Source of the DNA: Haladaptatus sp. R4
Lineage (GTDB): Archaea > Halobacteriota > Halobacteria > Halobacteriales > Haladaptataceae
Assembly: GCF_001625445.1 (NCBI RefSeq)
Contig: NZ_LWHG01000029.1
Span: 124,001-188,000, forward strand
Length of the DNA stretch: 64,000 nt
Reading direction: 5' to 3'
The notes beneath the pieces are model-generated. The model searched no databases, was not told the DNA's origin, and saw only the letters and a list, made by a program, of their open reading frames with translations. The position numbers and the translations under genes are program-made. Below, piece after piece: positions 1-64,000 of the stretch. How positions within the stretch are numbered: position 1 is the stretch's first letter; each line of letters opens with the position of its first letter.

Positions 1-992
1 TCGTACGGTTCGAACGGTATCTCGACTTTCCAGACGACGTCGCCACCCGGTGTCACTTCGAGGGCCCGATTGTTGTTGCTGTCGACGATGAGTGTGTTTC
101 CGTTCGGAAGTCTATCCGCGTCCCGCGGCCAATCCAACCCGGTCCCATAGGACCAGGTTCGCTTCCACCCGCTCTTCGTCTTTTCGTACTCGACGACGCG
201 GTCGTTCTCGCTATCCGCGACGAGAACCGTAACCGGGTCCTGCGAGAGGAGAACCGGGTTGTGCTGTTCGTTGAGGATGTCGTAGTTGTCCTCCTCCCCC
301 AAGGTCCAGCGAACGCGTTTCGTCTTTCGGTCGATAAGCATGACACGGTCGAAGTTCCGTGGACTGACGAGAAACGCGGAACCGTTGTCGACCGCGTCGA
401 TGTCGTTCAGGTGGGTGTATCCACCGGGGCCGCCGCCCGCACTCGCGGGGAAGTGGTTACGAAACCGATACTCCCACACGATCTCATCTTCGGAACGGTC
501 GTACACGAAAACCCGATTTTTGGCGCTCAAGTCGGCGATGGCGTATCGATCGTTTCCGAGATAGTCGATATCGTGTGTACCGGGAGGAATCTCGAACTTC
601 TTGAGCACCGTCCCCGTGCGCCAGTTCATCTCGATGGCGTAAAACGTCACATCGAAGGAAAAGGCGGATTTGTCCATACTCCCATCGCGTGCGACGAAGA
701 GTATGCGATTCGCTCCGAGCGGATCCACATCCATATATCGGTCGTACTTGCTGTGAATCCAGATCGGTTCGTTCGTCGCCGTGTCGAACGCTACTAACCT
801 CGCCTGCCCCGTCGGAAACTCCTTCCCTTGTGCGGAAACGAACGTGACGTTCTCTATCGGAACCTCGTCCGCCCGGTGATTTGTTTCCTCTGGGACCGCC
901 AAATCCTCGTGCGTCAATCCACTCGATACGACAGGTGCGAGAAGAACGACCACGACGATAAGCATCGAAACTCGAAACTTCTGTGTTGGCAT
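1..992 (-). CDS. Arylsulfotransferase (ASST)-like exported protein, 3' end outside window
   Basis: An open frame runs leftward from the ATG at 992 to the window edge (about 330 codons) with no stop. The N-terminus has a basic start and a hydrophobic stretch at residues 8-25 (MLIVVVVLLAPVVSS), which suggests a secreted or membrane-anchored protein. The body has repeated beta-propeller-like phrases (HDIDYLGNDRY, HLNDIDAVDNG, WPRDADRLPNGNTLI) typical of ASST/PQQ-propeller proteins. Haloarchaeal members are usually annotated as aryl-sulfate sulfotransferases, but their substrates are unknown and I cannot check catalytic histidines in this partial protein. The family call is fairly sure and the enzymatic role is not. 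Confidence 0.72.
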   Translation of the reverse strand, partial: MPTQKFRVSMLIVVVVLLAPVVSSGLTHEDLAVPEETNHRADEVPIENVTFVSAQGKEFPTGQARLVAFDTATNEPIWIHSKYDRYMDVDPLGANRILFVARDGSMDKSAFSFDVTFYAIEMNWRTGTVLKKFEIPPGTHDIDYLGNDRYAIADLSAKNRVFVYDRSEDEIVWEYRFRNHFPASAGGGPGGYTHLNDIDAVDNGSAFLVSPRNFDRVMLIDRKTKRVRWTLGEEDNYDILNEQHNPVLLSQDPVTVLVADSENDRVVEYEKTKSGWKRTWSYGTGLDWPRDADRLPNGNTLIVDSNNNRALEVTPGGDVVWKVEIPFEPY

Positions 993-1685
993 CTACTGTC
1001 GATAACGGGCTTATTAGATATTAATCAACTTACAGAATCTCCCCGAACGGGACGACCGTTTTTCCGCCACTTCTCTTTCCCATGCTTGTCAAAAATGGGG
1101 ACGTCACAGGGAGTAACAAGACGAGGTTGACGAGGAAAATCGAGATTCGAATCCACATTCTGCTTTACTTAGCTGGATACATTCCCGCCGACGTTGATAT
1201 CTCGATTTTCTTCACGTGGAACGTTTATCTCGGAACTCGTCCTGCTGTTTCAGCGTCTCGTTCTGCAGAACTCCGGAGGGGATAACGGGATGATTTACCA
1301 CGACACGCGATACTTGTCTTCGGTCCAACCGTACCGTTCCCTAAACGAGTAGTCGTCGAGTACCATCGGTTGCTGTCTCCGAGACGAGAAATCGACTTCT
1401 CTACGAAAAGTGAATGTTCGTTCGTCTATCGATGCTATGGAAAGACGGGCACCGCTAAGAGAGGGATACTCCTGCCATATGTTCAAAATATTTTATAAGC
1501 GTTGGGGTGTTTGTTTAGTAAAGCCGTGAAAACATACATATAAAAACGCAAAGATAACTAATTTGTGGACAATTTTTATATACAGAGTCGTAGTCGAACC
1601 AAGCGTTAAAATTTCAAAGATGACAAGTAGAAGTCGGAGGGTGGCTGAATTTTGCAAATAACGATATCAACAAGACCGTCATACT
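993..1685. other. Intergenic region between divergent genes, AT-rich right half
   Basis: About 690 bases separate the divergent ASST-like gene and the PHA-type reductase. Short frames exist (for example 1295-1486, minus) but show no recognisable protein. The right part (about 1480-1680) is clearly AT-rich and carries a TATA-like stretch, which fits a promoter region. Confidence 0.5.
1571..1584 (+). promoter_or_regulatory. Putative TATA/BRE promoter of the reductase gene
   Basis: AATTTTTATATACA lies about 100 bases upstream of the ATG at 1686 in an AT-rich stretch. It matches the haloarchaeal TATA element in composition. The long distance would imply a leader of about 75 bases, so the assignment is tentative. 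Confidence 0.35.
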
Positions 1686-2453
1686 ATGACAGAATACATG
1701 AGCGAAACGGAATATCTGAGCGGGAAAACGTGCGTCATCACTGGTGCTTCACGGGGAATTGGAGCAGAAATCGCCAAAGATCTCGGTTACCACGGTGCAA
1801 ATGTCGTTGTGAACTACCGATCTTCTGAACGTGAAGCACTTGATGTTACAGAGGGGATCGAAGCCGAAGGAAACAGTGCGATCGCCATACAGGCAGACGT
1901 AACCAACAGAGAGGAAGTCGACGAGATGGAAGAACGCGTCCGTGATACGTTTGGTCCTGCTGATGTGCTAGTGAATAATGCGGGAATCACCGTGGATCGA
2001 ACGTTCAAGAATATGACGCGTGAAGATTGGGATCACGTCGTCAATGTTAACCTCGGTGGCGTTTTCAATTGCACGAAAGCCTTCTACGACGATATCAAGG
2101 AATCACCACAAGGGCGGCTCATCAACATTTCTAGCGTCGTTGGGCAACAGGGAAACTACGGCCAGGCAAACTACGCAACCACGAAAAGCGGAATCTTTGG
2201 ATTTACCCGCACACTTGCGCTCGAATTAGCAAACTCGGGATCGACTGTTAACTGTGTAGCACCAGGTTTCACGAAGACGGACATGCTCGCAGATGTCGAC
2301 GGTGAAATACAGGACAAGATCCGCAATCGAATTCCACTCAATCGGTTTGCCGAAGTTGAAGACGTCTCCGGCGTTGTTCGGTTCCTGGCGAGCAAAGAGT
2401 CATCGTACATGACCGGCCAAATCCTCGGTATCAACGGCGGCATGGAGTGGTAG
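1686..2453 (+). CDS. phaB: Acetoacetyl-CoA / 3-oxoacyl reductase (PhaB/FabG-type SDR)
   Basis: 255-residue classical short-chain dehydrogenase. It should reduce acetoacetyl-CoA to (R)-3-hydroxybutyryl-CoA with NADPH, giving the PHA monomer. Visible motifs are the TGASRGIG cofactor loop near residue 19, NNAGIT near residue 96, a catalytic Ser in ISSV, and YATTK as the Tyr-Lys pair near residue 160. The C-terminus (MTGQILGINGGMEW) is typical of FabG/PhaB proteins. A second in-frame ATG at 1701 (MSETEYL) could be the true start. The symbol rests on family plus linkage to phaRPEC. A fatty-acid-type FabG reductase is the alternative. Confidence 0.78.
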   Translation: MTEYMSETEYLSGKTCVITGASRGIGAEIAKDLGYHGANVVVNYRSSEREALDVTEGIEAEGNSAIAIQADVTNREEVDEMEERVRDTFGPADVLVNNAGITVDRTFKNMTREDWDHVVNVNLGGVFNCTKAFYDDIKESPQGRLINISSVVGQQGNYGQANYATTKSGIFGFTRTLALELANSGSTVNCVAPGFTKTDMLADVDGEIQDKIRNRIPLNRFAEVEDVSGVVRFLASKESSYMTGQILGINGGMEW

Positions 2454-2613
2454 ACGGACGGCAACTTAGCACAATTTCGTGGGAAGATCCCGACATGACC
2501 ATCTCTTTTTCGCATTTTTATTTCATACAAGTGAACTATACGCAATAATAGTGCCCTCATTCTCAAGAGTACCCACCAATTGAAGTGCAATCGAGCTGAT
2601 AGAGAATACAGCG

Positions 2614-3036
2614 ATGTACGAAAGCATACTCGTGCCCACTGATGGAAGCAAAGGAGCAAAACGGGGAGTGGAACACGCGATCGATCTGTCCGAGAAATAC
2701 GATTCGAAGCTTCACATACTATTTGTCGTCGATGAAGGAGTCTATGGAGAGACACCAGCCATGAGTAGTGAAGAACTGTTTCTCGAACAAATCGAAACGA
2801 ACGGGAACGAGTTACTCGAACAGGTCGCTTCGAACGCCAATAAGAGAGATTTGGAAACGACAGCCGAATGTCTCAGAGGAGTTCCGCATCAGGAAATCGT
2901 AAAGTACGCGAGTGGGAATAATATCGACTTGATCGTGATGGGAAAACACGGTATTTCAGCACACGGATCTCCCCACGTTGGAAGCACCACAGAACGAGTG
3001 ATCAGATCCTCGGGAGTTCCTGTTTTCACCGTTTAA
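2614..3036 (+). CDS. Universal stress protein, UspA family
   Basis: 140-residue single UspA domain. The N-terminal strand reads YESILVPTDGSKGAKRG, and the nucleotide-binding signature GKHGISAHGSPHVGSTTERV (G-x2-G-x9-GS) sits at about residues 109-128, so ATP binding is likely. It lies between the PhaB-type reductase and the convergent phaC. Haloarchaeal genomes carry many UspA copies, and placement in a PHA region suggests a link to starvation or energy stress, though this is inferred only from position. Confidence 0.88.
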   Translation: MYESILVPTDGSKGAKRGVEHAIDLSEKYDSKLHILFVVDEGVYGETPAMSSEELFLEQIETNGNELLEQVASNANKRDLETTAECLRGVPHQEIVKYASGNNIDLIVMGKHGISAHGSPHVGSTTERVIRSSGVPVFTV

Positions 3037-3079
3037 GCCCGAAATCGGATATCTCTTCAATCGACTTTCCGAAATGAGG

Positions 3080-4351
3080 TTACTCGGACGCCTCTATTTG
3101 AGCCGCCTCATCGACCCACTTACGCACGGTTGCTTCCGAAACATCGGTTTCTTCTGCAAGGCGATTTACATCGGCGTTAGCGAGCTTCGTCAGGCTGTCG
3201 ATACCGGCATGCTGCAATCGTTCAGTATATGCCGAACCGATCCCGGGAACGTCCTCGAGATCAGTCCGAGTTACTGACCGCTCCGCATACCACTCACTGA
3301 CTTCGGGCCACAGTTTTGTATGCGAGCTAGATGAAACGGACAGGCCGATATGTCCTGTTGGGAATTCGATGATAGAGGTATCCTCACTCGCGATTACAGT
3401 ATTGAACGGCTTGCTGGCTTCTGGAGGGATCAGATGATCATACTCCCCGACGATCTGAAGAACAGGCATATCGATATTGTCCAAATCGATATGCTCATCT
3501 CCCAGATACAGTTCGTTCTTCGCCAATTTGTCATCCTGATAGATGTCTTCTATGAATTGACGATACGTTTCCCCAGCGACATCGATCCCATCGCCGATCC
3601 ACTTTTCCATTCGGGCGAAATTCTCGACCATCTCGTCGTTTTCGATGTTATCGAACAAACGAACGTACTTCGTAACGAAGTTATCGACGGGATCCATGAG
3701 CGCAAATCCGACATCGAGGAAGTCCGAAGGGACGTTCCCAACCGTCTCCGTGATTGCCTCTGGAGAATAATACTCTTCGTCCCCCCACTGTTCGAGAACA
3801 CCTCCTTCTCCATCGAAGCACAGTCCAGCAGCCATCAGTCCAAGATTTCTAACTTTCTCCGGATGTAACGACGCATACATCGCGCTCATCGTCCCACCCA
3901 TACAGTAGCCGAGAATATTGATCGCATCCTCACCGGAGCGTTCGCGGACGACATCGACGCAATTGTCGATGTATCGGTCCACATAGTCGTGAAGTGTGAG
4001 GTGTGCATCGAGCTTCGACGGCTCGCCCCAATCGATCAGATACACATCGAATCCTTCGTCGAGCAGCGTTTTGACCACGCTGCGATCCGGTTGTAGGTCT
4101 AGAATGTACGGCCTATTGATCAACGCATAAACGATGAGGATCGGAACGTCGTGTTGCTCGTCCGTCGTTGGTTCATAGTGATTGAGGGTGAGTTTGTTCT
4201 CGGAGTACACCTCCTCGCACGGGGTCTGACCGACCTCGACATCCATCATCCGTTCGGTCTGCTCCGGGAGAGCAGCGCCACGTTCCATGATCTCGGCTGC
4301 TTGTTCCCACTGCTGACGCTGCATGTCGGCGATGAGCGTAAAGGGGTTCAT
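3080..4351 (-). CDS. phaC: Class III PHA synthase catalytic subunit PhaC with C-terminal HhH domain
   Basis: 423 residues. It polymerises (R)-3-hydroxyacyl-CoA into PHA at the granule surface with PhaE. The alpha/beta-hydrolase core has the lipase-like box GYCMGG with catalytic Cys150, Asp305 in GEYDHLIPP and His334 in TGHIG. Residues 362-419 ([16 protein letters not shown] then [10 protein letters not shown]) form an extra helix-hairpin-helix-like tail absent from bacterial class III enzymes. The N-terminus begins NPF...MQRQQWEQ, resembling PhaP. The start ATG overlaps the phaE stop by 4 bases, so the two are translationally coupled. Confidence 0.95.
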
Positions 4352-4884
4352 TCACTCTCAATCTCTTCGAGGATTTGATCCAGTTTCTGTTCGATTTCGT
4401 GTTGGCGGCGTTCTACTTCGAGTAAGCGCTCACCGACTTCTTGAATATCGCTTTCGGTCGGAAGGCCAAAGGTACCGAGCGTCTGTTCAGTGGCTTCGTC
4501 GACGGTCTGCTTGTATGCCATCGAGTTCTCGACGGATTCGCCAGTCATCGACGAAAATGCCGAGGTAGTCGTTACTTCCTTGAATGCATCGTTGGCCGCC
4601 TTCAGCCAGATATCACGGAACTCATCGATGGGGACCTCTTCGCCCTCAAGTGCATCATTTATTCGCTCGAATTGTTTTTGAGCGGCATTCATCCACGCTT
4701 CATACGCACCAACGTACCCTTCCATTCCGTCTTTTGTTATTTCGTCCGATTCATGGCTCTCGAATGCGTTCATCCAAGAGTCGACGAAGGCGGTTTGTGC
4801 TTCGACGTTCCGTTCGAGTGACTCGAGGAACGCCTCGTTCATCTCTCCCATATACTCGTTCCAATTCTCGGATGAATTTGTCAT
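4348..4884 (-). CDS. phaE: Class III PHA synthase subunit PhaE
   Basis: 178-residue, mostly helical acidic protein immediately before phaC. Haloarchaeal PhaE is short compared with bacterial PhaE and is required for PhaC activity. Features include an N-terminal phasin-like helix with [23 protein letters not shown], a central [11 protein letters not shown] segment typical of PhaE, and a C-terminal heptad-rich coil ([20 protein letters not shown]). No catalytic residues are expected. The ATGA overlap with phaC and the 44-base gap after phaP support a single transcript. Confidence 0.92.
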
Positions 4885-4928
4885 GGATGATTATTATGAC
4901 GTAGGGTGGCAAAAATGTTGTTGCGGGG

Positions 4929-5396
4929 CTACTCAATCTCAACGTCAGTCGCATCGACGACGGTCTCGGACTGCTCTTCGAACTGTTCGCTTGTCTTCAT
5001 CGCCATCTCGACGGAATCGGTAACGAACGAAAGAAGTGTTTCGTTCACGTCTTCCGAGACTTCCGCACCGGTCTCGATATTGCGCTCAACCGACTCCCAG
5101 ACATCGGTGTGGATGTCGCTCAACGCATCGAACTGATCATCGATCGTTTCTTGCATATCGGTGAATGCCGTCGAGTCCGTTGGTGCCGTCGCATCGGCGA
5201 CGTTGAGGGACGTCTCGGTGGCCGATTTCCAGGCATCAACACCTTTCTCTTGAGCCGATTTTTGACTCTCAACCGCCTTGACAAAGGATTTGTTCATCTC
5301 ATTCTGGACTTCGATAGATTGTTCGATCATCTTCTGACCTTGTTCTATCGACTGACGCTGCAGTTCGAACATCGGGGCAAATGGGTTGTTATTCAT
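4929..5396 (-). CDS. phaP: Haloarchaeal phasin PhaP
   Basis: 155 residues, almost wholly amphipathic helix, acidic, with no Cys. Phasins coat PHA granules and control their number and size. Position between phaR and phaE matches the phaRPEC order known from Haloferax mediterranei. The N-terminus NPFAPMFELQRQSIEQ is similar to the PhaC N-terminus, suggesting a shared granule- or partner-contact motif. The start ATG lies 8 bases inside the phaR 3' end. Identification rests on composition, length and gene order. Confidence 0.88.
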   Translation of the reverse strand: MNNNPFAPMFELQRQSIEQGQKMIEQSIEVQNEMNKSFVKAVESQKSAQEKGVDAWKSATETSLNVADATAPTDSTAFTDMQETIDDQFDALSDIHTDVWESVERNIETGAEVSEDVNETLLSFVTDSVEMAMKTSEQFEEQSETVVDATDVEIE

Positions 5397-5709
5397 GGGT
5401 TTCCTCCGACTGATTTTTCATGGGGATGACGATCGTCTGGACGATGTCCCCTTCAGCGATATCGAGCGCTTCTCGCTCGGCATCCGGGATACTGATTCGC
5501 CCGCCGCTCTGGACGCGAGTTTTGAAAATCGCGGTTTCACTCCCGAGCGATCTGATCTTCGAGAGCTCATCATCCCTCGCGCCAGCGTTTCCAGATACCA
5601 TCTGCTTCCACATCTCTACCTGCTGCTCTGCTACGTCCTCACTCGCCTGTTGCATTTGGTTTGCAAACAGTGCGGGTGGCCACATGGTTCGGTCGTCCTG
5701 ATTCGCCAT
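5389..5709 (-). CDS. phaR: PHA operon regulator PhaR, AbrB/SpoVT-type
   Basis: 106 residues from ATG 5709 (MANQDD). A longer frame to 5808 has an unlikely N-terminus. Residues 1-40 are a Gln/Met-rich helix (WPPALFANQMQQASEDV) that may contact granules. Residues 55-95 are a swapped-hairpin AbrB domain (TRVQSGGRISIPDAEREAL, then EGDIVQTIVIP). In Haloferax mediterranei, PhaR represses phaRP and binds granules, so feedback control is expected here. It is the first gene of the leftward phaRPEC operon, with an 8-base overlap with phaP. Confidence 0.88.
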   Translation of the reverse strand: MANQDDRTMWPPALFANQMQQASEDVAEQQVEMWKQMVSGNAGARDDELSKIRSLGSETAIFKTRVQSGGRISIPDAEREALDIAEGDIVQTIVIPMKNQSEETHE

Positions 5710-5918
5710 CTTCGACCGGCAGTACGAGGTCCTACTGTAAAAATCTACCCCTGAAAGACATTTAGTGGTGAGGAGAACCATTGAGTGGTTTTCAGTGGGC
5801 TTCCACATCGATATTCATGTTCTAATTTCTCTACCCTATCGAACAGTCGAGTTGAAAATGCCGAAATTACTATTAATATGCTCCACCACGTACTCTTTAG
5901 TTCGGATAATAGCTTATC

Positions 5919-6545
5919 ATGAGCAAAAACGAATCCTCGCTCGACCCCACTCGAAGTATCACCAAATCATGGCTGGAAGCTTCCGGGCACGTGTTAAATA
6001 GTTTCGTCGAGGTAAATCGAGCTTCACTCGCTGCCTTTGGCTTCTCGACCGGAGAAAACAGTGTTGATGACGAACCAGAATATAGCGAACAACCCACCTG
6101 GTCTTTTGAGCGCTCCGTCGAAGAGCCGGACAACATCTCCCTTGGAGATACCGTCGAGTTTACCAAGACCCTCACTGACATGGATATCGGTGCTTTTGCA
6201 CAAGCTAGTGGGGACACGAACCCGCTCCACTTGGACGATGAATTTGCCATGCAGACCCGATTTGGTGGACGAATCGCCCATGGAACGCTTGTTTCAGGAT
6301 TGATCAGCGCGGCATTGGCACGTCTACCGGGTCTAACGATTTATCTCTCTCAAGACCTCGAATTCCTCAGGCCAGTCGAACCCGGTGAAACATTAACGGC
6401 AGTGGTCGAGGTGATTGATATTCTCGACGACAACCGATATTCACTTTCGACGTTCGTCTACAACGAAGACGACCTGGAGATTATCAAAGGGAAATCGACG
6501 GTTCTCATCGATGAGCTTCCAGACTCAGAACAGGAATCAAAGTGA
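5919..6545 (+). CDS. MaoC-like (R)-specific enoyl-CoA hydratase, PhaJ-type, with N-terminal helical extension
   Basis: 208 residues. The hot-dog domain covers about residues 72-200 with the hydratase-2 signature GDTNPLHLDDEFA and GGRIAHGTL (candidate Asp99 and His104). This reaction takes trans-2-enoyl-CoA from beta-oxidation to (R)-3-hydroxyacyl-CoA for PHA synthesis. Residues 1-65 are an extra region whose helix SFVEVNRASLAAFG resembles phasin helices, so the enzyme may sit on the granule. It is transcribed divergently from phaRPEC across a shared 209-base region with TTACTATTAATATG before the start. Confidence 0.85.
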   Translation: MSKNESSLDPTRSITKSWLEASGHVLNSFVEVNRASLAAFGFSTGENSVDDEPEYSEQPTWSFERSVEEPDNISLGDTVEFTKTLTDMDIGAFAQASGDTNPLHLDDEFAMQTRFGGRIAHGTLVSGLISAALARLPGLTIYLSQDLEFLRPVEPGETLTAVVEVIDILDDNRYSLSTFVYNEDDLEIIKGKSTVLIDELPDSEQESK

Positions 6546-6685
6546 TACGGGCCATTAGCGCATACCCAGCGCTTCAGGTGTTGGAAAACGTCAATAAATG
6601 GGTCACCGCCGTTAGTAACTCGTACCGTTGTCCTGCTATCAAAGGAATATAATCGCACTCGGTCAGAAATTGGGAAATTCGACTA

Positions 6686-7495
6686 ATGGAAACTAAAAGC
6701 TTGACGACGAACTATACGGAACGCGGCACGGGTTCTCCGCTCGTATTCATCCATGGTGGATGGTTGAGCGAAAAGATGTGGGGAAACCAAATCGAGCGAT
6801 TTGAGGACGAATATCGCGTTATTACGTACGATATTCGTGGTCATGGTCGAACTGGTGGCTCACCCAAATCAACCTATTCGATCGATCTTTTTACAGAGGA
6901 TCTCCGACGCCTGCTCACCGACCTTTCCGTCGAAATGCCTGTTCTTTGTGGACTCTCGCTTGGCGGCATGATTGCACAAAAGTATGCAAGCCGATATGCG
7001 AACGATGTTTCGGGGATTATTCTTGCGAATACGGTTCAATCGTTCCCACCGCTCCCGCTAACACACGCCCAAAAAGAATTGCTGTTTCCGAAGATACAGA
7101 GACATCTTATGCTCTATGGGTTGGGACCACAATTGTACTTCGAACTTTCATTTCCATTCTTCCAACTTTCACAGGGACACCAGTGGATATCACTCGAACA
7201 AGATACTCGGAATTACGTGCTAAGTGACGTCGATCGAATACGCTCCGACGAATTCGTGAAGATATTTGATGCGATGTACGATTGTGATTTACGAAACGAT
7301 ATTCGAATAACTAGTCCGACACTAGTGATTACTAGTGATCACGAGCACCATGCAGTCCGCAAGCAGAACGACCAAATCGCGAAAAATATACGAAACAGTT
7401 CTCAAATCGAGATCTCCAACGCGGGACATTTAGTGAATATGGATAATTCCGGAGCGTTCAATGCTAAGGTCTATGATTTTATTTCCGGTATTTAA
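6686..7495 (+). CDS. Alpha/beta hydrolase
   Basis: 269 residues with the oxyanion segment FIHGGWLSEKMW, DIRGHGRTGG, nucleophile elbow GLSLGG (Ser91), a late Asp in VITSDHEHH and His in SNAGHLVNMD. This is a complete catalytic triad, so it is probably an active esterase or lactonase. Its place beside PHA genes raises the possibility of a PHA or oligomer depolymerase, but nothing in the protein proves a substrate. Its codon use and local AT-richness resemble the neighbouring PHA genes. It stands alone, 140 bases after the MaoC gene. Confidence 0.82.
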   Translation: METKSLTTNYTERGTGSPLVFIHGGWLSEKMWGNQIERFEDEYRVITYDIRGHGRTGGSPKSTYSIDLFTEDLRRLLTDLSVEMPVLCGLSLGGMIAQKYASRYANDVSGIILANTVQSFPPLPLTHAQKELLFPKIQRHLMLYGLGPQLYFELSFPFFQLSQGHQWISLEQDTRNYVLSDVDRIRSDEFVKIFDAMYDCDLRNDIRITSPTLVITSDHEHHAVRKQNDQIAKNIRNSSQIEISNAGHLVNMDNSGAFNAKVYDFISGI

Positions 7496-7589
7496 CAAAT
7501 GGATATTTCTACAGTTCGACTACTTCTTGCAAACGAAGCATAGACATCTCAAAAAACGGGTCACCGAAGGGCAACCGAAGCAAAAATAT

Positions 7590-8060
7590 TTATCGTGCCC
7601 CACTTCGAGAACCCTCCGTTTCGAGACGGTTGAGACAGTCGTGAACCGTGTAGGTCATCTCACTATCACGATGGGGGTAGAGATCCCGTAGTTCGTCATC
7701 CTGGTATACTGCAAGGCAAATAAACGGGAGTGAGATGACTGAATAGCGCTCGTCCGAAATGCTGGAATCGATGTCCCGGTGGGAAAAGAACCCGTCCATG
7801 GACACGCTGTTTTCAGCGAGCCATTGTTCGAACTCGTTCACGTGGTTACTGATTGACTCGTGATAGTCAGTTCCCTCAAGCGGGCCGTCTAATCGAAACT
7901 CTCTCCCCCAGACATGGACGTCCACGCTCTCTATGTTTCCGTTTCGTTCGAGCGTCCTGAGCCGGTCGATAACTGCTTGCTTTTGTTGCTCTGCTCCATG
8001 TGAGGGATTTACTCGGACGAACAGTTCTACGTGCATATCTCGTGTAATATCGGAACCCAT
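7590..8060 (-). CDS. Haloarchaeal HTH-domain-type conserved protein
   Basis: 156 residues from ATG 8060. A longer TTG start at 8093 is possible. The N-terminal segment MHVELFVRVNPSHGAEQQKQAV followed by IDRLRTLERNG and VHVWGREFRLD matches a haloarchaea-specific family usually annotated as HTH domain-containing protein. A C-terminal SVISLPFICLAVYQDDEL strand pair follows. No DNA-binding residues can be confirmed and function is unknown. It is convergent with the alpha/beta hydrolase. Confidence 0.65.
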   Translation of the reverse strand: MGSDITRDMHVELFVRVNPSHGAEQQKQAVIDRLRTLERNGNIESVDVHVWGREFRLDGPLEGTDYHESISNHVNEFEQWLAENSVSMDGFFSHRDIDSSISDERYSVISLPFICLAVYQDDELRDLYPHRDSEMTYTVHDCLNRLETEGSRSGAR

Positions 8061-8764
8061 CGGTGACTCACTCCCATTGTTAGTGGGTAGCAAAGCTACA
8101 TTGAATTTGGTCTAAAGTCTTTTTACCACTATTGTGTCATGGAAGGCGCGAACTGGGAAACACACTCACCGTCTCCCACCTCCCGTTGTGCGTGAACGCG
8201 GTGAGGTGACCCTCCAATTACTGGCACGTGATTTGGACATTTCGACCCTCGCTGCAGTGATCATTCTTCAGGTCCTCCGTCCTGTCGTTTCGTTGCAATC
8301 GACTACTGAGACCCGTACGAGCAGTGAAAATTGTGAGTAAACGAAAGCAGACGATAGGACGACATCTGCTTTAGGCGTGGACGACAGGTGAACGTCCTGA
8401 GCGTAGTTTTTGTAAGCCAATACGACGCAATTTCATGTGGCATGGTATCATACTTAACCGTTGCTATCAGACAGCATCCGTCCGAACGAATGGAATAACA
8501 CGGTCGACGACAGGCTACCAGTTACCGGTAGTCCTTCGGCGATTAGAAACGAGAGGTCGTTTCACCAGCACGGTTTTCGTACGTTCCCGCCGAAGACGGA
8601 CATCTCGCCACGCGCTTCGACGCCAACGCAAAGTACGGTGCTGTCGTACTGACCGACGATGTACTCGAACACCGCTCCGACACTGTGTGAGGACATCGGC
8701 GACGTCCGAACGGCACCGACATCGATTCCCCAACGACTCCCCAGCGTCGACCGCGTGATCGTCC
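8061..8764. other. Intergenic region, nothing assignable
   Basis: About 700 bases between divergent genes. Overlapping short frames on both strands (8435-8758 and 8515-8843) are Arg/Ser-rich and look like out-of-frame reading of GC-rich DNA. One frame ending at 8689 (GAVVLTDDVLEHRSDTV) has coding-like composition but an internal stop upstream, so it could be a remnant. Confidence 0.4.
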
Positions 8765-9712
8765 ATGACTGACTACGGTGCTGTGCTCCGGGAACGTCTC
8801 GATAGCGACGGGTTGCTAGTCTGCCCTGGAGTTCACGATCCACTCACCGCCGCCGTCGCGGATGCTGTCGGCTTCGACGCCATCTACATGACCGGATACG
8901 GGACTTCGCTGTCGAAGACCGGCTATCCCGACGCTGGTTTCATCACGATGCCGGAGATGATCAGCAACGCGACGAACATCCAGGAGCGTATCGACGTTCC
9001 ACTCGTCGCCGATGCCGACAACGGCTACGGAAACGCGACGAACGTCGTCCGGACCGTTCGGGAGTATATCAAAGCTGGTGTCGGTGCGATCCACCTCGAA
9101 GACCAGACGTTCCCGAAACGCTGCGGCCACACGAAAGGGAGACGGGTCATCCCGCGGGAGGAAGCCGTCGGGAAGATAGCGGCCGCGGCCGACGTTCGGG
9201 ACGACCGCGCCCCGAACTTCGTTCTTATCGCCCGGACCGACGCGCGAGGAACCGGCGATGGGTCGCTCGACGAAGCGATCATTCGCGCAAACGAGTTCCT
9301 CGAAGCCGGTGCCGACGTCGCGTTCGTCGAGGGACCCACCGACGAATCGGAACTCGAACACGTCGGCCGGGAAGTCGACGGCCCCCTCGTCTACAATTTC
9401 GTCGGTGAGACCGGCACCTCGCCGTACGTCGACCTGCCGTCGCTCGAATCGTGGGGATTCGACATCGTGTTGTTCCCCATCGCCGCGACGTTATCGACCA
9501 TCGCCAACGTCTACTCCGACTTCAGCGACTTCGCCGACGACCCCGTCGCAGCGATGAGACGCATCGATGAGAACTTCGACGCCCAGCCCGTCGGTAGTTT
9601 TCACGAATTCGCCGGATTTCCGGAGGTGATCGAGTGGGAGCGGCAGTATCTTCCCGACGAGGAGCAGGACAAGTACGAGGGTTCGCTCGGCGACGATCTC
9701 GAATCCGACTAG
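8765..9712 (+). CDS. Isocitrate lyase / PEP mutase superfamily protein
   Basis: 315-residue TIM-barrel protein of the PEP mutase/ICL group, likely acting on C-C bonds of 2-hydroxy- or 2-oxo-dicarboxylates. Metal-binding VADADNGYGN (Asp83, Asp85), LEDQ (Glu112) and the lyase signature KRCGH (Cys120) are all present, so a lyase (methylisocitrate lyase, dimethylmalate lyase or oxaloacetate decarboxylase-like) fits better than a mutase. No prpC or prpD homologues are adjacent, which makes methylcitrate-cycle use uncertain. It appears to be a single-gene unit. Confidence 0.85.
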   Translation: MTDYGAVLRERLDSDGLLVCPGVHDPLTAAVADAVGFDAIYMTGYGTSLSKTGYPDAGFITMPEMISNATNIQERIDVPLVADADNGYGNATNVVRTVREYIKAGVGAIHLEDQTFPKRCGHTKGRRVIPREEAVGKIAAAADVRDDRAPNFVLIARTDARGTGDGSLDEAIIRANEFLEAGADVAFVEGPTDESELEHVGREVDGPLVYNFVGETGTSPYVDLPSLESWGFDIVLFPIAATLSTIANVYSDFSDFADDPVAAMRRIDENFDAQPVGSFHEFAGFPEVIEWERQYLPDEEQDKYEGSLGDDLESD

Positions 9713-9797
9713 ATCCGGCCCTCGGAGCGATCAGTGGCGTCCAAAAGCGGATAGCAGGGAATCGAAATCTATGTGTCGGGAAACGATCGCTGATGAG

Positions 9798-10364
9798 CTA
9801 GGATTCGTCCGTATCGCGGAGTGATGCTTCCCACTCACGGACCGTCTGTGTGCAATCACCCGTGAGTTCCGCGGGGTTTCCGATCGCGGTGCAGTGTGGT
9901 GGAATCGAATTCAACACCACGGCCCCCGCGCCGATGTTCGCTTCCTTCCCGATCGTGATGGGGCCGAGTACGGTTGCACCCGTTCCGATCGTGACGCCGT
10001 CCTCGACGGTCGGATGACGCTTTTCGCGTTCCATCGAATCACCGCCGAGCGTCACCCCGTGATAGAGCATGACGTCGTCACCGATCTCCGCGGTTTCACC
10101 GATCACCACGCCGTCCCCGTGGTCGATGAAGAACCGACGACCGATCGAGGCACCCGGGTGAATTTCGATGCCCGTGAGAAATCGGGAGAGATGGGAAATC
10201 AACCGGGCGATGATGAAGTGGTCCGCGGACCACACGCCGTGTGCGATGCGATGCAGCCAGATCGCATGGAGACCGGGATACGCAAGCGCGACCTCAAGCG
10301 GGTGCCGTGCCGCAGGGTCCTTGCGCATCGCGGTTTGGACGTCCTCTTTGAGCCTGTCGATCAT
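9798..10364 (-). CDS. cysE: Serine O-acetyltransferase
   Basis: 188 residues. It transfers acetyl from acetyl-CoA to L-serine, the first step of cysteine synthesis. The N-terminal helical part contains [24 protein letters not shown], then the left-handed beta-helix of hexapeptide repeats with [27 protein letters not shown], and [20 protein letters not shown]. The catalytic Asp-His of the family lie in these repeats. This is the short CysE form common in archaea and Gram-positive bacteria. It is convergent with the upstream lyase-family gene, with an 85-base gap. Confidence 0.93.
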
Positions 10365-10561
10365 GGCGTTACGTGGTATTGGCTCCGGTTCACAAAAAGA
10401 CCTTCTTCCCTGGATTTGTCCGTGCTATTTTCCCGAATTTGTCCACGGCTTGATCGCACGGAACATACCCGCGAGGGCGAACGTGGGGTGATGACCCCCG
10501 AAAACCGGAGAACCCTGCTAGGGAGCCGAACGTTCATACTCGCGGCACGAGAGCCGAAGGC

Positions 10562-11979
10562 ATGGCGAGAGCGAACGTATTCGAAGCGATAGAACGCGAA
10601 CGGGAGCGACTGGGATCGATGGCACAGCGTATTTGGGAGACACCGGAACTCGGTCTCCACGAGGAGGAATCCGCGCGGTTCTCATCGACCGATTGGAGGA
10701 AGAAGGGTTCGACGTCGAGGAGGGACTCGGTGGGATGCCGACGGCGTTCCGGGCCTCGTACGGAAGCGGCGACCCGACGGTCGGTATCCTCGGGGAGTAC
10801 GACGCGCTGCCGGACCTCTCACAGAAGGTGAAGGCGGAACACGACCCCGTCGAACCCGGTGGGCCGGGACACGGTTGCGGTCACAACCTCTTCGGGGTCG
10901 CCGGGGTCGGTGGAGCCATCGGGGTGAAGCGTGCCATCGAACGCGGTGACGTCGACGGGACGATCGAATTCTACGGCTGTCCGGCGGAGGAGACGCTCGT
11001 GGGCAAAGTCTTCATGGCCCGCGATGGTGCGTTCGATCACCTCGACGCCGCGATAACTTGGCATCCATCGACTCTCAGTACGCCGACGCTCGACCGGTCG
11101 CTCGCGATGGACTCGATTCGATTCACGTTCGAAGGGGTCTCGGCCCACGCCGCCGCGTCGCCGGAATCCGGCCGGAGTGCGCTCGACGCCGTCGAACTCT
11201 TCAACACCGGCGTGGAGTACATGCGGGAACACGTCTCGGAGAAGGCCCGTATTCACTACGTCATCACGAACGGCGGCGAGGCCCCCAACGTCGTGCCCGC
11301 AGAGGCGACCGTCTGGTACTACGTTCGCGCCCCGACGAGGGCCGAAGTCGAGCGCATCAGCGACTGGATGACCGAGATCGCCGACGGTGCGGCGATGATG
11401 ACACAGACGGAGGTGGATCGCCAGTTCGTCACCGGCTGTTGGGACTACCTCCCCAATCGCACGGTGAGCGACGTCATCTGGGAAACGATGCGGGAACTGG
11501 GTGAGGTCGGGTACACCGACGAAGACCGAGCGTTCGCGGCGGATCTCAAGGGAACCGTTCCCGACGAACAAGTCGAAGCGGGTCTGGAAGACGTCCCCGA
11601 GGAGTACGCGGACGAGATACGCGATGCGAGCATCTACGATGTCCCGGTGCCGCCACACGCGGAGGGGAACGTCGGCGGGGGGTCAACCGACGTCGGCGAC
11701 GTGAGTTGGATCACCCCGACCGGCCAATTCCGCGCCGCGACGTGGGCGGTCGGGACGCCGGGACATACGTGGCAGGCGACGGCGGCTAACGGCGATTTCG
11801 GGAAGAAAGGAGCCGTCTATGCCGCGAAGGTTCTCGGCGGAACCGCGTACGAACTCCTCGAAAACCCGGCCATCGTAGCGGAGGCCACCGAGGAGTTCCA
11901 CGAGGTAACCGGCGAGCGGAGCTACGAAACGCCGCTCCCGCCGGGGACCGAACCGCCGTTCGATATCACCTCGCCGTGA
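10562..11979 (+). pseudogene. M20 family amidohydrolase, one frameshift
   Basis: The protein begins MARANVFEAIERERERLGSM and reads normally to HEEESAR (codon 39). It continues one frame over as VLIDRLEEEGFDVEEGLGG to the stop at 11979. Restoring one G at about 10677 gives a 472-residue M20 peptidase of the AbgB/amidohydrolase type, with GILGEYDALP, the metal-binding GPGHGCGHN, PAEE and NVGGGSTDVGDVSW. Such enzymes cleave amide bonds of acyl-amino acids or p-aminobenzoyl-glutamate. The rest of the gene is intact and well conserved, so a consensus error is likely. Confidence 0.8.
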
Positions 11980-12065
11980 TCGAACCCGAATAGTGCCGTG
12001 AGAACGAATTTGTGACTACCGTGGGTTATATTTCGTTTGGATTCTATTACCCACATGACTATCGA

Positions 12066-13220
12066 ATGACCACGAACGACGACCGAATTCGCACGACGCA
12101 CATCGGAAGCCTTCCCCGACCGCCGGAATTGCTCGATCTCCTCACGAAGCGCCAGGACGGCGAGGCCGTCGATGACGACGAGTGGGACGCGACCGTCGCG
12201 GACGCCACGCGCGACATCGTTGAACGGCAGGCCGAGGTCGGTATCGACATCGCAAACAACGGCGAACAGTCCCGCGTCTCGTTCAACTGGTACGTCGCGG
12301 ACCGACTCAGCGGTATCGAGGGCAAGCGTGAGCAGGAACTCTGGGCGGACCTGCAGGAGTTCCCCGAGTACGCGGACGAGACGTTCAAGACGGACGTCAT
12401 CGACCTCTCGATGCAACCCGTCGTCACCGGTCCCATCGAGTACACGGGCCAGGACGAGGCGGAGGCCGAACTCGCAGGGTTCCGCGACGCGCTGGCGGCC
12501 ACCGACGCCGATTTCGAGGAGACGTTCGTGACCTCCGCGTCGCCCAGTATCGTCACCGCCACGCACGTCAACGACTACTACGACTCCTACGAGGAGTTCC
12601 TCTTCGCCGCCGCGGACGCGATGGCCGAGGAGTACGAACTCGTCGTCGAGACCGGAATGACCCTCCAAATCGACGCCCCCGAACTCCTCACCGTCGGTCA
12701 GACGTCGGCGTACGCGGGCGAGTCCCTCGAAGACATCAAGGGAGCCACGCGCCTCCACGTCGAGGCGCTCAACGAAGCGCTGTCGAACGTTCCCGAAGAG
12801 CAGGTCCGACTCCACACCTGTTGGGGAAGCTACGAGGGACCCCACCACCTCGATATGGATCTGGCCGAGATGCTACCGGAGATATACGAGGCCGACATCA
12901 CCGGACTCAGTATCGAGCAGGCCAACCCCCGCCACCAACACGAGTACCGTGCGTTCTCCGAACATCCGGTACCCAACGGTTGGACGTTGATTCCCGGTGT
13001 CGTCGACGTGAAAACGAACATCATCGACCACCCCGAGACGATTGCGGACCGCCTCGAACGGGTCGCCGACGCGGTCGACGATTCGACGCCGCTGATCGCC
13101 GCGCCGGACTGTGGCTTCGGCACGCAGGCCGGACTCGGAATGGTTTCCCCCGAGATCGCGTGGGAGAAGCTAGGGGCGCTCGTCGACGGTGCCGAGATCG
13201 CGACCGAGCGCATCCGCTGA
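12066..13220 (+). CDS. MetE-like cobalamin-independent methionine synthase family protein
   Basis: 384 residues from ATG 12066. The reading frame opens at 12012, but the first 18 residues are atypical. The start TTHIGSLPRP is the hallmark of MetE C-terminal-domain proteins. LHTCWGSYEGPHH and APDCGFG carry the His/Cys zinc ligands that activate the thiol. The long MetE N-terminal domain is absent, as is usual in archaea. Methyl donor and acceptor are unknown, and haloarchaea have several such paralogues, some related to epoxyalkane:CoM transferase. The role in methionine synthesis is plausible, not proven. Confidence 0.83.
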   Translation: MTTNDDRIRTTHIGSLPRPPELLDLLTKRQDGEAVDDDEWDATVADATRDIVERQAEVGIDIANNGEQSRVSFNWYVADRLSGIEGKREQELWADLQEFPEYADETFKTDVIDLSMQPVVTGPIEYTGQDEAEAELAGFRDALAATDADFEETFVTSASPSIVTATHVNDYYDSYEEFLFAAADAMAEEYELVVETGMTLQIDAPELLTVGQTSAYAGESLEDIKGATRLHVEALNEALSNVPEEQVRLHTCWGSYEGPHHLDMDLAEMLPEIYEADITGLSIEQANPRHQHEYRAFSEHPVPNGWTLIPGVVDVKTNIIDHPETIADRLERVADAVDDSTPLIAAPDCGFGTQAGLGMVSPEIAWEKLGALVDGAEIATERIR

Positions 13221-13317
13221 CTCGCCGTCATTTAACGAGCACCATCCGTTCAACGAAGGCGGTACCGCGCGAAGAGATGGGCGTCGATTCATTAGTTGTT
13301 GGGTCGAGACAGTACGT

Positions 13318-13761
13318 ATGGACGAAACGGAGGGGGCGGTTTACGAGCGTGTTTTGGTGCCGACCGACGGGAGCAGAGCGGCGAAACGCGCAACGGAACA
13401 GGCAGTGGAACTCGTGAAGGATAGCGGTGGGACCGTCCACGCGCTCTACGTGATGGACATGGGGGACGCGGGGTTCGTCGCGATCCCGAGCGATATCAAG
13501 GAGACCCGAAAGCGACTGGAGAAAAAAGGACAGAAGTTCGTAAACGAAGTAAAAAAGCGAGCCAGCAAAAGCGGCGTCGACTGTGTTACCGTCGTAAAAT
13601 CCGGAATCCCGGAGGACGAGGTAGTCGAATACGTCCACGAAAACGACATCGATCTGGTCGTGATGGGACGGCGGGGGCGGTCGGACCCCGACAAACCCCT
13701 CATCGGTTCGACGACGAAGCGCGTCCTCGGCCTTTCCGACGTCCCTGTTCACGTGGTCTGA
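13318..13761 (+). CDS. Universal stress protein, UspA family
   Basis: 147 residues from ATG 13318. An upstream frame from 13189 overlaps the previous gene and lacks homology. The single UspA domain starts YERVLVPTDGSRAAKRA and ends with the nucleotide-binding motif GRRGRSDPDKPLIGSTTKRV. The middle is Lys-rich (KRLEKKGQKFVNEVKKRASK), unusual for an acidic haloarchaeal proteome. It is about 100 bases after the MetE-like gene, probably a separate unit. Confidence 0.88.
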   Translation: MDETEGAVYERVLVPTDGSRAAKRATEQAVELVKDSGGTVHALYVMDMGDAGFVAIPSDIKETRKRLEKKGQKFVNEVKKRASKSGVDCVTVVKSGIPEDEVVEYVHENDIDLVVMGRRGRSDPDKPLIGSTTKRVLGLSDVPVHVV

Positions 13762-14332
13762 TGGTCAGGGCTATTTCAGCGCGTGAGTATCCGTAACCGG
13801 ATCCGATTTCAAAGTGGGTAGCCAAGCGGCGATGCCGACTCGACCACGGATTCGACGCGTCACACCGGCGGGAAGTCCGATACCGAACGAGACGGACGGA
13901 ACGAGATTTCAGATGAGCGGCAGATACCTACATTTTTAATCATGGTCTCGAAGTAGTATGGTATGGCCATCCACGACACTCCGAAAAATCCCTCCAGTTG
14001 TGTGACGTTACCGAGCGTAGTGCCGTTCGATCTGTCCCATCTGACTCGGTTGAGTTGGGAGTTGGGGTCACGGTCCGTCGGAGATTCCGAGTCGACGCTC
14101 CACAGTGAATGGGGACACGAGAACCGCTGGAAACTGTCCATCTTCCGATCGACGAGTGAGACCTCGATCATCCGCGTTACTACTCCCGTCGGCAGGGAGC
14201 AGTTCTACGGCGCCGCTCAAATGGACCTGAGTGCGGCAGTCCCAAAACTTCATTCTGCACCGCGCTGGCGAAAGACGGAATAATCGGCTCCGATCGCTCG
14301 GTAGCACTTACCACACGGACACCGGTTCGATA
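13762..14332. other. Intergenic region, no supported gene
   Basis: About 570 bases. A 106-codon plus-strand frame at 13963-14283 follows a short AT-rich stretch (ATTTTTAATC) but is Ser-rich, not acidic, and matches no family I know. I leave it unassigned. Confidence 0.4.
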
Positions 14333-14716
14333 TCAGTCCTTCCGTAGTTCGTCGAGGGCGATGATCACGTACAGCGCTCCGATCAAGCGGGTACCGAAGT
14401 AGACCCACGGTTTCCACTGACAGTTGTTGGCATCGGTGTACGCGAGTTTGGTCCCATAGTCGACGTAGGCACGTGGGAACGCCAGCGCGAGAAGTCCGAT
14501 AACACCGAGGAACCGTTTGAACGCGGCGTACGAGCGGTCGCTTCGCCACACGGTGATCAAGAAGACGAATCCTTCGACCCGCGCACCGGGAACGACCCAT
14601 GGCCGCAGTTCACAGTCGTCGGGATTATCGAGTGCGAGGCGCTCCGCCCGGTCGATGAGTACGTCCGGAGACAACAGTTCGACGATGCCGATTGCCGAAA
14701 GGAGCATACGGAACAT
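14333..14716 (-). CDS. Conserved haloarchaeal membrane protein of unknown function
   Basis: 127 residues with hydrophobic stretches at about 1-15 (MFRMLLSAIGIVELL), 50-57, 69-81 (LGVIGLLALAFPR) and 105-121 (YFGTRLIGALYVIIAL). The two halves look related: CELRPWVVPGARVEGFVFLI and CQWKPWVYFGTRLIGALYVI align, so it may be an internal duplication of a two-helix unit. No catalytic motif is seen. It is a probable inner-membrane protein with no functional context. Confidence 0.65.
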   Translation of the reverse strand: MFRMLLSAIGIVELLSPDVLIDRAERLALDNPDDCELRPWVVPGARVEGFVFLITVWRSDRSYAAFKRFLGVIGLLALAFPRAYVDYGTKLAYTDANNCQWKPWVYFGTRLIGALYVIIALDELRKD

Positions 14717-15169
14717 CGTGCGATGGTTAGATACCCAACAAGATAAACTTCATCCGGACACATCGAGAGCGGGGCTTACGAGTGTCGTTTCGATATCCTC
14801 GCCTCCAGAACGACGGTTCCAGCGATGGGAAGACACGTCGAACTAGCCGAGGATGGAGTGAACGAGGGAAGCGTGGAGAGTTATCAGTTCGCCACTTCCC
14901 CCTCACAAGGGTACGGTGACTCGGTGTCCTACGATATGATATCGACCGTTGTACTGGTCAAGGCCGAGTCACCCAGCACCCACGCGATGACGAGAGCACG
15001 GAGTCGGTAAACGATTTTGGCTGATGGATGAAAAGAGCAATCGAGCGGATAGTACGTGCGTCGGGAGTCATCCTCATCGCGTTTGTGACGGTCATCGGCT
15101 AGCGCTTCGAGTTGCCCCGCGGTCGTCTCGACGGTTTCCGACGTCGGCACCGATGGTTCCATCGACGAG
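14717..15169. other. Intergenic region, nothing clear
   Basis: About 450 bases. A 24-codon plus-strand frame at 15028-15102 (start MKRAIERIV, then a hydrophobic segment) could encode a tiny single-helix membrane protein, but there is no independent support. Confidence 0.35.
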
Positions 15170-15514
15170 TTACGTCTCGCGCTCGGCTTCGAGCGCCCGA
15201 AGCGTCTCGTACGCGACGGTTGCGTAGGTCATCGCCGGGCCACCTCCCATGACGACGGCGATCTTCAGCGTCTCGACGATCTCCTCGTGGGTCGCACCGG
15301 CCTCCAGTGCGGCGTCGGTGTGCCAGAGGATGCAATGATCACAGCGGGTGACGACGCCGATGGCGAGCGACATCAACTCCTTGGTCTTGTGGTCGATAAC
15401 GGACGTCGCTTCCGAGGACTCGACGAACCCGACGAACTGTTCGAGTTCGGGTGCCTCTTCGATCAGTTCCCCGAGCGATTCTTTGAACTCTGCCAACTCT
15501 TCAGATCGTGTCAT
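15170..15514 (-). CDS. Carboxymuconolactone decarboxylase / AhpD-like protein
   Basis: 114-residue all-helical CMD-family protein. The peroxidase-type signature is complete: Cys58-Asp-His-Cys61 with His65 (RCDHCILWHTDAAL), preceded by KELMSLAIGVV. AhpD-type members use the CxxC pair for peroxide or disulfide redox chemistry, whereas true gamma-carboxymuconolactone decarboxylases lack it. The redox role is therefore favoured. It appears monocistronic. Confidence 0.88.
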   Translation of the reverse strand: MTRSEELAEFKESLGELIEEAPELEQFVGFVESSEATSVIDHKTKELMSLAIGVVTRCDHCILWHTDAALEAGATHEEIVETLKIAVVMGGGPAMTYATVAYETLRALEAERET

Positions 15515-16073
15515 GAAAATTCAATCGTCGCCGGCCTTCATGTCTTTACGGGTCCTGTCCCCGTGGACCGCAGATTTATGCCATTTTCTTTCGCATCCAG
15601 AGACGATCATCTCGACATCGTGTCGAACTGTTGCTGACTGCAGAACGAATCATGGCAAAGTTCCGTTATTTGGTCCACTGCTCGATTTAGAGGACGTCTT
15701 CGATACTGTGTGAGAAATACCCACTCATACTATCCCATAGATACATATCTCGGACAGACATCGTATAAATAATCTGGCGTTTTGGTGTCAGAATCGAACC
15801 GGGGACAGCGAAGACACAAGCGACAGCAACGGTCGGACCGTTTGTAGAGCTATTTCGGCCGTTATTATAGACGATTGTCGTTTGTGGAAATGCGATCGGG
15901 AGATATGTTGTAATCGTTCTCACGAATGTTCTGAAGAATATAGAACCGGATCTATCGGGATAAAACCGGACATTCTACCAGTAGAAATTTAATGGACAAC
16001 GGCATACCAGGTAAGCGGTTATACCGGGTCGTCCCTGATCACTCATCACATCATTGGCCCGGGTGGGGGAACG
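15515..16073. other. AT-rich intergenic region without a supported gene
   Basis: About 560 bases with lower GC than the flanks around 15700-16000. A minus-strand frame at 15687-15923 has non-haloarchaeal composition and no homology. It may hold promoters for both neighbours, but I could not define one. Confidence 0.4.
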
Positions 16074-16418
16074 ATGAAGAAGTCATTAGTTAATCACATG
16101 AAACGGCGGTTGGATCGAGCGGCAGAACAGGAACCGGAAGAACGAGCACGCGCTTTGCTCGACATCAGGTCGGATTTGGAACGCTTCCGAAAGAATCCAC
16201 ATATCGACCGAGAGCCACTGGCACAGTTCGAAGAGGATATCGAACGACGACTGACGAAGATAGACGATCACGTTACAGTGGCACAACGAAAGACGGAATC
16301 GCCGTCTTTGCCGTCGAGAATCGCTCATCTGATGCGTTCCATCTATCCTTGGTCGGAGGGGTCGTCTCGAACCGACGAAGAAAAGACAAGAGGAAAGTCT
16401 TCCTCTTTCAGCGACTGA
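16074..16418 (+). CDS. Hypothetical charged helical protein
   Basis: 114 residues, highly charged and predicted helical (RRLDRAAEQEPEERARALLDI, then FEEDIERRLTKIDDHV), ending in a Ser/Lys-rich tail. The ATG follows a purine-rich GGGGGAACG. No domain is recognised. Composition and length support a real gene, but function is unknown and no neighbour is close enough to suggest an operon. Confidence 0.5.
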   Translation: MKKSLVNHMKRRLDRAAEQEPEERARALLDIRSDLERFRKNPHIDREPLAQFEEDIERRLTKIDDHVTVAQRKTESPSLPSRIAHLMRSIYPWSEGSSRTDEEKTRGKSSSFSD

Positions 16419-16604
16419 ACGAGCGTTATCAGCGACGAGGAGCACCGTTGTACAACGTTTTCCGGCGAGAATATCGGCAATCTGTATACCGGGTAGGGGT
16501 AGACGGGATAGTCTACGGTCCGAAAAGCGGACGATATATTCGGCTATTTATTTCATCATATTCCCAATACAAATTTACATACGCCTTCAAATTAATTCCT
16601 TCTT

Positions 16605-17507
16605 GTGGGAAAAGAAAACAGCGGCGCGAAGGTTGTTATAGCGACAGTGACAGTATTACTGGTCTGTGGCCTAACAGTCGCACTCGTCGTCACACCAGCT
16701 ACTGCCGAGATAACCGATAGCCAACAAGTGACGGTAACGAACGTCGTCGATGGCGATACCCTCGACGTTCAGTATGCAAACGGGACGACCGATACCGTTC
16801 GTTTACTCGGCGTCGACACCCCTGAAACGTACGGTGAAAATACTCCCGATGAGTGGGAGGGCGTTCCAAACACACAGGCCGGAAAGGATTGTCTCCACTC
16901 GGAGGGCGAGAATGCAAAAGCGTTCATGAAGAACAATCTCGAAGGGAAACAGATAACGCTCAAATTCGATTCCGAATCGGACCACCGCGGATATTACGGT
17001 CGTCTCCTCGCCTACGTTTACTATGGGGGAGCCGATTACAATTACAAACTCGTCCAAAGTGGTCAGGCTCGTGTGTACGATTCGACGTTCACCAAGAGTG
17101 ACTCGTACTACAGCGCCGAAGCGTCGGCACAGGACGCCGAACAGAACGCATGGGGTTGTCGAAATGTCGGAGACAGCGGCGGGTCAGTGAGTATCTCACG
17201 GATCCACGAGGATGCAGCGGGCAACGATAACGACAATCTGAACGACGAATATGTCGTTCTGGAGAATACCGGTACGACATCGATCGACGTAACCGGATGG
17301 ACCGTCTCGGACGAGTCCGGGAAAACGTACACGTTCTCCAGTTCGACGCTCAGTCCGGGCCAGACGGTCACGCTTCATTCGGGAAGCGGGTCGGATACGA
17401 ATAGCGATGTGTACTGGGGTCGGTCGGGTGCCGTTTGGAATAACGGCGGTGACACCGTTTCAGTCACCGACAGCAGTGGAGCATCGGTCGCGACGAAGGC
17501 GTACTAA
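16605..17507 (+). CDS. Secreted thermonuclease (SNase domain) with C-terminal lamin-tail domain
   Basis: 300 residues from a GTG at 16605. Residues 7-33 are a Sec-type signal (VVIATVTVLLVCGLTVALVV...ATA). Residues 38-180 are a staphylococcal-nuclease domain with VVDGDTLDV, VRLLGVDTPETYG and YYGRLLAYVYYGG, holding the expected catalytic Arg and Asp residues. Residues 185-300 form a lamin-tail (LTD) domain (ISRIHEDAAGNDNDNLNDEYVVL, SIDVTGWTVSD). SNase-LTD fusions are extracellular nucleases thought to scavenge DNA for phosphate or carbon. It is monocistronic. Confidence 0.92.
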   Translation: MGKENSGAKVVIATVTVLLVCGLTVALVVTPATAEITDSQQVTVTNVVDGDTLDVQYANGTTDTVRLLGVDTPETYGENTPDEWEGVPNTQAGKDCLHSEGENAKAFMKNNLEGKQITLKFDSESDHRGYYGRLLAYVYYGGADYNYKLVQSGQARVYDSTFTKSDSYYSAEASAQDAEQNAWGCRNVGDSGGSVSISRIHEDAAGNDNDNLNDEYVVLENTGTTSIDVTGWTVSDESGKTYTFSSSTLSPGQTVTLHSGSGSDTNSDVYWGRSGAVWNNGGDTVSVTDSSGASVATKAY

Positions 17508-17599
17508 CGACACCTCCTTTTTACATGATCGGATTCGCTCCCGCCATGGGCAATATTGAAGTCACCTTCTAGTCCTACATCCAACATAACGATACTACG

Positions 17600-18220
17600 A
17601 TGAGCAGCTATCCGGAAACCGAACAGCGAATTAGAGAGGCCGCGTTTCGCGCGCTAGTCGAGCACGGATACGCGGATCTATCGATCAAGGATATCGGTAA
17701 CGAACTGGGTCAAAATCCCTCCATAATATACCACTATTACGATAGTAAAGACGACCTCCTCCGCTCGATGCTCGACGTCTTCGTCGAGATATTCGTCGGA
17801 CAGCAGAACGAGCAACCGATCATCGATGCGGAGGACGAACTGAGACGGTTCGTGAGACAGATACTACATCCGACATCAGCACAAGTCGAACGAGCCATAT
17901 TTTCCCCACCGTCGGACATCGAGACGGCGGTTTCACGGGTTTACGTCGAACTGTGGGCGCACGCGACGTGGGACGACGACTTCCGAAAGGAAACGACGCA
18001 AGCAGAGGACAGTCTCCGGACGATGATCACCCGAATACTCCAAGCGGGGATAGAAAGCGGGCAGTTCCAGTCGGTCGATGCGGAACTGACGGCGGACCAC
18101 ATCTGCTTTCTTATCGAGCAGGGACTACACACACGGACGACGACGAACCGCGACGACGCCGTCGAACGGGTTCTGACGATTATCGATGGAATCGTAGCAG
18201 ACATCTCCCGCGAAGACTAG
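17600..18220 (+). CDS. TetR/AcrR family transcriptional regulator
   Basis: 206 residues. The N-terminal HTH reads RIREAAFRALVEHGYADLSIKDIGNELGQNPSIIYHYYDSKDDLL, the standard TetR recognition-helix layout. The C-terminal helical ligand domain resembles the haloarchaeal TetR_C group (ending VERVLTIIDGIVADI). It lies 223 bases before a P450-SDR pair and a palindrome just upstream of the P450 start, so it probably represses that pair in the absence of a hydrophobic ligand. The ligand is unknown. Confidence 0.88.
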   Translation: MSSYPETEQRIREAAFRALVEHGYADLSIKDIGNELGQNPSIIYHYYDSKDDLLRSMLDVFVEIFVGQQNEQPIIDAEDELRRFVRQILHPTSAQVERAIFSPPSDIETAVSRVYVELWAHATWDDDFRKETTQAEDSLRTMITRILQAGIESGQFQSVDAELTADHICFLIEQGLHTRTTTNRDDAVERVLTIIDGIVADISRED

Positions 18221-18305
18221 TCTCCGCTCTTGCGTAGGCGGTTTGTCATCGGTTTCCCGTCGAGTCCTCGTTTCGAAATCACGAACGACTTCTAAACCGA
18301 ATTCG

Positions 18306-18358
18306 AGAAACCCTATTTCCGGAACGGCGGCCCTTTGAGAGCCGTTTGTAGGGTTTCT
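18306..18358. other. Two-tier inverted repeat after the TetR gene (possible terminator or structured RNA)
   Basis: AGAAACCCTA at 18306-18315 pairs perfectly with TAGGGTTTCT at 18349-18358. Inside it AACGGC at 18323-18328 pairs with GCCGTT at 18341-18346 around a 12-base loop. There is no T-tract immediately after. It may be a transcription terminator, mRNA structure or binding site. Confidence 0.5.
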
Positions 18359-18424
18359 GTTCTTGCCCAAACTGTGTTTCTGCACCCCGGTATCAGATAG
18401 AATAAGAAAAAAGCCCATAATTGA

Positions 18425-18440
18425 TTAATTGGTCAATTAA
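18425..18440. promoter_or_regulatory. Palindromic operator abutting the P450 start
   Basis: TTAATTG-GT-CAATTAA is a perfect inverted repeat ending 3 bases before the ATG at 18444. Haloarchaeal transcripts are often leaderless, so a repressor here would cover the transcription start. The TetR product encoded just upstream is the likely binder. Confidence 0.55.
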
Positions 18441-18443
18441 CTC

Positions 18444-19643
18444 ATGCAGTCCACAGATCCGGTCGCGGGGAAGAGCGAACTGCCGGAAGCGATCCGTAGT
18501 CCAAACGGACAATTGGAGCCCTTCGAGTGGTACGCTGAAATGCGTCAGCGCTCTCCTGTACACTTCGACGAGCAGCGACAGCAGTGGGACCTCTTTCAGT
18601 ATGAGGAGGTCAATCACGTGCTCACCGATTACGAGTCGTTTACCGCGAATCGATCAGGCTCCGAGAACGTCACGGACGATGACGGGGCGATGTTTCAGAC
18701 GATGATCATGGTCGACCCACCGGGACACGAGCGACTGCGCGGGTTCGTCAACGAACGATTCCAACCGGGGACGCTCAGAGAGTATCGGCCTCGAATCGAG
18801 GAGTTGACCGAAGAGGTATTGGACCAAATCGACGGCAAGGACCGATTCGATTTCGTCGACGAGTTCGCAATACGGCTTCCGATAACGATCATCGCTGAAC
18901 TGTTGGGAATTCCTGTCAAACGTCGTGATGAATTCAAGGAGTGGTCGGACGCACTCGTCGCGCGTCCCGAGGATGGATCCGAAGCTTCGATCAAACGGAG
19001 CCAAGAGCGGACTCAGTGGGCACAACAACAGATGGGTCAGTACTTTGCCCAGTTGCTCGAAGAGCGCCAAGACGGAAGCGGGGACGATCTCATTACGCTT
19101 GCCGCGACGAGCGAGGAGTTGAGCAGGGGAGAACAGATCGGTTTCTGTATGCTCCTTCTCGTTGCGGGGAATATCACGACGACGAACCTTCTGACGAACG
19201 CCCTCTGGTGTTTCGAGGAGCGGGGAATGACCGATGCGATTCGAACCGGAGAGATCGATCGAAAACAGGCGATCGAGGAGGTGCTCCGATATCGCTCTCC
19301 GATTCAATCGTTGGACCGTGTTGCGTTAGAGGACGTCGAATTGAACGGGCACCAGATTCGGGAAGGAGACGTCGTAACGGCGTGGCTGGGTGCGGCCAAC
19401 CGTGACCCTGAACTCTTCGATGCTCCCGAAGAGTTCCGTCCCGAGCGACGTCCGAATCGCCACATCGCATTCGGAAAGGGTGTCCACTACTGTTTGGGCG
19501 CGCCGCTCGCACGAATCGAAGCGGACGTCGCGTTCGAAGTACTGCTCGACCGATTCGAAACGATAGAGGCGGATTTGACGGATCGACAGCCGCTATACAG
19601 CCTGTACGGTCTCGAATCGCTCACGTGCACCATCGAGGAATGA
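18444..19643 (+). CDS. Cytochrome P450
   Basis: 399-residue soluble class I-type P450. The heme loop FGKGVHYCLGAPLAR places the thiolate at Cys350. The K-helix ExxR is Glu279-Arg282 (EVLRYRSP), and the C-helix region has DPPGHERLRGFVNERF. The I-helix reads LLLVAGNITTTNLL, with Ile244 where most P450s have an acid before Thr. It needs a ferredoxin partner, none of which is adjacent. It overlaps the following SDR by ATGA, so the two form an operon. Substrate is unknown, possibly a fatty acid, terpenoid or xenobiotic. Confidence 0.94.
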   Translation: MQSTDPVAGKSELPEAIRSPNGQLEPFEWYAEMRQRSPVHFDEQRQQWDLFQYEEVNHVLTDYESFTANRSGSENVTDDDGAMFQTMIMVDPPGHERLRGFVNERFQPGTLREYRPRIEELTEEVLDQIDGKDRFDFVDEFAIRLPITIIAELLGIPVKRRDEFKEWSDALVARPEDGSEASIKRSQERTQWAQQQMGQYFAQLLEERQDGSGDDLITLAATSEELSRGEQIGFCMLLLVAGNITTTNLLTNALWCFEERGMTDAIRTGEIDRKQAIEEVLRYRSPIQSLDRVALEDVELNGHQIREGDVVTAWLGAANRDPELFDAPEEFRPERRPNRHIAFGKGVHYCLGAPLARIEADVAFEVLLDRFETIEADLTDRQPLYSLYGLESLTCTIEE

Positions 19644-20419
19644 TCATGAACGGACTAAACGAAAAGACGGCAGTGGTAACGGGAGCAGGATCGGGGATCG
19701 GACGCGCGTCGGCACGGCGTCTCGCGGAGGAGGGAGCAAACGTCGTTATCGCGGATGTGGTCGAGGAAACTGGACGAGAAACGGTTGATCTGATCGAAGA
19801 CGATGGCGGTAACGCGACGTTCGTCGAAATCGATGTTTCCGACGTCGAGTCAGTCGAGCGGATGGTCGATGTGGCGGTCGATACGTACGGAAGCCTCGAT
19901 TTCGCGCACAACAACGCGGGAATCCTCACCGGCTTCGTAGAGATGGCGGACATCGAAGAAGCGGATTGGGACAAACTCCTCGCGATCAATCTGAAGGGTA
20001 TTTGGGCGTGCATGAGGGCCGAACTCCCTGTCATGGAAGAGCAGGGAAGCGGAGTAATCGTAAATACCGCTTCCGAGGCGGGACTGGTTGGGATGGGCGG
20101 ACTCGCTAGTTATTCAGCCAGCAAACATGGCGTCGTCGGTCTAACCAAAACAGCCGCCCTCGAATACGCTACTCGGGGAATTCGGGTCAACGCAATCGCG
20201 CCGGGTCCGACGAAAACGAACATTCAGGCCGGGTCGGTGGGAAGTGGGAGCGACCCGACATCGATGCCGTTCGATACGTCGGCGATGACCGATGTTCCAA
20301 TGGGACGCGTTGCAGAGCCGGAGGAAATGGCAGGTGTGGTCGCATTCCTCTGTTCGTCCGACGCCTCGTATATCACCGGCCACACACTGCCGGTGGACGG
20401 CGGTCAAGCAGCTGACTAA
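19640..20419 (+). CDS. SDR family oxidoreductase
   Basis: 259 residues from ATG 19640 (ATGATCATG, where 19646 is an equally good start). Motifs are TGAGSGIGRASA, NNAGIL, a Ser in NTASEAGL, YSASK and the late GHTLPVDGGQ. This is a classical NAD(P)-dependent dehydrogenase, close to cyclohexanol/3-oxoacyl-type reductases. Overlap with the P450 stop indicates coupled translation, suggesting it oxidises the alcohol the P450 makes. A preference for NAD is suggested by the acidic Asp at the end of strand 2 (IADVV). Confidence 0.9.
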   Translation: MIMNGLNEKTAVVTGAGSGIGRASARRLAEEGANVVIADVVEETGRETVDLIEDDGGNATFVEIDVSDVESVERMVDVAVDTYGSLDFAHNNAGILTGFVEMADIEEADWDKLLAINLKGIWACMRAELPVMEEQGSGVIVNTASEAGLVGMGGLASYSASKHGVVGLTKTAALEYATRGIRVNAIAPGPTKTNIQAGSVGSGSDPTSMPFDTSAMTDVPMGRVAEPEEMAGVVAFLCSSDASYITGHTLPVDGGQAAD

Positions 20420-20448
20420 ATACGATCAACTTTCCGAATTCGAACTCG

Positions 20449-22548
20449 TTAGAGAAACGATTCGAGGCTGCGTTCGTCGTGACCCGAGAGGAATCGTTCG
20501 ATGTGTTTTTCGCGCCATCCCAACGGTGACAGTACACTCTCCGCCCCCCGTATTAGCGACACCCGATAGAACTCGGAGTCATACTCGGTCGGCTTCTCGA
20601 CCGCCAACGCCACTCGCTCGCGCGATTTCTTCGCATCGTCCACCACCACGTAGGACACGCTCTGACCCGGCGACCGCGCCAACCCCAACTCGGCCGCTCG
20701 CTCCAGTGCCGCCACGCTCCGCGTCGATTGCGTGTACTCCTCCCGATTTTTCGAAACCCGGTTCGTGATCACCAACTCGCTCGGGTCGACCGCGCCACGC
20801 TCAAGTCGGTCTATCCACGACCGTAACTCCTCACAAACCGCCTCCGGATCACGATGCTCGTCCACCGCTCGGATCAACGCTTTCTGCGCCTCATCGATGT
20901 ACGACGGCGTACTTCGCTGGCGACACTCGATCCCGCGGTACTTGTACTCGTCTTCGCCAGCGACCTTCCCGAAGTACTTCGTCAACGCACCGGCATCCGA
21001 ATCGCGCAACGGAACGAACGCGATCCAGTCGTAGTGGGCTTCGTGTTCGAGCCGAATCTCCACCTGCGCTGAAATCCGAGTCGCAAGCTCGGACAGCGGC
21101 GTCCGTTCTTCGCCTTCGATCGGTGTCACCCACACGCTATCGACGATGCCGTGCACGATCCGCCACCCGTTCGCTTCGAGCACCGCTTTCGTCTCCAACA
21201 GGATTTCCCTGGCAAACGCGTTGATCGCCTCGTGACACTCGATGCGCCCGAACTTCGCGTTCGAAAAGCCCTGATAGCCGAAACACGACACCAAGATCCA
21301 CTTGATCGCGCTCGATTGGCCCGCCAACTCGTCGCGACGATCATCGTTCTCGGTCCCGCAAATCTCGGCTTTGATCCCCTCTCGATCCTCGATGAGCGGT
21401 TCGAGCACGTCCGGAAGATAGCCCCGCTCGTCACAGATCGAGTAGCCGATTCCCGGCACGTCCTCTCGCCCGGCGTGACACTCACAGCGAATCTTCTCCG
21501 GGCTCACGTTCCGCGTGACGATGATGTTCGGATACAACGAGGAGAAGTCGAGTTCGTGGACGTTCTCGTGCAGGCCGACGTCCGGCGCGAAGGTGAATCC
21601 ACCTCGGTCGGCATCGCGCAGTTGACGCATCGTTTTGAACCGCTCGTGACGCCACGAGTGCCACGGCACGAGCACGTCCCGTTCGCGGCCTTCCCGGATC
21701 TGAATCCCGGTCAAAACGTTCCCGATCGACGACCACGCCAGTTCCTGCAGTGGTTTCCCCGACCGCTTCACGAGATACAGACAGCCATCGAGGTTCGTCT
21801 GATTCCACATGAACGTGTTCGAACCGTCGATGATCGCCCGACCGGGCAGGTTGTAGCGTGCCGGTGAGTGGCCGACTCGTCCGTAGCTCTCGTACGTCGA
21901 TTCACCCGCCAACTGCTGCCACCCCGGCCGTCGTCCGAGCTGAAATGCCACGTCGAGCCGCTCGGCCTGCCCAAAGAGGACGGGAACGAGGTCGCTGGTA
22001 TTCAGGAAGAGAACGTCCGGATCGGCCCGTTCGACGCGGGCCGACAGCGTGGCTAGCACGTCCGCACCGCTTCCGGTTACCGTCTCGTCGTCGATCGTGA
22101 GTTCCGTGACGGTCCCGCTCGCGAGTTCCGTCTCCGCGATGGCGATTCGCATCCGCGAGAGTTCGTGCTCCGGAAGCGGGTCGATTCCCGCTTCGAGACA
22201 GTAGCGAAACTCCCGCGAGAAGTCGACGTTGTAACATCGGTACTCGCCGGGCGACCCCCACTTGCTCACCGTTCGGGCCACCGAGTCGACTGCCGTGAGG
22301 TCGGTCACATCGACCCGAAGTACCCGCTCGGGATCGTGACGAAAGCTCACGCGTCGATCGACGACGGCGACCCCCGCGACGGCAGGGAGGTCACGGAGCG
22401 CAGCACGTGCCGTGGAAAACTCACCGTCGCCGTGCACCGACACGTAAATCGTCGGCGTGTACGATTCGTCCACTTCGCAGTTCACACCCGTCTCGGTTAC
22501 CGACCAGGTGAGCACGTCGCCGTCGACGTAGTCGATTTTGTACACCAT
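20449..22548 (-). CDS. polB2: B-family DNA polymerase of the PolB2 type, degenerate active site
   Basis: 699 residues, shorter than replicative PolB. Motif A is intact (DFSSLYPNII, Asp334). Motif B is altered (KWILVSCFGYQG, residues 416-425, Val where the KxxxNSxYG pattern has Asn). Motif C, normally YGDTDS, reads HGIVDS (466-471), so the first catalytic Asp is Ile. The N-terminal exonuclease region keeps no recognisable DxE motif. This fits the archaeal PolB2 family described as inactivated, some members of which are linked to DNA-damage tolerance. It is the last gene of a three-gene operon, 4 bases after the small coiled-coil gene. Confidence 0.85.
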   Translation of the reverse strand: MVYKIDYVDGDVLTWSVTETGVNCEVDESYTPTIYVSVHGDGEFSTARAALRDLPAVAGVAVVDRRVSFRHDPERVLRVDVTDLTAVDSVARTVSKWGSPGEYRCYNVDFSREFRYCLEAGIDPLPEHELSRMRIAIAETELASGTVTELTIDDETVTGSGADVLATLSARVERADPDVLFLNTSDLVPVLFGQAERLDVAFQLGRRPGWQQLAGESTYESYGRVGHSPARYNLPGRAIIDGSNTFMWNQTNLDGCLYLVKRSGKPLQELAWSSIGNVLTGIQIREGRERDVLVPWHSWRHERFKTMRQLRDADRGGFTFAPDVGLHENVHELDFSSLYPNIIVTRNVSPEKIRCECHAGREDVPGIGYSICDERGYLPDVLEPLIEDREGIKAEICGTENDDRRDELAGQSSAIKWILVSCFGYQGFSNAKFGRIECHEAINAFAREILLETKAVLEANGWRIVHGIVDSVWVTPIEGEERTPLSELATRISAQVEIRLEHEAHYDWIAFVPLRDSDAGALTKYFGKVAGEDEYKYRGIECRQRSTPSYIDEAQKALIRAVDEHRDPEAVCEELRSWIDRLERGAVDPSELVITNRVSKNREEYTQSTRSVAALERAAELGLARSPGQSVSYVVVDDAKKSRERVALAVEKPTEYDSEFYRVSLIRGAESVLSPLGWREKHIERFLSGHDERSLESFL

Positions 22549-22552
22549 GGCC

Positions 22553-22825
22553 TCATCCCCGATCGTTCAAAGCGTCCTCGACGTGAGCGAGTCGGTCCTC
22601 CAGATCGTCGAGTCGCTTCTGTTGTTCGATCAGCATCGAGACGAGCGCCGGAATCTCGACGAGTTGATGATTCAAAAATCCACTTGCGTCGGCATGGGCA
22701 CGGGAATACTCGAACAGGCGATCGAAGACGCCCTGGTCGGCGCGTCGGAGTGCCCGTCGGTAGTCACCCCATCGGGACTCCGTCGCCCGGAGCAACTCAC
22801 GATACGTCGAGTTAGTGCGCCCCAT
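22553..22825 (-). CDS. Small coiled-coil protein of the PolB2 operon
   Basis: 90 residues from ATG 22825. A longer frame to 23050 would run antisense-like through the upstream gene. The N-terminal half is basic and helical (TYRELLRATESRWGDYRRALRR). The C-terminal half ends in heptads (MLIEQQKRLDDLEDRLAHVEDAL), a likely dimerisation coil. It overlaps the upstream RecA-like gene by 14 bases and ends 4 bases before polB2, so all three are co-translated. It is probably an adaptor, and no enzymatic motif is seen. Confidence 0.78.
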   Translation of the reverse strand: MGRTNSTYRELLRATESRWGDYRRALRRADQGVFDRLFEYSRAHADASGFLNHQLVEIPALVSMLIEQQKRLDDLEDRLAHVEDALNDRG

Positions 22826-23486
22826 TCGCACGCACCTCCGGTGGAACGTCGGCATCGACCATCGCCGGATGCCGATCCGCCAGGACGCGTTTCCAATACG
22901 CGAGCGTCGTCTGCACCATTCCATTCTCCAGGGGGTAGACCAACGTCTCGTACTCATCGCCCGTGAACCGTGGTCCGAACCGCGTTCGCTCACACCGGAC
23001 CGTCCGATCCGCAATCTCGCGAATCGGTGCCGAGAGCGCATCGTCCGCATGCAAGGTCACGAGTATCGGATTCTCGAACGTCTCGGCGAGCGCTTCGATC
23101 CGTTCGGCCGCGGCCGAGAGCATGCGTTCGTCCGCTCCTCGGGGGAGGTCCTCCGACCGATAGAACCAGTCGACGGCGGGGAGGACGGCGATCGACGTTT
23201 CGTCCGTGAGTTCGCCAGCGAGGTCCCGCACGAGACTCAGGTGTTGCCACGGGGTGAACGCCCGAGCGATGTGAATCCGGTCGAGGACACGCATCGACGG
23301 GGTGACTTGGGTGAGCGAGCGCGTCGTTCCGTGACCACGAGCGTCGACCCAAACGGCCGACCCCTGATCGAGGAGCAGTCGGTCGAGCACGAGCGAGTGG
23401 AGTGGACCGGTCGTGCGCTCGTTCGTAGTGAGCAGTGTGACTCCGGCGTCGAGCGACGGGAGTTCCGGCGGCGTATCGGACATCAT
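22812..23486 (-). CDS. RecA/RadA-like protein lacking Walker A, first gene of PolB2 operon
   Basis: 224 residues from ATG 23486 (GTG 23489 and ATG 23483 are alternatives). The layout is a RecA-fold core: a strand-loop near residues 17-32 (VTLLTTNERTTGPLHSL) sits where the P-loop should be but has no GK[ST], and a hydrophobic strand ending in Asp (SIAVLPAVDW, about residue 106) resembles Walker B. ILVTLHADD looks like a later core strand. I infer an ATPase-dead RadA paralogue, comparable in position to ImuA/SulA-like proteins of mutasome operons. The family call is inferred from fold pattern and context. Confidence 0.62.
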   Translation of the reverse strand: MMSDTPPELPSLDAGVTLLTTNERTTGPLHSLVLDRLLLDQGSAVWVDARGHGTTRSLTQVTPSMRVLDRIHIARAFTPWQHLSLVRDLAGELTDETSIAVLPAVDWFYRSEDLPRGADERMLSAAAERIEALAETFENPILVTLHADDALSAPIREIADRTVRCERTRFGPRFTGDEYETLVYPLENGMVQTTLAYWKRVLADRHPAMVDADVPPEVRANGAH

Positions 23487-24057
23487 CACGACTGCTACGT
23501 CGACCGACTATCGGATAGGCAAGCCAGGGTCGGTTCCGAATGTTCCGATACCGGAAGACCGACGCCACCGAGTCCCCGTGATCGTCGCACCGAACATCGG
23601 ACCGTGACAGGAATACCTCCGCAACGAGTGGTGGTGTAGACGAAGGAACCCGATGAGGAGGACGGTCTGTGAGAACGAGACGTCACGGAATATCCGGCGG
23701 GTGAAAATCCGCCAGTTCGCTCGTGGAAATCGAGGACGGCGGGATGATGTCGGGTGGTTCGACCGATGGGGTTGAAACGAACGCCCCACCGCTCACCGAA
23801 CCGGTTTCACGGCACAATAGATGGGGACCCACTGTCGAGGATACCACGGTCGGACACGAACCCGAATCGTCATCTCCCCCTCGAAGGAGCGGGACCGCGG
23901 CTTCGAGATTCGGGACGATTCCGCGGTTTCCGATTCCGACTTCCGAAAGATCGGTCGTCGGTTTGTCCGAAATCGAACAGACGGAAGCGCACAGTATTTG
24001 TGCAACGCAGCCGTTATCATCCGATTGATACCCGTGGCAGAGGATCAACACCAACCG
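23487..24057. other. Intergenic region between divergent units
   Basis: About 570 bases. Frames on both strands (23723-24028 plus, 23683-24453 minus) are Ser/Pro/Arg-rich, overlap real genes or each other, and are not convincing. It should contain the promoter of the polB2 operon, but I could not identify a TATA box with confidence. Confidence 0.4.
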
Positions 24058-24606
24058 ATGGCCCGAGAAGCGGAGCGAGGGATTCGGTACGCGATTCTTG
24101 CCGTGTTCGTCGTCGGCCTTCGTCGGCGGAATCCCGGTGCAGCCGTCAACGCGCTGGTTGCATTCGTAGCGACGTATCTCCCCGACGCTATCGACCACAA
24201 GTACGACGTCGGCTTTGGACCGTGGCAGCGCGTCTATTCGGACGCCGCGATGCTGACCCACACCGTCGGTATGCTCGGTCCGTACGACGACGTGTGGTGG
24301 TGGGACCACCTCACCCACACGCACTCGGCGACGCTTCTCGGGGGACTCGCCTTCGTTACCGCTCGCCGCCAAGGCCGCGACCCCCGTCCGCGCGTCCTGG
24401 CGGTCGTCGTCGGCCTCGGCGTTCTGTGGGAACTCATGGAGTATCTGATTCACGCCGTCGCCGATCGCTTCGACCGCGAACCGATCCTCGTTTCCTACGG
24501 CAGATCGGATATCCTCTTCGACCTCCTGTTCGATCTATTCGGTGCGCTGCTCGTGCTCGTATTCGGGGATCGGTTCCTTCGAAACCTCTATCCGCGCGCA
24601 GACTAG
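24058..24606 (+). CDS. Haloarchaeal membrane protein, WWWDH family
   Basis: 182 residues from ATG 24058. It has four or five hydrophobic segments (YAILAVFVVGL, AAVNALVAFVATYLP, ATLLGGLAFVTA, VLAVVVGLGVLWELMEYL, LFDLFGALLVLVFG). The signature DDVWWWDHLTHTHSATLLGG with WELMEY and DILFDLLFDLFG is shared with the protein at 40582-41244, so the two are paralogues of a DUF2238-like membrane family. The conserved His/Asp cluster near the membrane could bind a metal. Function is unknown. The earlier in-frame start at 23821 adds a non-homologous basic region. Confidence 0.7.
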   Translation: MAREAERGIRYAILAVFVVGLRRRNPGAAVNALVAFVATYLPDAIDHKYDVGFGPWQRVYSDAAMLTHTVGMLGPYDDVWWWDHLTHTHSATLLGGLAFVTARRQGRDPRPRVLAVVVGLGVLWELMEYLIHAVADRFDREPILVSYGRSDILFDLLFDLFGALLVLVFGDRFLRNLYPRAD

Positions 24607-24739
24607 TCCGCTCTCGTACCGTCGATTCTCCTCGGACTTCCACGTCTCCATGGCCCCTCGTACAGTTTCGGGGGATACCATAGCAGTATTGTTCACTCTT
24701 ATAAAATTCTATAGTATCGTCCTGGAATCGATAAACAAC

Positions 24740-26322
24740 ATGCTGGAAAACGTAACGAGAAGGGATGCGATGCGAACGACCGCCGCTGTCGCCTTCGGCG
24801 GGACGATGGTTCCCGAATCGGCGATAGCCGAAGAGTCGAAGCCAGCGGATCGGGACTCCCGTTCGACGGACGTACTGTCGGCACCGAACGGTGCACAGGT
24901 CGGCGATATCGTCGGGGATAGAGCCCTCATCTGGAGTCGAGCGAGCGGCCCGGCACGGATGTTCCTCCACCTGTCTACCGACCGGGAGTTCTCCGAGAAA
25001 CGGACGATCCGAGGACCGGCCGCGCTCGCTGACAGCGACTACACCGCAACGATCGACATCGAGGGGCTTCCTCGGGGTGAAGTGATTCAGTATCGGGTGG
25101 AGTTCGAGAGCCTTCGTGATCCGGGAACCCGAAGCGATCCGGTGGGAGGGTCGTTCGAACGCCCCCGACTGATCGAACTGATATCCGGTTCGTTTGGGGT
25201 GGAGACGTTGTCGGGCAAGGATGGGGGATCAACCCCGACTTCGGTGGCATGAAGACGTTCGAATCGATGCGGAAAACGGACCCCGACTTCTTCATCCACT
25301 CCGGCGATTCGATCTACGCCGATGGGCCGCTCGAAGAACGCGTCGAACTCGACGATGGCAGCGTTTGGCACAACGTCGTCACGGAAGCGAAATCCGACGT
25401 CGCCGACACCCTCGCCGAGTTCCGTGGGAACTACCGGTACAACCTCCGAGACGACCACTACCGGGAGTTCGTCTCCGAGGTTCCGATGATTCCACAGTGG
25501 GACGACCACGAGGTCCTCAACAACTGGTATCCGAACGAGAAACTACCGGCGGACGACCCGCACGACGTCAAAAGCGTGAACCTGCTCGCGGCGCGAAGCC
25601 AGCGAGCGTTCCTCGACTACATGCCGATTCGTCCGCGAGACGACGTCGACGATGCGATCTATCAGCGCTTCCCGTACGGCCCTTCGCTGGAGCTATTTCG
25701 GCTCGACATGCGGAGCTATCGGGGACCGAACACGGGGAACACGCAGACGGAACCGGGGCCGAAAACGGACTTCCTCGGCGACACGCAACTGGACTGGCTC
25801 AAAGACGCGCTCTCGAACTCCGAGGCGACGTGGAAGGTCATCGCGGCGGACATGCCGATCGGACTCGTGGTCACCGATGGCGACAAGTACGAAGCGGTCG
25901 CGAACGCGGACGATGGGATACCGAAAGGCCGAGAACTGGAGATCAAGGAGTTGCTCTCGTTCATGCGCTCGGAAGGCATTCGGAACGTCGTTTGGCTAAC
26001 GGCGGACGTCCACTACGCGGCGGCACACCACTACCACCCGAAGCGGGCGTCGTTCTCCGAGTTCGAACCGTTCTGGGAGTTCGTCTCCGGGCCGCTTCAC
26101 GCCGGGACGTTCGGACCGAACGAACTCGACGACACCTTCGGACCGAAAGTCGTCTTCGAGAAGAGCCCACCGGAAGGGGAAGCGAACCTTCCGCCGAGCG
26201 ACGGACTGCAGTTCTTCGGGCAAGTCGACGTCGATGGTCGATCCGACGCACTGACGGTAACGCTCAAGGATATGAACGACGATTCGCTGTACACGAAGGA
26301 ACTTACCCCCCACGGCTGCTGA
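24740..26322 (+). pseudogene. phoD: Alkaline phosphatase D (PhoD) family, one frameshift
   Basis: From ATG 24740 the frame encodes a Tat-like leader (TRRDAMRTTAAVAFGG) and a PhoD N-terminal domain to SFE. It then shifts frame at about 25158. The other frame continues PTDRTDIRFVWGGDVVGQGWG, IHSGDSIYADGP, PQWDDHEVLNNW and WLTADVHYAAAHHY, the full metallophosphatase metal-binding set. Adding one base (GAAACG for GAACG) gives an unbroken 527-residue protein. PhoD is an exported Ca/Fe-dependent phosphodiesterase and phosphomonoesterase for phosphate scavenging. The clean repair suggests a consensus error. Confidence 0.82.
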
Positions 26323-26420
26323 TCGCTACCCCGGTCGACTGCTGATAGTTACCTCGGTTGACTGCTGATAGTTACCCCGGTCGGCCGTTGATAGTTACCC
26401 TGATCGGCCGCTGATCACCG
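26316..26420. repeat. 23-bp tandem repeat, four copies plus a partial
   Basis: Units begin at 26316, 26339, 26362 and 26385, with a partial unit from 26408. The consensus is CTGCTGATAGTTACCCCGGT then CGA/CGG, with 2-5 differences per copy. The first unit contains the last codons and TGA of the PhoD frame, so the array grew out of the gene's 3' end. It is too short and spacer-less to be CRISPR. Confidence 0.9.
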
Positions 26421-26510
26421 CCGCCGCGGCGTTGATCACGATCTAGTTCTCGCCAGATGGCAACCACACGACATCTATATCACCTCACATGACGTACTGT
26501 ACAGGTGATT

Positions 26511-27293
26511 ATGCCGATCGATATCACCGACGTGCTCAAGCGTGGCTACAGCCGCAGTACCGAACGAAACGGACTCACCCTCATGGGGATCATCTTCGTC
26601 ATCTCCGTCCTCGACGGCGTGCTCGGACTCGGGGTCGATCGATTGAACGCCGGACAGCAGTTCGCCAACAGTGGACAAGTGGACCCGACGTTGCTCGTCC
26701 CGTCCCTCGGTGCAGGAATCGTCTCGTTACTGTTGGGCATCGCGTTGCTCGTCGTAAGCATCGCGGCCATTCGCGTGTTCGTGAGCGACGAAACCGAACG
26801 TCTCCCCCGAGAGTACTTCACCCGGAATATGGTCTGGGCCGCGATCAACCTCTTCGTCGGCGTGATCGTCTTCGGAATCATCGTCGCACTGGGTTTGGTC
26901 GCGTTCGTCGTCCCGGGTATCTTCCTGCTCGTGACCTTGGCGTTCTGGACGGTGTACGTGGCCGTCGAAGACCAGAACTTCATCACGGCGTTCCGCAGCA
27001 GTTGGGGATTGACGCGTGGATACCGCCTCAACCTCTTCGTGTTGGGCGTCGCCGTGTTCTTCCTCGTGGTACTCATCAACCTCGTCTTCGGCCTCGGTGA
27101 CCTCGCGAGTGGGAGTCTCGCTGGCGATATCGTCGCCTTGGTGTTCGCGCAGGCCGCGAGCGCCATCACGACGGTCTTCTCGACCGCCGTGCTCGCAACG
27201 GCGTACACCGAACTCACGGCGGACGAAGATGACGAGTTCGGTGAGACGGCCAGCGACGACGAGGACACCACTGCAGGACGCCCCGCCGCCTAG
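26511..27293 (+). CDS. Haloarchaeal multi-pass membrane protein (DUF7847-like)
   Basis: 260 residues from ATG 26511 (GTG 26505 is an alternative). Six hydrophobic segments can be read: LTLMGIIFVISVLDGVLGL, LGAGIVSLLLGIALLVVSI, AINLFVGVIVFGIIVAL, FVVPGIFLLVTLAFWTVYVA, LFVLGVAVFFLVVLINLVFG and IVALVFAQAASAITTVFS. The phrase VAVEDQNFITAFRSSWGLTRG is typical of a haloarchaeal glycerophosphoryl-diester-phosphodiesterase-like membrane family. The tail is very acidic. It probably stabilises or organises the membrane, with no defined activity. Confidence 0.72.
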   Translation: MPIDITDVLKRGYSRSTERNGLTLMGIIFVISVLDGVLGLGVDRLNAGQQFANSGQVDPTLLVPSLGAGIVSLLLGIALLVVSIAAIRVFVSDETERLPREYFTRNMVWAAINLFVGVIVFGIIVALGLVAFVVPGIFLLVTLAFWTVYVAVEDQNFITAFRSSWGLTRGYRLNLFVLGVAVFFLVVLINLVFGLGDLASGSLAGDIVALVFAQAASAITTVFSTAVLATAYTELTADEDDEFGETASDDEDTTAGRPAA

Positions 27294-27405
27294 AACGGCC
27301 GATCGTTCCGGTTCGAACGGGCGTCCACCCTGTTGTTCGAAGGGACGTTCACAGCCGCGACGGAAGCGACAGGACTACACGACCCGAGCACTTCAGGTAT
27401 AAGAG

Positions 27406-27828
27406 ATGTCCCGGGGATTCCCTCGTAATCTCCAAAGAAGCCTGTTCACGCCCCAGTTGCGGCGGTTCGTTTTCGTCGGGGGTGTCGCCGCGGGAGTGCA
27501 AACGATCCTGCTATGGATGTTCGTCGATAAAACGGGCCTCGATTACTTGTTTGGCGCACTGATCGCCATCGAGATTACGATCCTGCTACAATACAATCTC
27601 AATAACGTCTGGACGTTCCAGGCGAGTCGAAACACGAGTTCGAAAGGCTACCTCGTCGGATTGCTCAAAACGAACGTCGTCCGCGGGACGGCGATTCCGA
27701 TTCAACTCGGCATCCTCTTTTGCCTCGTGAACTGGGGGAACGTCCTCTATCTACTCGCGAACGCCGTTGCGATCGGAATCAGTGGAGTGTACCGGTACGT
27801 TCTCGACGCGCGGTGGACGTGGGGATGA
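27406..27828 (+). CDS. GtrA-like family membrane protein
   Basis: 140 residues, four transmembrane helices. GtrA signatures are FVFVGGVAAGVQTILLWMF, IAIEITILLQYNLNNVWTF and YRYVLDARWTWG. GtrA proteins are thought to flip polyprenyl-linked sugars or to support cell-surface glycan synthesis. No glycosyltransferase is adjacent here, so the partner is elsewhere. It lies 112 bases after the preceding membrane-protein gene on the same strand. Confidence 0.88.
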   Translation: MSRGFPRNLQRSLFTPQLRRFVFVGGVAAGVQTILLWMFVDKTGLDYLFGALIAIEITILLQYNLNNVWTFQASRNTSSKGYLVGLLKTNVVRGTAIPIQLGILFCLVNWGNVLYLLANAVAIGISGVYRYVLDARWTWG

Positions 27829-28014
27829 ACTGGCTCTCGCACGAAGGAAACGCCGAAACCCGGCGGTGATGGTGTTAGACTGCTCCCGAACCGTGCTTGT
27901 CAGCCCAGACCCGACGGACCGAGTGAACCGATTCCCGAAACCAGTGTCGCTCAACCATTAATACGGGAAGACGGTGAATATTCTCCGGGGAACGATGATT
28001 TCGAACGATGAGAG

Positions 28015-28851
28015 GTGGCCTCGGTGGTAGTCGCACAGGTTACAGCGTGGTTTGGGTCGGACCCGGTCGTCAACGGGCTTATCGGGGGGGTGATCATCGC
28101 ATTTTTCAACCTTCTCGGGGCGTCGTTGGTTTTCGTTTGGCGGGATCCATCCGAACGAGCGATGGACGGTGCGCTCGGATTCGCTGCCGGGGTAATGCTT
28201 GCTGCGAGTTTTACGAGCCTGATCATTCCCGGGATCGAAACCTATTCCGATGGAAATCCCATCCCAGTCCTGGTCGGAATCGCACTGGGCGCGCTCTTTT
28301 TGGACCGCGCAGACGTACTCGTACCGCACGCACACTTTCTACTCACCGGTCGACGGAGAGCGGACGCCGCTCATCCGAGTACCGATTTACCCGTAGACGA
28401 CGAACGACTCTCCGGTGTCATCCTGTTTATTCTCGCGATTACGCTCCACAATATGCCCGAGGGGCTCGCGGTTGGCGTGGGTTTCGGCAGCGGTGATATC
28501 GGCACCGCGATTCCGCTAATGCTCGCCATCGGTATCCAGAACATTCCGGAAGGATTGGCGGTTTCAGTGGCCGCGATCAACGCGGGATTGGACAAACGCT
28601 TCTATGCTGCATTCGCGGGGGTTCGTTCCGGCCTGGTCGAGATACCACTCGCGGTCCTCGGTGCGTACGCCGTTCAATCGGTTTCGGCCTTACTCCCCTA
28701 CGCGATGGGATTCGCCGCGGGAGCGATGCTGTTCGTCATCAGCGACGAAATCGTTCCGGAGACACACACGAAAGGGTACGAGCGTATCGCAACCCTCGGG
28801 ACGATTTTCGGAACGATCGTGATGCTGTATCTCGACATTTCGCTCGGATGA
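28015..28851 (+). CDS. ZIP family divalent-metal transporter
   Basis: 278 residues from a GTG at 28015, since no in-frame ATG precedes the first helix. Eight membrane segments are likely. Helix 4 carries LHNMPEGLAVGVG and helix 5 IGIQNIPEGLAVSV, the paired metal-site motifs of ZIP proteins, here HNMPEG and QNIPEG. A His/Asp-containing loop between (HAHFLLTGRRRADAAHPSTD) resembles the ZIP variable cytosolic loop. It should import Zn2+ or related metals. The start codon is the least certain part. Confidence 0.88.
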   Translation: MASVVVAQVTAWFGSDPVVNGLIGGVIIAFFNLLGASLVFVWRDPSERAMDGALGFAAGVMLAASFTSLIIPGIETYSDGNPIPVLVGIALGALFLDRADVLVPHAHFLLTGRRRADAAHPSTDLPVDDERLSGVILFILAITLHNMPEGLAVGVGFGSGDIGTAIPLMLAIGIQNIPEGLAVSVAAINAGLDKRFYAAFAGVRSGLVEIPLAVLGAYAVQSVSALLPYAMGFAAGAMLFVISDEIVPETHTKGYERIATLGTIFGTIVMLYLDISLG

Positions 28852-29146
28852 AGTACCGCCCTGATGAGTGGACCCAACAGTTTCGCTGAATCAGCCTCCC
28901 GGAATACGATGGCGACTCAACGAGCATCGACTGGCAGACGGAGACGTTCAGACGGCCGATGATGGATAGACGGCCGTTCACGGAAGGACGGCTAGCCGGT
29001 CGTCGATTGCATCATTGCATCCTTCGTGTGTTCGAGTCCGCTGGTTTCCATCCCTCATTCCTACTTTGTGAAAACCATCGCCCCCGACTATGGTATATGG
29101 CAGTCATAGTCACAGAAGAACCTGAAATACGGAAGGAGTTGCTAAA

Positions 29147-30115
29147 ATGGAACGACGAACACGACCCCCGGACCAGCAAACCGAGACGGACCGTTCGAAC
29201 CGTCGAGAGAGGGATGTCGCTGCTGGCACCGTTGAGTGTCCGGAATGTGAGACACGGGTTTCGGTCGCAAACCAAGCAGCGGAAATAGTCTGTGATGACT
29301 GTGGGTTCGTCATCTCCGATAGTCCAATCGATCACGGCCCCGAATGGCGGGCGTTTTCTACCGAAGAGGATCAACAACGAAGCCGCGTCGGTTCGCCGAT
29401 GACCAATCAACTCCACGACAAGGGGTTGAGTACGACGATCAGCCATCGAAACATCGATGCGAACGGGAAGCCCCTCGGGAGTCGAAAGCGGCGGAAAATG
29501 AAACGACTTCGTACGTGGGACGAACGGTACCGCTCGAAATCGAATCAGGAGCGAAATCTCAAGCAGGCGCTAGGGGAGATTTCCCGCATGGCTGCGGCGC
29601 TCGATATACCGCGGTCGGATACAGAAACCGCCGGTGTCATTTATCGGCGTGCGCTCGAAGCCGACCTGCTTCCCGGACGGTCGATCGAAGGGATGGCGAC
29701 CGCGAGCCTCTATGCTGCCGCTCGTCAGGCAAACGCACCGCTCAGTCTCGACGATTTTGCGGTCGTCAGTCGAGTCGAGCGGCGCCGTATTCACCGAGCG
29801 TATCGGTACATCACGGACGAACTGGAGATCGGTATCGCACCGACGGATCCGATACGGTTCGTTCCTCGTTTCGTCTCCGAACTCGATCTAAGCGGTGATG
29901 CGGAGCGGCAGGCCCGTGCCTTGCTGGATACCGCAAAACGGCACAACGTCCACATTGGAAAGAGTCCCGTCGCACTTGCGGCGGCAGCGGTCTATGCGGC
30001 CGCAACGCTGAGCAACGAATCGGTGACACAGGAAACGGTCGGGTCCGTTGCCCATATCGCCCCCGTGACGATCAGAAAACGATACACGGAGCTTTTAGAG
30101 ACCTACGAGAGCTAA
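29147..30115 (+). CDS. tfb: Transcription initiation factor TFB (TFIIB)
   Basis: 322 residues. The N-terminal zinc ribbon has Cys pairs CPEC and CDDCGFV (about residues 31-55), followed by the B-reader/linker region with GPEWRAFSTEEDQQRSRVGSP. Two cyclin-fold repeats follow, the first with GRSIEGMATASLYAAARQANAPLSLDDF and the second with GKSPVALAAAAVYAAATLSNESVTQETV. It recruits RNA polymerase to TBP-TATA-BRE complexes. Haloarchaea encode many TFB paralogues with distinct promoter sets, and nothing here shows which. It is monocistronic. Confidence 0.95.
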   Translation: MERRTRPPDQQTETDRSNRRERDVAAGTVECPECETRVSVANQAAEIVCDDCGFVISDSPIDHGPEWRAFSTEEDQQRSRVGSPMTNQLHDKGLSTTISHRNIDANGKPLGSRKRRKMKRLRTWDERYRSKSNQERNLKQALGEISRMAAALDIPRSDTETAGVIYRRALEADLLPGRSIEGMATASLYAAARQANAPLSLDDFAVVSRVERRRIHRAYRYITDELEIGIAPTDPIRFVPRFVSELDLSGDAERQARALLDTAKRHNVHIGKSPVALAAAAVYAAATLSNESVTQETVGSVAHIAPVTIRKRYTELLETYES

Positions 30116-30282
30116 TACTGCGGATCGTTCCCTCATCACTATCCCATGAAGCGATTCGGGAAGGAAAATAGGTCTTCGAGTAGCAAATCCGCGGACGCTC
30201 GGAGACCCGCTCATCGAAACGTTCGTCAGGGGGTTGCACTTCGCCCTCGATGTCGGATTCGTGGGCGGAGGCGTCGGGTTCC

Positions 30283-31089
30283 TCACCAGCCCATTCCCGG
30301 ATCGGCGGCGGCCTGTTGGACCCAGGAAGCGACCTGCTCCTCGTCCAGTGTGTCCGTCTCCTTCAGGTCCAAGGCCTGTCTCTTCGGACCCGTCCCGCTG
30401 GGGGGCTTCGGCTCAAGGTACGTTTCACACACGAATGTCAGTTTCACGTGTTTCGAGAACGCACTGAATGACGCGAACCAGCCCTGATCCTCGACGCCGT
30501 AGAACGGCTGGTGATACTTCACGGCGCGGCGCACATGGGGAAGTTCGTTTCGAACGATTTCGTCGAATCGTGCCGCAACCCCACGCTTCCACCCCGGCAG
30601 CGCCGCAATGTACGCGTTTACCGCTGCCGATCCGTCGGCAGTATCGTTCCTCCGAATCGCCTGGTACCGTTTTTGCCGCTCTCCCCATTCCTCCCGCGTC
30701 GGAACCTGATCCGAAAGCTCGATTTCTCCGAAGTCATCGTCCACGATGGTCTGCTCTCCCTTTCGCCCCGATATCGCGGTCACGACCAGGATCGAGTCCG
30801 TCTCATCGGATCTAGAAAACAGGTCGAAGTCCAGCCGCATCGTCCCTCCTCGCCAGTGGCGAGCGAATCCCACCCAGCCGTCGGGGTGGTCGTCACGGGT
30901 GTCTTTTTCGACTCGGAAGAGACTCATCATGGCGGGAACGACGTCGGCACCCCATTGGAGCCCTTTTTCCGGGTCCGTGAAACGAACCCCTTCGTCGTGG
31001 TCGGCTTGGTAGTAGGGTGCTCTGATCACTTGATTAGCCGTGACGAGTTCGGTGATCCGTTGGCCTGTAATTGGACCGGACGCGCTCAT
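30283..31089 (-). CDS. DUF1801-containing protein with N-terminal extension
   Basis: 268 residues from ATG 31089 (ATG 31095 is possible). The C-terminal ~120 residues are a DUF1801/YdhG-like domain: AYIAALPGWKRGVAARFDEIV, RRAVKYHQPFYGVEDQGWFASFSAFSKHVKLTF and an acidic terminal helix. Residues 1-145 are a separate beta-rich region (GWVGFARHWRGGTMRLDFDLFS, DSILVVTAISGRKGE) that I do not recognise. DUF1801 proteins resemble frataxin-like folds of uncertain role. The gene is convergent with tfb. Confidence 0.72.
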   Translation of the reverse strand: MSASGPITGQRITELVTANQVIRAPYYQADHDEGVRFTDPEKGLQWGADVVPAMMSLFRVEKDTRDDHPDGWVGFARHWRGGTMRLDFDLFSRSDETDSILVVTAISGRKGEQTIVDDDFGEIELSDQVPTREEWGERQKRYQAIRRNDTADGSAAVNAYIAALPGWKRGVAARFDEIVRNELPHVRRAVKYHQPFYGVEDQGWFASFSAFSKHVKLTFVCETYLEPKPPSGTGPKRQALDLKETDTLDEEQVASWVQQAAADPGMGW

Positions 31090-31225
31090 ATTCACCGACT
31101 AGGTGGTGTATGAGCATCAATATTTTCGCGAAGTGTCGCGATCTTGATTCCGAGAAGCTTGACTATGAACGTCGGAAGGAAACGACAACGAACCGGATAG
31201 AGAATTGAGCCAGAATCGTGACATC

Positions 31226-31240
31226 ATTAATATATAAGAA
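31226..31240 (+). promoter_or_regulatory. Putative TATA promoter of the SDR gene
   Basis: ATTAATATATAAGAA lies about 45 bases before the ATG at 31278, a good match to the haloarchaeal TATA box. It would give a transcription start about 20 bases before the ATG. This supports choosing 31278 over the in-frame ATG at 31218, which lies upstream of the TATA element. Confidence 0.55.
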
Positions 31241-31277
31241 ATATTTTGATTGGTGGCGTGTGACAGGATGTGGTACC

Positions 31278-32051
31278 ATGGATCAATTGCTTTCCGGTTC
31301 GGTAGCAGTCATAACGGGCGGTTCGAGTGGCAATGGTCGTGCGATTGCAAGAACGTTCGCCGAGGAAGGTGCCGACATCGTCGTTGCCGATATTCGTGAC
31401 GCTCCGCGTGAAGGAGGGACTCCGACGCACGAAGTGATCGCTGCGGAAACGGGATCCGAGGCAACGTTCGTCAAATGTGACGTCACCGAAACAGACGATC
31501 TCGAAGCGAGCGTCGAAGCGGCCGAGGAGTTCGGCGGGGTCGACATCATGATCAACAACGCCGGGATTTTCCGCGGTGAAAATTTCCTGGAGGTGTCCGA
31601 AGACGACTACGACCAACTCATGGACATCAACGTCAAAGGCGTGTTCTTCGGGGCGCAAGCCGCTGCCAAGCGTATGGTGGCGAACGGTGGTGGCAGTATC
31701 ATCAACCTCTCCAGTGTCGCCGGACTCGAAGGAACCGGGGAATACGTTACGTATTGTACCTCGAAGGGTGCCGTTCGATTGATGACCTACGCACTCGCTG
31801 ACGCGCTCGGTTCCGAAGGAATCCGTGTCAATTCGATTCACCCCGGGGTCATCGAAACGATGATGACCACCGACGACGTCGAAATCGTCGGCACCGAAGA
31901 AGGAGAAATGTACGAGCAGATGATTCCTTCGCAGCGATTTGGGACACCACAGGACGTCGCAAATGCAGCGCTGTTCCTGGCTTCCGATCTCGCGGATTAC
32001 GTTAACGGGGAATCGCTCGTGCTGGACGGTGGGCTTACGAACACCGGATAA
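31278..32051 (+). CDS. SDR family oxidoreductase (glucose 1-dehydrogenase-like)
   Basis: 257 residues. It has NNAGIF, YCTSKGA (catalytic Tyr-Lys), ISSV-like INLSSVAG and the terminal VNGESLVLDGGLTNTG. The cofactor loop is TGGSSGNG, where most SDRs have GIG: the second-last position is Asn. An acidic ADIRD after strand 2 suggests NAD. The insertion HPGVIETMMTTDDVEIVGTEEG is typical of haloarchaeal sugar or alcohol SDRs. It is monocistronic behind its own TATA box, and its substrate is unknown. Confidence 0.88.
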   Translation: MDQLLSGSVAVITGGSSGNGRAIARTFAEEGADIVVADIRDAPREGGTPTHEVIAAETGSEATFVKCDVTETDDLEASVEAAEEFGGVDIMINNAGIFRGENFLEVSEDDYDQLMDINVKGVFFGAQAAAKRMVANGGGSIINLSSVAGLEGTGEYVTYCTSKGAVRLMTYALADALGSEGIRVNSIHPGVIETMMTTDDVEIVGTEEGEMYEQMIPSQRFGTPQDVANAALFLASDLADYVNGESLVLDGGLTNTG

Positions 32052-32684
32052 ATCGTCCCGTTTTATCGATTTTTATCGACACTCCGTCGCCGGAGTCGTG
32101 TCCGATGGCCGTAATTCACAGCATGCACTGGGTGAGAATCTCGTCGTCAGTGTAAAATTGGCGGGAGACGGCCTACTCTCCTCCCACCTTCCGATGGGAG
32201 GATTTCGGGCAGACGTTTGTGGCCTGTCCCACGACCTCACGTGCTTGAAACCGGCGTCTCTCGTTCCCCGTTGGGTCGAACGTCACATGGGTGCGGGTGG
32301 GAAACGATTCAAGTCCGGGAGGTCCGGGGTGACCGCGAATTTTCGTGCTTCGATTGCCGAATCGACGCGGGTAAGCTCGATTCAACCACAGTTTTCGACG
32401 ACGACAGTCCTTGTCGTTCCACAGAGTGTTGACGGTGGTCGAGTGAGCAAGCCAGTGGCCGTCTTGCTCGCCACATCCATTTCGTTTGCTCCAGGGGGCA
32501 TAGTTCTTTTTCGCATTCCCAAAAAGTGAGAATCGGCACTATGGACCACTTAAGGAGCCATATTTTCCGGTCTGAACGTTTGGGACACGAGTACGGACTC
32601 CGTAACGACCATACGAGCAGTTCCCCTCGGTCGATCCGTTAAGAGGATCGATCCGGACACAGCACGATCGTCTTCGTGACGGAT
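32052..32684. other. Intergenic region with a perfect hairpin, no supported gene
   Basis: About 630 bases between converging genes. TCCTCCCA at about 32178 pairs perfectly with TGGGAGGA eight bases later (to about 32201), possibly a terminator or part of a small RNA. The frames across the rest (for example 32173-32385 minus) are Arg/Pro-rich with no homology. A decayed mobile-element remnant is possible but I cannot show it. Confidence 0.4.
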
Positions 32685-33494
32685 TCACTCCACGAACGAC
32701 GATACCTTCCGATTGAACTTTTCGGGTTCCTCCCAAAAGGGACAGTGTCCGCTCCGTTCGAACCGTACGAGGGTCGCCTCGGGGAGGTGGTCTTCGAGCC
32801 ACCCCCCTACGTCCGTCGGGAAAATGTCGTTCCGTTCGCCGTAGAGCAACAAGACCGGCACGTCGATCGTGGGTACCACCGGTCGGAAGTCGGAATACAC
32901 GACGTCCAGAAAGATATCGATGGCGACGCTCGTCGGTGTCTTGGTCGTCTCTGCGTACATCTCGTCGATCGTGTCCGCCGACGGTGGTTCGTTGAACATC
33001 GCCTTTAGGAACGGTTTTGCAACCGACGGACGGTTGTACGTGAGGTTCGTCGTGATATCGACGCCATCGATACCCGAGAACTCACCGGGGGACCCGTGAG
33101 GCCAGTCATCATCGTACTGTAGTTTCGGACTCTGATCCACGAATACGGAACGGGATAGCCGGTCGGTTCCGAACTGGTCGAAGTACTCGAACATGACCAT
33201 CGTCCCCATCGACCATCCCACGAGGGTAACGTCGGTGAGTTCGAGCGTCTCGATCAGTTCCCGGATGTCCCGTGCGTACTGTGCGAGGGTGTGGCCCGCG
33301 TCGGTCTTTCCGGAGCGTCCATGTCCTCGGAGGTCGAGTGCCACGACGCGGTGGGAGTCGGCCAAGGCATCGAAGTTCTTCTGCCACCAGTACTCGGCGT
33401 TCATCATCCAACCGTGGACGAGTAGAATCGTCTCCCCCTCTCCCTGATCCTCGTAGTAGATCGGCACGCCATCGTGGGTCTCGAAGTATGGCAT
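32685..33494 (-). CDS. Alpha/beta hydrolase (non-heme haloperoxidase/esterase type)
   Basis: 269 residues. The family elements are complete: oxyanion LLVHGWMMNAEYW, DLRGHGRSGK, nucleophile elbow GWSMG (Ser95), acid in LLYGERNDIFP and His in ERSGHCPFWEEPEKFN. It resembles perhydrolase/chloroperoxidase-like esterases. The only neighbours are unrelated membrane and CBS genes, so the substrate cannot be inferred. It is more acidic than the alpha/beta hydrolase at 6686, and the two are not close paralogues. Confidence 0.88.
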   Translation of the reverse strand: MPYFETHDGVPIYYEDQGEGETILLVHGWMMNAEYWWQKNFDALADSHRVVALDLRGHGRSGKTDAGHTLAQYARDIRELIETLELTDVTLVGWSMGTMVMFEYFDQFGTDRLSRSVFVDQSPKLQYDDDWPHGSPGEFSGIDGVDITTNLTYNRPSVAKPFLKAMFNEPPSADTIDEMYAETTKTPTSVAIDIFLDVVYSDFRPVVPTIDVPVLLLYGERNDIFPTDVGGWLEDHLPEATLVRFERSGHCPFWEEPEKFNRKVSSFVE

Positions 33495-33677
33495 CGCGGA
33501 GTATCACTCGACCGACATGGCCATAAACGGTTCGGGCGGTCGCTTCCAGCGCTATTCTCGTCGGCCGGATGGCGAACGCGTTCACATGCCGAGATGCGAC
33601 GCGACGGCCGGGAGCGTCCGTTGGACGATCACCGTCCGAGGAGTCGTCCGCAAACGACGATCAACCGATCTCCGCGA

Positions 33678-34094
33678 TCACGTTTCCTCCACCTTGCCGC
33701 TACCGTTCGAGGGCCGTCGCTGGAGCGTGGTTTTCGCGTACCGGGTGAGTGGACCGATGATCATCCCTTCCACCGCAAACGTAGGAACGATCATCACGGC
33801 GATGACGGTGGACGTGTATGCACCGACGAAGCCAGCGATGCCGACGTTCGCGGCAGTAAGCGCGGTACTTACCGCGCTGAAGACACCCATGAGTATCACG
33901 GTCGCGACGGCACCGAAGAGTCCGGCGAGCGCACCGTCGTATAGTCCGTCCGAGACCGTTTCTGCGGTCCATCCCGCGACGAGTCCACCGACGATTCCCC
34001 ACGGGGCGAGCGCGCCACTGCCACCGAGAATCCCCGCGAGCGTACTGATCACTGCGGTGAGTGACGCTCCGAGGTAGACCGGTTTGCCAACCAT
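33678..34094 (-). CDS. DUF5518-type four-helix membrane protein
   Basis: 138 residues from ATG 34094. The frame open to 34226 has a non-homologous basic extension. Gly/Ala-rich helices alternate (YLGASLTAVISTLAGILGGSG, GIVGGLVAGWTAETVSDGLYDGALAGLFGAVATVILMG, IAGFVGAYTSTVIAVMIVP). This matches the haloarchaeal DUF5518 pattern of glycine-zipper membrane proteins with a conserved Asp between helices. Function is unknown. It is divergent from the CBS-protein gene across about 160 bases. Confidence 0.72.
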   Translation of the reverse strand: MVGKPVYLGASLTAVISTLAGILGGSGALAPWGIVGGLVAGWTAETVSDGLYDGALAGLFGAVATVILMGVFSAVSTALTAANVGIAGFVGAYTSTVIAVMIVPTFAVEGMIIGPLTRYAKTTLQRRPSNGSGKVEET

Positions 34095-34257
34095 TAACAC
34101 TAATGCACTGCTATCCCGTATATGTCTTTGGCTGGATCGGGGTATCCTCGAACGAGGTTCGCAGTCGAACGGTGTCGCACGATTGGCGAAGGGGAGAAAG
34201 TCGGCAAGGAGCGTGAGTAGCGACAACTTTTATCAATATTCGAAAAAGACTACGTGT

Positions 34258-34662
34258 ATGGACGATATTTTCGTCGGTCAGCTAATGACGACGACCCTCC
34301 ACACCGCATCACCCGACACGCTCGTCGAAGAGGCAGCACAGGAGATGATCGAGAGCGGGATCGGTTCGGTTATCGTCGTCGATGACGAGAACCATCTGCT
34401 GGGAATTCTGACGACCACCGACTTCGTTCGAATCGTTGCCGAACGGCAACCCAAGGACGAGACGCCGGTATCCGAGTACATGTCGACCGACGTCATGACT
34501 GCGACGGCACAGGACTCGATCCGCGATGTTTCCGATCGTATGATCACGCACGGAATTCACCACATGCCTGTGGTGGATGAAACGGAAGGGGTTATCGGAA
34601 TGATTTCCACGACGGATCTCACGGCGTATCTGTCCCGCGTTCAGACACCGAGTCCCTCGTAG
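34258..34662 (+). CDS. CBS-domain pair protein
   Basis: 134 residues from ATG 34258, made only of two CBS repeats (MTTTLHTASPDTLVEEAAQEM...GILTTTDFVRI and MSTDVMTATAQDSIRDVSDRM...GMISTTDLTAYL). Such pairs bind adenosyl nucleotides (AMP, ATP, SAM) at the dimer interface and act as energy sensors. The conserved ThrThrAsp triplets that contact ribose are present in both repeats. No partner enzyme is fused or adjacent. It has its own promoter region (ACTTTTATCAATATTCG upstream). Confidence 0.9.
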   Translation: MDDIFVGQLMTTTLHTASPDTLVEEAAQEMIESGIGSVIVVDDENHLLGILTTTDFVRIVAERQPKDETPVSEYMSTDVMTATAQDSIRDVSDRMITHGIHHMPVVDETEGVIGMISTTDLTAYLSRVQTPSPS

Positions 34663-34811
34663 TCGAACGCGTACCGTCGAGGACGCTCGTACACGACACG
34701 GAAGGCATGAGAATAGTTACCGCTGGGAGAAATTATAAACACGGTTATGAGGGTTCGACGTCGGTGTTTCGAGGGAGTTATACGACGAAGAGCCGAATTA
34801 CCCCGTAAGCC

Positions 34812-35381
34812 ATGACAGACAGCGGATCGGACACGACAGGGGAGTCGTTCGGCGATGACGGCCGGGCGACGACCGAACGAACCGTACTCCGATACCTCGT
34901 TACTATCTCGCTGATCGGGATGTTCATTCTGATGGGTGCAGCGACGTACTCCGTCGCGCTTCGAGGATGGATGGCCTGTGGCGGTGGGTTCCCGAAGTGT
35001 GCAGGGAGTTACATTCCCCTGCTTCACACCCCCGGATCACTCTCCCAAACGTACACCCATGGACAGATTCTCGCCGAATGGTTCCACCGGGCGACGGCGT
35101 TCGTCACCGGAGTGCTGATGCTCGTCGCGACGGGACTCGCGTGGTGGCGCGTCAAGGAATTCACCATCACACGGTGGAGCCTCACCGCCGCCACGGCAGT
35201 GCTTCCGCTGGAAGCCTATCTGGGTGTCCTCACGGGTGTCCCGGACCCGTCGCAAACGCTCGTCGCGATTCACCTCGTCGTTTCCCTGTTCGACCTCGTC
35301 GCCCTCGTCATCGCGGCGATAATTCTGTGGTGGTCGGCGTACTCCGGCGGCCGACGTGGATCACACGAAGCAAAAGCCTGA
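34812..35381 (+). CDS. Half-size CtaA/COX15-like heme A synthase homologue
   Basis: 189 residues, an acidic N-terminal tail and four transmembrane helices (LVTISLIGMFILMGAATYSVAL, FVTGVLMLVATGLAWW, LTAATAVLPLEAYLGVLTG, LVVSLFDLVALVIAAIILWW). It keeps the extracytoplasmic Cys pair (MACGGGFPKC), the EWFHRATAF heme-ligand motif and a second His in AIHLVV. Ordinary CtaA has eight helices built from two such halves. A compact four-helix archaeal heme A synthase is known from Aeropyrum, so activity as a homodimer is possible. No oxidase genes are adjacent. Confidence 0.75.
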   Translation: MTDSGSDTTGESFGDDGRATTERTVLRYLVTISLIGMFILMGAATYSVALRGWMACGGGFPKCAGSYIPLLHTPGSLSQTYTHGQILAEWFHRATAFVTGVLMLVATGLAWWRVKEFTITRWSLTAATAVLPLEAYLGVLTGVPDPSQTLVAIHLVVSLFDLVALVIAAIILWWSAYSGGRRGSHEAKA

Positions 35382-35499
35382 TCGGGGGAGTTTCGGACGC
35401 CAAATTCGGATAATCGGTAATTTCGGCCTTTTTCAGTACCGCTATCGTGCGTTGTGACCAGCGGAGGACGCGAGTCGAGGCGGGACTGTGGAGGAAAGA

Positions 35500-35850
35500 C
35501 TACTGCGGGAATTCGTCGGTGGAAACGGTTTCGAGGAAGGGTTCGAACCGAGAATCACCCCAATACCGTACCGTTTCGCTCCGTCGGTCGTATTCGAGCA
35601 GTCCGGCATCCGCTAATCTCGGTAGGTGATTGTGAAGCAACCCGATTTTGACCGGTTGGCGCCGGTCGGCCGACGATTCCTCCCGTGGGCTCGTGGAAAG
35701 AACGTATTCGACGAGGTCATCGAAGCGGGCACGACCGGTCCGTTCTCGCTTGAGGAAGGCAATGACCGCACGGCGGTGTCGATGCTGTAACAGGCCGATG
35801 ACCTGAGCTTTTGTGAGGTGATCCGAACTGGTCGATTGATGCGTACTCAT
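35500..35850 (-). CDS. Winged-helix DNA-binding protein (DUF7344-like)
   Basis: 116 residues. The pattern IGLLQHRHRRAVIAFLKRE, then DLVEYVLST, then KIGLLHNHLPRLADAGLLEYDRRSETVRYWG is an ArsR-like winged helix common in haloarchaea. It lies 60 bases downstream of, and on the same strand as, the large PAS/GAF/HTH-10 gene, so it may be co-transcribed with it and take part in the same signalling output. Confidence 0.8.
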   Translation of the reverse strand: MSTHQSTSSDHLTKAQVIGLLQHRHRRAVIAFLKRERTGRARFDDLVEYVLSTSPREESSADRRQPVKIGLLHNHLPRLADAGLLEYDRRSETVRYWGDSRFEPFLETVSTDEFPQ

Positions 35851-35910
35851 GAGCAGTGATTGAGTAGCCCTCTCAAAAAACGGGGGCCCTAAACAGTTAG
35901 GAATGACGTG

Positions 35911-38385
35911 CTACTCCATCGTGTCCGTTTCTTCGAAGAGCATCTGCAACAGTTTTCGCTCGCTCGCTCTGAGATGCTGGTGGAACGTCGGTGCCGATAC
36001 GCCGAACGAATCTGCGACCGCTTCACCGGTGCTCTCACGCGGCCACTCGAAAAACCCGGCATTGTATGCCGCGGTCAAGGCGGCCTGTTGCCGGTCGGTC
36101 AACTGGTCCGTGAGGTGCATCTGGCGTCTACCGAAGGAAGAGAGGGACCGTTTTACCTCCCGTTTCGTCGTCAGCCGAGCATTTGGATAGATCGATTGCA
36201 CGGCGTCCGTGAGTACACGGACATCAGCATCCGCCGGGGCTTCCGCAACGATCGATCCCCTCCCTTCGATAACCTTCGCGTGTTTGATACGGGCACCCCG
36301 TTCGATGAGAACCTGTGGGGAGGTCGATGCGCCAACGAACACGATTTCGAGGAAGCTCTGCTCCTGTTCCTCCCTGATACAGCGGGCCTTTTTCACGATC
36401 GATTGCTGACGCGTCATTTCGAGAAACGCGTCGACCGGTGCGTTCTCCAACGAGATATAGTAGAGCAGTTCCCGGTCCGTCGAAGGTACGAGGTCTTCGA
36501 GCGTGATCGAACACTGCAAGTCGGCGGATGCAGTGACGAAGAACGCGGTCGTCTCGGTGAGATCGAACGTGAGTTCATAGCGGCTATCCGTGTGGAGTAG
36601 CTTCTTACTCTCCGCGGCGTGAATCGCGTGGCCGATGGTCCTACCCAGTTCTTGAAAGACGGCGCGTTCCCGTTCGCTGAATGCGTCGGAACGAGACGCA
36701 TGGAGAACCAACACACCGTACGTCGTCTCCCGATACACGAGCGGGATACAAAGCACGGAGCGAAATCCGCGGGACAGCGCTTCGTCCCGTAACGAATCGG
36801 GGAATCGAGGGTCGGACTGGATCGACGTGATCAGTTGGGGTTCCTGTGTACTGATCGCTTCGGCAGCACCGCCGGTACTCGTTTCGACCGTATCCGTCTC
36901 GGTGAGGAGATCAAAATAGTTCGCATCGAGGTTCGCCCCCGTCCGGGGCTCGATGGCGCCACTTGGTAACGAGCGTTCGCCGATGAATGCGCCCTGATAG
37001 AGGTCGGACTCGGCGAGTCGTTCACAGACGCTGGTCTCGATTTCCTCCCGCGTCGTCGTTCGAACGAGCGTCTGATTGATCTCACGGATGAGGCGGTTGA
37101 TCCGATTGAGCGTATCGAGATGATCACGGTGGCGTTCGAGGGCCGCTTCACGTTCCTTCCGTTCGGAGATATCTTCCCCGACCAGGACGAGATATTCGAG
37201 TTCACCGTCGGGGGACTGGAGTGGAGCAGCGCTCAACGAAACCCACAGTCGCTCGCCGTCCGCTCGTTCGAGAATCGCTTCGTAATCGTACACCGCGGAG
37301 CCGGTTTCGATGACTTCCGCCATGATAGCGTCCCGAGGATCGACCGGCCGGTTCTCGGAATCGTACAGAGTGAAATCGTCCAGTGACGGACGGGACAACA
37401 ACTGCTCGATGGGTTCACCGAGAATCTCGGCGACCTGTTCGTTCGCCCGAACGAGCCGTCTATCCGGTGTGAAAACGCCGATCGCGATCGGGCTCGTTTC
37501 GAGAATTCGTTCGGTGAGATCACGTTCCCGTCGGAGCTCTTCTTTACGCTCCTGTCGGCCGGAGACGTCCCTGAAGATTCCCTGGACGACCGTTTTGTCG
37601 GCGAGGTCGGTGACGCCCGTACTGACCTCGACGGGAATGTGGGTTCCATCATCGCGGACGATATGCCGGGTCCGTTCGTGTCCGCTGGTGCCCGTCGCGT
37701 CCCCGTTATCGCCGCCGTTCTCTGAGTACTCGTGAAGTCGTGTCGCATACTGCTCCGACTGTTTTTCCGGGTGCAGGTCCGCCAGATGCATCCCGCAGAG
37801 TTCGTCCTGTGACTTCCCCATGAGCGTCGCCGCCGCTCGATTCGCGTCTTCGATCGTCCCGGTTTCCGTGTCCGCAATGAAAATCGCGTCCGGGGCCGCT
37901 TCGACGAGTCGCTCGTACTTCTCCTTGGTGTTCTCCAGTTCCCGTTCCCGTTGCTTTCGCTCCGAAATATCACGGATGATCGCCGTGAGGAGTCGGCGTC
38001 CATCGTGTTCGTGTTCGTAGAACGAGAACGCGAGGGGGAACTCGGAACCGTCCTTCCGGAGTCCGATTCGTTCGACGTACTCGTTATCGGGCGACCCCGA
38101 ACCGTCGCGCACGTGTCGGTGAAGGGATTCCAAATAGGCATCACGGAACCGTTTTGGAAACAGTCGGGTGACCGACTCACCGACGAGTTCGCCCTCGGTC
38201 CATCCGAATAGACGTTCGGCCGCGTGATTCGAGAATACGATGGTACCGCCCGGATCGAACGTAAGGAACCCATCGAGTGAATGTTCGACGAGATCACGAA
38301 AGAAAGGGCCATTACGACGGAATCGGGTTGCGGACTCCTCGGGATCGGTATTGGGATCGTGATCGTGATCGGGTTGATGAGTCAT
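35911..38385 (-). CDS. Bat-type sensor-regulator: PAS-PAS-PAS-GAF-HTH-10
   Basis: 824 residues, cytosolic, no membrane helix. PAS domains lie at about 28-145 (HSLDGFLTFDPGGTIVFSNH), 155-270 (AAPDAIFIADTETG) and 290-415 (SPIAIGVFTPDRRLV). A GAF domain lies at about 440-595 (GVLVLHASRSDAFSERER). The Bat N-domain follows, and the HTH-10 ends the protein (LTDRQQAALTAAYNAGFFEWPRE, SFGVSAPTFHQHLRASERKLL). There is no histidine kinase, so it should sense a ligand, light or redox signal and bind DNA itself, like bacterio-opsin activator. Targets are unknown. Confidence 0.92.
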   Translation of the reverse strand: MTHQPDHDHDPNTDPEESATRFRRNGPFFRDLVEHSLDGFLTFDPGGTIVFSNHAAERLFGWTEGELVGESVTRLFPKRFRDAYLESLHRHVRDGSGSPDNEYVERIGLRKDGSEFPLAFSFYEHEHDGRRLLTAIIRDISERKQRERELENTKEKYERLVEAAPDAIFIADTETGTIEDANRAAATLMGKSQDELCGMHLADLHPEKQSEQYATRLHEYSENGGDNGDATGTSGHERTRHIVRDDGTHIPVEVSTGVTDLADKTVVQGIFRDVSGRQERKEELRRERDLTERILETSPIAIGVFTPDRRLVRANEQVAEILGEPIEQLLSRPSLDDFTLYDSENRPVDPRDAIMAEVIETGSAVYDYEAILERADGERLWVSLSAAPLQSPDGELEYLVLVGEDISERKEREAALERHRDHLDTLNRINRLIREINQTLVRTTTREEIETSVCERLAESDLYQGAFIGERSLPSGAIEPRTGANLDANYFDLLTETDTVETSTGGAAEAISTQEPQLITSIQSDPRFPDSLRDEALSRGFRSVLCIPLVYRETTYGVLVLHASRSDAFSERERAVFQELGRTIGHAIHAAESKKLLHTDSRYELTFDLTETTAFFVTASADLQCSITLEDLVPSTDRELLYYISLENAPVDAFLEMTRQQSIVKKARCIREEQEQSFLEIVFVGASTSPQVLIERGARIKHAKVIEGRGSIVAEAPADADVRVLTDAVQSIYPNARLTTKREVKRSLSSFGRRQMHLTDQLTDRQQAALTAAYNAGFFEWPRESTGEAVADSFGVSAPTFHQHLRASERKLLQMLFEETDTME

Positions 38386-38486
38386 GGCGATATGTGATGT
38401 CGTAGCAACGTTCGGTGGGGGAAAGAGCGAGAACCGCTATAATAGTTTGGATGATTGTGGAGTCCGAGAAACACCGATTGTGGCAC

Positions 38487-38777
38487 TCAACCGCCGGGCT
38501 GATCGCCCTCGGGATCGATTTCGACGACACCGTCACTTGATACAGTTACCACGTATCCCGCATACGGAAACGAGACGTAGCCACCCTCCCGTAGTGATCC
38601 GTCCATTCGCGGTGCAAAGAGCGCGTCGAGTGCGTCCGGATCGATCACCTCGTACAACGGTCGAAGGTCGTCTATCGATCGGTCGTCTCGCTCCGCAATC
38701 GCGGTGAGAATTCGGGTGCTCAAGAAGCGAGCCGCGTTTTTCTTCGACGATTCCATCCCGGATTCTGTTGTGTCCAT
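38487..38777 (-). CDS. HalOD1 output-domain protein
   Basis: 96 residues from ATG 38777 (the frame opens at 38912, upstream residues not conserved). The pattern STRILTAIAERDDRSIDDLRPLYEVIDPDALDALF, then GGYVSFPYAGYVVTVSSDGVVEI matches the haloarchaeal HalOD1 domain, a small signalling output module. It is directly upstream of and on the same strand as the Bat-type regulator gene. These two and the winged-helix gene may form one signalling unit. Confidence 0.85.
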   Translation of the reverse strand: MDTTESGMESSKKNAARFLSTRILTAIAERDDRSIDDLRPLYEVIDPDALDALFAPRMDGSLREGGYVSFPYAGYVVTVSSDGVVEIDPEGDQPGG

Positions 38778-39421
38778 CTGGATCCTCCTCTCACAAGAAC
38801 AGTTACCCTGACATCGCAAGGAATTATTGTGTCTACTGCCCTTGACGAGTCGGTAGACAGGAGCCACTATTAAGAAATTAATTGGATATCCCTGTCCGAC
38901 AATGTCCAACATTATGCATCGGAATATCGAACGCGATTCCTCGGTCGGTTCGACGGGTTCCTGACCGTTTCAACCGCTCCGAACCGGTTCCTGACTGGTT
39001 TCTAATCGACCCGTGAGTGAATGGATGTCTTCCGAAAATAACCGCTCCACTTCCACTCACAGTTTCATCGCCGATAGTCGTACCACCAATATTCACTCCT
39101 CGAAGAACGGTTTTACCGCAAAACCCTCACCACTAGCCGAGTGCGGCAGCGTCGCACAAGGCAGCGTCGCATAACTGACTTTGGGAAACGCCCTGGCAAG
39201 TGGTGAGAGTGCACCTGTACCATTCGGCGGGGGGATAAAACGCGTTCCGGTAGCACAAAAATCAATTGTAGTAACCCACATACGCAAATAGGTAACACGT
39301 GTCAATACGTTCCGAGAAGGTATCGATTTCACCGAGCGTGGTCGGCAATTCAGTTGTATTCCACGCTCCCGAAGGAGAAACCGGAAGTAATCGACGACCG
39401 AACAGCCGTCGGAAAGGACAC
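38778..39421. other. Intergenic region, nothing assignable
   Basis: About 640 bases. There are imperfect direct repeats of GGTTCCTGAC around 38948-38995 and an AT-rich stretch near 39265-39300. No frame has haloarchaeal protein character. The promoter of the HalOD1 gene probably lies at its left end. Confidence 0.4.
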
Positions 39422-40504
39422 TCAGTCGTCGGTACCGGCCCGATAGATTTCGTCGATAATGCGTTGGACTGCGAGACCCTGGTGAATATTGTTCGCCTCC
39501 GGTCGGTCGCCGGATCTAACGGCGTCGATAAACATGCGTAACTCGTCGTGATAGGCGTAGTTCGATGGGGCGACGACGTCCGAGTTCACGAAGTGGTCGG
39601 TGCCATTGCTTCGCGCTTCGTACAGTTCGAGATGGTTCCGTCGATCCGGGACCGGTTCGACCTCGGGCAACGTGTCCGTGAGATCGAGGAAGGCACCCGC
39701 TTCGGTCCCACGAATGGTGTAGGAGTGTTCGGATTCGGAGTTCGTCGCCCACGCGACTTCGATCGTCGCGGTCGTATCCGTATCGAACTGACAGAACGCG
39801 GTCACCGAATCCTCGACGTCGTACATCTTCGCGTCCCCGTCGTCCCCCCACATGTAAATGTACGAATAGTCCTTGTGATGGCCGAAATCCGAGCGGGACG
39901 TCGCCATGATATCGGAGAGTTCGGGCCACTCCAGGAAGTACAACAGGAGGTCGAGGAGATGCCCGCCGATGTCCATGAGAGCACCGCCGCCAGCGATGTC
40001 CTTCGAGGTGTACCACGTCCCTCGGCCCGGAACGCCGCGCCGCCTGACGAACTTCCCGTGGATGTGAATTATCTCCCCGAAGTATCCCTCCTCGATGTAC
40101 GATTTCGTGACGTCACAGATGTTTCGAAACCGCTCGTAGAAGCCGACCATACAGATGTTGTCGGTTTCCTCGGCGACCGCGGCGATGTTCTCCGCGGATT
40201 CCAAGTCGTGGCTGAGCGGGGTCTCCAGAAAGACGTCGAGTCCGTGTTCCAACGCGGCCGTCGCCGTCGGTTCGTGGAACTTCGTGGGAGTACAAACGAT
40301 GACGGCATCGAGATCGGCTTCGAGGAGGTCCGAAAGGTTCTCGTAGGTCGTGGCACCGAATCGTTCCCGGAACTCGCGACGAGCGGTCGGATCAGCATCC
40401 GCGCCACAGACGGGAGGACAGTCCAATGCGGTCAGTACCTCGGCGTAGTTCGTTCCGTGCGTTTCGAGGCCGAGGATGCCGATCGAGGGCGCATCGTTCT
40501 CCAT
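39422..40504 (-). CDS. Gfo/Idh/MocA family oxidoreductase
   Basis: 360 residues from ATG 40504. The frame stays open to 41146 but the upstream part is Arg-rich shadow of the next gene. The N-terminal Rossmann fold starts SIGILGLETHGTNYAEVLTAL with the dinucleotide loop, then DAVIVCTPTKFHEPTATAAL and the family motif LETPLSHD where EKP is more usual. C-terminal DIGGHLLDLLLYFLEWPE gives the substrate-side His. It should be an NAD(P)-dependent sugar or cyclitol dehydrogenase. Substrate is unknown. Confidence 0.9.
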   Translation of the reverse strand: MENDAPSIGILGLETHGTNYAEVLTALDCPPVCGADADPTARREFRERFGATTYENLSDLLEADLDAVIVCTPTKFHEPTATAALEHGLDVFLETPLSHDLESAENIAAVAEETDNICMVGFYERFRNICDVTKSYIEEGYFGEIIHIHGKFVRRRGVPGRGTWYTSKDIAGGGALMDIGGHLLDLLLYFLEWPELSDIMATSRSDFGHHKDYSYIYMWGDDGDAKMYDVEDSVTAFCQFDTDTTATIEVAWATNSESEHSYTIRGTEAGAFLDLTDTLPEVEPVPDRRNHLELYEARSNGTDHFVNSDVVAPSNYAYHDELRMFIDAVRSGDRPEANNIHQGLAVQRIIDEIYRAGTDD

Positions 40505-40581
40505 TTGATCGTTTCGTCGTCCCGTATCGATATTATGGTTTTGAGAGGACGACGGAGTGGAACCCGCGACGGAAAAATCAC

Positions 40582-41244
40582 CTATCGGTTCGTGGAGTCC
40601 ATCCGCGCCCGTAACTGGTCGGATAGATCGGACAGGTGGGCGGTTCCGAAGGTCGCGACGAGCAATCCGCCGATCGTGTTGTAGAACAGGTCCAAGATCG
40701 TATCGTCCAGTCCGTACTGGGTGAGGACTTTCCCGACGCCGACGAGGCTCGATACGACGCCGACGTAGAACTCGATGAGTTCCCAGATGACGCCGAACGC
40801 CATGACGAACAACAGGAGATAGACGAACATGAACCGGGGTGGCATCACGATGTACTCCGTGTGTTCTTCCAGCGCTCGCGTCACGGCGTACGCGACACCG
40901 GCGACGAGCGAGGAGGACAGTGCGTGCGTCATGTGATCCCACCACCACGTCGACTTGTACGGGCTGATGAAACCCAAGGCGGGCACCGATAGCGTCCCGA
41001 ACGCGTGTAGAAACATGGCGACGGAGATCCAGAGCACGATTCCCCCGTTCATCGTGACACGGTAATTTCGCTCGAAGAACGCGGGGAGGAACGTGACGAG
41101 CAAACCGATACCGGAGTTCACGACGATACCGGCGTTCCCCTGCCACAAGCCGATCAGTAGGATTACGACCATCGCCGCCTGGAGGAACCGAACCAACTGA
41201 ACTTCCCGGCGTTCCGAAACGTGAACGGGCGAGTGAAAACTCAC
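40582..41244 (-). CDS. Haloarchaeal membrane protein, WWWDH family
   Basis: 220 residues from a GTG at 41244 that overlaps the previous stop (GTGA). About six membrane segments. The signature STWWWDHMTHALSSSLVAG, WELIEFYVGV and DTILDLFYNTIGGLLVATFG matches the protein at 24058-24606, a DUF2238-like family. This copy has an extra N-terminal pair of helices (FLQAAMVVILLIGLWQG, IVVNSGIGLLVTFLP). It is translationally coupled to the membrane protein before it. The role is unknown, possibly metal- or lipid-related because of the conserved WDH. Confidence 0.75.
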   Translation of the reverse strand: MSFHSPVHVSERREVQLVRFLQAAMVVILLIGLWQGNAGIVVNSGIGLLVTFLPAFFERNYRVTMNGGIVLWISVAMFLHAFGTLSVPALGFISPYKSTWWWDHMTHALSSSLVAGVAYAVTRALEEHTEYIVMPPRFMFVYLLLFVMAFGVIWELIEFYVGVVSSLVGVGKVLTQYGLDDTILDLFYNTIGGLLVATFGTAHLSDLSDQLRARMDSTNR

Positions 41245-41837
41245 GTGCTACTCCCCCGTGATCGGTCGGCGTTCGCAGCGAGTTGACGCCGAAAGTACAA
41301 CCAGAACAGCACGCCAGCGACGATACCCGCGATGAGCGTCGCCGTGAAGATGGTCATGAGTTCGGTGTTCGTTTTGATGAACGTCGTCCCGAGGTACGTC
41401 GCCGAAGCCGCGGATCCCACCGCCCAGAATCCGGCGGTCGCGAGCGTCACGATGACGGTGAAGAAGACCGCGAACTGTGGCGTCATTCGAACCGTCGTCG
41501 TCAATTCGAGCGCGACGACGACGAGCATCGCGAGGGTCGCGACACTGATCCCGGTCACGATTTCGCCGAAGAACTCCGGCCGCGCCGTCGCGACGAACAG
41601 CGGCAACGACGCGATGAGCAGCAGTGGCCACGGAACCGTCCGAGTCCACGATCGAAAGACGACGGCGGGCGAGATGGCGACGAACGCCGCAATCGCGGCC
41701 ATCACCGTTTCGACCAACAGAACGTTCAGGAAGCTCACGATTGCGAGTGCGACGAGAACGATTGCGAGCGCCCATGCGATCATCGCGTTCACTCGTGTGT
41801 CCTTGATAAACCACGTTTCCGGAAGTGTTTGACTCAT
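41241..41837 (-). CDS. Haloarchaeal multi-pass membrane protein
   Basis: 198 residues with six hydrophobic helices (MIAWALAIVLVALAIVSFL, MAAIAAFVAISPAVVF, PLLLIASLPLFVATA, VATLAMLVVVALEL, FFTVIVTLATAGFWAVGS, IFTATLIAGIVAGVLFWLYF). Its stop overlaps the start of the WWWDH-family gene, so the two probably act as a pair in the membrane. No known domain is recognised. The antiporter gene upstream (stop 41946) is on the same strand 108 bases away. Confidence 0.7.
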   Translation of the reverse strand: MSQTLPETWFIKDTRVNAMIAWALAIVLVALAIVSFLNVLLVETVMAAIAAFVAISPAVVFRSWTRTVPWPLLLIASLPLFVATARPEFFGEIVTGISVATLAMLVVVALELTTTVRMTPQFAVFFTVIVTLATAGFWAVGSAASATYLGTTFIKTNTELMTIFTATLIAGIVAGVLFWLYFRRQLAANADRSRGSST

Positions 41838-41945
41838 CCCGTATCCCCCATAGAGACCACGAACGCTGGCCGTAGCGACCTGCGGTATCCCCCGTATAGA
41901 ACGACACGGATCGACTTATCTGTTGGCGGGAATCGTTTCGAGCGG

Positions 41946-43123
41946 TTACAACACTTGTCTGGGTAACTCCATCTCCGAGTCCCGCAAGACGAAGTACCGG
42001 AACGAAAGGATCGCCAGGAAGACGGAGACGACGGACAGGATCAGGAACGCGTTGTAGAGACCTTCGGAGATGATGCCGCGTGTCAGGCCGATCTCCGCCG
42101 CGGCAACGCTGATACTGAGACGACCCGGCATCGCCGACGCGAGGAGCGCGACGGTTTCCTGTTCGAGACCGACGAACCACCCACCTGCCACCGAACCGAC
42201 CACTTTCGATCCGATTCCCAAGACGAGGATTCCGGCGAGCAGAAGCGGGCTCGCGACGAGAAGCTTTCGAGATCGAAATTCAGCCCGACGTAAAAGAAGA
42301 ATACGGGGGTCACCAGGTCCGAGACCGGCTTCATCGAGTTTTGAATGGAGTGGCCCTCGTGCGTGATCACCGCGACGAGAAGCCCGGCGAAGAACGCGCC
42401 GAGAATCGCGTGAATACCGATGAGTTCCATGCAGTACGCCAGCGTGACCATGAGGAAGACGCCCACTTTCACCGGATTTTCGAACATTCCCTCCTGAAGC
42501 GTGTTCGAGAGATAGTCTTCGAGCAAGAACGGCAGGCCGATGAAGAACACGAACAGCGCAATCGTCACGAGGATGACGCCGATCACCGGCTTCGGGGCGG
42601 TGATCAAGGTGATTCCGTATGCCAGTGCCGCGACGGATAACAAGTCGTTCATCACCGCGACGGAGAGAATCGTCTGCCCGGTATCGCTCTGGAGGAGCGA
42701 GAAGTCCTCGACGAGTGGATAGATGAGGCCGAGCGACGTCGTCGAGATGGTGACGCCGGTCAGAAACGACGCGAAGAGGTTGAGTCCGAGCACCCGTGCG
42801 AGGGCAAATCCGGAGACGAACGGGAGCAAAAACGTGAACACGGCTAGCTCCGCGATCTGTTGTGGATTCCGTCGGATCGTGTCCGGATCGAGTTCCAAAC
42901 CGGCGTCGAACATGATCATGAGGAGTCCGAACGCCGCGAGCGCGGTGAAGAATTCGAACCCGGGCATCGATGGATTGACGATGTCGAATATCGAGCCGAA
43001 CAGTATCCCGGCCAACATCTCGACCGCCAATATCGGAACGTTGTACTCGGTCAGCGATTTGAAAACCAGACTCGTTCCATAGACGAGCGCGAGAACGAGA
43101 ACGAAATGAAATGATAGTGACAT
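41946..43123 (-). pseudogene. CPA2 family cation:proton antiporter, one frameshift
   Basis: From ATG 43123 the frame gives a CPA2 exchanger core: EMLAGILFGSIFDIV, MIMFDAGLELD, SVAVMNDLLSVAALAYG, GAFFAGLLVAV and FFFYVGLNFDLE. At about 42266 it shifts and continues LLVASPLLLAGILVLGIGSK, GLEQETVALLASAMPGRLSISVAAAEIGL to the stop at 41946. One added A (GAAAAG for GAAAG) restores a 392-residue protein of normal length with both halves conserved. It exchanges Na+ or K+ for H+ across the membrane. A homopolymer consensus error is likely. Confidence 0.8.
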
Positions 43124-43719
43124 TAGTGTGCAACAACTCGATGGGTAGACTGTCGGGTCATCGGGTTCCCTTCGTCGATACCACGAAGTCTATTCTGACT
43201 GAACATAACTAAATCAATCGGAAATCTGTCGGGACTCGTCGTGAGCAACGTGCGCCCCGTGTGCAACCCAGCTGCTCTTGAGGAGGATCGGGGCCCTCGC
43301 AGTGTACGAACTGCGGCCTGTCTCCACCGTCGAGATGCGGATCTCATGTCCGAAGTTTAGCGATTCTAGCAACGGTAACTACACATCTCTGGTGAGTATA
43401 AAATACTACTGTCACGGTAACTTTCGACCGGTTCCGAAAAATCATCGTTGGGAGAGGTCCCGAATTCGACACTACTGCCGGACGACGGACCGAATTCGGT
43501 TCCTTCTACGGGATTTCTTCTACCCGAACGACGCTACCGAGGTATACAATTCGACCCAATTCACAAATTTCACCTGAGCCGTCTATTCTACCTGAGCCAC
43601 CTATTATTCTCGATACCGCATGATCCCTGTTCGAATCGTGTGCACGGAATCCGCCACGGAAGTCCGCAGCGGTAGAACACGACCCGAAACGAGGTCGGTC
43701 GCTATCTCGAACTAGCGAA
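43124..43719. other. Intergenic region without a supported gene
   Basis: About 600 bases. Near 43573-43610 the phrase ACCTGAGCC(GT/AC)CTATT occurs twice in tandem. Frames such as 43278-43577 have atypical composition. Nothing else is recognised. Confidence 0.4.
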
Positions 43720-43962
43720 CTAGAGGGGCTCGTCCTGGTAACTGGCCGGGTCCTGTTGGTCGTCGACGGCCTGGGTAAAGAGGCTCTCAGCCATTTCTTC
43801 GTCGACTTCGTTAGCAGGTGCGTGAGCCGACACGCCGAGCGTGATGAGTTCTTCGATCGCTTGCTCTCGATTCAGGAAATCACCTTGGTCGACGAGTCGA
43901 TCGATATCGGAGTCGATACGGTCGGGGAGGGATACTTCGAATGTGACCATACGCCCACTCAT
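43720..43962 (-). CDS. Ribbon-helix-helix (CopG-like) small protein
   Basis: 80 residues from ATG 43962 (ATG 43950, MVTFEVSLP, is an alternative). The N-terminal strand-helix-helix VTFEVSLPDRIDSDIDRLVDQGDFLNREQAIEELI is the haloarchaeal CopG/DUF7120 pattern, a probable DNA-binding dimer. The acidic tail (DEEMAESLFTQAVDDQQDP) may be an effector or toxin-binding segment. No toxin gene is adjacent. It probably autoregulates. Confidence 0.78.
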   Translation of the reverse strand: MSGRMVTFEVSLPDRIDSDIDRLVDQGDFLNREQAIEELITLGVSAHAPANEVDEEMAESLFTQAVDDQQDPASYQDEPL

Positions 43963-44298
43963 AATCGAGGGCAAATGAATTCTCTGGTCTCCGCTCTCTT
44001 TGCCTCCGGTTGGCGTGATCCGGGACGCGGTCGATTCGTTTCGACGAGCTAGAACGATGCTCGCGTGCAAAGAAGCGAACATTTAGCATACCCCGCTTAC
44101 GTACGTAGGTGTATGACCGATTGGGTTCCCGTGTCATGTGCGCAGTCTGTGGGGTTTCGCCGACCACTGCGTACGGGCACATGGTGGTCGAACCGGGAAC
44201 CCCATCGTCTTCGATACCACCCTTCGGGCTTCGATACCCACACCAATCACGAACGGTGACCGCGTTGGAGGCAGTTACCGAGTCAGTTAGCTAAACCA
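43963..44298. other. Intergenic region between divergent genes
   Basis: About 335 bases shared by the CopG-like gene and dsbB. Near 44093-44104 the sequence CTTACGTACGTAGG contains the palindrome TACGTACGTA, a possible regulator site. No gene is supported. Confidence 0.4.
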
Positions 44299-44718
44299 AT
44301 GAGACACGTTACAACGATCGATAGCCGACGATGGCTGGCGGTGGGGACGATCATCGCAGCAGTCGCAACTGGCGGAAGTCTCTGGCTGAGTTTCGGCCTC
44401 GGACTCGTTCCCTGCGAACTGTGCTGGTACCAACGGATCCTGATGTATCCGCTCGTGGTCATACTCGGTGTCGCGACGATCGAGGGGCGACCGCTCGTCT
44501 ACCGGACCGCGTTCCCACTCGCGGTCGGCGGCGTTTTGATCGCGGGGTACCACTCGTGGATACAGTACACGGGGGCTCCGACGGCCTGTTCCGTCGGCCA
44601 GATCAGTTGCGGCATCGTGCAGTATCGAATCGGCGGGATAACGGTCCCGAACCTCTCGTTGACCGCGTTCGTCTTGATCACCGCGGTACTGTTCGTGATC
44701 GCGCGATGGTCGAAATAA
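44299..44718 (+). CDS. dsbB: Disulfide bond formation protein DsbB
   Basis: 139 residues, four membrane helices. The first periplasmic-side redox pair is Cys39-Glu-Leu-Cys42 (VPCELCWYQR, the DsbB hallmark) and the second pair is Cys97 and Cys104 (TACSVGQISCG). It passes electrons from a DsbA-like thiol oxidant to quinone, making disulfides in exported proteins. The ordinary four-Cys arrangement is complete. No dsbA is adjacent. Confidence 0.93.
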   Translation: MRHVTTIDSRRWLAVGTIIAAVATGGSLWLSFGLGLVPCELCWYQRILMYPLVVILGVATIEGRPLVYRTAFPLAVGGVLIAGYHSWIQYTGAPTACSVGQISCGIVQYRIGGITVPNLSLTAFVLITAVLFVIARWSK

Positions 44719-44818
44719 CCGATAGTCGGATCGTGTAACCGAATGAAAGTAGACGGGGACAGGTTCGGCACTGATTCGGGGTTATGGTCGCCTCGGTTCG
44801 AATTTTCGTTCTTCGCCC

Positions 44819-45820
44819 TCAATCCTGCTCGCCCCAACTCGACGTCTCGTTGACGCGCGTCGCCACTGGCTTCGACGCCGGATCGAGCGTCGTCGCGACC
44901 CGGTTCCGAATTCGGGAGACTTCCGCTCCGATCACGCGGTGCCCGAGTATCGAGAACCCGAGGAAGATCGTGAAGAATCCGACGACCGTCCGTGCCGAGA
45001 TCGCTTCGCCCAGAAGTGCCCATCCGCCGAGCGTGGCCACGATGGGAACGAGGTAGAAAATCAAGTTCCCCCGAATCGCCCCGACCTCGTCCAGCAGGCC
45101 GAAGTACGCGATGAACGCGAGCGCGCCCGAGAAGACGCCGACGTAACCGAGCGCAGCGAACGCGGTCGGCGTCCACGCGATTGCGGCCGGTTGTTCACCG
45201 GCGGCGAAACTCAATGTATGGCAGAGGAGCGCGGCGACCGGGAGTGCCCATGCGGTGCGAACGGTACTGCCGAGGGAGGAACCCGCTCGCCGAATCAGAA
45301 CGCTTCCGAGCGCACCACAGACCGCGGCACCGAGGAGGATTCCCTTCCCGATAACGGCACCGTCCAGCACGTGAGCGGGGTCGATGTCGACCACGAGCGC
45401 GACGCCGACGAATCCGAGCGCCAACCCACCGGCACCGACGCGGGTGAGGTCCTCGTCCGATAGCAGTACGGCCGCGAGGGCGGGAGTCAGAATCGGGTTG
45501 AGACTGTAGATGATCGACCCGACCCCGCTCGACGTGTACTGCTGTCCCAGAAAGATGAACGCGTTCGTCAAGCCGACCGTGAACACGCCAGCGGCGAGGA
45601 TACCGGCGAAATCCGAGCGCGTACGGGGGAGCCACTCCTCCCGTGAAAACGCGAACAACACGTAGGTCAGCAACAGCGCCGTTCCGATGTCGAACCGAAA
45701 CGCGACGAACAACAACGGCGGGAAGTAGTTCAACCCGGCTTTCGCCGCGACGAAGGTTCCGCCGAAGAAGGCGCTCGCGGCGAGGAAGAAACCGAGGAGG
45801 TGGTAGCGACTCCGTCCCAT
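44819..45820 (-). CDS. DMT superfamily transporter (EamA)
   Basis: 333 residues from ATG 45820 (GTG 45832 possible). It has ten hydrophobic helices in two EamA repeats: the first begins LLGFFLAASAFFGGTFVAAKAGL, the second GKGILLGAAVCGALGSVLIRRAG. Signature ends include TSSGVGSIIYSLNPILTPALAAVLL and LGYVGVFSGALAFIAYFGLL. These export amino acids, nucleosides or other metabolites. The C-terminal tail of about 45 residues is longer than usual. Convergent with dsbB. Confidence 0.88.
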   Translation of the reverse strand: MGRSRYHLLGFFLAASAFFGGTFVAAKAGLNYFPPLLFVAFRFDIGTALLLTYVLFAFSREEWLPRTRSDFAGILAAGVFTVGLTNAFIFLGQQYTSSGVGSIIYSLNPILTPALAAVLLSDEDLTRVGAGGLALGFVGVALVVDIDPAHVLDGAVIGKGILLGAAVCGALGSVLIRRAGSSLGSTVRTAWALPVAALLCHTLSFAAGEQPAAIAWTPTAFAALGYVGVFSGALAFIAYFGLLDEVGAIRGNLIFYLVPIVATLGGWALLGEAISARTVVGFFTIFLGFSILGHRVIGAEVSRIRNRVATTLDPASKPVATRVNETSSWGEQD

Positions 45821-45989
45821 CCCTACCGACACCTCCAGTGACGAAACGGAGCCACACTTTTCTTGAGTATCTCAAATTGAATTCCGGTAGACATCGTTCT
45901 TCACTCTAACGAAGACGCATATCCGTATGAACTTGTCCAGAAATAGATTCATACAGTGGAAGAACAACTACTCCGTGTGGAGCGTTCAT

Positions 45990-46010
45990 ACCGTGAATAA
46001 AATTCACGGT
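45990..46010. promoter_or_regulatory. Perfect palindrome upstream of the HTH regulator
   Basis: ACCGTGAAT-AAA-ATTCACGGT is a perfect 9-base inverted repeat ending 40 bases before the ATG at 46050. Outside it CA and TG also pair around one mismatch. It is well placed for autoregulation by the adjacent HTH protein, or control of the divergent DMT exporter. Confidence 0.6.
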
Positions 46011-46049
46011 GTGAAAACAGCTATACGCGTCGGGAGAAATGGGGTTGCT

Positions 46050-46844
46050 ATGGACTCCGCACTCGACGAGATCGAATTCCTCGCGTTGTCGAGTAATCGC
46101 GTTACTGTTCTCGATACGTTGTGCGATAATTCGTACACGCGACGCGAACTCGAAGCGCAACTGACCGCGTCCCAACCGACGCTCGGACGTATCCTTCGCG
46201 ACCTGCAGGAACGGGGATGGATAACGTACGATGGTCGCAGATACACCACCACGGCGACCGGTCAACTCGTCGCGGAGGCGTTCGTGGACCTGTTGGAAAC
46301 CGTCGAGACGGAGCTCAAACTGCGAGAGGTAGTCGATTGGTTACCCACCGAGGCGATGGACTTCGATCTCCGACACCTGTCGGACGCGACGATCACGACG
46401 CCGAGTCAAACGAAACCGGGCGCGCCGGTTCAGCGAGTGCTCGAACTCCTCCATCGCTCCAGCCACGTCCAGTTGTTCTCGTACGCGTTCAACGAACAGA
46501 GCCTCGGTGTGATTCGGCAACGGGTACTGGACGGACCACAGACGTTCGAAGGGGTACTGTCCGAGGATGCGCTCGCCATGATCGCACACGATTCGGCGTT
46601 ACGGGAGCAACTGCGTGACCTCGTCGAGTCCGGGGATGCCGAAATCCGTCTGTACGACGGGGAGATTCCGTTTGCGGTGACGATTACCGACGACGTCACG
46701 CACCTCCTGTTACGCGATCAGGACGATTTCCTTCGTGCGGCGTTGGACACGGACGACGAGGCGGTCCTCTCGTGGGCGCGTGGAAAATTCGAGGAATACT
46801 GGCAGCGCTCGTCACCGGTCGATGCGGAAACGCTCTCCGAGTAA
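46050..46844 (+). CDS. Winged-helix regulator with FilR1/DUF1724-type C-terminal domain
   Basis: 264 residues from ATG 46050. The frame opens at 45927 but the palindrome lies within that extension, so the shorter start is preferred. The N-terminal winged helix reads LALSSNRVTVLDTLCDNSYTRRELEAQLTASQPTLGRILRDLQERGWI. The C-terminal part (VQRVLELLHRSSHVQLFSYAFNEQS and EIRLYDGEIPFAVTITDDVTHLLLRDQDD) fits the methanogenesis-regulator-like ligand domain common in haloarchaea. It is divergent from the DMT exporter, which may be its target. Confidence 0.85.
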   Translation: MDSALDEIEFLALSSNRVTVLDTLCDNSYTRRELEAQLTASQPTLGRILRDLQERGWITYDGRRYTTTATGQLVAEAFVDLLETVETELKLREVVDWLPTEAMDFDLRHLSDATITTPSQTKPGAPVQRVLELLHRSSHVQLFSYAFNEQSLGVIRQRVLDGPQTFEGVLSEDALAMIAHDSALREQLRDLVESGDAEIRLYDGEIPFAVTITDDVTHLLLRDQDDFLRAALDTDDEAVLSWARGKFEEYWQRSSPVDAETLSE

Positions 46845-47310
46845 TTCGCCGGATTCAGCTCCCACTCCGTACTTCCACAGTGCTTGGAAAGGGCCGATTC
46901 GAGTGGAACGTTCCTGGACCCGCGAGAGAACCGACGGAGGTTCGAGCGCACCACAGGCATCCACTACGTCGTCCTATGGACCGCCAATACCTCGTTTTCC
47001 TCGGGGACGTGGTCGAAGAACGTCGGCTAGTGCCGTCGATCGTCCCGGCATGAGTCGAATCGGGGTTCGTCGGCGGAATAATGTCCGACAGGAAGAACAA
47101 AATTCGTGGATGGATGCGCGTAATTCGACCGTGATCGTCCGTCCGATTTTCGACGAGTTCGGTCGTTCGACCGGGCGTCGGTTCGGAAATCGGATATTCG
47201 TCGCCACGATACGTCCCGCCGCTGCGTACGGACTCAAACCGAACCTGTTCGCTGCTATTCGGTCCCTTCGAAAGGGATGTCGGATTATAACTAAATCGAA
47301 TTTGTCCGTA
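46845..47310. other. Intergenic region, no supported gene
   Basis: About 465 bases. The open frames here are Arg/Ser-rich out-of-frame readings. A TATA-like ATTATAACTAAATC at about 47284-47297 precedes the next gene. Confidence 0.45.
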
Positions 47311-48150
47311 ATGCGGGATGTTATGAAAGAACAGGAGTCGACAGAGACAGCGGGGTCGGATCGAACGCGTCGTTCGTTTATGCGTCGTACAGGTCTCGTA
47401 GCCGCCGGAATCCCTGCCGTGCTCGCCATGCAAGGAACGAGTAGTGCTGCGGATCGAACGACGTACACGATTCGTGACGGGACGCCGGACGAGACCGACG
47501 TGTACGTCACGGACGCGGGGGAGAGTGGAACGACTGCCGTCGTCGTCGGCGGCATTCAGGGGAACGAACCGGCCGGGAACAGGGCAGCGGGCGGTATCAA
47601 ATCGTGGTCGATAGACAGTGGAAAACTCATCACGATTCCGCGGGCGAACCAAGTCGCCATCGAACGCGATACCTACGTCAACGACAACGGGAACCTCAAC
47701 CGAAAGTTCCCGCCGGGGGAGACCCCAACCACGCCGCTCGCACGGGCGATTTGGGACGTCGTCGAATCGTCCGACCCGGACGTCGTGATCAACCTTCACA
47801 GCTCGAAAGGGATATATCACGAGGACGTCGGTCCCGACGGGGTCGGACAAGCCATCTATCCCACTACCGCGTCCGGTGCCGGTGAGGACGCAGTGCAGGC
47901 GGCGGGGTACATGAACCGACACCATCTCCCGGACTCGTTCCCCGAGTACTACCGGTTCAAACGAGGAAACACGATAAACGGAACCCGACCGTTACTCATC
48001 CATAAAGTCGATGCGGACCTCGGCAAACCCGGATTCATCGTCGAGGCGACCCGGTACGAAACGGACCTCGTAACACGGACGAGATGGGAACTGAACATCG
48101 TGCGCCACCTGTTGCGTCGCCACGGAATCGAACGTACCTACGAGAACTGA
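47311..48150 (+). CDS. Tat-exported succinylglutamate desuccinylase/aspartoacylase-like protein
   Basis: 279 residues from ATG 47311 (ATG 47323 also possible). Tat signal RRSFMRRTGLVAAGIPAVLAM. The M14-like catalytic domain begins with VVVGGIQGNEPAG. In this family the motif is GGxHGxE, but here the first zinc-ligand His is Gln, while Glu is kept. INLHSSKG gives the later His, and VEATRYETDL the likely catalytic Glu. It may therefore bind zinc differently or be inactive. It is a secreted or surface protein with no functional neighbours. Confidence 0.78.
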   Translation: MRDVMKEQESTETAGSDRTRRSFMRRTGLVAAGIPAVLAMQGTSSAADRTTYTIRDGTPDETDVYVTDAGESGTTAVVVGGIQGNEPAGNRAAGGIKSWSIDSGKLITIPRANQVAIERDTYVNDNGNLNRKFPPGETPTTPLARAIWDVVESSDPDVVINLHSSKGIYHEDVGPDGVGQAIYPTTASGAGEDAVQAAGYMNRHHLPDSFPEYYRFKRGNTINGTRPLLIHKVDADLGKPGFIVEATRYETDLVTRTRWELNIVRHLLRRHGIERTYEN

Positions 48151-48275
48151 TCGACCGGTCTTCGGGGTGACCGTACGAGGGTTCGAAAAATCGGTCTCTA
48201 TTTCGATGTCTCACTGCATTTCGATGTCCCACAACGGTTGTTACGCCCACTCGTGTGTCGCCGACGCGCCACCGA

Positions 48276-49543
48276 TCAGCCTTCGGTGAGTTGGGGTGCC
48301 GTTCCCAGTTCCTCGATGGTATCGGCCGCCCGTTCAGCACCGCCAGCGGCCCGAACCGACGCATTGAACTCCTCGATAGCTTCGTGATACGGTTCGGCCG
48401 TGATCGAGTCGACAGCGTCGCGGACCGCCGCGGCCGTTACCTCCTCGTCGTCGAGAACGACGCCGACACCGAGGGAACTGACCCGGTCGGCGACGAGATG
48501 CTGATCGGCCATGTGCGGGACGACGACCGTCGGCGTGCCGAACGAGAGCGACTCCATCGTCGAGTTCATCCCGCCGTGGGTGACGAACGCGTCGACGCGG
48601 TCGAGCACGTCGAGTTGCGGGACGCGTGAGCGGACGTGGACGTTCTCCGGACTCTCGGCATCGAGGCGGTCGGCATCGGTCTTCGCCTTGAGGACGACCT
48701 CCCACTCGCCGTCGTCGAAGGCATCGAAGCAGGCGCGGAAGAAGTCGTCGTCCCCACGGACGACGGTTCCGAGGGAAACGTACGCCGACCGGCGCTCGGC
48801 GAGGCGGTCGAGCGGAAGGTCGGCGTCGCGCTGTTCGCCACCGGCGCGCACCATTGGACCGACGAAGACGTGATCGTCGCCAAACGACGCCGAATCGGGC
48901 TGAAAGTCGCGGGTCAGCGGAACCAGCGCACGGTCGGTATCCGCGACGAAGAAATCGCTCCGGTCGGGGTCTTCGATGCCGACGTCGGTCAGTAGCTCCA
49001 GAATCTCGCCGGAGAATCCGGGTTCCTCGTCGTCGAACGAACTGACGTTCTCGATCAGCGGCGACCCCTCTCGCATGGCGAAACTCGTGTTGAACGAAAC
49101 CGTCGAAACGTCGAGTTCGTTCGCCACGACGCGACCCCACAGGCACATCGGGTCGGTAACCACGCGGTCGACGTCGTCATCGGCGACGCGGGAGACGAGC
49201 GGCGGGGCGTAATCGAGCGTCGCGGACATGAAACGGACGAGGCGTTCGCGCGCGAACCCTGATCGTCGTCGGACGGGTTCACGCCTGGTTTCCCGTCGTC
49301 GTTCATCCGACTCATCAAGTCGAACTCCTCGCCGAGACGCTCGAACGTCGCGCCGGTCGGTTCGACCACGTCCGCGAACCGCTCGGGCAGGTAATACGTG
49401 ACTTCGTGACCGCGACCGACGAGTTCGCGTGCCGTCCGCAGCGTCGGGTTGACGTGACCATACGCGGGAAGCGGGAAGATGCCGACGTGAAGCGTGGGTT
49501 CGACGGTTCGACGTTCGGACTCGGACGTTTCGATTCGATGCAT
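48276..49543 (-). pseudogene. Macrolide-type (UGT/MGT) glycosyltransferase, one frameshift
   Basis: From ATG 49543 the frame reads LHVGIFPLPAYGHVNPTLRTARELVGRGHEVTYY to NPSDDDQG. It then shifts at about 49258 to FARERLVRFMSATLDYAPP and runs to 48276 with the sugar-nucleotide signature FVTHGGMNSTMESLSFGTPTVVVPHMADQHLVADRV. One added G (GGGG for GGG) gives 422 residues, normal for this family. These enzymes move glucose or similar sugars onto hydrophobic acceptors (macrolides, carotenoids, sterols). Carotenoid glucosylation is possible but not shown. Confidence 0.82.
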
Positions 49544-49674
49544 TTGGTCGGGGTTTGGCTCCCACCCGGTTCTTTCTTTCGATAAACTAAGTAACAAAAT
49601 TATAGTTCCTGAACGTCACGGAGTCCGTCGAATCGGACGAAGAACGATATGGGTACGCGTTGTGCTCTCCACGG

Positions 49675-50580
49675 ATGGTAAATCGTCGCACGCTCCTGAA
49701 GGCACTCGGATTCGGTGCGTTCGGCTCTCGGTTCGGATTCGATACGAATCGACCGGCCGAACTGCCGCTCCTCGCAACGTCGATACTCAACGAAGGGGCG
49801 AAGAAAGGAAACACCTCGCCGAGTAGAACGACGTTTGGACCGCCCGCCGACGTGGGTGACGGAGTGATTCGAACGTTCGTCACGAGCGCGCAGTCAGGGA
49901 AGCCCTTGTCCGTCGGCGTCCGGTTCACCGCCGATATGTTGAGCGGATTGCCGACGACGACGACCGACGGTACGTGGGAGATTCCGGACGGGAAGACGCC
50001 GTGCTGCGGGCACGAAACCGTCCTCGCGTTCCCGGAAGGGGGGAAAACGATACCGTTCCGGTGGTTCATGCTGAACTGGAATCCGGACGGTCATCCGCCG
50101 CCGGACGTCTATTCCGTTCCTCACTTCGATTTCCACTTCTATCTGATGCCGCGGGCGAAACGTGACGCGATCGAGAACGGATACTGTCCGGAGGCAACCA
50201 CTGCGGTCACCTGTGGAACGTTGGAGCGGGGGATGGAACCGTTGCCACCGCACCAGCGGCCGCCGGAGTACGAGTCCCTCGGTGCCGTCGAGCCAGGGAT
50301 GGGGAACCACCTGATGGACCGGACCGCGCCGGAGTTCAACGGCGAACCGTTCACCCATACGTTCCTCTGGGGGACGTTCGACGGAGAGCTGATCTTCTTC
50401 GAACCGATGGTAACGCGGTCGTTTCTCCGTGATCTCTGTACCGAAACTCGTGTCCCAGTCGAGATGCCGTCCGCGTTTCCCGAACCGGGGTGGTATCCGA
50501 CCGAGTACGCGCTCCGATATTTCGACGAATGGGATACGTATTCGGTGAGTTTGGAGTCGTTTCGATGGTTCGAAACGTGA
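49675..50580 (+). CDS. DUF5602 (TTHB210-like) exported protein
   Basis: 301 residues from ATG 49675 (an in-frame TTG exists at 49660). The N-terminus VNRRTLLKALGFGAFGSRFG is a Tat-like signal. The body has the DUF5602 features: PLSVGVRFTADMLSGLP, NPDGHPPPDVYSVPHFDFHFYL, EFNGEPFTHTFLWGTFDGELIFFEPMVTRSFL and EPGWYPTEYALRYF. The His-rich HFDFHFY region suggests metal binding. The Thermus homologue forms a ring-like complex, function unclear. It is divergent from the glycosyltransferase. Confidence 0.82.
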   Translation: MVNRRTLLKALGFGAFGSRFGFDTNRPAELPLLATSILNEGAKKGNTSPSRTTFGPPADVGDGVIRTFVTSAQSGKPLSVGVRFTADMLSGLPTTTTDGTWEIPDGKTPCCGHETVLAFPEGGKTIPFRWFMLNWNPDGHPPPDVYSVPHFDFHFYLMPRAKRDAIENGYCPEATTAVTCGTLERGMEPLPPHQRPPEYESLGAVEPGMGNHLMDRTAPEFNGEPFTHTFLWGTFDGELIFFEPMVTRSFLRDLCTETRVPVEMPSAFPEPGWYPTEYALRYFDEWDTYSVSLESFRWFET

Positions 50581-50852
50581 CCGACTAACTCGTCGAGCGT
50601 CCCCGAAGCGGCGTCGAAGGGACACGTACAAGTCCCGATTCGCCGGAGTTCTCTTTGAAACAACAAACGCTTTCTCAGGCAACCATCACCTTGAGGGCCG
50701 TATATCCGCGATAATGTAGCAACCTCGGAAGCGGTTCGGACGCAAATCGATATTTCCGCCGCGCTGTCGGCCGGATCATCGGGTAGGACCCGAAGTGCGA
50801 CCGGCCGATGAGGTCCGAGTCTGCGGACTCGGGAGAGAGATTAACCAACGAA

Positions 50853-52292
50853 ATGAACGTAACAGACATCCTGGGAAGTCCGGAAGAGGAATACAGCAAC
50901 TTCGTTTACGTCGTAGCGGCCATCGCCGCACTCAACGGCCTCCTGTTCGGGTTCGATATCGGTATCATCTCCGGTGCACTGCTCTACATCAAACAGTCGT
51001 TCGCGCTCTCGACGTTTCTGCAAGAGGTCGTCGTCAGCGGAGTCCTCGTGGGAGCGATGCTCGGCGCGGCGGTCGGCGGGGGATTGGCCGACCGGTTCGG
51101 TCGCCGTCGACTTACCATCGCCGGTGCAGCGGTGTTTTTCGCCGGTTCCATCGGAATGGGGCTTTCGCCGAACGTGACTTGGCTCGTCGGGTTCCGGTTC
51201 GTCGTCGGCATCGCCGTCGGGGTCGCCTCCATCGTCGGTCCCCTCCACATCTCGGAGACGGCACCGCCCAGTATTCGCGGATCGCTTGGGTTTCTACAGC
51301 AGTTGGCGATCACGCTCGGAATCCTGTTGGCATATCTCGTCAGTTACGCATTCGCGCCGACGTTCGCCGGGATTCCAGGCTGGCGTTGGATGCTCGCCTT
51401 CGGCGCGGTGCCCGCCGCCGTACTCGGAATCGGGATGTACTTTCTCCCGGAGAGTCCTCGGTGGCTCGTCGAAAAAGGCCGTGACGACGAGGCACGGGAC
51501 GTGCTCTCGCGTATCCGTGCCGACGCCGACATCGAAGAGGAAATGGACGAGATCAACGAAGTGAGTGAAATCGAGAGCGAGGGGAACCTCGCCGACCTGC
51601 TCGAACCGTGGTTGCGTCCGGCCCTACTGGTCGGTATCGGTCTCGCCGTCTTCCAACAGATAAGCGGCATCAATACCATCATCTACTACGCACCGACGAT
51701 CCTGAAGAACATCGGCTTCGGTAACGTCGCCTCGATCGTCGGGACGGTCGGCGTCGGTATCGTCAACGTCCTATTGACGGTGGTCGCAATCCTGCTGGTC
51801 GATCGGATCGGCCGCCGACCGCTGCTGCTCGTCGGCGTCGGCGGGATGACAGTCATGCTCGGGATTCTGGGATTGGGATTTTATCTCCCGAGCCTGTCGG
51901 GCATCGTCGGGTACGTCACGCTCGGCAGCATGATCCTCTACGTCGCGTTCTACGCGGTCAGCCTCGGACCCGTGTTCTGGCTGATGATTTCGGAGATATA
52001 TCCGCTCCGAATTCGGGGGACCGCGGAGGGTGTCGCCAGCGTCTTCAACTGGGGAGCGAACCTCCTCGTCGCGTTGACGTTCCTCTCGCTCATCCAGCGA
52101 ATCGGCGAGGCGTTGTCGTTCTGGATCCTCGGCGTCTGTTGTCTCGCCGCGTTCGTGTTCATCTACTTCCGGGTTCCGGAGACGAAAGGCCGGTCGCTCG
52201 AAGAGATCGAGTCGACGCTCCGCGAAAGCACGTTCGTCGGTTCGGACGGTGATTCCGGAACGACAGAATACGAACCGGACGTACGGGAGTAA
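50853..52292 (+). CDS. Sugar porter (MFS) family transporter
   Basis: 479 residues from ATG 50853 (in-frame ATG at 50808 adds 15 residues). Twelve helices. Sugar-porter marks are GFDIGIISGAL, GGLADRFGRRRL, PESPRWLVEKG, FQQISGINTIIYYAPTIL, DRIGRRPLLL and PETKGRSLEEIE. It should take up a monosaccharide by H+ or Na+ symport. It stands alone, with no sugar kinase adjacent, so the substrate is unknown. The QQISGINTIIYY helix-7 motif is the standard sugar-contact segment. Confidence 0.93.
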   Translation: MNVTDILGSPEEEYSNFVYVVAAIAALNGLLFGFDIGIISGALLYIKQSFALSTFLQEVVVSGVLVGAMLGAAVGGGLADRFGRRRLTIAGAAVFFAGSIGMGLSPNVTWLVGFRFVVGIAVGVASIVGPLHISETAPPSIRGSLGFLQQLAITLGILLAYLVSYAFAPTFAGIPGWRWMLAFGAVPAAVLGIGMYFLPESPRWLVEKGRDDEARDVLSRIRADADIEEEMDEINEVSEIESEGNLADLLEPWLRPALLVGIGLAVFQQISGINTIIYYAPTILKNIGFGNVASIVGTVGVGIVNVLLTVVAILLVDRIGRRPLLLVGVGGMTVMLGILGLGFYLPSLSGIVGYVTLGSMILYVAFYAVSLGPVFWLMISEIYPLRIRGTAEGVASVFNWGANLLVALTFLSLIQRIGEALSFWILGVCCLAAFVFIYFRVPETKGRSLEEIESTLRESTFVGSDGDSGTTEYEPDVRE

Positions 52293-52365
52293 GTCGGGAT
52301 TCGGGGCGAAAAGACGCCTCGCAATTCTTGAGCCGAGTTGGAAAGAAACTTCGATGCGCGACGAT

Positions 52366-53160
52366 TCAAGCGGGCAAACGAAGTGCGACGCTGTACATCG
52401 TGCCGGTCGATTCCTCGCCGATGGACGTCGCGACCCGTTTTACTTCCGCGGCCAAAGGCTCGCGGAGTTCGGGTCGAAGCCGAGAACACATCGAGAGCGC
52501 AGCGGTGGCGTGTGCCTCGATATGGCTCGCGGTCCACGGCACCGGATCCAGTAGGATCCGCTTCCGGTCGAACTCCCAGCCGTATCCCGCGAACAGTCGT
52601 TCGAGGACCGCCTCCGGATAGAACGTCAGTGCCGATTTCCCCGTCGCCAACTCGGCCGCGGCGTTTTCCAGCGCGAAGAGTTCGCGCACGGCGGCGTCGT
52701 CCGGGGGTGGGCGGTAGTCGTCGATCACGAGGTGACAGCCGAGGTCCGCGACCCGCGTCAGTTCCGCCGCCACCGCTTCGAGTGACGGTGGCCCAACGAG
52801 ATTGAACAGGGCGTGCGCGGTGATGATTTCGACCGAGTCGGTTTCGAGCGGGAGGGAACGAAGGTCCGCTTCCAAAACGGCGGTCCGTCCACTTTCGCTA
52901 TCGAACCGTTCTCCTTCCCCCTCGCCGTCAGTCCATTCTCCTTCCCCCTCGCCGTCAATCCAACCTCCTTCGCCGTCATCGAACCGCTCGCGAACGGCAG
53001 TCGCGTGCTCGGGGTCGTTCGTGACGGCGTAGACGCGGCTGGCACCGTCGGCGAGCAAACCGGCCGTCGTGTTGCCCATTCCCGCCCCCGCTTCGAGACA
53101 AGTCGCGCCCGAAACCGGGCGGTCGGCGAGAGCTGTCCTAACGGTTCGCGGGATATCCAT
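52366..53160 (-). CDS. Class I SAM-dependent methyltransferase with internal repeat
   Basis: 264 residues. The Rossmann motif I is CLEAGAGMGNTTAGLLADGAS, with VYAVTNDPEHA as motif II and DSVEIITAHALFNLV later. Residues 62-86 are an insertion of two near-identical Gly/Glu-rich units (W-x-DGEGEGE), encoded by a 27-bp tandem repeat at about 52915-52970, and probably a surface loop. The C-terminus AHATAALSMCSRLRPELREPLAAEV resembles small-molecule methyltransferases. It overlaps nothing and ends near the sugar porter gene, convergent. Confidence 0.8.
   Translation of the reverse strand: MDIPRTVRTALADRPVSGATCLEAGAGMGNTTAGLLADGASRVYAVTNDPEHATAVRERFDDGEGGWIDGEGEGEWTDGEGEGERFDSESGRTAVLEADLRSLPLETDSVEIITAHALFNLVGPPSLEAVAAELTRVADLGCHLVIDDYRPPPDDAAVRELFALENAAAELATGKSALTFYPEAVLERLFAGYGWEFDRKRILLDPVPWTASHIEAHATAALSMCSRLRPELREPLAAEVKRVATSIGEESTGTMYSVALRLPA
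52915..52975. repeat. 27-bp in-frame tandem repeat within the methyltransferase gene
   Basis: The plus-strand phrase TCTCCTTCCCCCTCGCCGTC occurs twice, 27 bases apart, with a partial third copy before 52980. Because 27 is a multiple of three the frame is kept. The repeat adds a Gly/Glu/Asp/Trp loop to the protein. Confidence 0.8.
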
Positions 53161-53178
53161 GGCTGTATCGAGCGAGTT

Positions 53179-54064
53179 CTAGTGATGGAGTTGCTCCGGA
53201 ACGGGGCTCCGCTCGTGGCGGAGCTTCTCGATGAGCGACCGCTGGGCGGCCTCCTCCATTCCGTCGTAGCGCTCGGCAGCGTCGAGCACCACGCCGACCA
53301 ACTTCGGGTCGCCCGGGTTGATGACGCTCGTCAGTCCCTGTGCGGCCGCGAAATCGAATCGCTCCTCGATTTCGGCGGGCGTATCGACCGGCTGATACCA
53401 GTTCGAATACGGACGGTTCTCCTCCGGAAGTTCGTCGGTCGACGGCCACGGTCCCTTCGCGAAGGCCTTGATGCCGAGCGTCCCAATGCCCGCGTTCGGT
53501 CGCGCGCTCAAGCACCGCTTCGTAGTCGTACTCGTCGTCGTCCTTGCCCACGACGACCGGGTTCATCGGGAACATCACCGTTTCGAGGTCGTCGATTCGG
53601 TCGATGGCGTCGAGGATGAGCTGTGGGTTCCCGTGACTCGTCAACCCGATGTGACCGATTCGTCCGTCGGCTTTGGCCTCCCGAAACGCTTCGAGCGCGC
53701 CGTCGTCGCCCGTGATGGTGTCCAATTCCTCCTCGTATTCGAGACCGTGTACCTGATACAGGTCGATGTGATCGACGCCGAGGCGGTTGAGTGACGCGTC
53801 GAGTTTCCGTTTCGCCCCCTCGTATCCCCGTTCCTGTGTCTTACAGCCGAGGAAAATTTCATCGCGATGTTGGCGGAGTTTCGGTCCAAGTTTCAGTTCC
53901 GCATCGCCGTAGGTCGGGGCGACGTCGAAATGGTTGATGCCGTGATCGAGCACGAGTTCGACCATCTGGTTCGCACCCTCCTGTTCGAGCCAGTTGAGCG
54001 CGATGGCACCGAACGTCATGATGGAACTGTCGTGACCGGTGGAACCCAATGAGCGCGTCTGCAT
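53179..54064 (-). pseudogene. Aldo/keto reductase, one frameshift
   Basis: From ATG 54064 the frame gives an AKR barrel: GSTGHDSSIMTFGAIALNW, HFDVAPTYGDAELKLG (catalytic Asp and Tyr), FLGCKTQERGYEGAK (Lys), DLYQVHGLEYEEEL (His). After EAVLERATER it shifts at 53489-53491 and continues GIGTLGIKAFAKGPWP to RLIEKLRHERSPVPEQLHH-type end at 53179. Here one base too many (GGG for GG) is present. Removing it gives 294 residues. NADPH-dependent carbonyl reduction is expected. The tetrad is intact, so a consensus error is likely. Confidence 0.8.
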
Positions 54065-54109
54065 GGTAGCTAATTACTGCCGGTCAACAAAAGCGTATGT
54101 CTCGGGGAA

Positions 54110-55420
54110 TCAGTCGGCGGGCTGGGAGTCGCGGTTCAGGAAGAGCCTCGTGAGTTCCGCGCCGAGGTCCTCGCCGGAGTGCGTCTCCTCGACCTGCGTG
54201 TACACGAGCACGAGGCCGAGCGTCGCCAGTGCGGCGGCGAACACGAACGGGACGACGTAGCCGAAGCTGACGAGCCATCCGCCCGCAAGCGGGCCGATTG
54301 CGGTTCCGAGACCGAACGCCATCGTCAGCACCGAGAGCGTCGTTCCGGCGTTCGAGTTCCGCGCGATGTCCCCGGCGAGCGCGAAGGCGGGCGCGAACAC
54401 CATCGCGCCCGCGATTCCTTGCACGAACCGAGCGCCGATCATTCCGAGTGGCGTCGCGACGAGGCCCTGTGCGACCGTCGCGGGGATGAGGAAGACGAGA
54501 CCGATGAGGATGAACGGCTTCCGGCCGTACTTGTCGCTCGCGGTGCCGACGGGCGTCTGCATGACGACCTGTCCGAGCGTGAACGCCGCGAACTCGATCC
54601 CGAACAACGTCGCACTCTGGCCGAGATGGTTGTTGATGATGCTTTCGAGGGGCGAGAGGATGGCGATTCCGATAGCCATGAACAGCGACGCGAGACCGAG
54701 CGTGAACACGGAGTCGAGGGTACCGTGACCGTCGTGTTGCTCGAAGACGGCGATACTGTGGTCGCCGCCCGCGTCCGCCGTGTGCTCCGCATCGAAATCG
54801 ACGTCGGGGTCGCTCACCAGCACGAAGACGAGGAGTGCGCCGACGAGTGCACCGAGCGTCGCGATGTAGAACGCCGCCTCGAAGCCCGTGATGCCGTAGC
54901 CGAGGAGCGTGTACGGGCCGCCGTAGATGACGGTGCCCGCCGCGACGGGACCGATACCGAACCCGAGCATGCGGAACGTGTTGAACACGCCCATCGACCC
55001 GCCACGGTTGTCGTCCGTGGAGAGGTCGTTCACGAGCGCGACGGTCGCCGGAACGGTGACGGCGACGCCGATACCCTGCCCGATGCGGATGAGGAGCATC
55101 GCGCTGTAGTTCCCGGCGAGGGAGTACGCGAAGTTCGAGACGGCGAGGATGAGAAGGCCGACGACGACGAAGACCTTCCGTTTCCCGCTCTTGTCCGAGA
55201 GGTTCCCCGCGATTGGCTGGACGCCGCTCATGAAGAAGCCGAACGCAGAGAGGATGAGGCCCGTGACGAGGGCAGTGCTGAGGCCGAACGTCCCGCCGCT
55301 CACCATACCGCTCCCGATGTAGAGCGGGAGGACGATGATGAGGAACGAGTTTCCGATGGAATCGGCCATCCGCGCGAACGCGAGCGCGAGGACGCGTCTG
55401 TCGGTGTCGAGGATACCCAC
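54110..55420 (-). CDS. MFS exporter (DHA-type multidrug family)
   Basis: 436 residues from GTG 55420, where VGILDTDRRVLALAFARMADSIGNSFLIIVLPLYIGS is the conserved haloarchaeal start of this family. The frame stays open to 55606 but the added residues are not conserved. Twelve helices, motif A as PIAGNLSDKSGKRKVF and a second DKYGRKPFIL. A central His/Asp-rich cytosolic loop divides the halves. It probably exports hydrophobic compounds. Two copies of a TetR-like operator lie in its upstream region, so it is likely repressed until a ligand is present. No tetR gene is adjacent. Confidence 0.88.
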   Translation of the reverse strand: MGILDTDRRVLALAFARMADSIGNSFLIIVLPLYIGSGMVSGGTFGLSTALVTGLILSAFGFFMSGVQPIAGNLSDKSGKRKVFVVVGLLILAVSNFAYSLAGNYSAMLLIRIGQGIGVAVTVPATVALVNDLSTDDNRGGSMGVFNTFRMLGFGIGPVAAGTVIYGGPYTLLGYGITGFEAAFYIATLGALVGALLVFVLVSDPDVDFDAEHTADAGGDHSIAVFEQHDGHGTLDSVFTLGLASLFMAIGIAILSPLESIINNHLGQSATLFGIEFAAFTLGQVVMQTPVGTASDKYGRKPFILIGLVFLIPATVAQGLVATPLGMIGARFVQGIAGAMVFAPAFALAGDIARNSNAGTTLSVLTMAFGLGTAIGPLAGGWLVSFGYVVPFVFAAALATLGLVLVYTQVEETHSGEDLGAELTRLFLNRDSQPAD

Positions 55421-55472
55421 TATCGGGGCCCCCTGTCGATCGTACTGTGTGTGCTGTGGCTCTGAATCATAT

Positions 55473-55492
55473 CTTACTAACCAATCAGTCAG
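55473..55492 (-). promoter_or_regulatory. TetR-like operator copy 1 upstream of MFS exporter
   Basis: Read on the minus strand this is CTGACTGATTGGTTAGTAAG. It matches the second copy at 55611-55630 at 18 of 20 positions. It is about 55 bases before the GTG start at 55420, where it could overlap the promoter. Confidence 0.6.
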
Positions 55493-55610
55493 CCATCCGC
55501 TTAAACGTTCGGTTCGCGACAACCGATGTACCCCAAATAACACCGACGACCGTTTGGAGCGTTGAAACGTCGGTGATAACCGAACACACGGGACGTCTTC
55601 ACACACCTAG

Positions 55611-55630
55611 CTGACTGATTCGTCAGTAAG
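55611..55630 (+). promoter_or_regulatory. TetR-like operator copy 2 upstream of MFS exporter
   Basis: CTGACTGATTCGTCAGTAAG, with the internal inverted repeat ACTGA-TTCG-TCAGT. It is inverted relative to copy 1, with 118 bases between them, a spacing compatible with looping or with separate control of two promoters. Confidence 0.6.
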
Positions 55631-55756
55631 TCCATTGTGGTATCGTGAGCGTACTTGACGGATCGAAAGCAATAACTAGTCGATCGTTTCATCAGGAGCG
55701 AATCGCATCGAAAACGTACATCACACGCCGGAAATTACGTCCCCGAACGTCGGAGA

Positions 55757-56251
55757 TTACGTCCCCGAAAACGTCCGCGTGACCGCGCTCCGGAACCGCC
55801 GCCCGCTGTACGCGAAGAGGACGGCTATCCAAAGCGTGACGACGCCGATGGGGTAGACGGTGATTTGGTTCTGGTCGTTCAACGCGAGGGTGAACCGCAA
55901 CATCTCCAGTCCGGAGATGAACAGCAACCCGGCGGTAATCCGCCGGTCGCCATACCCGAGATAGCCGAGCGCGGCGGTGAGCAACGCCAGTAGATAGCAG
56001 ACGACGGCGACCAACCGCATGACCATGAAATCGGGGGTATACGGCGTGAGCGGGGGAATCGAAAAGAAGTTGAAACCGGAGAGGCCGACCTTGGTCGAAC
56101 CGAACATGAAGATGACGTAGTATCCCTTCGGCCACGTCACGATCTCCCACGGGATGAGTCCGACGAGTACCAGCACCGCGGCACGGTAGTATCCCCACCA
56201 GTCCCGTCTGCCCCCCGACCGAACCGCCGTGTCGCTAGAGTTGCGGCTCAT
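55757..56251 (-). CDS. Haloarchaeal membrane protein of unknown function
   Basis: 164 residues from ATG 56251 (the frame opens at 56356, upstream residues less convincing). Five hydrophobic segments (AAVLVLVGLIPWEIVTWP, YYVIFMFGSTKVGL, LVAVVCYLLALLTAALGYLG, AGLLFISGLEMLRFTLAL, VTLWIAVLFAY). The phrase WPKGYYVIFMFG and GDRRITAGLLFISG are typical of a haloarchaea-only family. Function is unknown. It lies 144 bases from the IclR gene on the same strand. Confidence 0.65.
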   Translation of the reverse strand: MSRNSSDTAVRSGGRRDWWGYYRAAVLVLVGLIPWEIVTWPKGYYVIFMFGSTKVGLSGFNFFSIPPLTPYTPDFMVMRLVAVVCYLLALLTAALGYLGYGDRRITAGLLFISGLEMLRFTLALNDQNQITVYPIGVVTLWIAVLFAYSGRRFRSAVTRTFSGT

Positions 56252-56395
56252 TGGTGAAAATGAGGACGCAACGGCGAAAAGGATTGCTACTCCGATGGTC
56301 GAAGCGTACGCAGTCAGCGGGATGGTGACAGCACGACCCGAGACCCGCCGGAACACCGCAAAGAAAATCGGCGGTGGGGAGACGAGCGAGAAGAA

Positions 56396-57154
56396 CTACA
56401 GCGACGTCGCGTTGATTTCGATGACATTTGCCGCCCTATATACTATTTGTGACAGTTGTTCGAGGCGGTCGTCGTCCATCCGACTCGTCGGTCCGATGAC
56501 ACTGATCGCTCCGTAGACACCACCGTCCTGCTTTTTGATCGGCACCCCGACACCGACCAGTCCCGGAATCGACTCCTCCCGGTTGTAGGCGAATCCCTTC
56601 TCCCGAATCTCCGCCAGTTCTTCGCGGAGTTGCGTTTCGTCGGTGATGGTGTTCTCCGTTCGCGCTTCGAGTTCGACGTCGTCGAGGAAGCGTTCGAGTT
56701 CCTCGTCCGTCTTGTACGCGAGTATGGCCTTGCCGACCGCCGTGTGGTAGAGGTTGTTCCGGTAGCCGATGTACAGTTCCGTCTGAACGGCGTTCTCGCC
56801 GTTGGTCGTGTAGAGGCAGATACCTTGGTGTTGCTCCTCGACGGTGAAGAGCGCACGTTCCCCGCTTTCCTCCGCCAGGGTGTCCACCTCGTCGCTGACG
56901 AGGTCGTAGATATCGAAGCGATTACGCACGTGGTGAGCGATGTCGATAAACCGGAGTCCGAGGCAGTATTTCTCGCCATCCTTCACGACGTACCCGTACT
57001 CACGGAGCGTCGCCAAGTAACAGTGCGCCGCGCTTTTCGAGATGTCGAGGTGGTCGGCGAGTTCCGTCACTCCGAGCCGTTCGTGTTTTTGGAGTGCGCT
57101 TATGATGTCGAGGGAGGTTTGGGTTGATTTTACGGGATTTTTAGCCTCGTTCAT
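56396..57154 (-). CDS. IclR family transcriptional regulator (first copy)
   Basis: 252 residues from ATG 57154. N-terminal winged helix: TQTSLDIISALQKHERLGVTELADHLDISKSAAHCYLATLREYGYV. The C-terminal IclR effector domain has FDIYDLVSDEVDTLAEESGERALFTVEEQ, TAVGKAILAY and GLVGVGVPIKK...AISVIGPTSRM. It is a clear paralogue of the regulator at 63003-63767. A perfect palindrome 33 bases upstream is the likely operator, shared with the divergent catabolic genes. Such haloarchaeal IclRs (XacR-like) control sugar-degradation operons. Confidence 0.92.
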   Translation of the reverse strand: MNEAKNPVKSTQTSLDIISALQKHERLGVTELADHLDISKSAAHCYLATLREYGYVVKDGEKYCLGLRFIDIAHHVRNRFDIYDLVSDEVDTLAEESGERALFTVEEQHQGICLYTTNGENAVQTELYIGYRNNLYHTAVGKAILAYKTDEELERFLDDVELEARTENTITDETQLREELAEIREKGFAYNREESIPGLVGVGVPIKKQDGGVYGAISVIGPTSRMDDDRLEQLSQIVYRAANVIEINATSL

Positions 57155-57500
57155 CTTTCTCAGTACTGTTGTCAGCTGTTGGCATAAGCGTTTGGAATAA
57201 CCAAACGCTCGCTGTCGTCCATTTTCCGCCACGAAAATGACCGATTACAATATAGTTCGTAAAGATGTTTTTCGTCCGTCATTCTATAGACGTCACTATC
57301 TTCCGTCAATTTATCAATATTCCAATCATCATCTCTCGTTGATATTCCGGAACGGGAGTATCACTTGCCCGTCCAACCATGTCAATCAATTCCATGCTAG
57401 ACGGAAACTATATTAAAGCAGTTGCGTATACCTGTAATATGCGCAGAGTAGCGTTTGCAAGTCGTGTAGAACGAAATCCGTCTCACGCGAGGATACCGAT
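57155..57500. other. Divergent promoter region of IclR and LLM genes
   Basis: About 345 bases, AT-rich in the middle, holding the IclR-type palindrome at 57187-57209. CTATATTAAAGCAG at about 57408-57421 is a TATA candidate for the LLM gene, 80 bases before its ATG. Confidence 0.6.
57187..57209. promoter_or_regulatory. IclR-type operator, perfect palindrome
   Basis: AGCGTTTGG-AATAA-CCAAACGCT, 9-base perfect arms. It shares the core CGTTTGG with two other copies in this cluster (62864 and 62983). It lies 33 bases before the first iclR start. Confidence 0.75.
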
Positions 57501-58478
57501 ATGAAGTTCGGGGTGTTCCTCAACCAGTATTACACGGAGGGCAGCGAGTTCGGCGTCGGGGACCTCTACGAACAGGTGGAGTTGATGGAGGACGTCGGGT
57601 TCGACTCCGCGACGCTCGGCGAGCGACACATCCACGAGGAGGGGTTCGTGGAACCGATTACCGCGCTCGCGGCCATCGCCGCGCGAACCGAACGGCTCGA
57701 ACTCGGCACCGCGGCGATGCTTCCCGCGCTGTACAACCCGCTCCACCTCGCCGAGCAGGTGGCGATGATAGACGAGATTTCCGGCGGTCGCGCCGCGTTC
57801 GGCGCGGCGCTCGGCTATCGGGAGCGCGAACTCGCGCCGTTCGACGTGGAGATGGACGAACGGGTCGGCAAGTTCCTCGAATCGATTACGCTCCTCAAGC
57901 GGCTTTGGACCGAGTCGAGCGTCACGCACGACGGCGACTACTGGTCGTTCGACGACGTCTTCCTGAGTCCGCGACCGGACGAGGTCCCGGTTTGGATCGG
58001 CGGCCACGCCGACATCGCCATCAAGCGGGCGGCGTATCGCGGCGACGCCTGGATCGCCAGCGCGTCGTCCACGACATCGGACCTCGAAGAACAGATCGGC
58101 GTGTACGAGGACGCGCTCGACGAGTTCGGCATGAGCCGCGAGGAGAACGACGTCATCCTCATGCGCGACTGTTACGTCGCCGACTCCGTCGATGCCGCAC
58201 GCGAAGCTATCGAGCCGTATCTCCTGAACCTCTATCGACTGTACGCTCGCTGGGGGCAGACGTACATGGACGAGAACGAAGTCGAGGTGGACTACGACGA
58301 ACTCGACGAGAAGTTCGTCATCGGAACGCCGGAGAACTGTATCGAACAGCTCCGAACCTACGAGGACCTCGGCGTGGATCACGTCCTCATTCGGTGTCAG
58401 TTCCCGGGACAACCGCAGGAGTCGGCGATGACGTGTCTCGAACGATTCGGCGAGGAAGTCATCCCCGCGTTCAAATGA
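57501..58478 (+). CDS. LLM class flavin-dependent oxidoreductase
   Basis: 325-residue luciferase-like TIM barrel. Family features include MKFGVFLNQYY, FDSATLGERHIHEEGF, LAAIAARTERLELGTAAMLPALYNPLHLAEQVAMID, SGGRAAFGAALGYRERE and FVIGTPENCIEQL. It should use FMN or F420 for oxidation or monooxygenation of a small molecule. Haloarchaea make F420, so that cofactor is plausible. Its stop overlaps the next gene (ATGA), showing an operon. A role in the sugar-acid route is unusual, and it may act on an aldehyde or ketone intermediate. Confidence 0.9.
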   Translation: MKFGVFLNQYYTEGSEFGVGDLYEQVELMEDVGFDSATLGERHIHEEGFVEPITALAAIAARTERLELGTAAMLPALYNPLHLAEQVAMIDEISGGRAAFGAALGYRERELAPFDVEMDERVGKFLESITLLKRLWTESSVTHDGDYWSFDDVFLSPRPDEVPVWIGGHADIAIKRAAYRGDAWIASASSTTSDLEEQIGVYEDALDEFGMSREENDVILMRDCYVADSVDAAREAIEPYLLNLYRLYARWGQTYMDENEVEVDYDELDEKFVIGTPENCIEQLRTYEDLGVDHVLIRCQFPGQPQESAMTCLERFGEEVIPAFK

Positions 58479-59532
58479 CGACGAAAATCGGCTACGTCGG
58501 GTTGGACCATCACCACTGTCAACCGTATCTCGACAGCATCGACCAGCTCGACGTCGAACTGACGGCGACCGCCGACGAGCGGTTCACCCCGGAAGCGTTG
58601 GACATCGAGACGGCGAGCGACGCTCCCCACTACGGTTCCGTCGAACGGTTGCTGGACGATTCTGACGTCGACCTCGTCTGGATAACGCTCTCGAATCGGG
58701 ACACGCCCGAGGTCATCGAAGCGGCCGTCGAGCGAGGTATCGACGTGTTCACCGAGAAACCCGCCGCCCGGACGGCCACCGACCTCGAACCGGTCGCGGC
58801 CGCTGCTCGCGAGTCGGAGGCCACAGTCGGGGTCTCCTACACTTGGCGCGGCCACCCGATTTCGAAACAACTCCACGAGCTACGTCGGTCCGGGTTTTTC
58901 GGGGACGTTCGGAGCTTCGACCTCCGGTTCGTCGCCTCGTCGCTACGGACGCGGGACACGGACCACTACCTCTTCGAGAACGACGCCAGTCGCGGCGGTA
59001 TCGTCCAATGGCTCGGCGTCCACTGGCTCGATCTGGTGCCGTGGATACTCGACGACCCGATCGTTCGTGTGAACGCGAACCTCTCGGCCGGAACCCCGGA
59101 GGTCGATATCGAGGACGAGCGACGCTCCAGTTGGAAACGGAATCCGGTGCCATCGGCACGCACACCTGCGGCTACTACCTCCGCGAGGGACGGTACGATA
59201 CCCGGATTCAGGTGTACGGCGAGAAGGGACGGAGCAGTTGGGACCCGATGGGCGAGACGTTCGGCTTCGAGGGGGAGACGACGCTCGAACTCGGTTCCTC
59301 GGGTGGCGACTGGGTAAGTACGCCACACCGGCGGGTCACACACGAGTATCAGGCCGCACCGGGCTACGGCGGCCGCTGGGGAATCGAGTTCTTCGAGCGG
59401 ATGTTACGCGCCAGGAACGGCGCTGCCACGATGCCTGCTGATTTGGACGACGCGCTCGAAGTCCTGCGGGTTCTCGACGCGGTGTACGAGTCCGCGCGAA
59501 CGGGGACGTGGGAATCCGTCGACGGCGCGTAG
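58475..59532 (+). pseudogene. Gfo/Idh/MocA family oxidoreductase, one frameshift
   Basis: From ATG 58475 the frame reads TTKIGYVGLDHHHCQPYLDSI, VDLVWITLSNRDTPEVIEAA, VFTEKPAARTATDLEP (the EKP motif with catalytic Lys), and SRGGIVQWLGVHWLDLVPWIL. After EVDIED it shifts at about 59117 to ATLQLETESGAIGTHTCGYYLREG and runs to 59532. One added base gives 352 residues. It is coupled to the LLM gene by ATGA overlap. It should be an NAD(P)-dependent sugar dehydrogenase of the cluster. Confidence 0.82.
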
Positions 59533-59588
59533 GAATCGGACCCTTCGCGTTCGCGTTCTCGTCTTCGTGTTCGCGTCCGCATTTCCGA

Positions 59589-61037
59589 TCAGTCCTCGTA
59601 GATGGAGTCGATTTTCCACTCCGCTACCGGGGTGAACTCCGACGCGTCGAGGTCGATATCGTACCCGAACGGCGCTTCGAGAACGGACCCCAAGGAAATT
59701 TTCCCGTCGTGGATATCGAGCGTGGCGAACCCGTTCGGGTGGCGACGATAGAGGTCGCCGTGGTTTTCGAGGAGTTGGTCCTGAACGTCGTCCGGAAACA
59801 TGTCGAGGCCCAAGTAGTAGTGGTGTCCGTTTCGCTCGACGTGGTCCATCCCGATGGTCGCCATCGTGGCGAGGTCCTCCCCCAACTCGACGGGACCGAG
59901 CGTCGTGAGGTCCTCGCCGCTCATCAGGTACGTCCCGTCCGTGGTCCGCCGTCGGTGTTCGATCAGACAGCGATTCACGATTCCCTTCATGACCCCCTTG
60001 CAGTTCTTGTGACTCGTCCCGGCGTAGCCGCAGTCGAGGGCCGTTCGAAGGCTGGTGGGGTGGTCGTCCGACTCGTCGATGATGACGGGCGGCCGGTCGG
60101 TCCACGCGTCGAACGTCGCGCGTGTACCCTCGCTGAACGCCTCGTCGCGCGGGAGGGGTTGTTCGACGTACAGGAGATGATCGAAGAACGGTTCGAGGGT
60201 CGAATCGGCTTGCATCGTCTCCCACTGGCGTCGAAACTCAGCGACGCTCCCGTACTGTTCGTTCGCGTCCAGCGAGAAGGCGTAGTCGTCGAGCGAACTC
60301 CGTTCGAGGAGGGCGTGAATCCGACGAAGCCGGTCGGCGTCGCTCGGCGTGGCCGCGAGCTTGATTTTGAAGTGGTTCACGCCCTGCTCCTCGATGTACT
60401 CCGTCAGCGACTGCGGGAGGCCGTCGTCGAGTCTGTCCGCGACAGCGACGTCCTCGTCGGTCAACGGATCGCTCAACCCGACCGTGTGCCGGATTCGCAT
60501 CTCACGCCGTGGCGTTTCGGGGAGGAGTTCCGTCGGCTCCCGACCGTCGAGTTCGTCGTAGAGTTCCCCCATCTCGATGCCGAGGGTGTTCTCGTGGACG
60601 GCGGTAGGGAACGTCGTGTCCGTCGCCCGGCAGAAGGCGTCTATCAACGCCTGTTCGATCAAACTGACGCCGTAGCTCCACAGGAGCGCCGGATGGTCGG
60701 TCGGTTCGGCCCAGTCGCCGACCTGCTCGAACAGCGACTGCCAATAGGAGAAAACTGTCGGGTGGGAATCCATGGCAGTCGCGTGCTCACACGTCGCCTC
60801 GAACACCTCCAACATTCCCTCGATTCCGTCTTCGAGCGTCATCTCCGGGTCCTTGTGGAACCACATCGGCGCGAGCGCGCCCATGCTCAATCCCCGTGCC
60901 GTTCGCCCGTCGATGTCGGCGGTGAGGGAGACGAGGATTTGCGGGCCTTCAGTGACGTGCACGTTGCCGAAGTGAAACGACATCCGTCGGCGGAGGTTGA
61001 TAGTGGACAACTCCGTCTCGAAGATGGTGATTGCCAT
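59589..61037 (-). CDS. Enolase-superfamily (mandelate racemase/MLE-type) dehydratase or racemase
   Basis: 482 residues from ATG 61037 (the frame stays open to 61289, overlapping the divergent gene). Barrel motifs: HFKIKLAA (Lys224 and Lys226), SLDANEQY (Asp257), YVEQPL (Glu292) and VIIDESDD (Asp321-Glu322), the full set of acid metal ligands plus the KxK base. About 80 residues longer than usual MR/MLE enzymes. Likely dehydrates a sugar acid such as an aldonate. It is convergent with the LLM-Gfo/Idh pair and divergent from the isomerase. A CCAAACG half-site lies near 61087. Confidence 0.87.
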   Translation of the reverse strand: MAITIFETELSTINLRRRMSFHFGNVHVTEGPQILVSLTADIDGRTARGLSMGALAPMWFHKDPEMTLEDGIEGMLEVFEATCEHATAMDSHPTVFSYWQSLFEQVGDWAEPTDHPALLWSYGVSLIEQALIDAFCRATDTTFPTAVHENTLGIEMGELYDELDGREPTELLPETPRREMRIRHTVGLSDPLTDEDVAVADRLDDGLPQSLTEYIEEQGVNHFKIKLAATPSDADRLRRIHALLERSSLDDYAFSLDANEQYGSVAEFRRQWETMQADSTLEPFFDHLLYVEQPLPRDEAFSEGTRATFDAWTDRPPVIIDESDDHPTSLRTALDCGYAGTSHKNCKGVMKGIVNRCLIEHRRRTTDGTYLMSGEDLTTLGPVELGEDLATMATIGMDHVERNGHHYYLGLDMFPDDVQDQLLENHGDLYRRHPNGFATLDIHDGKISLGSVLEAPFGYDIDLDASEFTPVAEWKIDSIYED

Positions 61038-61122
61038 ATCGGGACCTCGGACCGTGAAACAATAAATCATCTCCCGCTCGCACCGACCAAACGTTTTTAC
61101 CATCGACTCGAAAGTATTCGAC

Positions 61123-61882
61123 ATGCACATCGGACTTTGTACGCTAGCCGACGGGAATTCCTCCGTCGAGGAGGTGGTGCGGGAAGCAGCGGCCGCCGGG
61201 TACGACGGCGTCGAAATATGGGGCCGAGGACACGTCGACGGCACCAACGGCACGCCGGACGAAGCGCGCCGAACTGCGACGGACCTCAATCTCGATATCC
61301 CGACCTACGGTTCCTATCTCCGGCCGGAACGCCCAAGTTCGCCGAGTCCTACGAGGGGGAACTCGAAATCGCGACGCTCTCGACGCGGACCTCGTTCGCG
61401 TCTGGGCGGGAAATCAGGAGTACGGCGTCCACGACCGCGGCCATTGGAGGCGGACGGTCTCGGACCTCCGCGAGTTGGCGACCGCGGCGTCGGAACGGGG
61501 TATCGGCGTCACCGTCGAGAAACACGAGGGGACGCTCACCGACGACGGAGAGGGAGCGCGGCGGTTGATCGAAAAGGTGGACGAACCGAACTGCGGTCTC
61601 AACTGGCAACCGCTGTTCGGCATGACGTCGGATGCGATTCGGGCGGAAGTCGAGGAACTCGCACCGCTGAGCAACAACGTCCACATTCAGACCGTTCCCG
61701 AATCGGGCGCGACGACGCGCTGTGCGTTGGCGGACGCTTTCTTCGACGTCGAACACATCGTTCGAACGTTTCAGGACGCCGATTTCGACGGCTACGTGAA
61801 CGTCGAGTTCGTCCGAGACGATATCGACTTCACGCGTGCCATCGACGCCGACCTCGACTACCTTCGGTCGCTTGCCCGGTGA
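61123..61882 (+). pseudogene. Sugar-phosphate isomerase/epimerase (xylose-isomerase-like TIM barrel), two frameshifts
   Basis: Starts MHIGLCTLADGNSSVEEVVREA to SYLRP, shifts at about 61327 to GTPKFAESYEGELEIA, and shifts again at about 61373 to ALDADLVRVWAGNQEYGVHDRGHW, then open to 61882 (TVEKHEGTLTDDGEGA, CGLNWQPLFG, GYVNVEFVRDD). Adding one G at each point gives 253 residues. The AP-endonuclease-2-like barrel with Glu in VEKHEG and in NVEFV is complete. Two errors 46 bases apart suggest a local low-quality stretch. Likely isomerises or epimerises a sugar of the cluster. Confidence 0.78.
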
Positions 61883-61908
61883 CGTCAACGTTGCCTACGA
61901 CATCGTCA

Positions 61909-61992
61909 CGGACCACGTACCACGGTGCACCTATTTCGGACCACGTACCACGATGCACATTTCACGGACCACGTGTCACGGAGCACATTTCA
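61909..61992. repeat. 28-bp tandem repeat, three copies
   Basis: Units at 61909-61936, 61937-61964 and 61965-61992, core CGGACCACGTACCACGATGC. Each unit contains the palindrome-like CCACGTACCACG/CACGTG. It fills the space between two converging genes. Copies 1 and 2 differ at 4-5 positions. Confidence 0.88.
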
Positions 61993-62005
61993 CGGGAACC
62001 GTTCA

Positions 62006-62740
62006 TCATCGTGACGTCACGTGATTCCGGAGCGTACCGACCCCTTCGAACTCGACTTCGACCACGTCACCGTCCGAGAGCGCGTCCGGGCCGTACGGCG
62101 TTCCCGTCGCGATGACGTCGCCCGGTTCGAGGGTGATGAGTCGAGAGACGTCGGCGACCAACTCGGGAACTGAGAATATCATCATCTCCCGCGTAGTCTC
62201 CTGTTTCACCTCGCCGTTGTGTCGGAGTTGCAGCGTCGCATCGTCCGGGACTTCGTCCGGCGTCGCGATGACCGGACCAATCGGGAGCGAACCGTCGAAC
62301 GCCTTGCCGCGAACCCAGTTTCGCTCTTCGGCCTGGTCGTCCCGGTTCGAGATGTCGTTCACGCAGGTGAACCCCTCGACGTAGGCCATCGCGTCGTCCG
62401 CATCGACGTCCCGGCACTGCGTTCCGATGACGATGCCGAACTCGGCTTCGAACTCCACGAGGTCCTTGCCGGGTGGCAGTTCGATGGCGTCGTCGTGCCC
62501 GCTCACGCAGTTCGGTCCCTTGAGGAAGAGTTCGGGTCGCTCGGGTAGGTCCTCGAACCCGGACTCCTCCCTGTGGTCCATGTAACCACCCGCCTGACAG
62601 ACGACTTTCGTCGGTTCGCACGGCGGGAGCGTCTCCACGGATTCCACGTCGTAGGTTCGATTGCCCGCTTCGATGGTGCCCTCGACCAGTTCACCGTTTC
62701 GGGCGATACCCGTCTCGTCACGAAAACGTATCGTTCGCAT
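62006..62740 (-). CDS. Fumarylacetoacetate hydrolase (FAH) family protein
   Basis: 244 residues from ATG 62740. FAH motifs: PPCEPTKVVCQAGGYMDH, ELFLKGPNCVSGHDDAIELP, EAEFGIVIGTQCRDVDADDA, GFTCVNDISNRDDQ (metal site, Glu/Asp), GKAFDGSLPIGPVIA and TGTPYGPDALSDGDVVEVEFEGVG. This family has hydrolases and hydratases of 2-keto acids. In haloarchaeal sugar routes (such as rhamnose degradation) FAH members cleave a diketo intermediate, so a similar end step is likely here. An IclR-type palindrome is 124 bases upstream. Confidence 0.9.
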   Translation of the reverse strand: MRTIRFRDETGIARNGELVEGTIEAGNRTYDVESVETLPPCEPTKVVCQAGGYMDHREESGFEDLPERPELFLKGPNCVSGHDDAIELPPGKDLVEFEAEFGIVIGTQCRDVDADDAMAYVEGFTCVNDISNRDDQAEERNWVRGKAFDGSLPIGPVIATPDEVPDDATLQLRHNGEVKQETTREMMIFSVPELVADVSRLITLEPGDVIATGTPYGPDALSDGDVVEVEFEGVGTLRNHVTSR

Positions 62741-62863
62741 AGACGAGAGAGGGTTGGGAGGGGGAGGTAACGAATGTTTGGGTTCGACCACCGGACGGCG
62801 TGAAATTTGTAACGCCGCCGGGGCGACCCGGTGGCTATCGTGATGATACCGGTGAGCACGAGT

Positions 62864-62882
62864 CGTTTGGAATTACGAAACG
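62864..62882. promoter_or_regulatory. IclR-type operator copy 2
   Basis: CGTTTGG-AATTA-CGAAACG, an inverted repeat with one mismatched pair, matching the 57187 copy at most positions. It is 124 bases before the FAH-family start. Confidence 0.68.
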
Positions 62883-62982
62883 CTCCCGTTTCCAGCAAAT
62901 CCATCCATTACAAAGATATCACTGTAACGCGCGGGGTCTCGGCGACGATTTCGATCGGTTCGACGTCCCTCCGGTGATCCGG

Positions 62983-63001
62983 TGTTTGGTATTACGAAAC
63001 A
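62983..63001. promoter_or_regulatory. IclR-type operator copy 3
   Basis: TGTTTGG-TATTA-CGAAACA, an inverted repeat with one mismatched pair, same layout as copy 2, ending 2 bases from the iclR stop at 63003. It lies 119 bases from copy 2, so two sites precede the FAH-family gene. Confidence 0.65.
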
Positions 63002-63002
63002 G

Positions 63003-63767
63003 TTATCGAGCTATCGACGTCGAATTGATCTCGATGACGTTCACGGCGTGGTGGATCATTTCCGAGATATCGTCCAGTCGATCACCGGTCATCCGACTCG
63101 TCGGTCCGATGACGCTGACTGCGCCGTACACGCCGCCGTCTCGCGCCCGAACGGGTGCACCGGCACCGACGAGACCGGCGATGGTTTCCTCCCGATTGAA
63201 CGCGATGCCGTCGTCCCGAACGTCTTCGAGTTCCGCGCGCAACTGCTCGCGGGTCGAAATCGTGTGTTCGGTGTGTTTCGTGAACTCCAAATCCCGTATC
63301 AGTTCGTCCCGCCGTTCCCGCGGCATGTACGCGAGTATCGCCTTCCCGACGGCGGTGTGATGGAGGTCGTTTCGATAGCCGACGTACAGTTCGGTCTGGA
63401 CGGCCATGTCGCCACTCGCTTTGTAGAGGCACACCCCTTTTCCCTGTTCTTCGACGGTGAACAGGGCCAACTCGCCGCTTCGCTCGGCCAGTGTATCGAC
63501 CTCGTCGGTGACGAGGTCGTAGATTTCGAACCGATTTCGGACGTGGTGGGACATGTCGAGGAACTGTGGACCGAGTCGATACGCCCCGTCCTCCCGCACC
63601 ACGTAGCCGTTCTGGCGCAGCGTCGAGAGGTGGCTATGAATCGTCCCCTTCGAGACGTCCAAGTCGGTGGCCAGTTCCGTCACGCCCATCCGCCGATGTT
63701 CCTGAAGCGAATCGACGATATCGAGGGCGGTCTGTACCGCTTTGACCGGATTCCTTGCTTCGTTCAT
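63003..63767 (-). CDS. IclR family transcriptional regulator (second copy)
   Basis: 254 residues from ATG 63767. The N-terminal winged helix is VQTALDIVDSLQEHRRMGVTELATDLDVSKGTIHSHLSTLRQNGYV, and the effector domain has FEIYDLVTDEVDTLAERSGELALFTVEEQGKGVCLY, TAVGKAILAYMP and AVSVIGPTSRM. It is paralogous to the 56396-57154 regulator. It reads on the same strand as the FAH-family gene and is divergent from the partial gene at 63909. The two likely bind similar palindromes. Confidence 0.92.
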   Translation of the reverse strand: MNEARNPVKAVQTALDIVDSLQEHRRMGVTELATDLDVSKGTIHSHLSTLRQNGYVVREDGAYRLGPQFLDMSHHVRNRFEIYDLVTDEVDTLAERSGELALFTVEEQGKGVCLYKASGDMAVQTELYVGYRNDLHHTAVGKAILAYMPRERRDELIRDLEFTKHTEHTISTREQLRAELEDVRDDGIAFNREETIAGLVGAGAPVRARDGGVYGAVSVIGPTSRMTGDRLDDISEMIHHAVNVIEINSTSIAR

Positions 63768-63842
63768 ACTAACTGGTTCGGAATTAGGTTGTGGGACGAT
63801 CGATATCAATGTTTTCTCGACCGAAATGATAGTTCAACGACC

Positions 63843-63856
63843 GAAACGCCCGTTTC
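63843..63856. promoter_or_regulatory. Short palindrome in the iclR/partial-gene divergent region
   Basis: GAAACG-CC-CGTTTC, a perfect 6-base inverted repeat 52 bases before the ATG at 63909. It shares the CGTTT half of the cluster operators but with a much shorter spacer, so its relation to them is uncertain. Confidence 0.4.
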
Positions 63857-63908
63857 CCTTCCCGGAACAAACTAATAACGAGCGTGAGTGGGCAGCGATA
63901 GAGACCCC

Positions 63909-64000
63909 ATGCAAGCAATCACGTACGATCGAATCGCGGATGCGGCGGAGCACTTCGACGACGACATCGTCCAGCACACGCCGACGGACCTGAGCCGTTC
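63909..64000 (+). CDS. Partial gene at window end, function unknown
   Basis: Starts ATG at 63909 and stays open to the edge (30 codons, MQAITYDRIADAAEHF then DIVQHTPTDLS). The acidic composition is typical of a haloarchaeal gene. It is divergent from the second iclR, so it probably belongs to the same catabolic regulon. Too short to identify. Confidence 0.55.
   Translation, partial: MQAITYDRIADAAEHFDDDIVQHTPTDLSR

Follow-up and report, generated by a model that had tools for sequence, protein, structure and literature searches.

The minus strand of a 64,000-nucleotide stretch of the Haladaptatus sp. R4 genome (here called the window) encodes, between positions 20449 and 23486, a RadA-like protein (iRadA), a 90-aa helical protein (PPB2) and a B-family DNA polymerase (PolB2), in that gene order. 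The trio is very probably a haloarchaeal PolB2 mutasome operon, and probably one that is induced by DNA damage. The same set of genes was earlier recognized as a predicted operon, arCOG07300 with an inactivated RadA and PolB2 (Makarova et al., 2014; PMC4104785), and the PolB2-iRadA-PPB2(3) mutasome has been modelled (Timinskas et al., 2025; PMC11791011). The mutasome-type assignment of the original prediction was thus right, and it was already published for the iRadA-PPB2-PolB2 trio. The window locus is itself ordinary, a new copy of this known operon, since its seemingly broken residues are the normal hallmark of the PolB2 family; related genomes have subunit variants, described below, for which no earlier report was found. 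The features of the locus are these:

22812..23486, minus strand: iRadA, 224 aa, a catalytically dead RadA/Rad51 paralogue without Walker A
22553..22825, minus strand: PPB2 (arCOG07300-type), 90 aa, MGRTNSTYRELL..., predicted helical/coiled-coil
20449..22548, minus strand: PolB2, 699 aa, B-family DNA polymerase, exonuclease active site gone
22814-22825, minus strand: MGRT N-terminal arm of PPB2, from alignment, R3 and R9 conserved
21604..21609, minus strand: D314-R315, the D(K/R) motif of PolB2, invariant in a 31-member alignment
21520..21555, minus strand: motif A of PolB2, ELDFSSLYPNI, catalytic D334 invariant in the same alignment
21136..21153, minus strand: motif C of PolB2, HGIVDS (H466, D470, S471; context VHGIVDS), the PolB2 signature HxxxD replacing YxDTD
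20452..20475, minus strand: C-terminal ERSLESFL of PolB2, a PIP-box-like candidate clamp-binding motif, L695 invariant
23515..23550, minus strand: conserved promoter block TATCGGAACATTCGGAACCGACCCTGGCTTGCCTAT (= block TATYGGAAYATTYGGAARCGACCCTGGCTTGCCTA), about 60 nt upstream of the iRadA start
23534-23547, minus strand: direct repeat YGGAANNWYYGGAA within the promoter block

The genes are tightly packed, iRadA and PPB2 overlapping by 14 nt (22812-22825) and PPB2 and polB2 being separated by 4 nt (22549-22552), exactly as first read; a GTG at 23489 is an alternative start for iRadA. On one flank lie a nuclease with a lamin-tail domain, TetR, P450 and SDR genes, and on the opposite flank genes for a PhoD-like phosphatase, a UPF0259-like protein and a ZIP transporter, none of which obviously belongs to the trio unit. 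The three genes are neighbours on the same strand, and their linkage, on which the mutasome analogy had been made to depend, is kept across haloarchaeal genera. In a survey of haloarchaeal PolB2 loci, a GRT-type PPB2 and iRadA co-occur wherever both are visible in the stretch. Among the named loci centred on PolB2, PPB2 is adjacent in 36, lies upstream behind an insert in 25 and is not seen in the stretch in 18, these last mostly having short upstream DNA or an insertion. Elsewhere in the window, PhaC/PhaE-like ORFs (3080-5808) resemble, by eye, a polyhydroxyalkanoate synthase cluster.

The kinship of the first protein to RecA/RadA, originally proposed from the sequence, is borne out by both profile and fold. 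All 40 matches obtained by hmmsearch of the PDB with a 35-member iRadA profile are RadA, Rad51 or RadB proteins (best E 2e-4), and Pfam Rad51 is matched by 21 of the 35 profile members (best 6.6e-8), the window protein alone scoring under the curated cut-off. Its AF2 model (pLDDT 77) gives a Foldseek E of 3.8e-10 and a VIA Z of about 18 against the Dmc1/Rad51/RadA cores. The reported absence of GK[ST] was confirmed for the window protein and extends to every distinct homologue (0/70), and iRadA does not carry the Walker A sequence GxxxxGK[ST] that marks an active RadA recombinase. It has a Rad51/RadA fold without the N-terminal domain and the ATPase residues, as does the corresponding mutasome subunit. 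A group of short iRadAs shares a conserved C-terminal tail, -EV(S/T)xxG(A/S)(Y/H). The small protein in the middle of the operon is likewise present as described, and its N-terminus, MGRTNSTYR, contains the MGRT arm together with R3 and R9; the arm is diagnostic, and it has been published for PPB2 with Arg 3 and 9 (PMC11791011).

NCBIfam NF004418 covers the whole of the window polymerase at 1068 bits, a match which, with the conservation of the unit across genera, shows that the find is not due to chance. Pfam DNA_pol_B matches as well (1.4e-24), and the haloarchaeal PolB2 profile matches archaeal PolB structures at E 2.5e-60; an AF2 model (pLDDT 54) was too poor for use. The altered motif C, the intact motif A and the missing exonuclease motifs were all seen as the original prediction described them. 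Motif C is HGIVDS, rarely HGIIDS, in 89/89 distinct haloarchaeal PolB2s, the first Asp of DxD being replaced and the second (D470) retained. In addition to D334 and D314-R315, K416 (the motif B Lys), H466, I468 and D470 are invariant in the 31 aligned haloarchaeal PolB2s, and the Exo I sequence DIET of Pyrococcus abyssi PolB aligns with a degenerate stretch. Contact between the D(K/R) motif and the PPB2 arm has been reported (PMC11791011). A clamp-binding motif at the C-terminus of PolB2 or iRadA is reported in a fraction of PolB2 mutasome members; most haloarchaeal PolB2 C-termini show an Lxx[FY] pattern, the consensus being weak.

These substitutions had been taken to mean that the polymerase, like iRadA, has lost catalysis. 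That inference is unsupported on present evidence: HGIVDS and the lost exonuclease are family traits and therefore no evidence for a dead enzyme, the substitutions being the PolB2 signature held in common with active Sulfolobus Dpo2, and the remaining catalytic residues are invariant. Dpo2 of Sulfolobus islandicus resembles the window PolB2 in its HxxxD motif C, its polymerase motifs A and B and its lack of functional exonuclease motifs; its polymerisation is on a par with that of the replicase, and it extends mismatched and lesion-bearing ends (PMC8764526). Dpo2 is a crenarchaeal protein of measured activity, whereas the haloarchaeal PolB2s are often plasmid-borne; no assay of a haloarchaeal PolB2 was found in the literature. 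According to a review, Haloferax polB2 lies near a radA-like gene, its product is predicted to be inactive and the gene is deletable, which counts against an active PolB2. By its motifs and by comparison with Dpo2, the window PolB2 is predicted to be a damage-tolerance polymerase, with the dead RadA as its structural subunit.

Upstream of the trio, the conserved block with its GGAA repeat is probably the promoter that drives all three genes, and the same block stands directly upstream of PPB2 in operons that have no iRadA (type-B operons). Of the 69 regions upstream of iRadA, 24 contain the pattern GGAA-n4/5-YGGAA, against 0.3% in shuffles, the loci including Haladaptatus, Halorussus-type, Halomicrococcus, Halogranum and Halegenticoccus; a second large group of iRadA loci has a different, apparently coding, upstream region. 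Similar YGGAA repeats, with G-runs after them, are found at two orc1/cdc6-type genes of Haladaptatus sp. R4. Haloarchaeal ORBs end in a G-string, and the resemblance of the promoter repeat to them is weak; the damage regulator of Sulfolobus is an Orc1 paralogue with an element of its own, ANTTTC. That an Orc1/Cdc6-type regulator might read the GGAA repeat is put forward as a hypothesis only. A genome-wide GGAA regulon was considered and dropped: the 14-nt pattern has 39 matches in its own genome, against 4 for the reversed pattern, and since most of these are intragenic the excess is probably due to codon composition.

Alternative accounts of the operon differ in what they make of these observations. 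If the RadA-like protein and the polymerase were both dead, the complex would be purely structural, acting at damaged DNA or stalled forks. The missing P-loop of iRadA, the absence from PolB2 of the first Asp of DxD and of the exonuclease residues, and the older description of PolB2 as inactivated (PMC4104785) all agree with such a complex, but Dpo2, whose motif C is likewise HxxxD, matches the replicase in activity (PMC8764526), and in a dead scaffold there would be no need for the second Asp, which binds metal, or for the Asp of motif A and the Lys of motif B to be invariant. The conserved motifs and the biochemistry of Dpo2 thus disfavour a complex without catalysis, and we regard it as unlikely. 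Of the two would-be enzymes for which a scaffolding role was once suggested, iRadA alone could plausibly serve purely as a scaffold.

A second account would give the complex a part in plasmid replication initiation or copy control in place of damage tolerance. PolB2-query matches are found in 159 plasmid records, orc genes lie close to polB2 in many archaea (PMC4104785) and close to the Haladaptatus type-B operons, and the promoter repeat weakly resembles orc-adjacent repeats; however, the tested orc family has no match in the 64-kb window, Sulfolobus genetics indicate damage-induced mutagenesis (PMC8764526) and the distribution of PolB2 is patchy, so that a role in plasmid maintenance seems quite improbable. 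Selfish or degenerating plasmid cargo with no present host function might be suspected from the numerous truncated polB2 pieces in Haladaptatus genomes. The window copy, however, is intact, pairwise dN/dS among intact Haladaptatus PolB2 copies is 0.08-0.11, indicating purifying selection, and the trio order and promoter are kept across genera, making loss of function a very remote explanation.

As a PolB2 mutasome operon, the window trio shows no essential difference from the published system (PMC11791011, PMC4104785), having the same three families in the order iRadA-PPB2-PolB2, the MGRT arm, the dead P-loop, IxD in place of DxD and the D(K/R) motif; Haladaptatus relatives add iRadA-less copies and other haloarchaea an exonuclease gene. 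How the complex would assemble and work can be drawn from Dpo2 and the published AlphaFold models. The conserved GGAA repeat would mark the promoter from which the operon is transcribed, and an Orc1/Cdc6-type regulator might, speculatively, act on it, much as in Sulfolobus. One PolB2 would then associate with one iRadA and a PPB2 trimer, the P-loop-less iRadA docking on a Rad51-oligomerisation-like loop of PolB2 and one PPB2 MGRT arm entering the PolB2-iRadA cleft close to DNA; the C-terminus of PolB2 may be where the clamp binds. Insertion opposite the lesion would probably occur earlier and be performed by another polymerase (the Haladaptatus sp. R4 genome has one Y-family polymerase gene), after which the polymerase-competent, exonuclease-dead PolB2 would extend the mispaired or lesion-containing primer ends. 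The outcome would be damage tolerance, paid for with mutations. In Sulfolobus, damage induction has been reported, and genetics point to damage-induced mutagenesis (PMC8764526).

The parallel originally drawn was with ImuA-ImuB-DnaE2, but the closer system is the PolB2 mutasome itself, whose published architectural analogue is Pol V. Both Pol V (UmuC-UmuD'2-RecA) and ImuA-ImuB-DnaE2 combine, like the PolB2 mutasome, a damage polymerase with a RecA-family protein. Their polymerases belong to the Y and C families, unlike the B-family PolB2, which makes the relation one of analogy, and the RecA of Pol V is an active ATPase, unlike iRadA. Membership in the ImuA/ImuB/DnaE2 system was rejected because the polymerase families are wrong, the window polymerase being B-family and the operon having no Y-family partner.

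The truncated polB2 pieces of Haladaptatus form arrays, with up to at least about 20 polB2 matches in a genome. On plasmid 4 of H. halobius all pieces lie on one strand inside one 172-kb arc, operon 5' ends first and C-terminal pieces after them, and are separated by transport and catabolic genes. Haladaptatus megaplasmids have one zone of co-oriented truncated polB2 and coiled-coil gene pieces and another of SWIM-SprT-like gene-pair pieces, both with transport/catabolic cargo between (array loci: L142, L143 and L144-L168 on NZ_CP085340.1; L043 and L044 on contig C33 of genome G000; L179-L223). Other plasmid backbone genes (the SWIM-SprX pair, the coiled-coil gene) form similar arrays, and a module in which an MFS gene is joined to polB2 residue 474 occurs in three species with differing downstream DNA; for the window P450 gene, used as a control, no comparable fragment arrays were found. 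The recurrence of this module and the like arrays of other backbone genes fit a history in which plasmid backbones repeatedly underwent homologous recombination around cargo, and not one specific to PolB2. The pieces were also considered as an att site, being co-oriented with the 5'-most copy first. This was rejected, since other backbone genes array likewise, breakpoints are scattered and the 3' tails are of several classes. More likely, polB2 lies in an accretion zone as a bystander; some polB2 pieces share a 125-bp tail that is also found without polB2. On the chromosome of Haladaptatus pallidirubidus (contig C1 of genome G006), matches recur with a fixed spacing of 551,849 bp (iRadA at 1678352/2230201; P450-like at 1868082/2419931 and 1486472/2038321), which suggests either that half a megabase is duplicated or that the assembly contains an artefact.

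Outside the window, seven Haladaptatus genomes contain PPB2-PolB2 operons without iRadA (loci L045-L053, L063-L066 and L132). In these operons eight residues are deleted from the N-arm of PPB2 and MGRT is absent, while PolB2 retains D(K/R), shows no fixed difference in the surrounding region and is under purifying selection. All seven genomes encode iRadA elsewhere, so that it could act in trans on these operons. A 215-aa gene in the same orientation, EXO, lies directly 3' of PPB2 in Halorubrum, Halobellus, Halorientalis and further genera, and in several loci its start codon ATG overlaps the stop codon of PPB2 (examples are L117:4406-5050, L274, L322 and related ones from Halorubrum and other haloarchaea). 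EXO belongs to Pfam RNase_H_2, with a weak match to DNA_pol_B_exo1, and all five DEDDh residues are invariant in 56/56 sequences; it is predicted to be a DEDDh 3'-5' exonuclease with an intact active site. A phmmer search of the PDB with EXO gave no match, and none was found in the Haladaptatus sp. R4 genome. EXO homologues occur in 80 of the 292 genomes of the class sample. In the closer group (61% identity or more), PPB2 and iRadA lie immediately upstream in 29 of 30 fetched loci. A same-strand polB2 follows within up to about 7 kb in 14 of 18 iRadA-PPB2-EXO loci (two of the 14 decayed), and in one genome iRadA-PPB2-EXO-PolB2 are contiguous with an 18-nt gap. It is this gene order that suggests that EXO may act with PolB2. 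In a more distant group of EXO homologues (L289-L307), one neighbour is a conserved ~320-aa gene (FELE..YLGHPYFVSGNALFNALARRVD) and the other a ~355-aa gene coding for an HNH-like Cys motif (HRCQxCG); together they may form a defence-type cluster. The main text of Timinskas et al. (2025; PMC11791011) makes no mention of EXO, and neither the iRadA-less nor the EXO-linked operon variant was found reported in the literature. We tentatively propose, with more doubt than confidence, that these are subunit variants of the PolB2 mutasome, with EXO, translationally coupled to PPB2, supplying in trans the proofreading or end-trimming that PolB2 has lost, and with an iRadA-less second operon in Haladaptatus; the GGAA promoter common to the two Haladaptatus operon types would perhaps be read by a damage regulator of the Orc1/Cdc6 type.

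The window corrects a misreading, in that the residues that seemed lost are the signature of a polymerase family whose activity has been shown in Sulfolobus. Haloarchaea provide mesophilic, genetically tractable hosts for the predicted PolB2-iRadA-PPB2 complex, and their operons, some of which include iRadA or a separate exonuclease while others do not, amount to natural experiments. Should EXO prove to be part of the complex, a translesion polymerase without a working exonuclease of its own would be under the control of a proofreader acting in trans.
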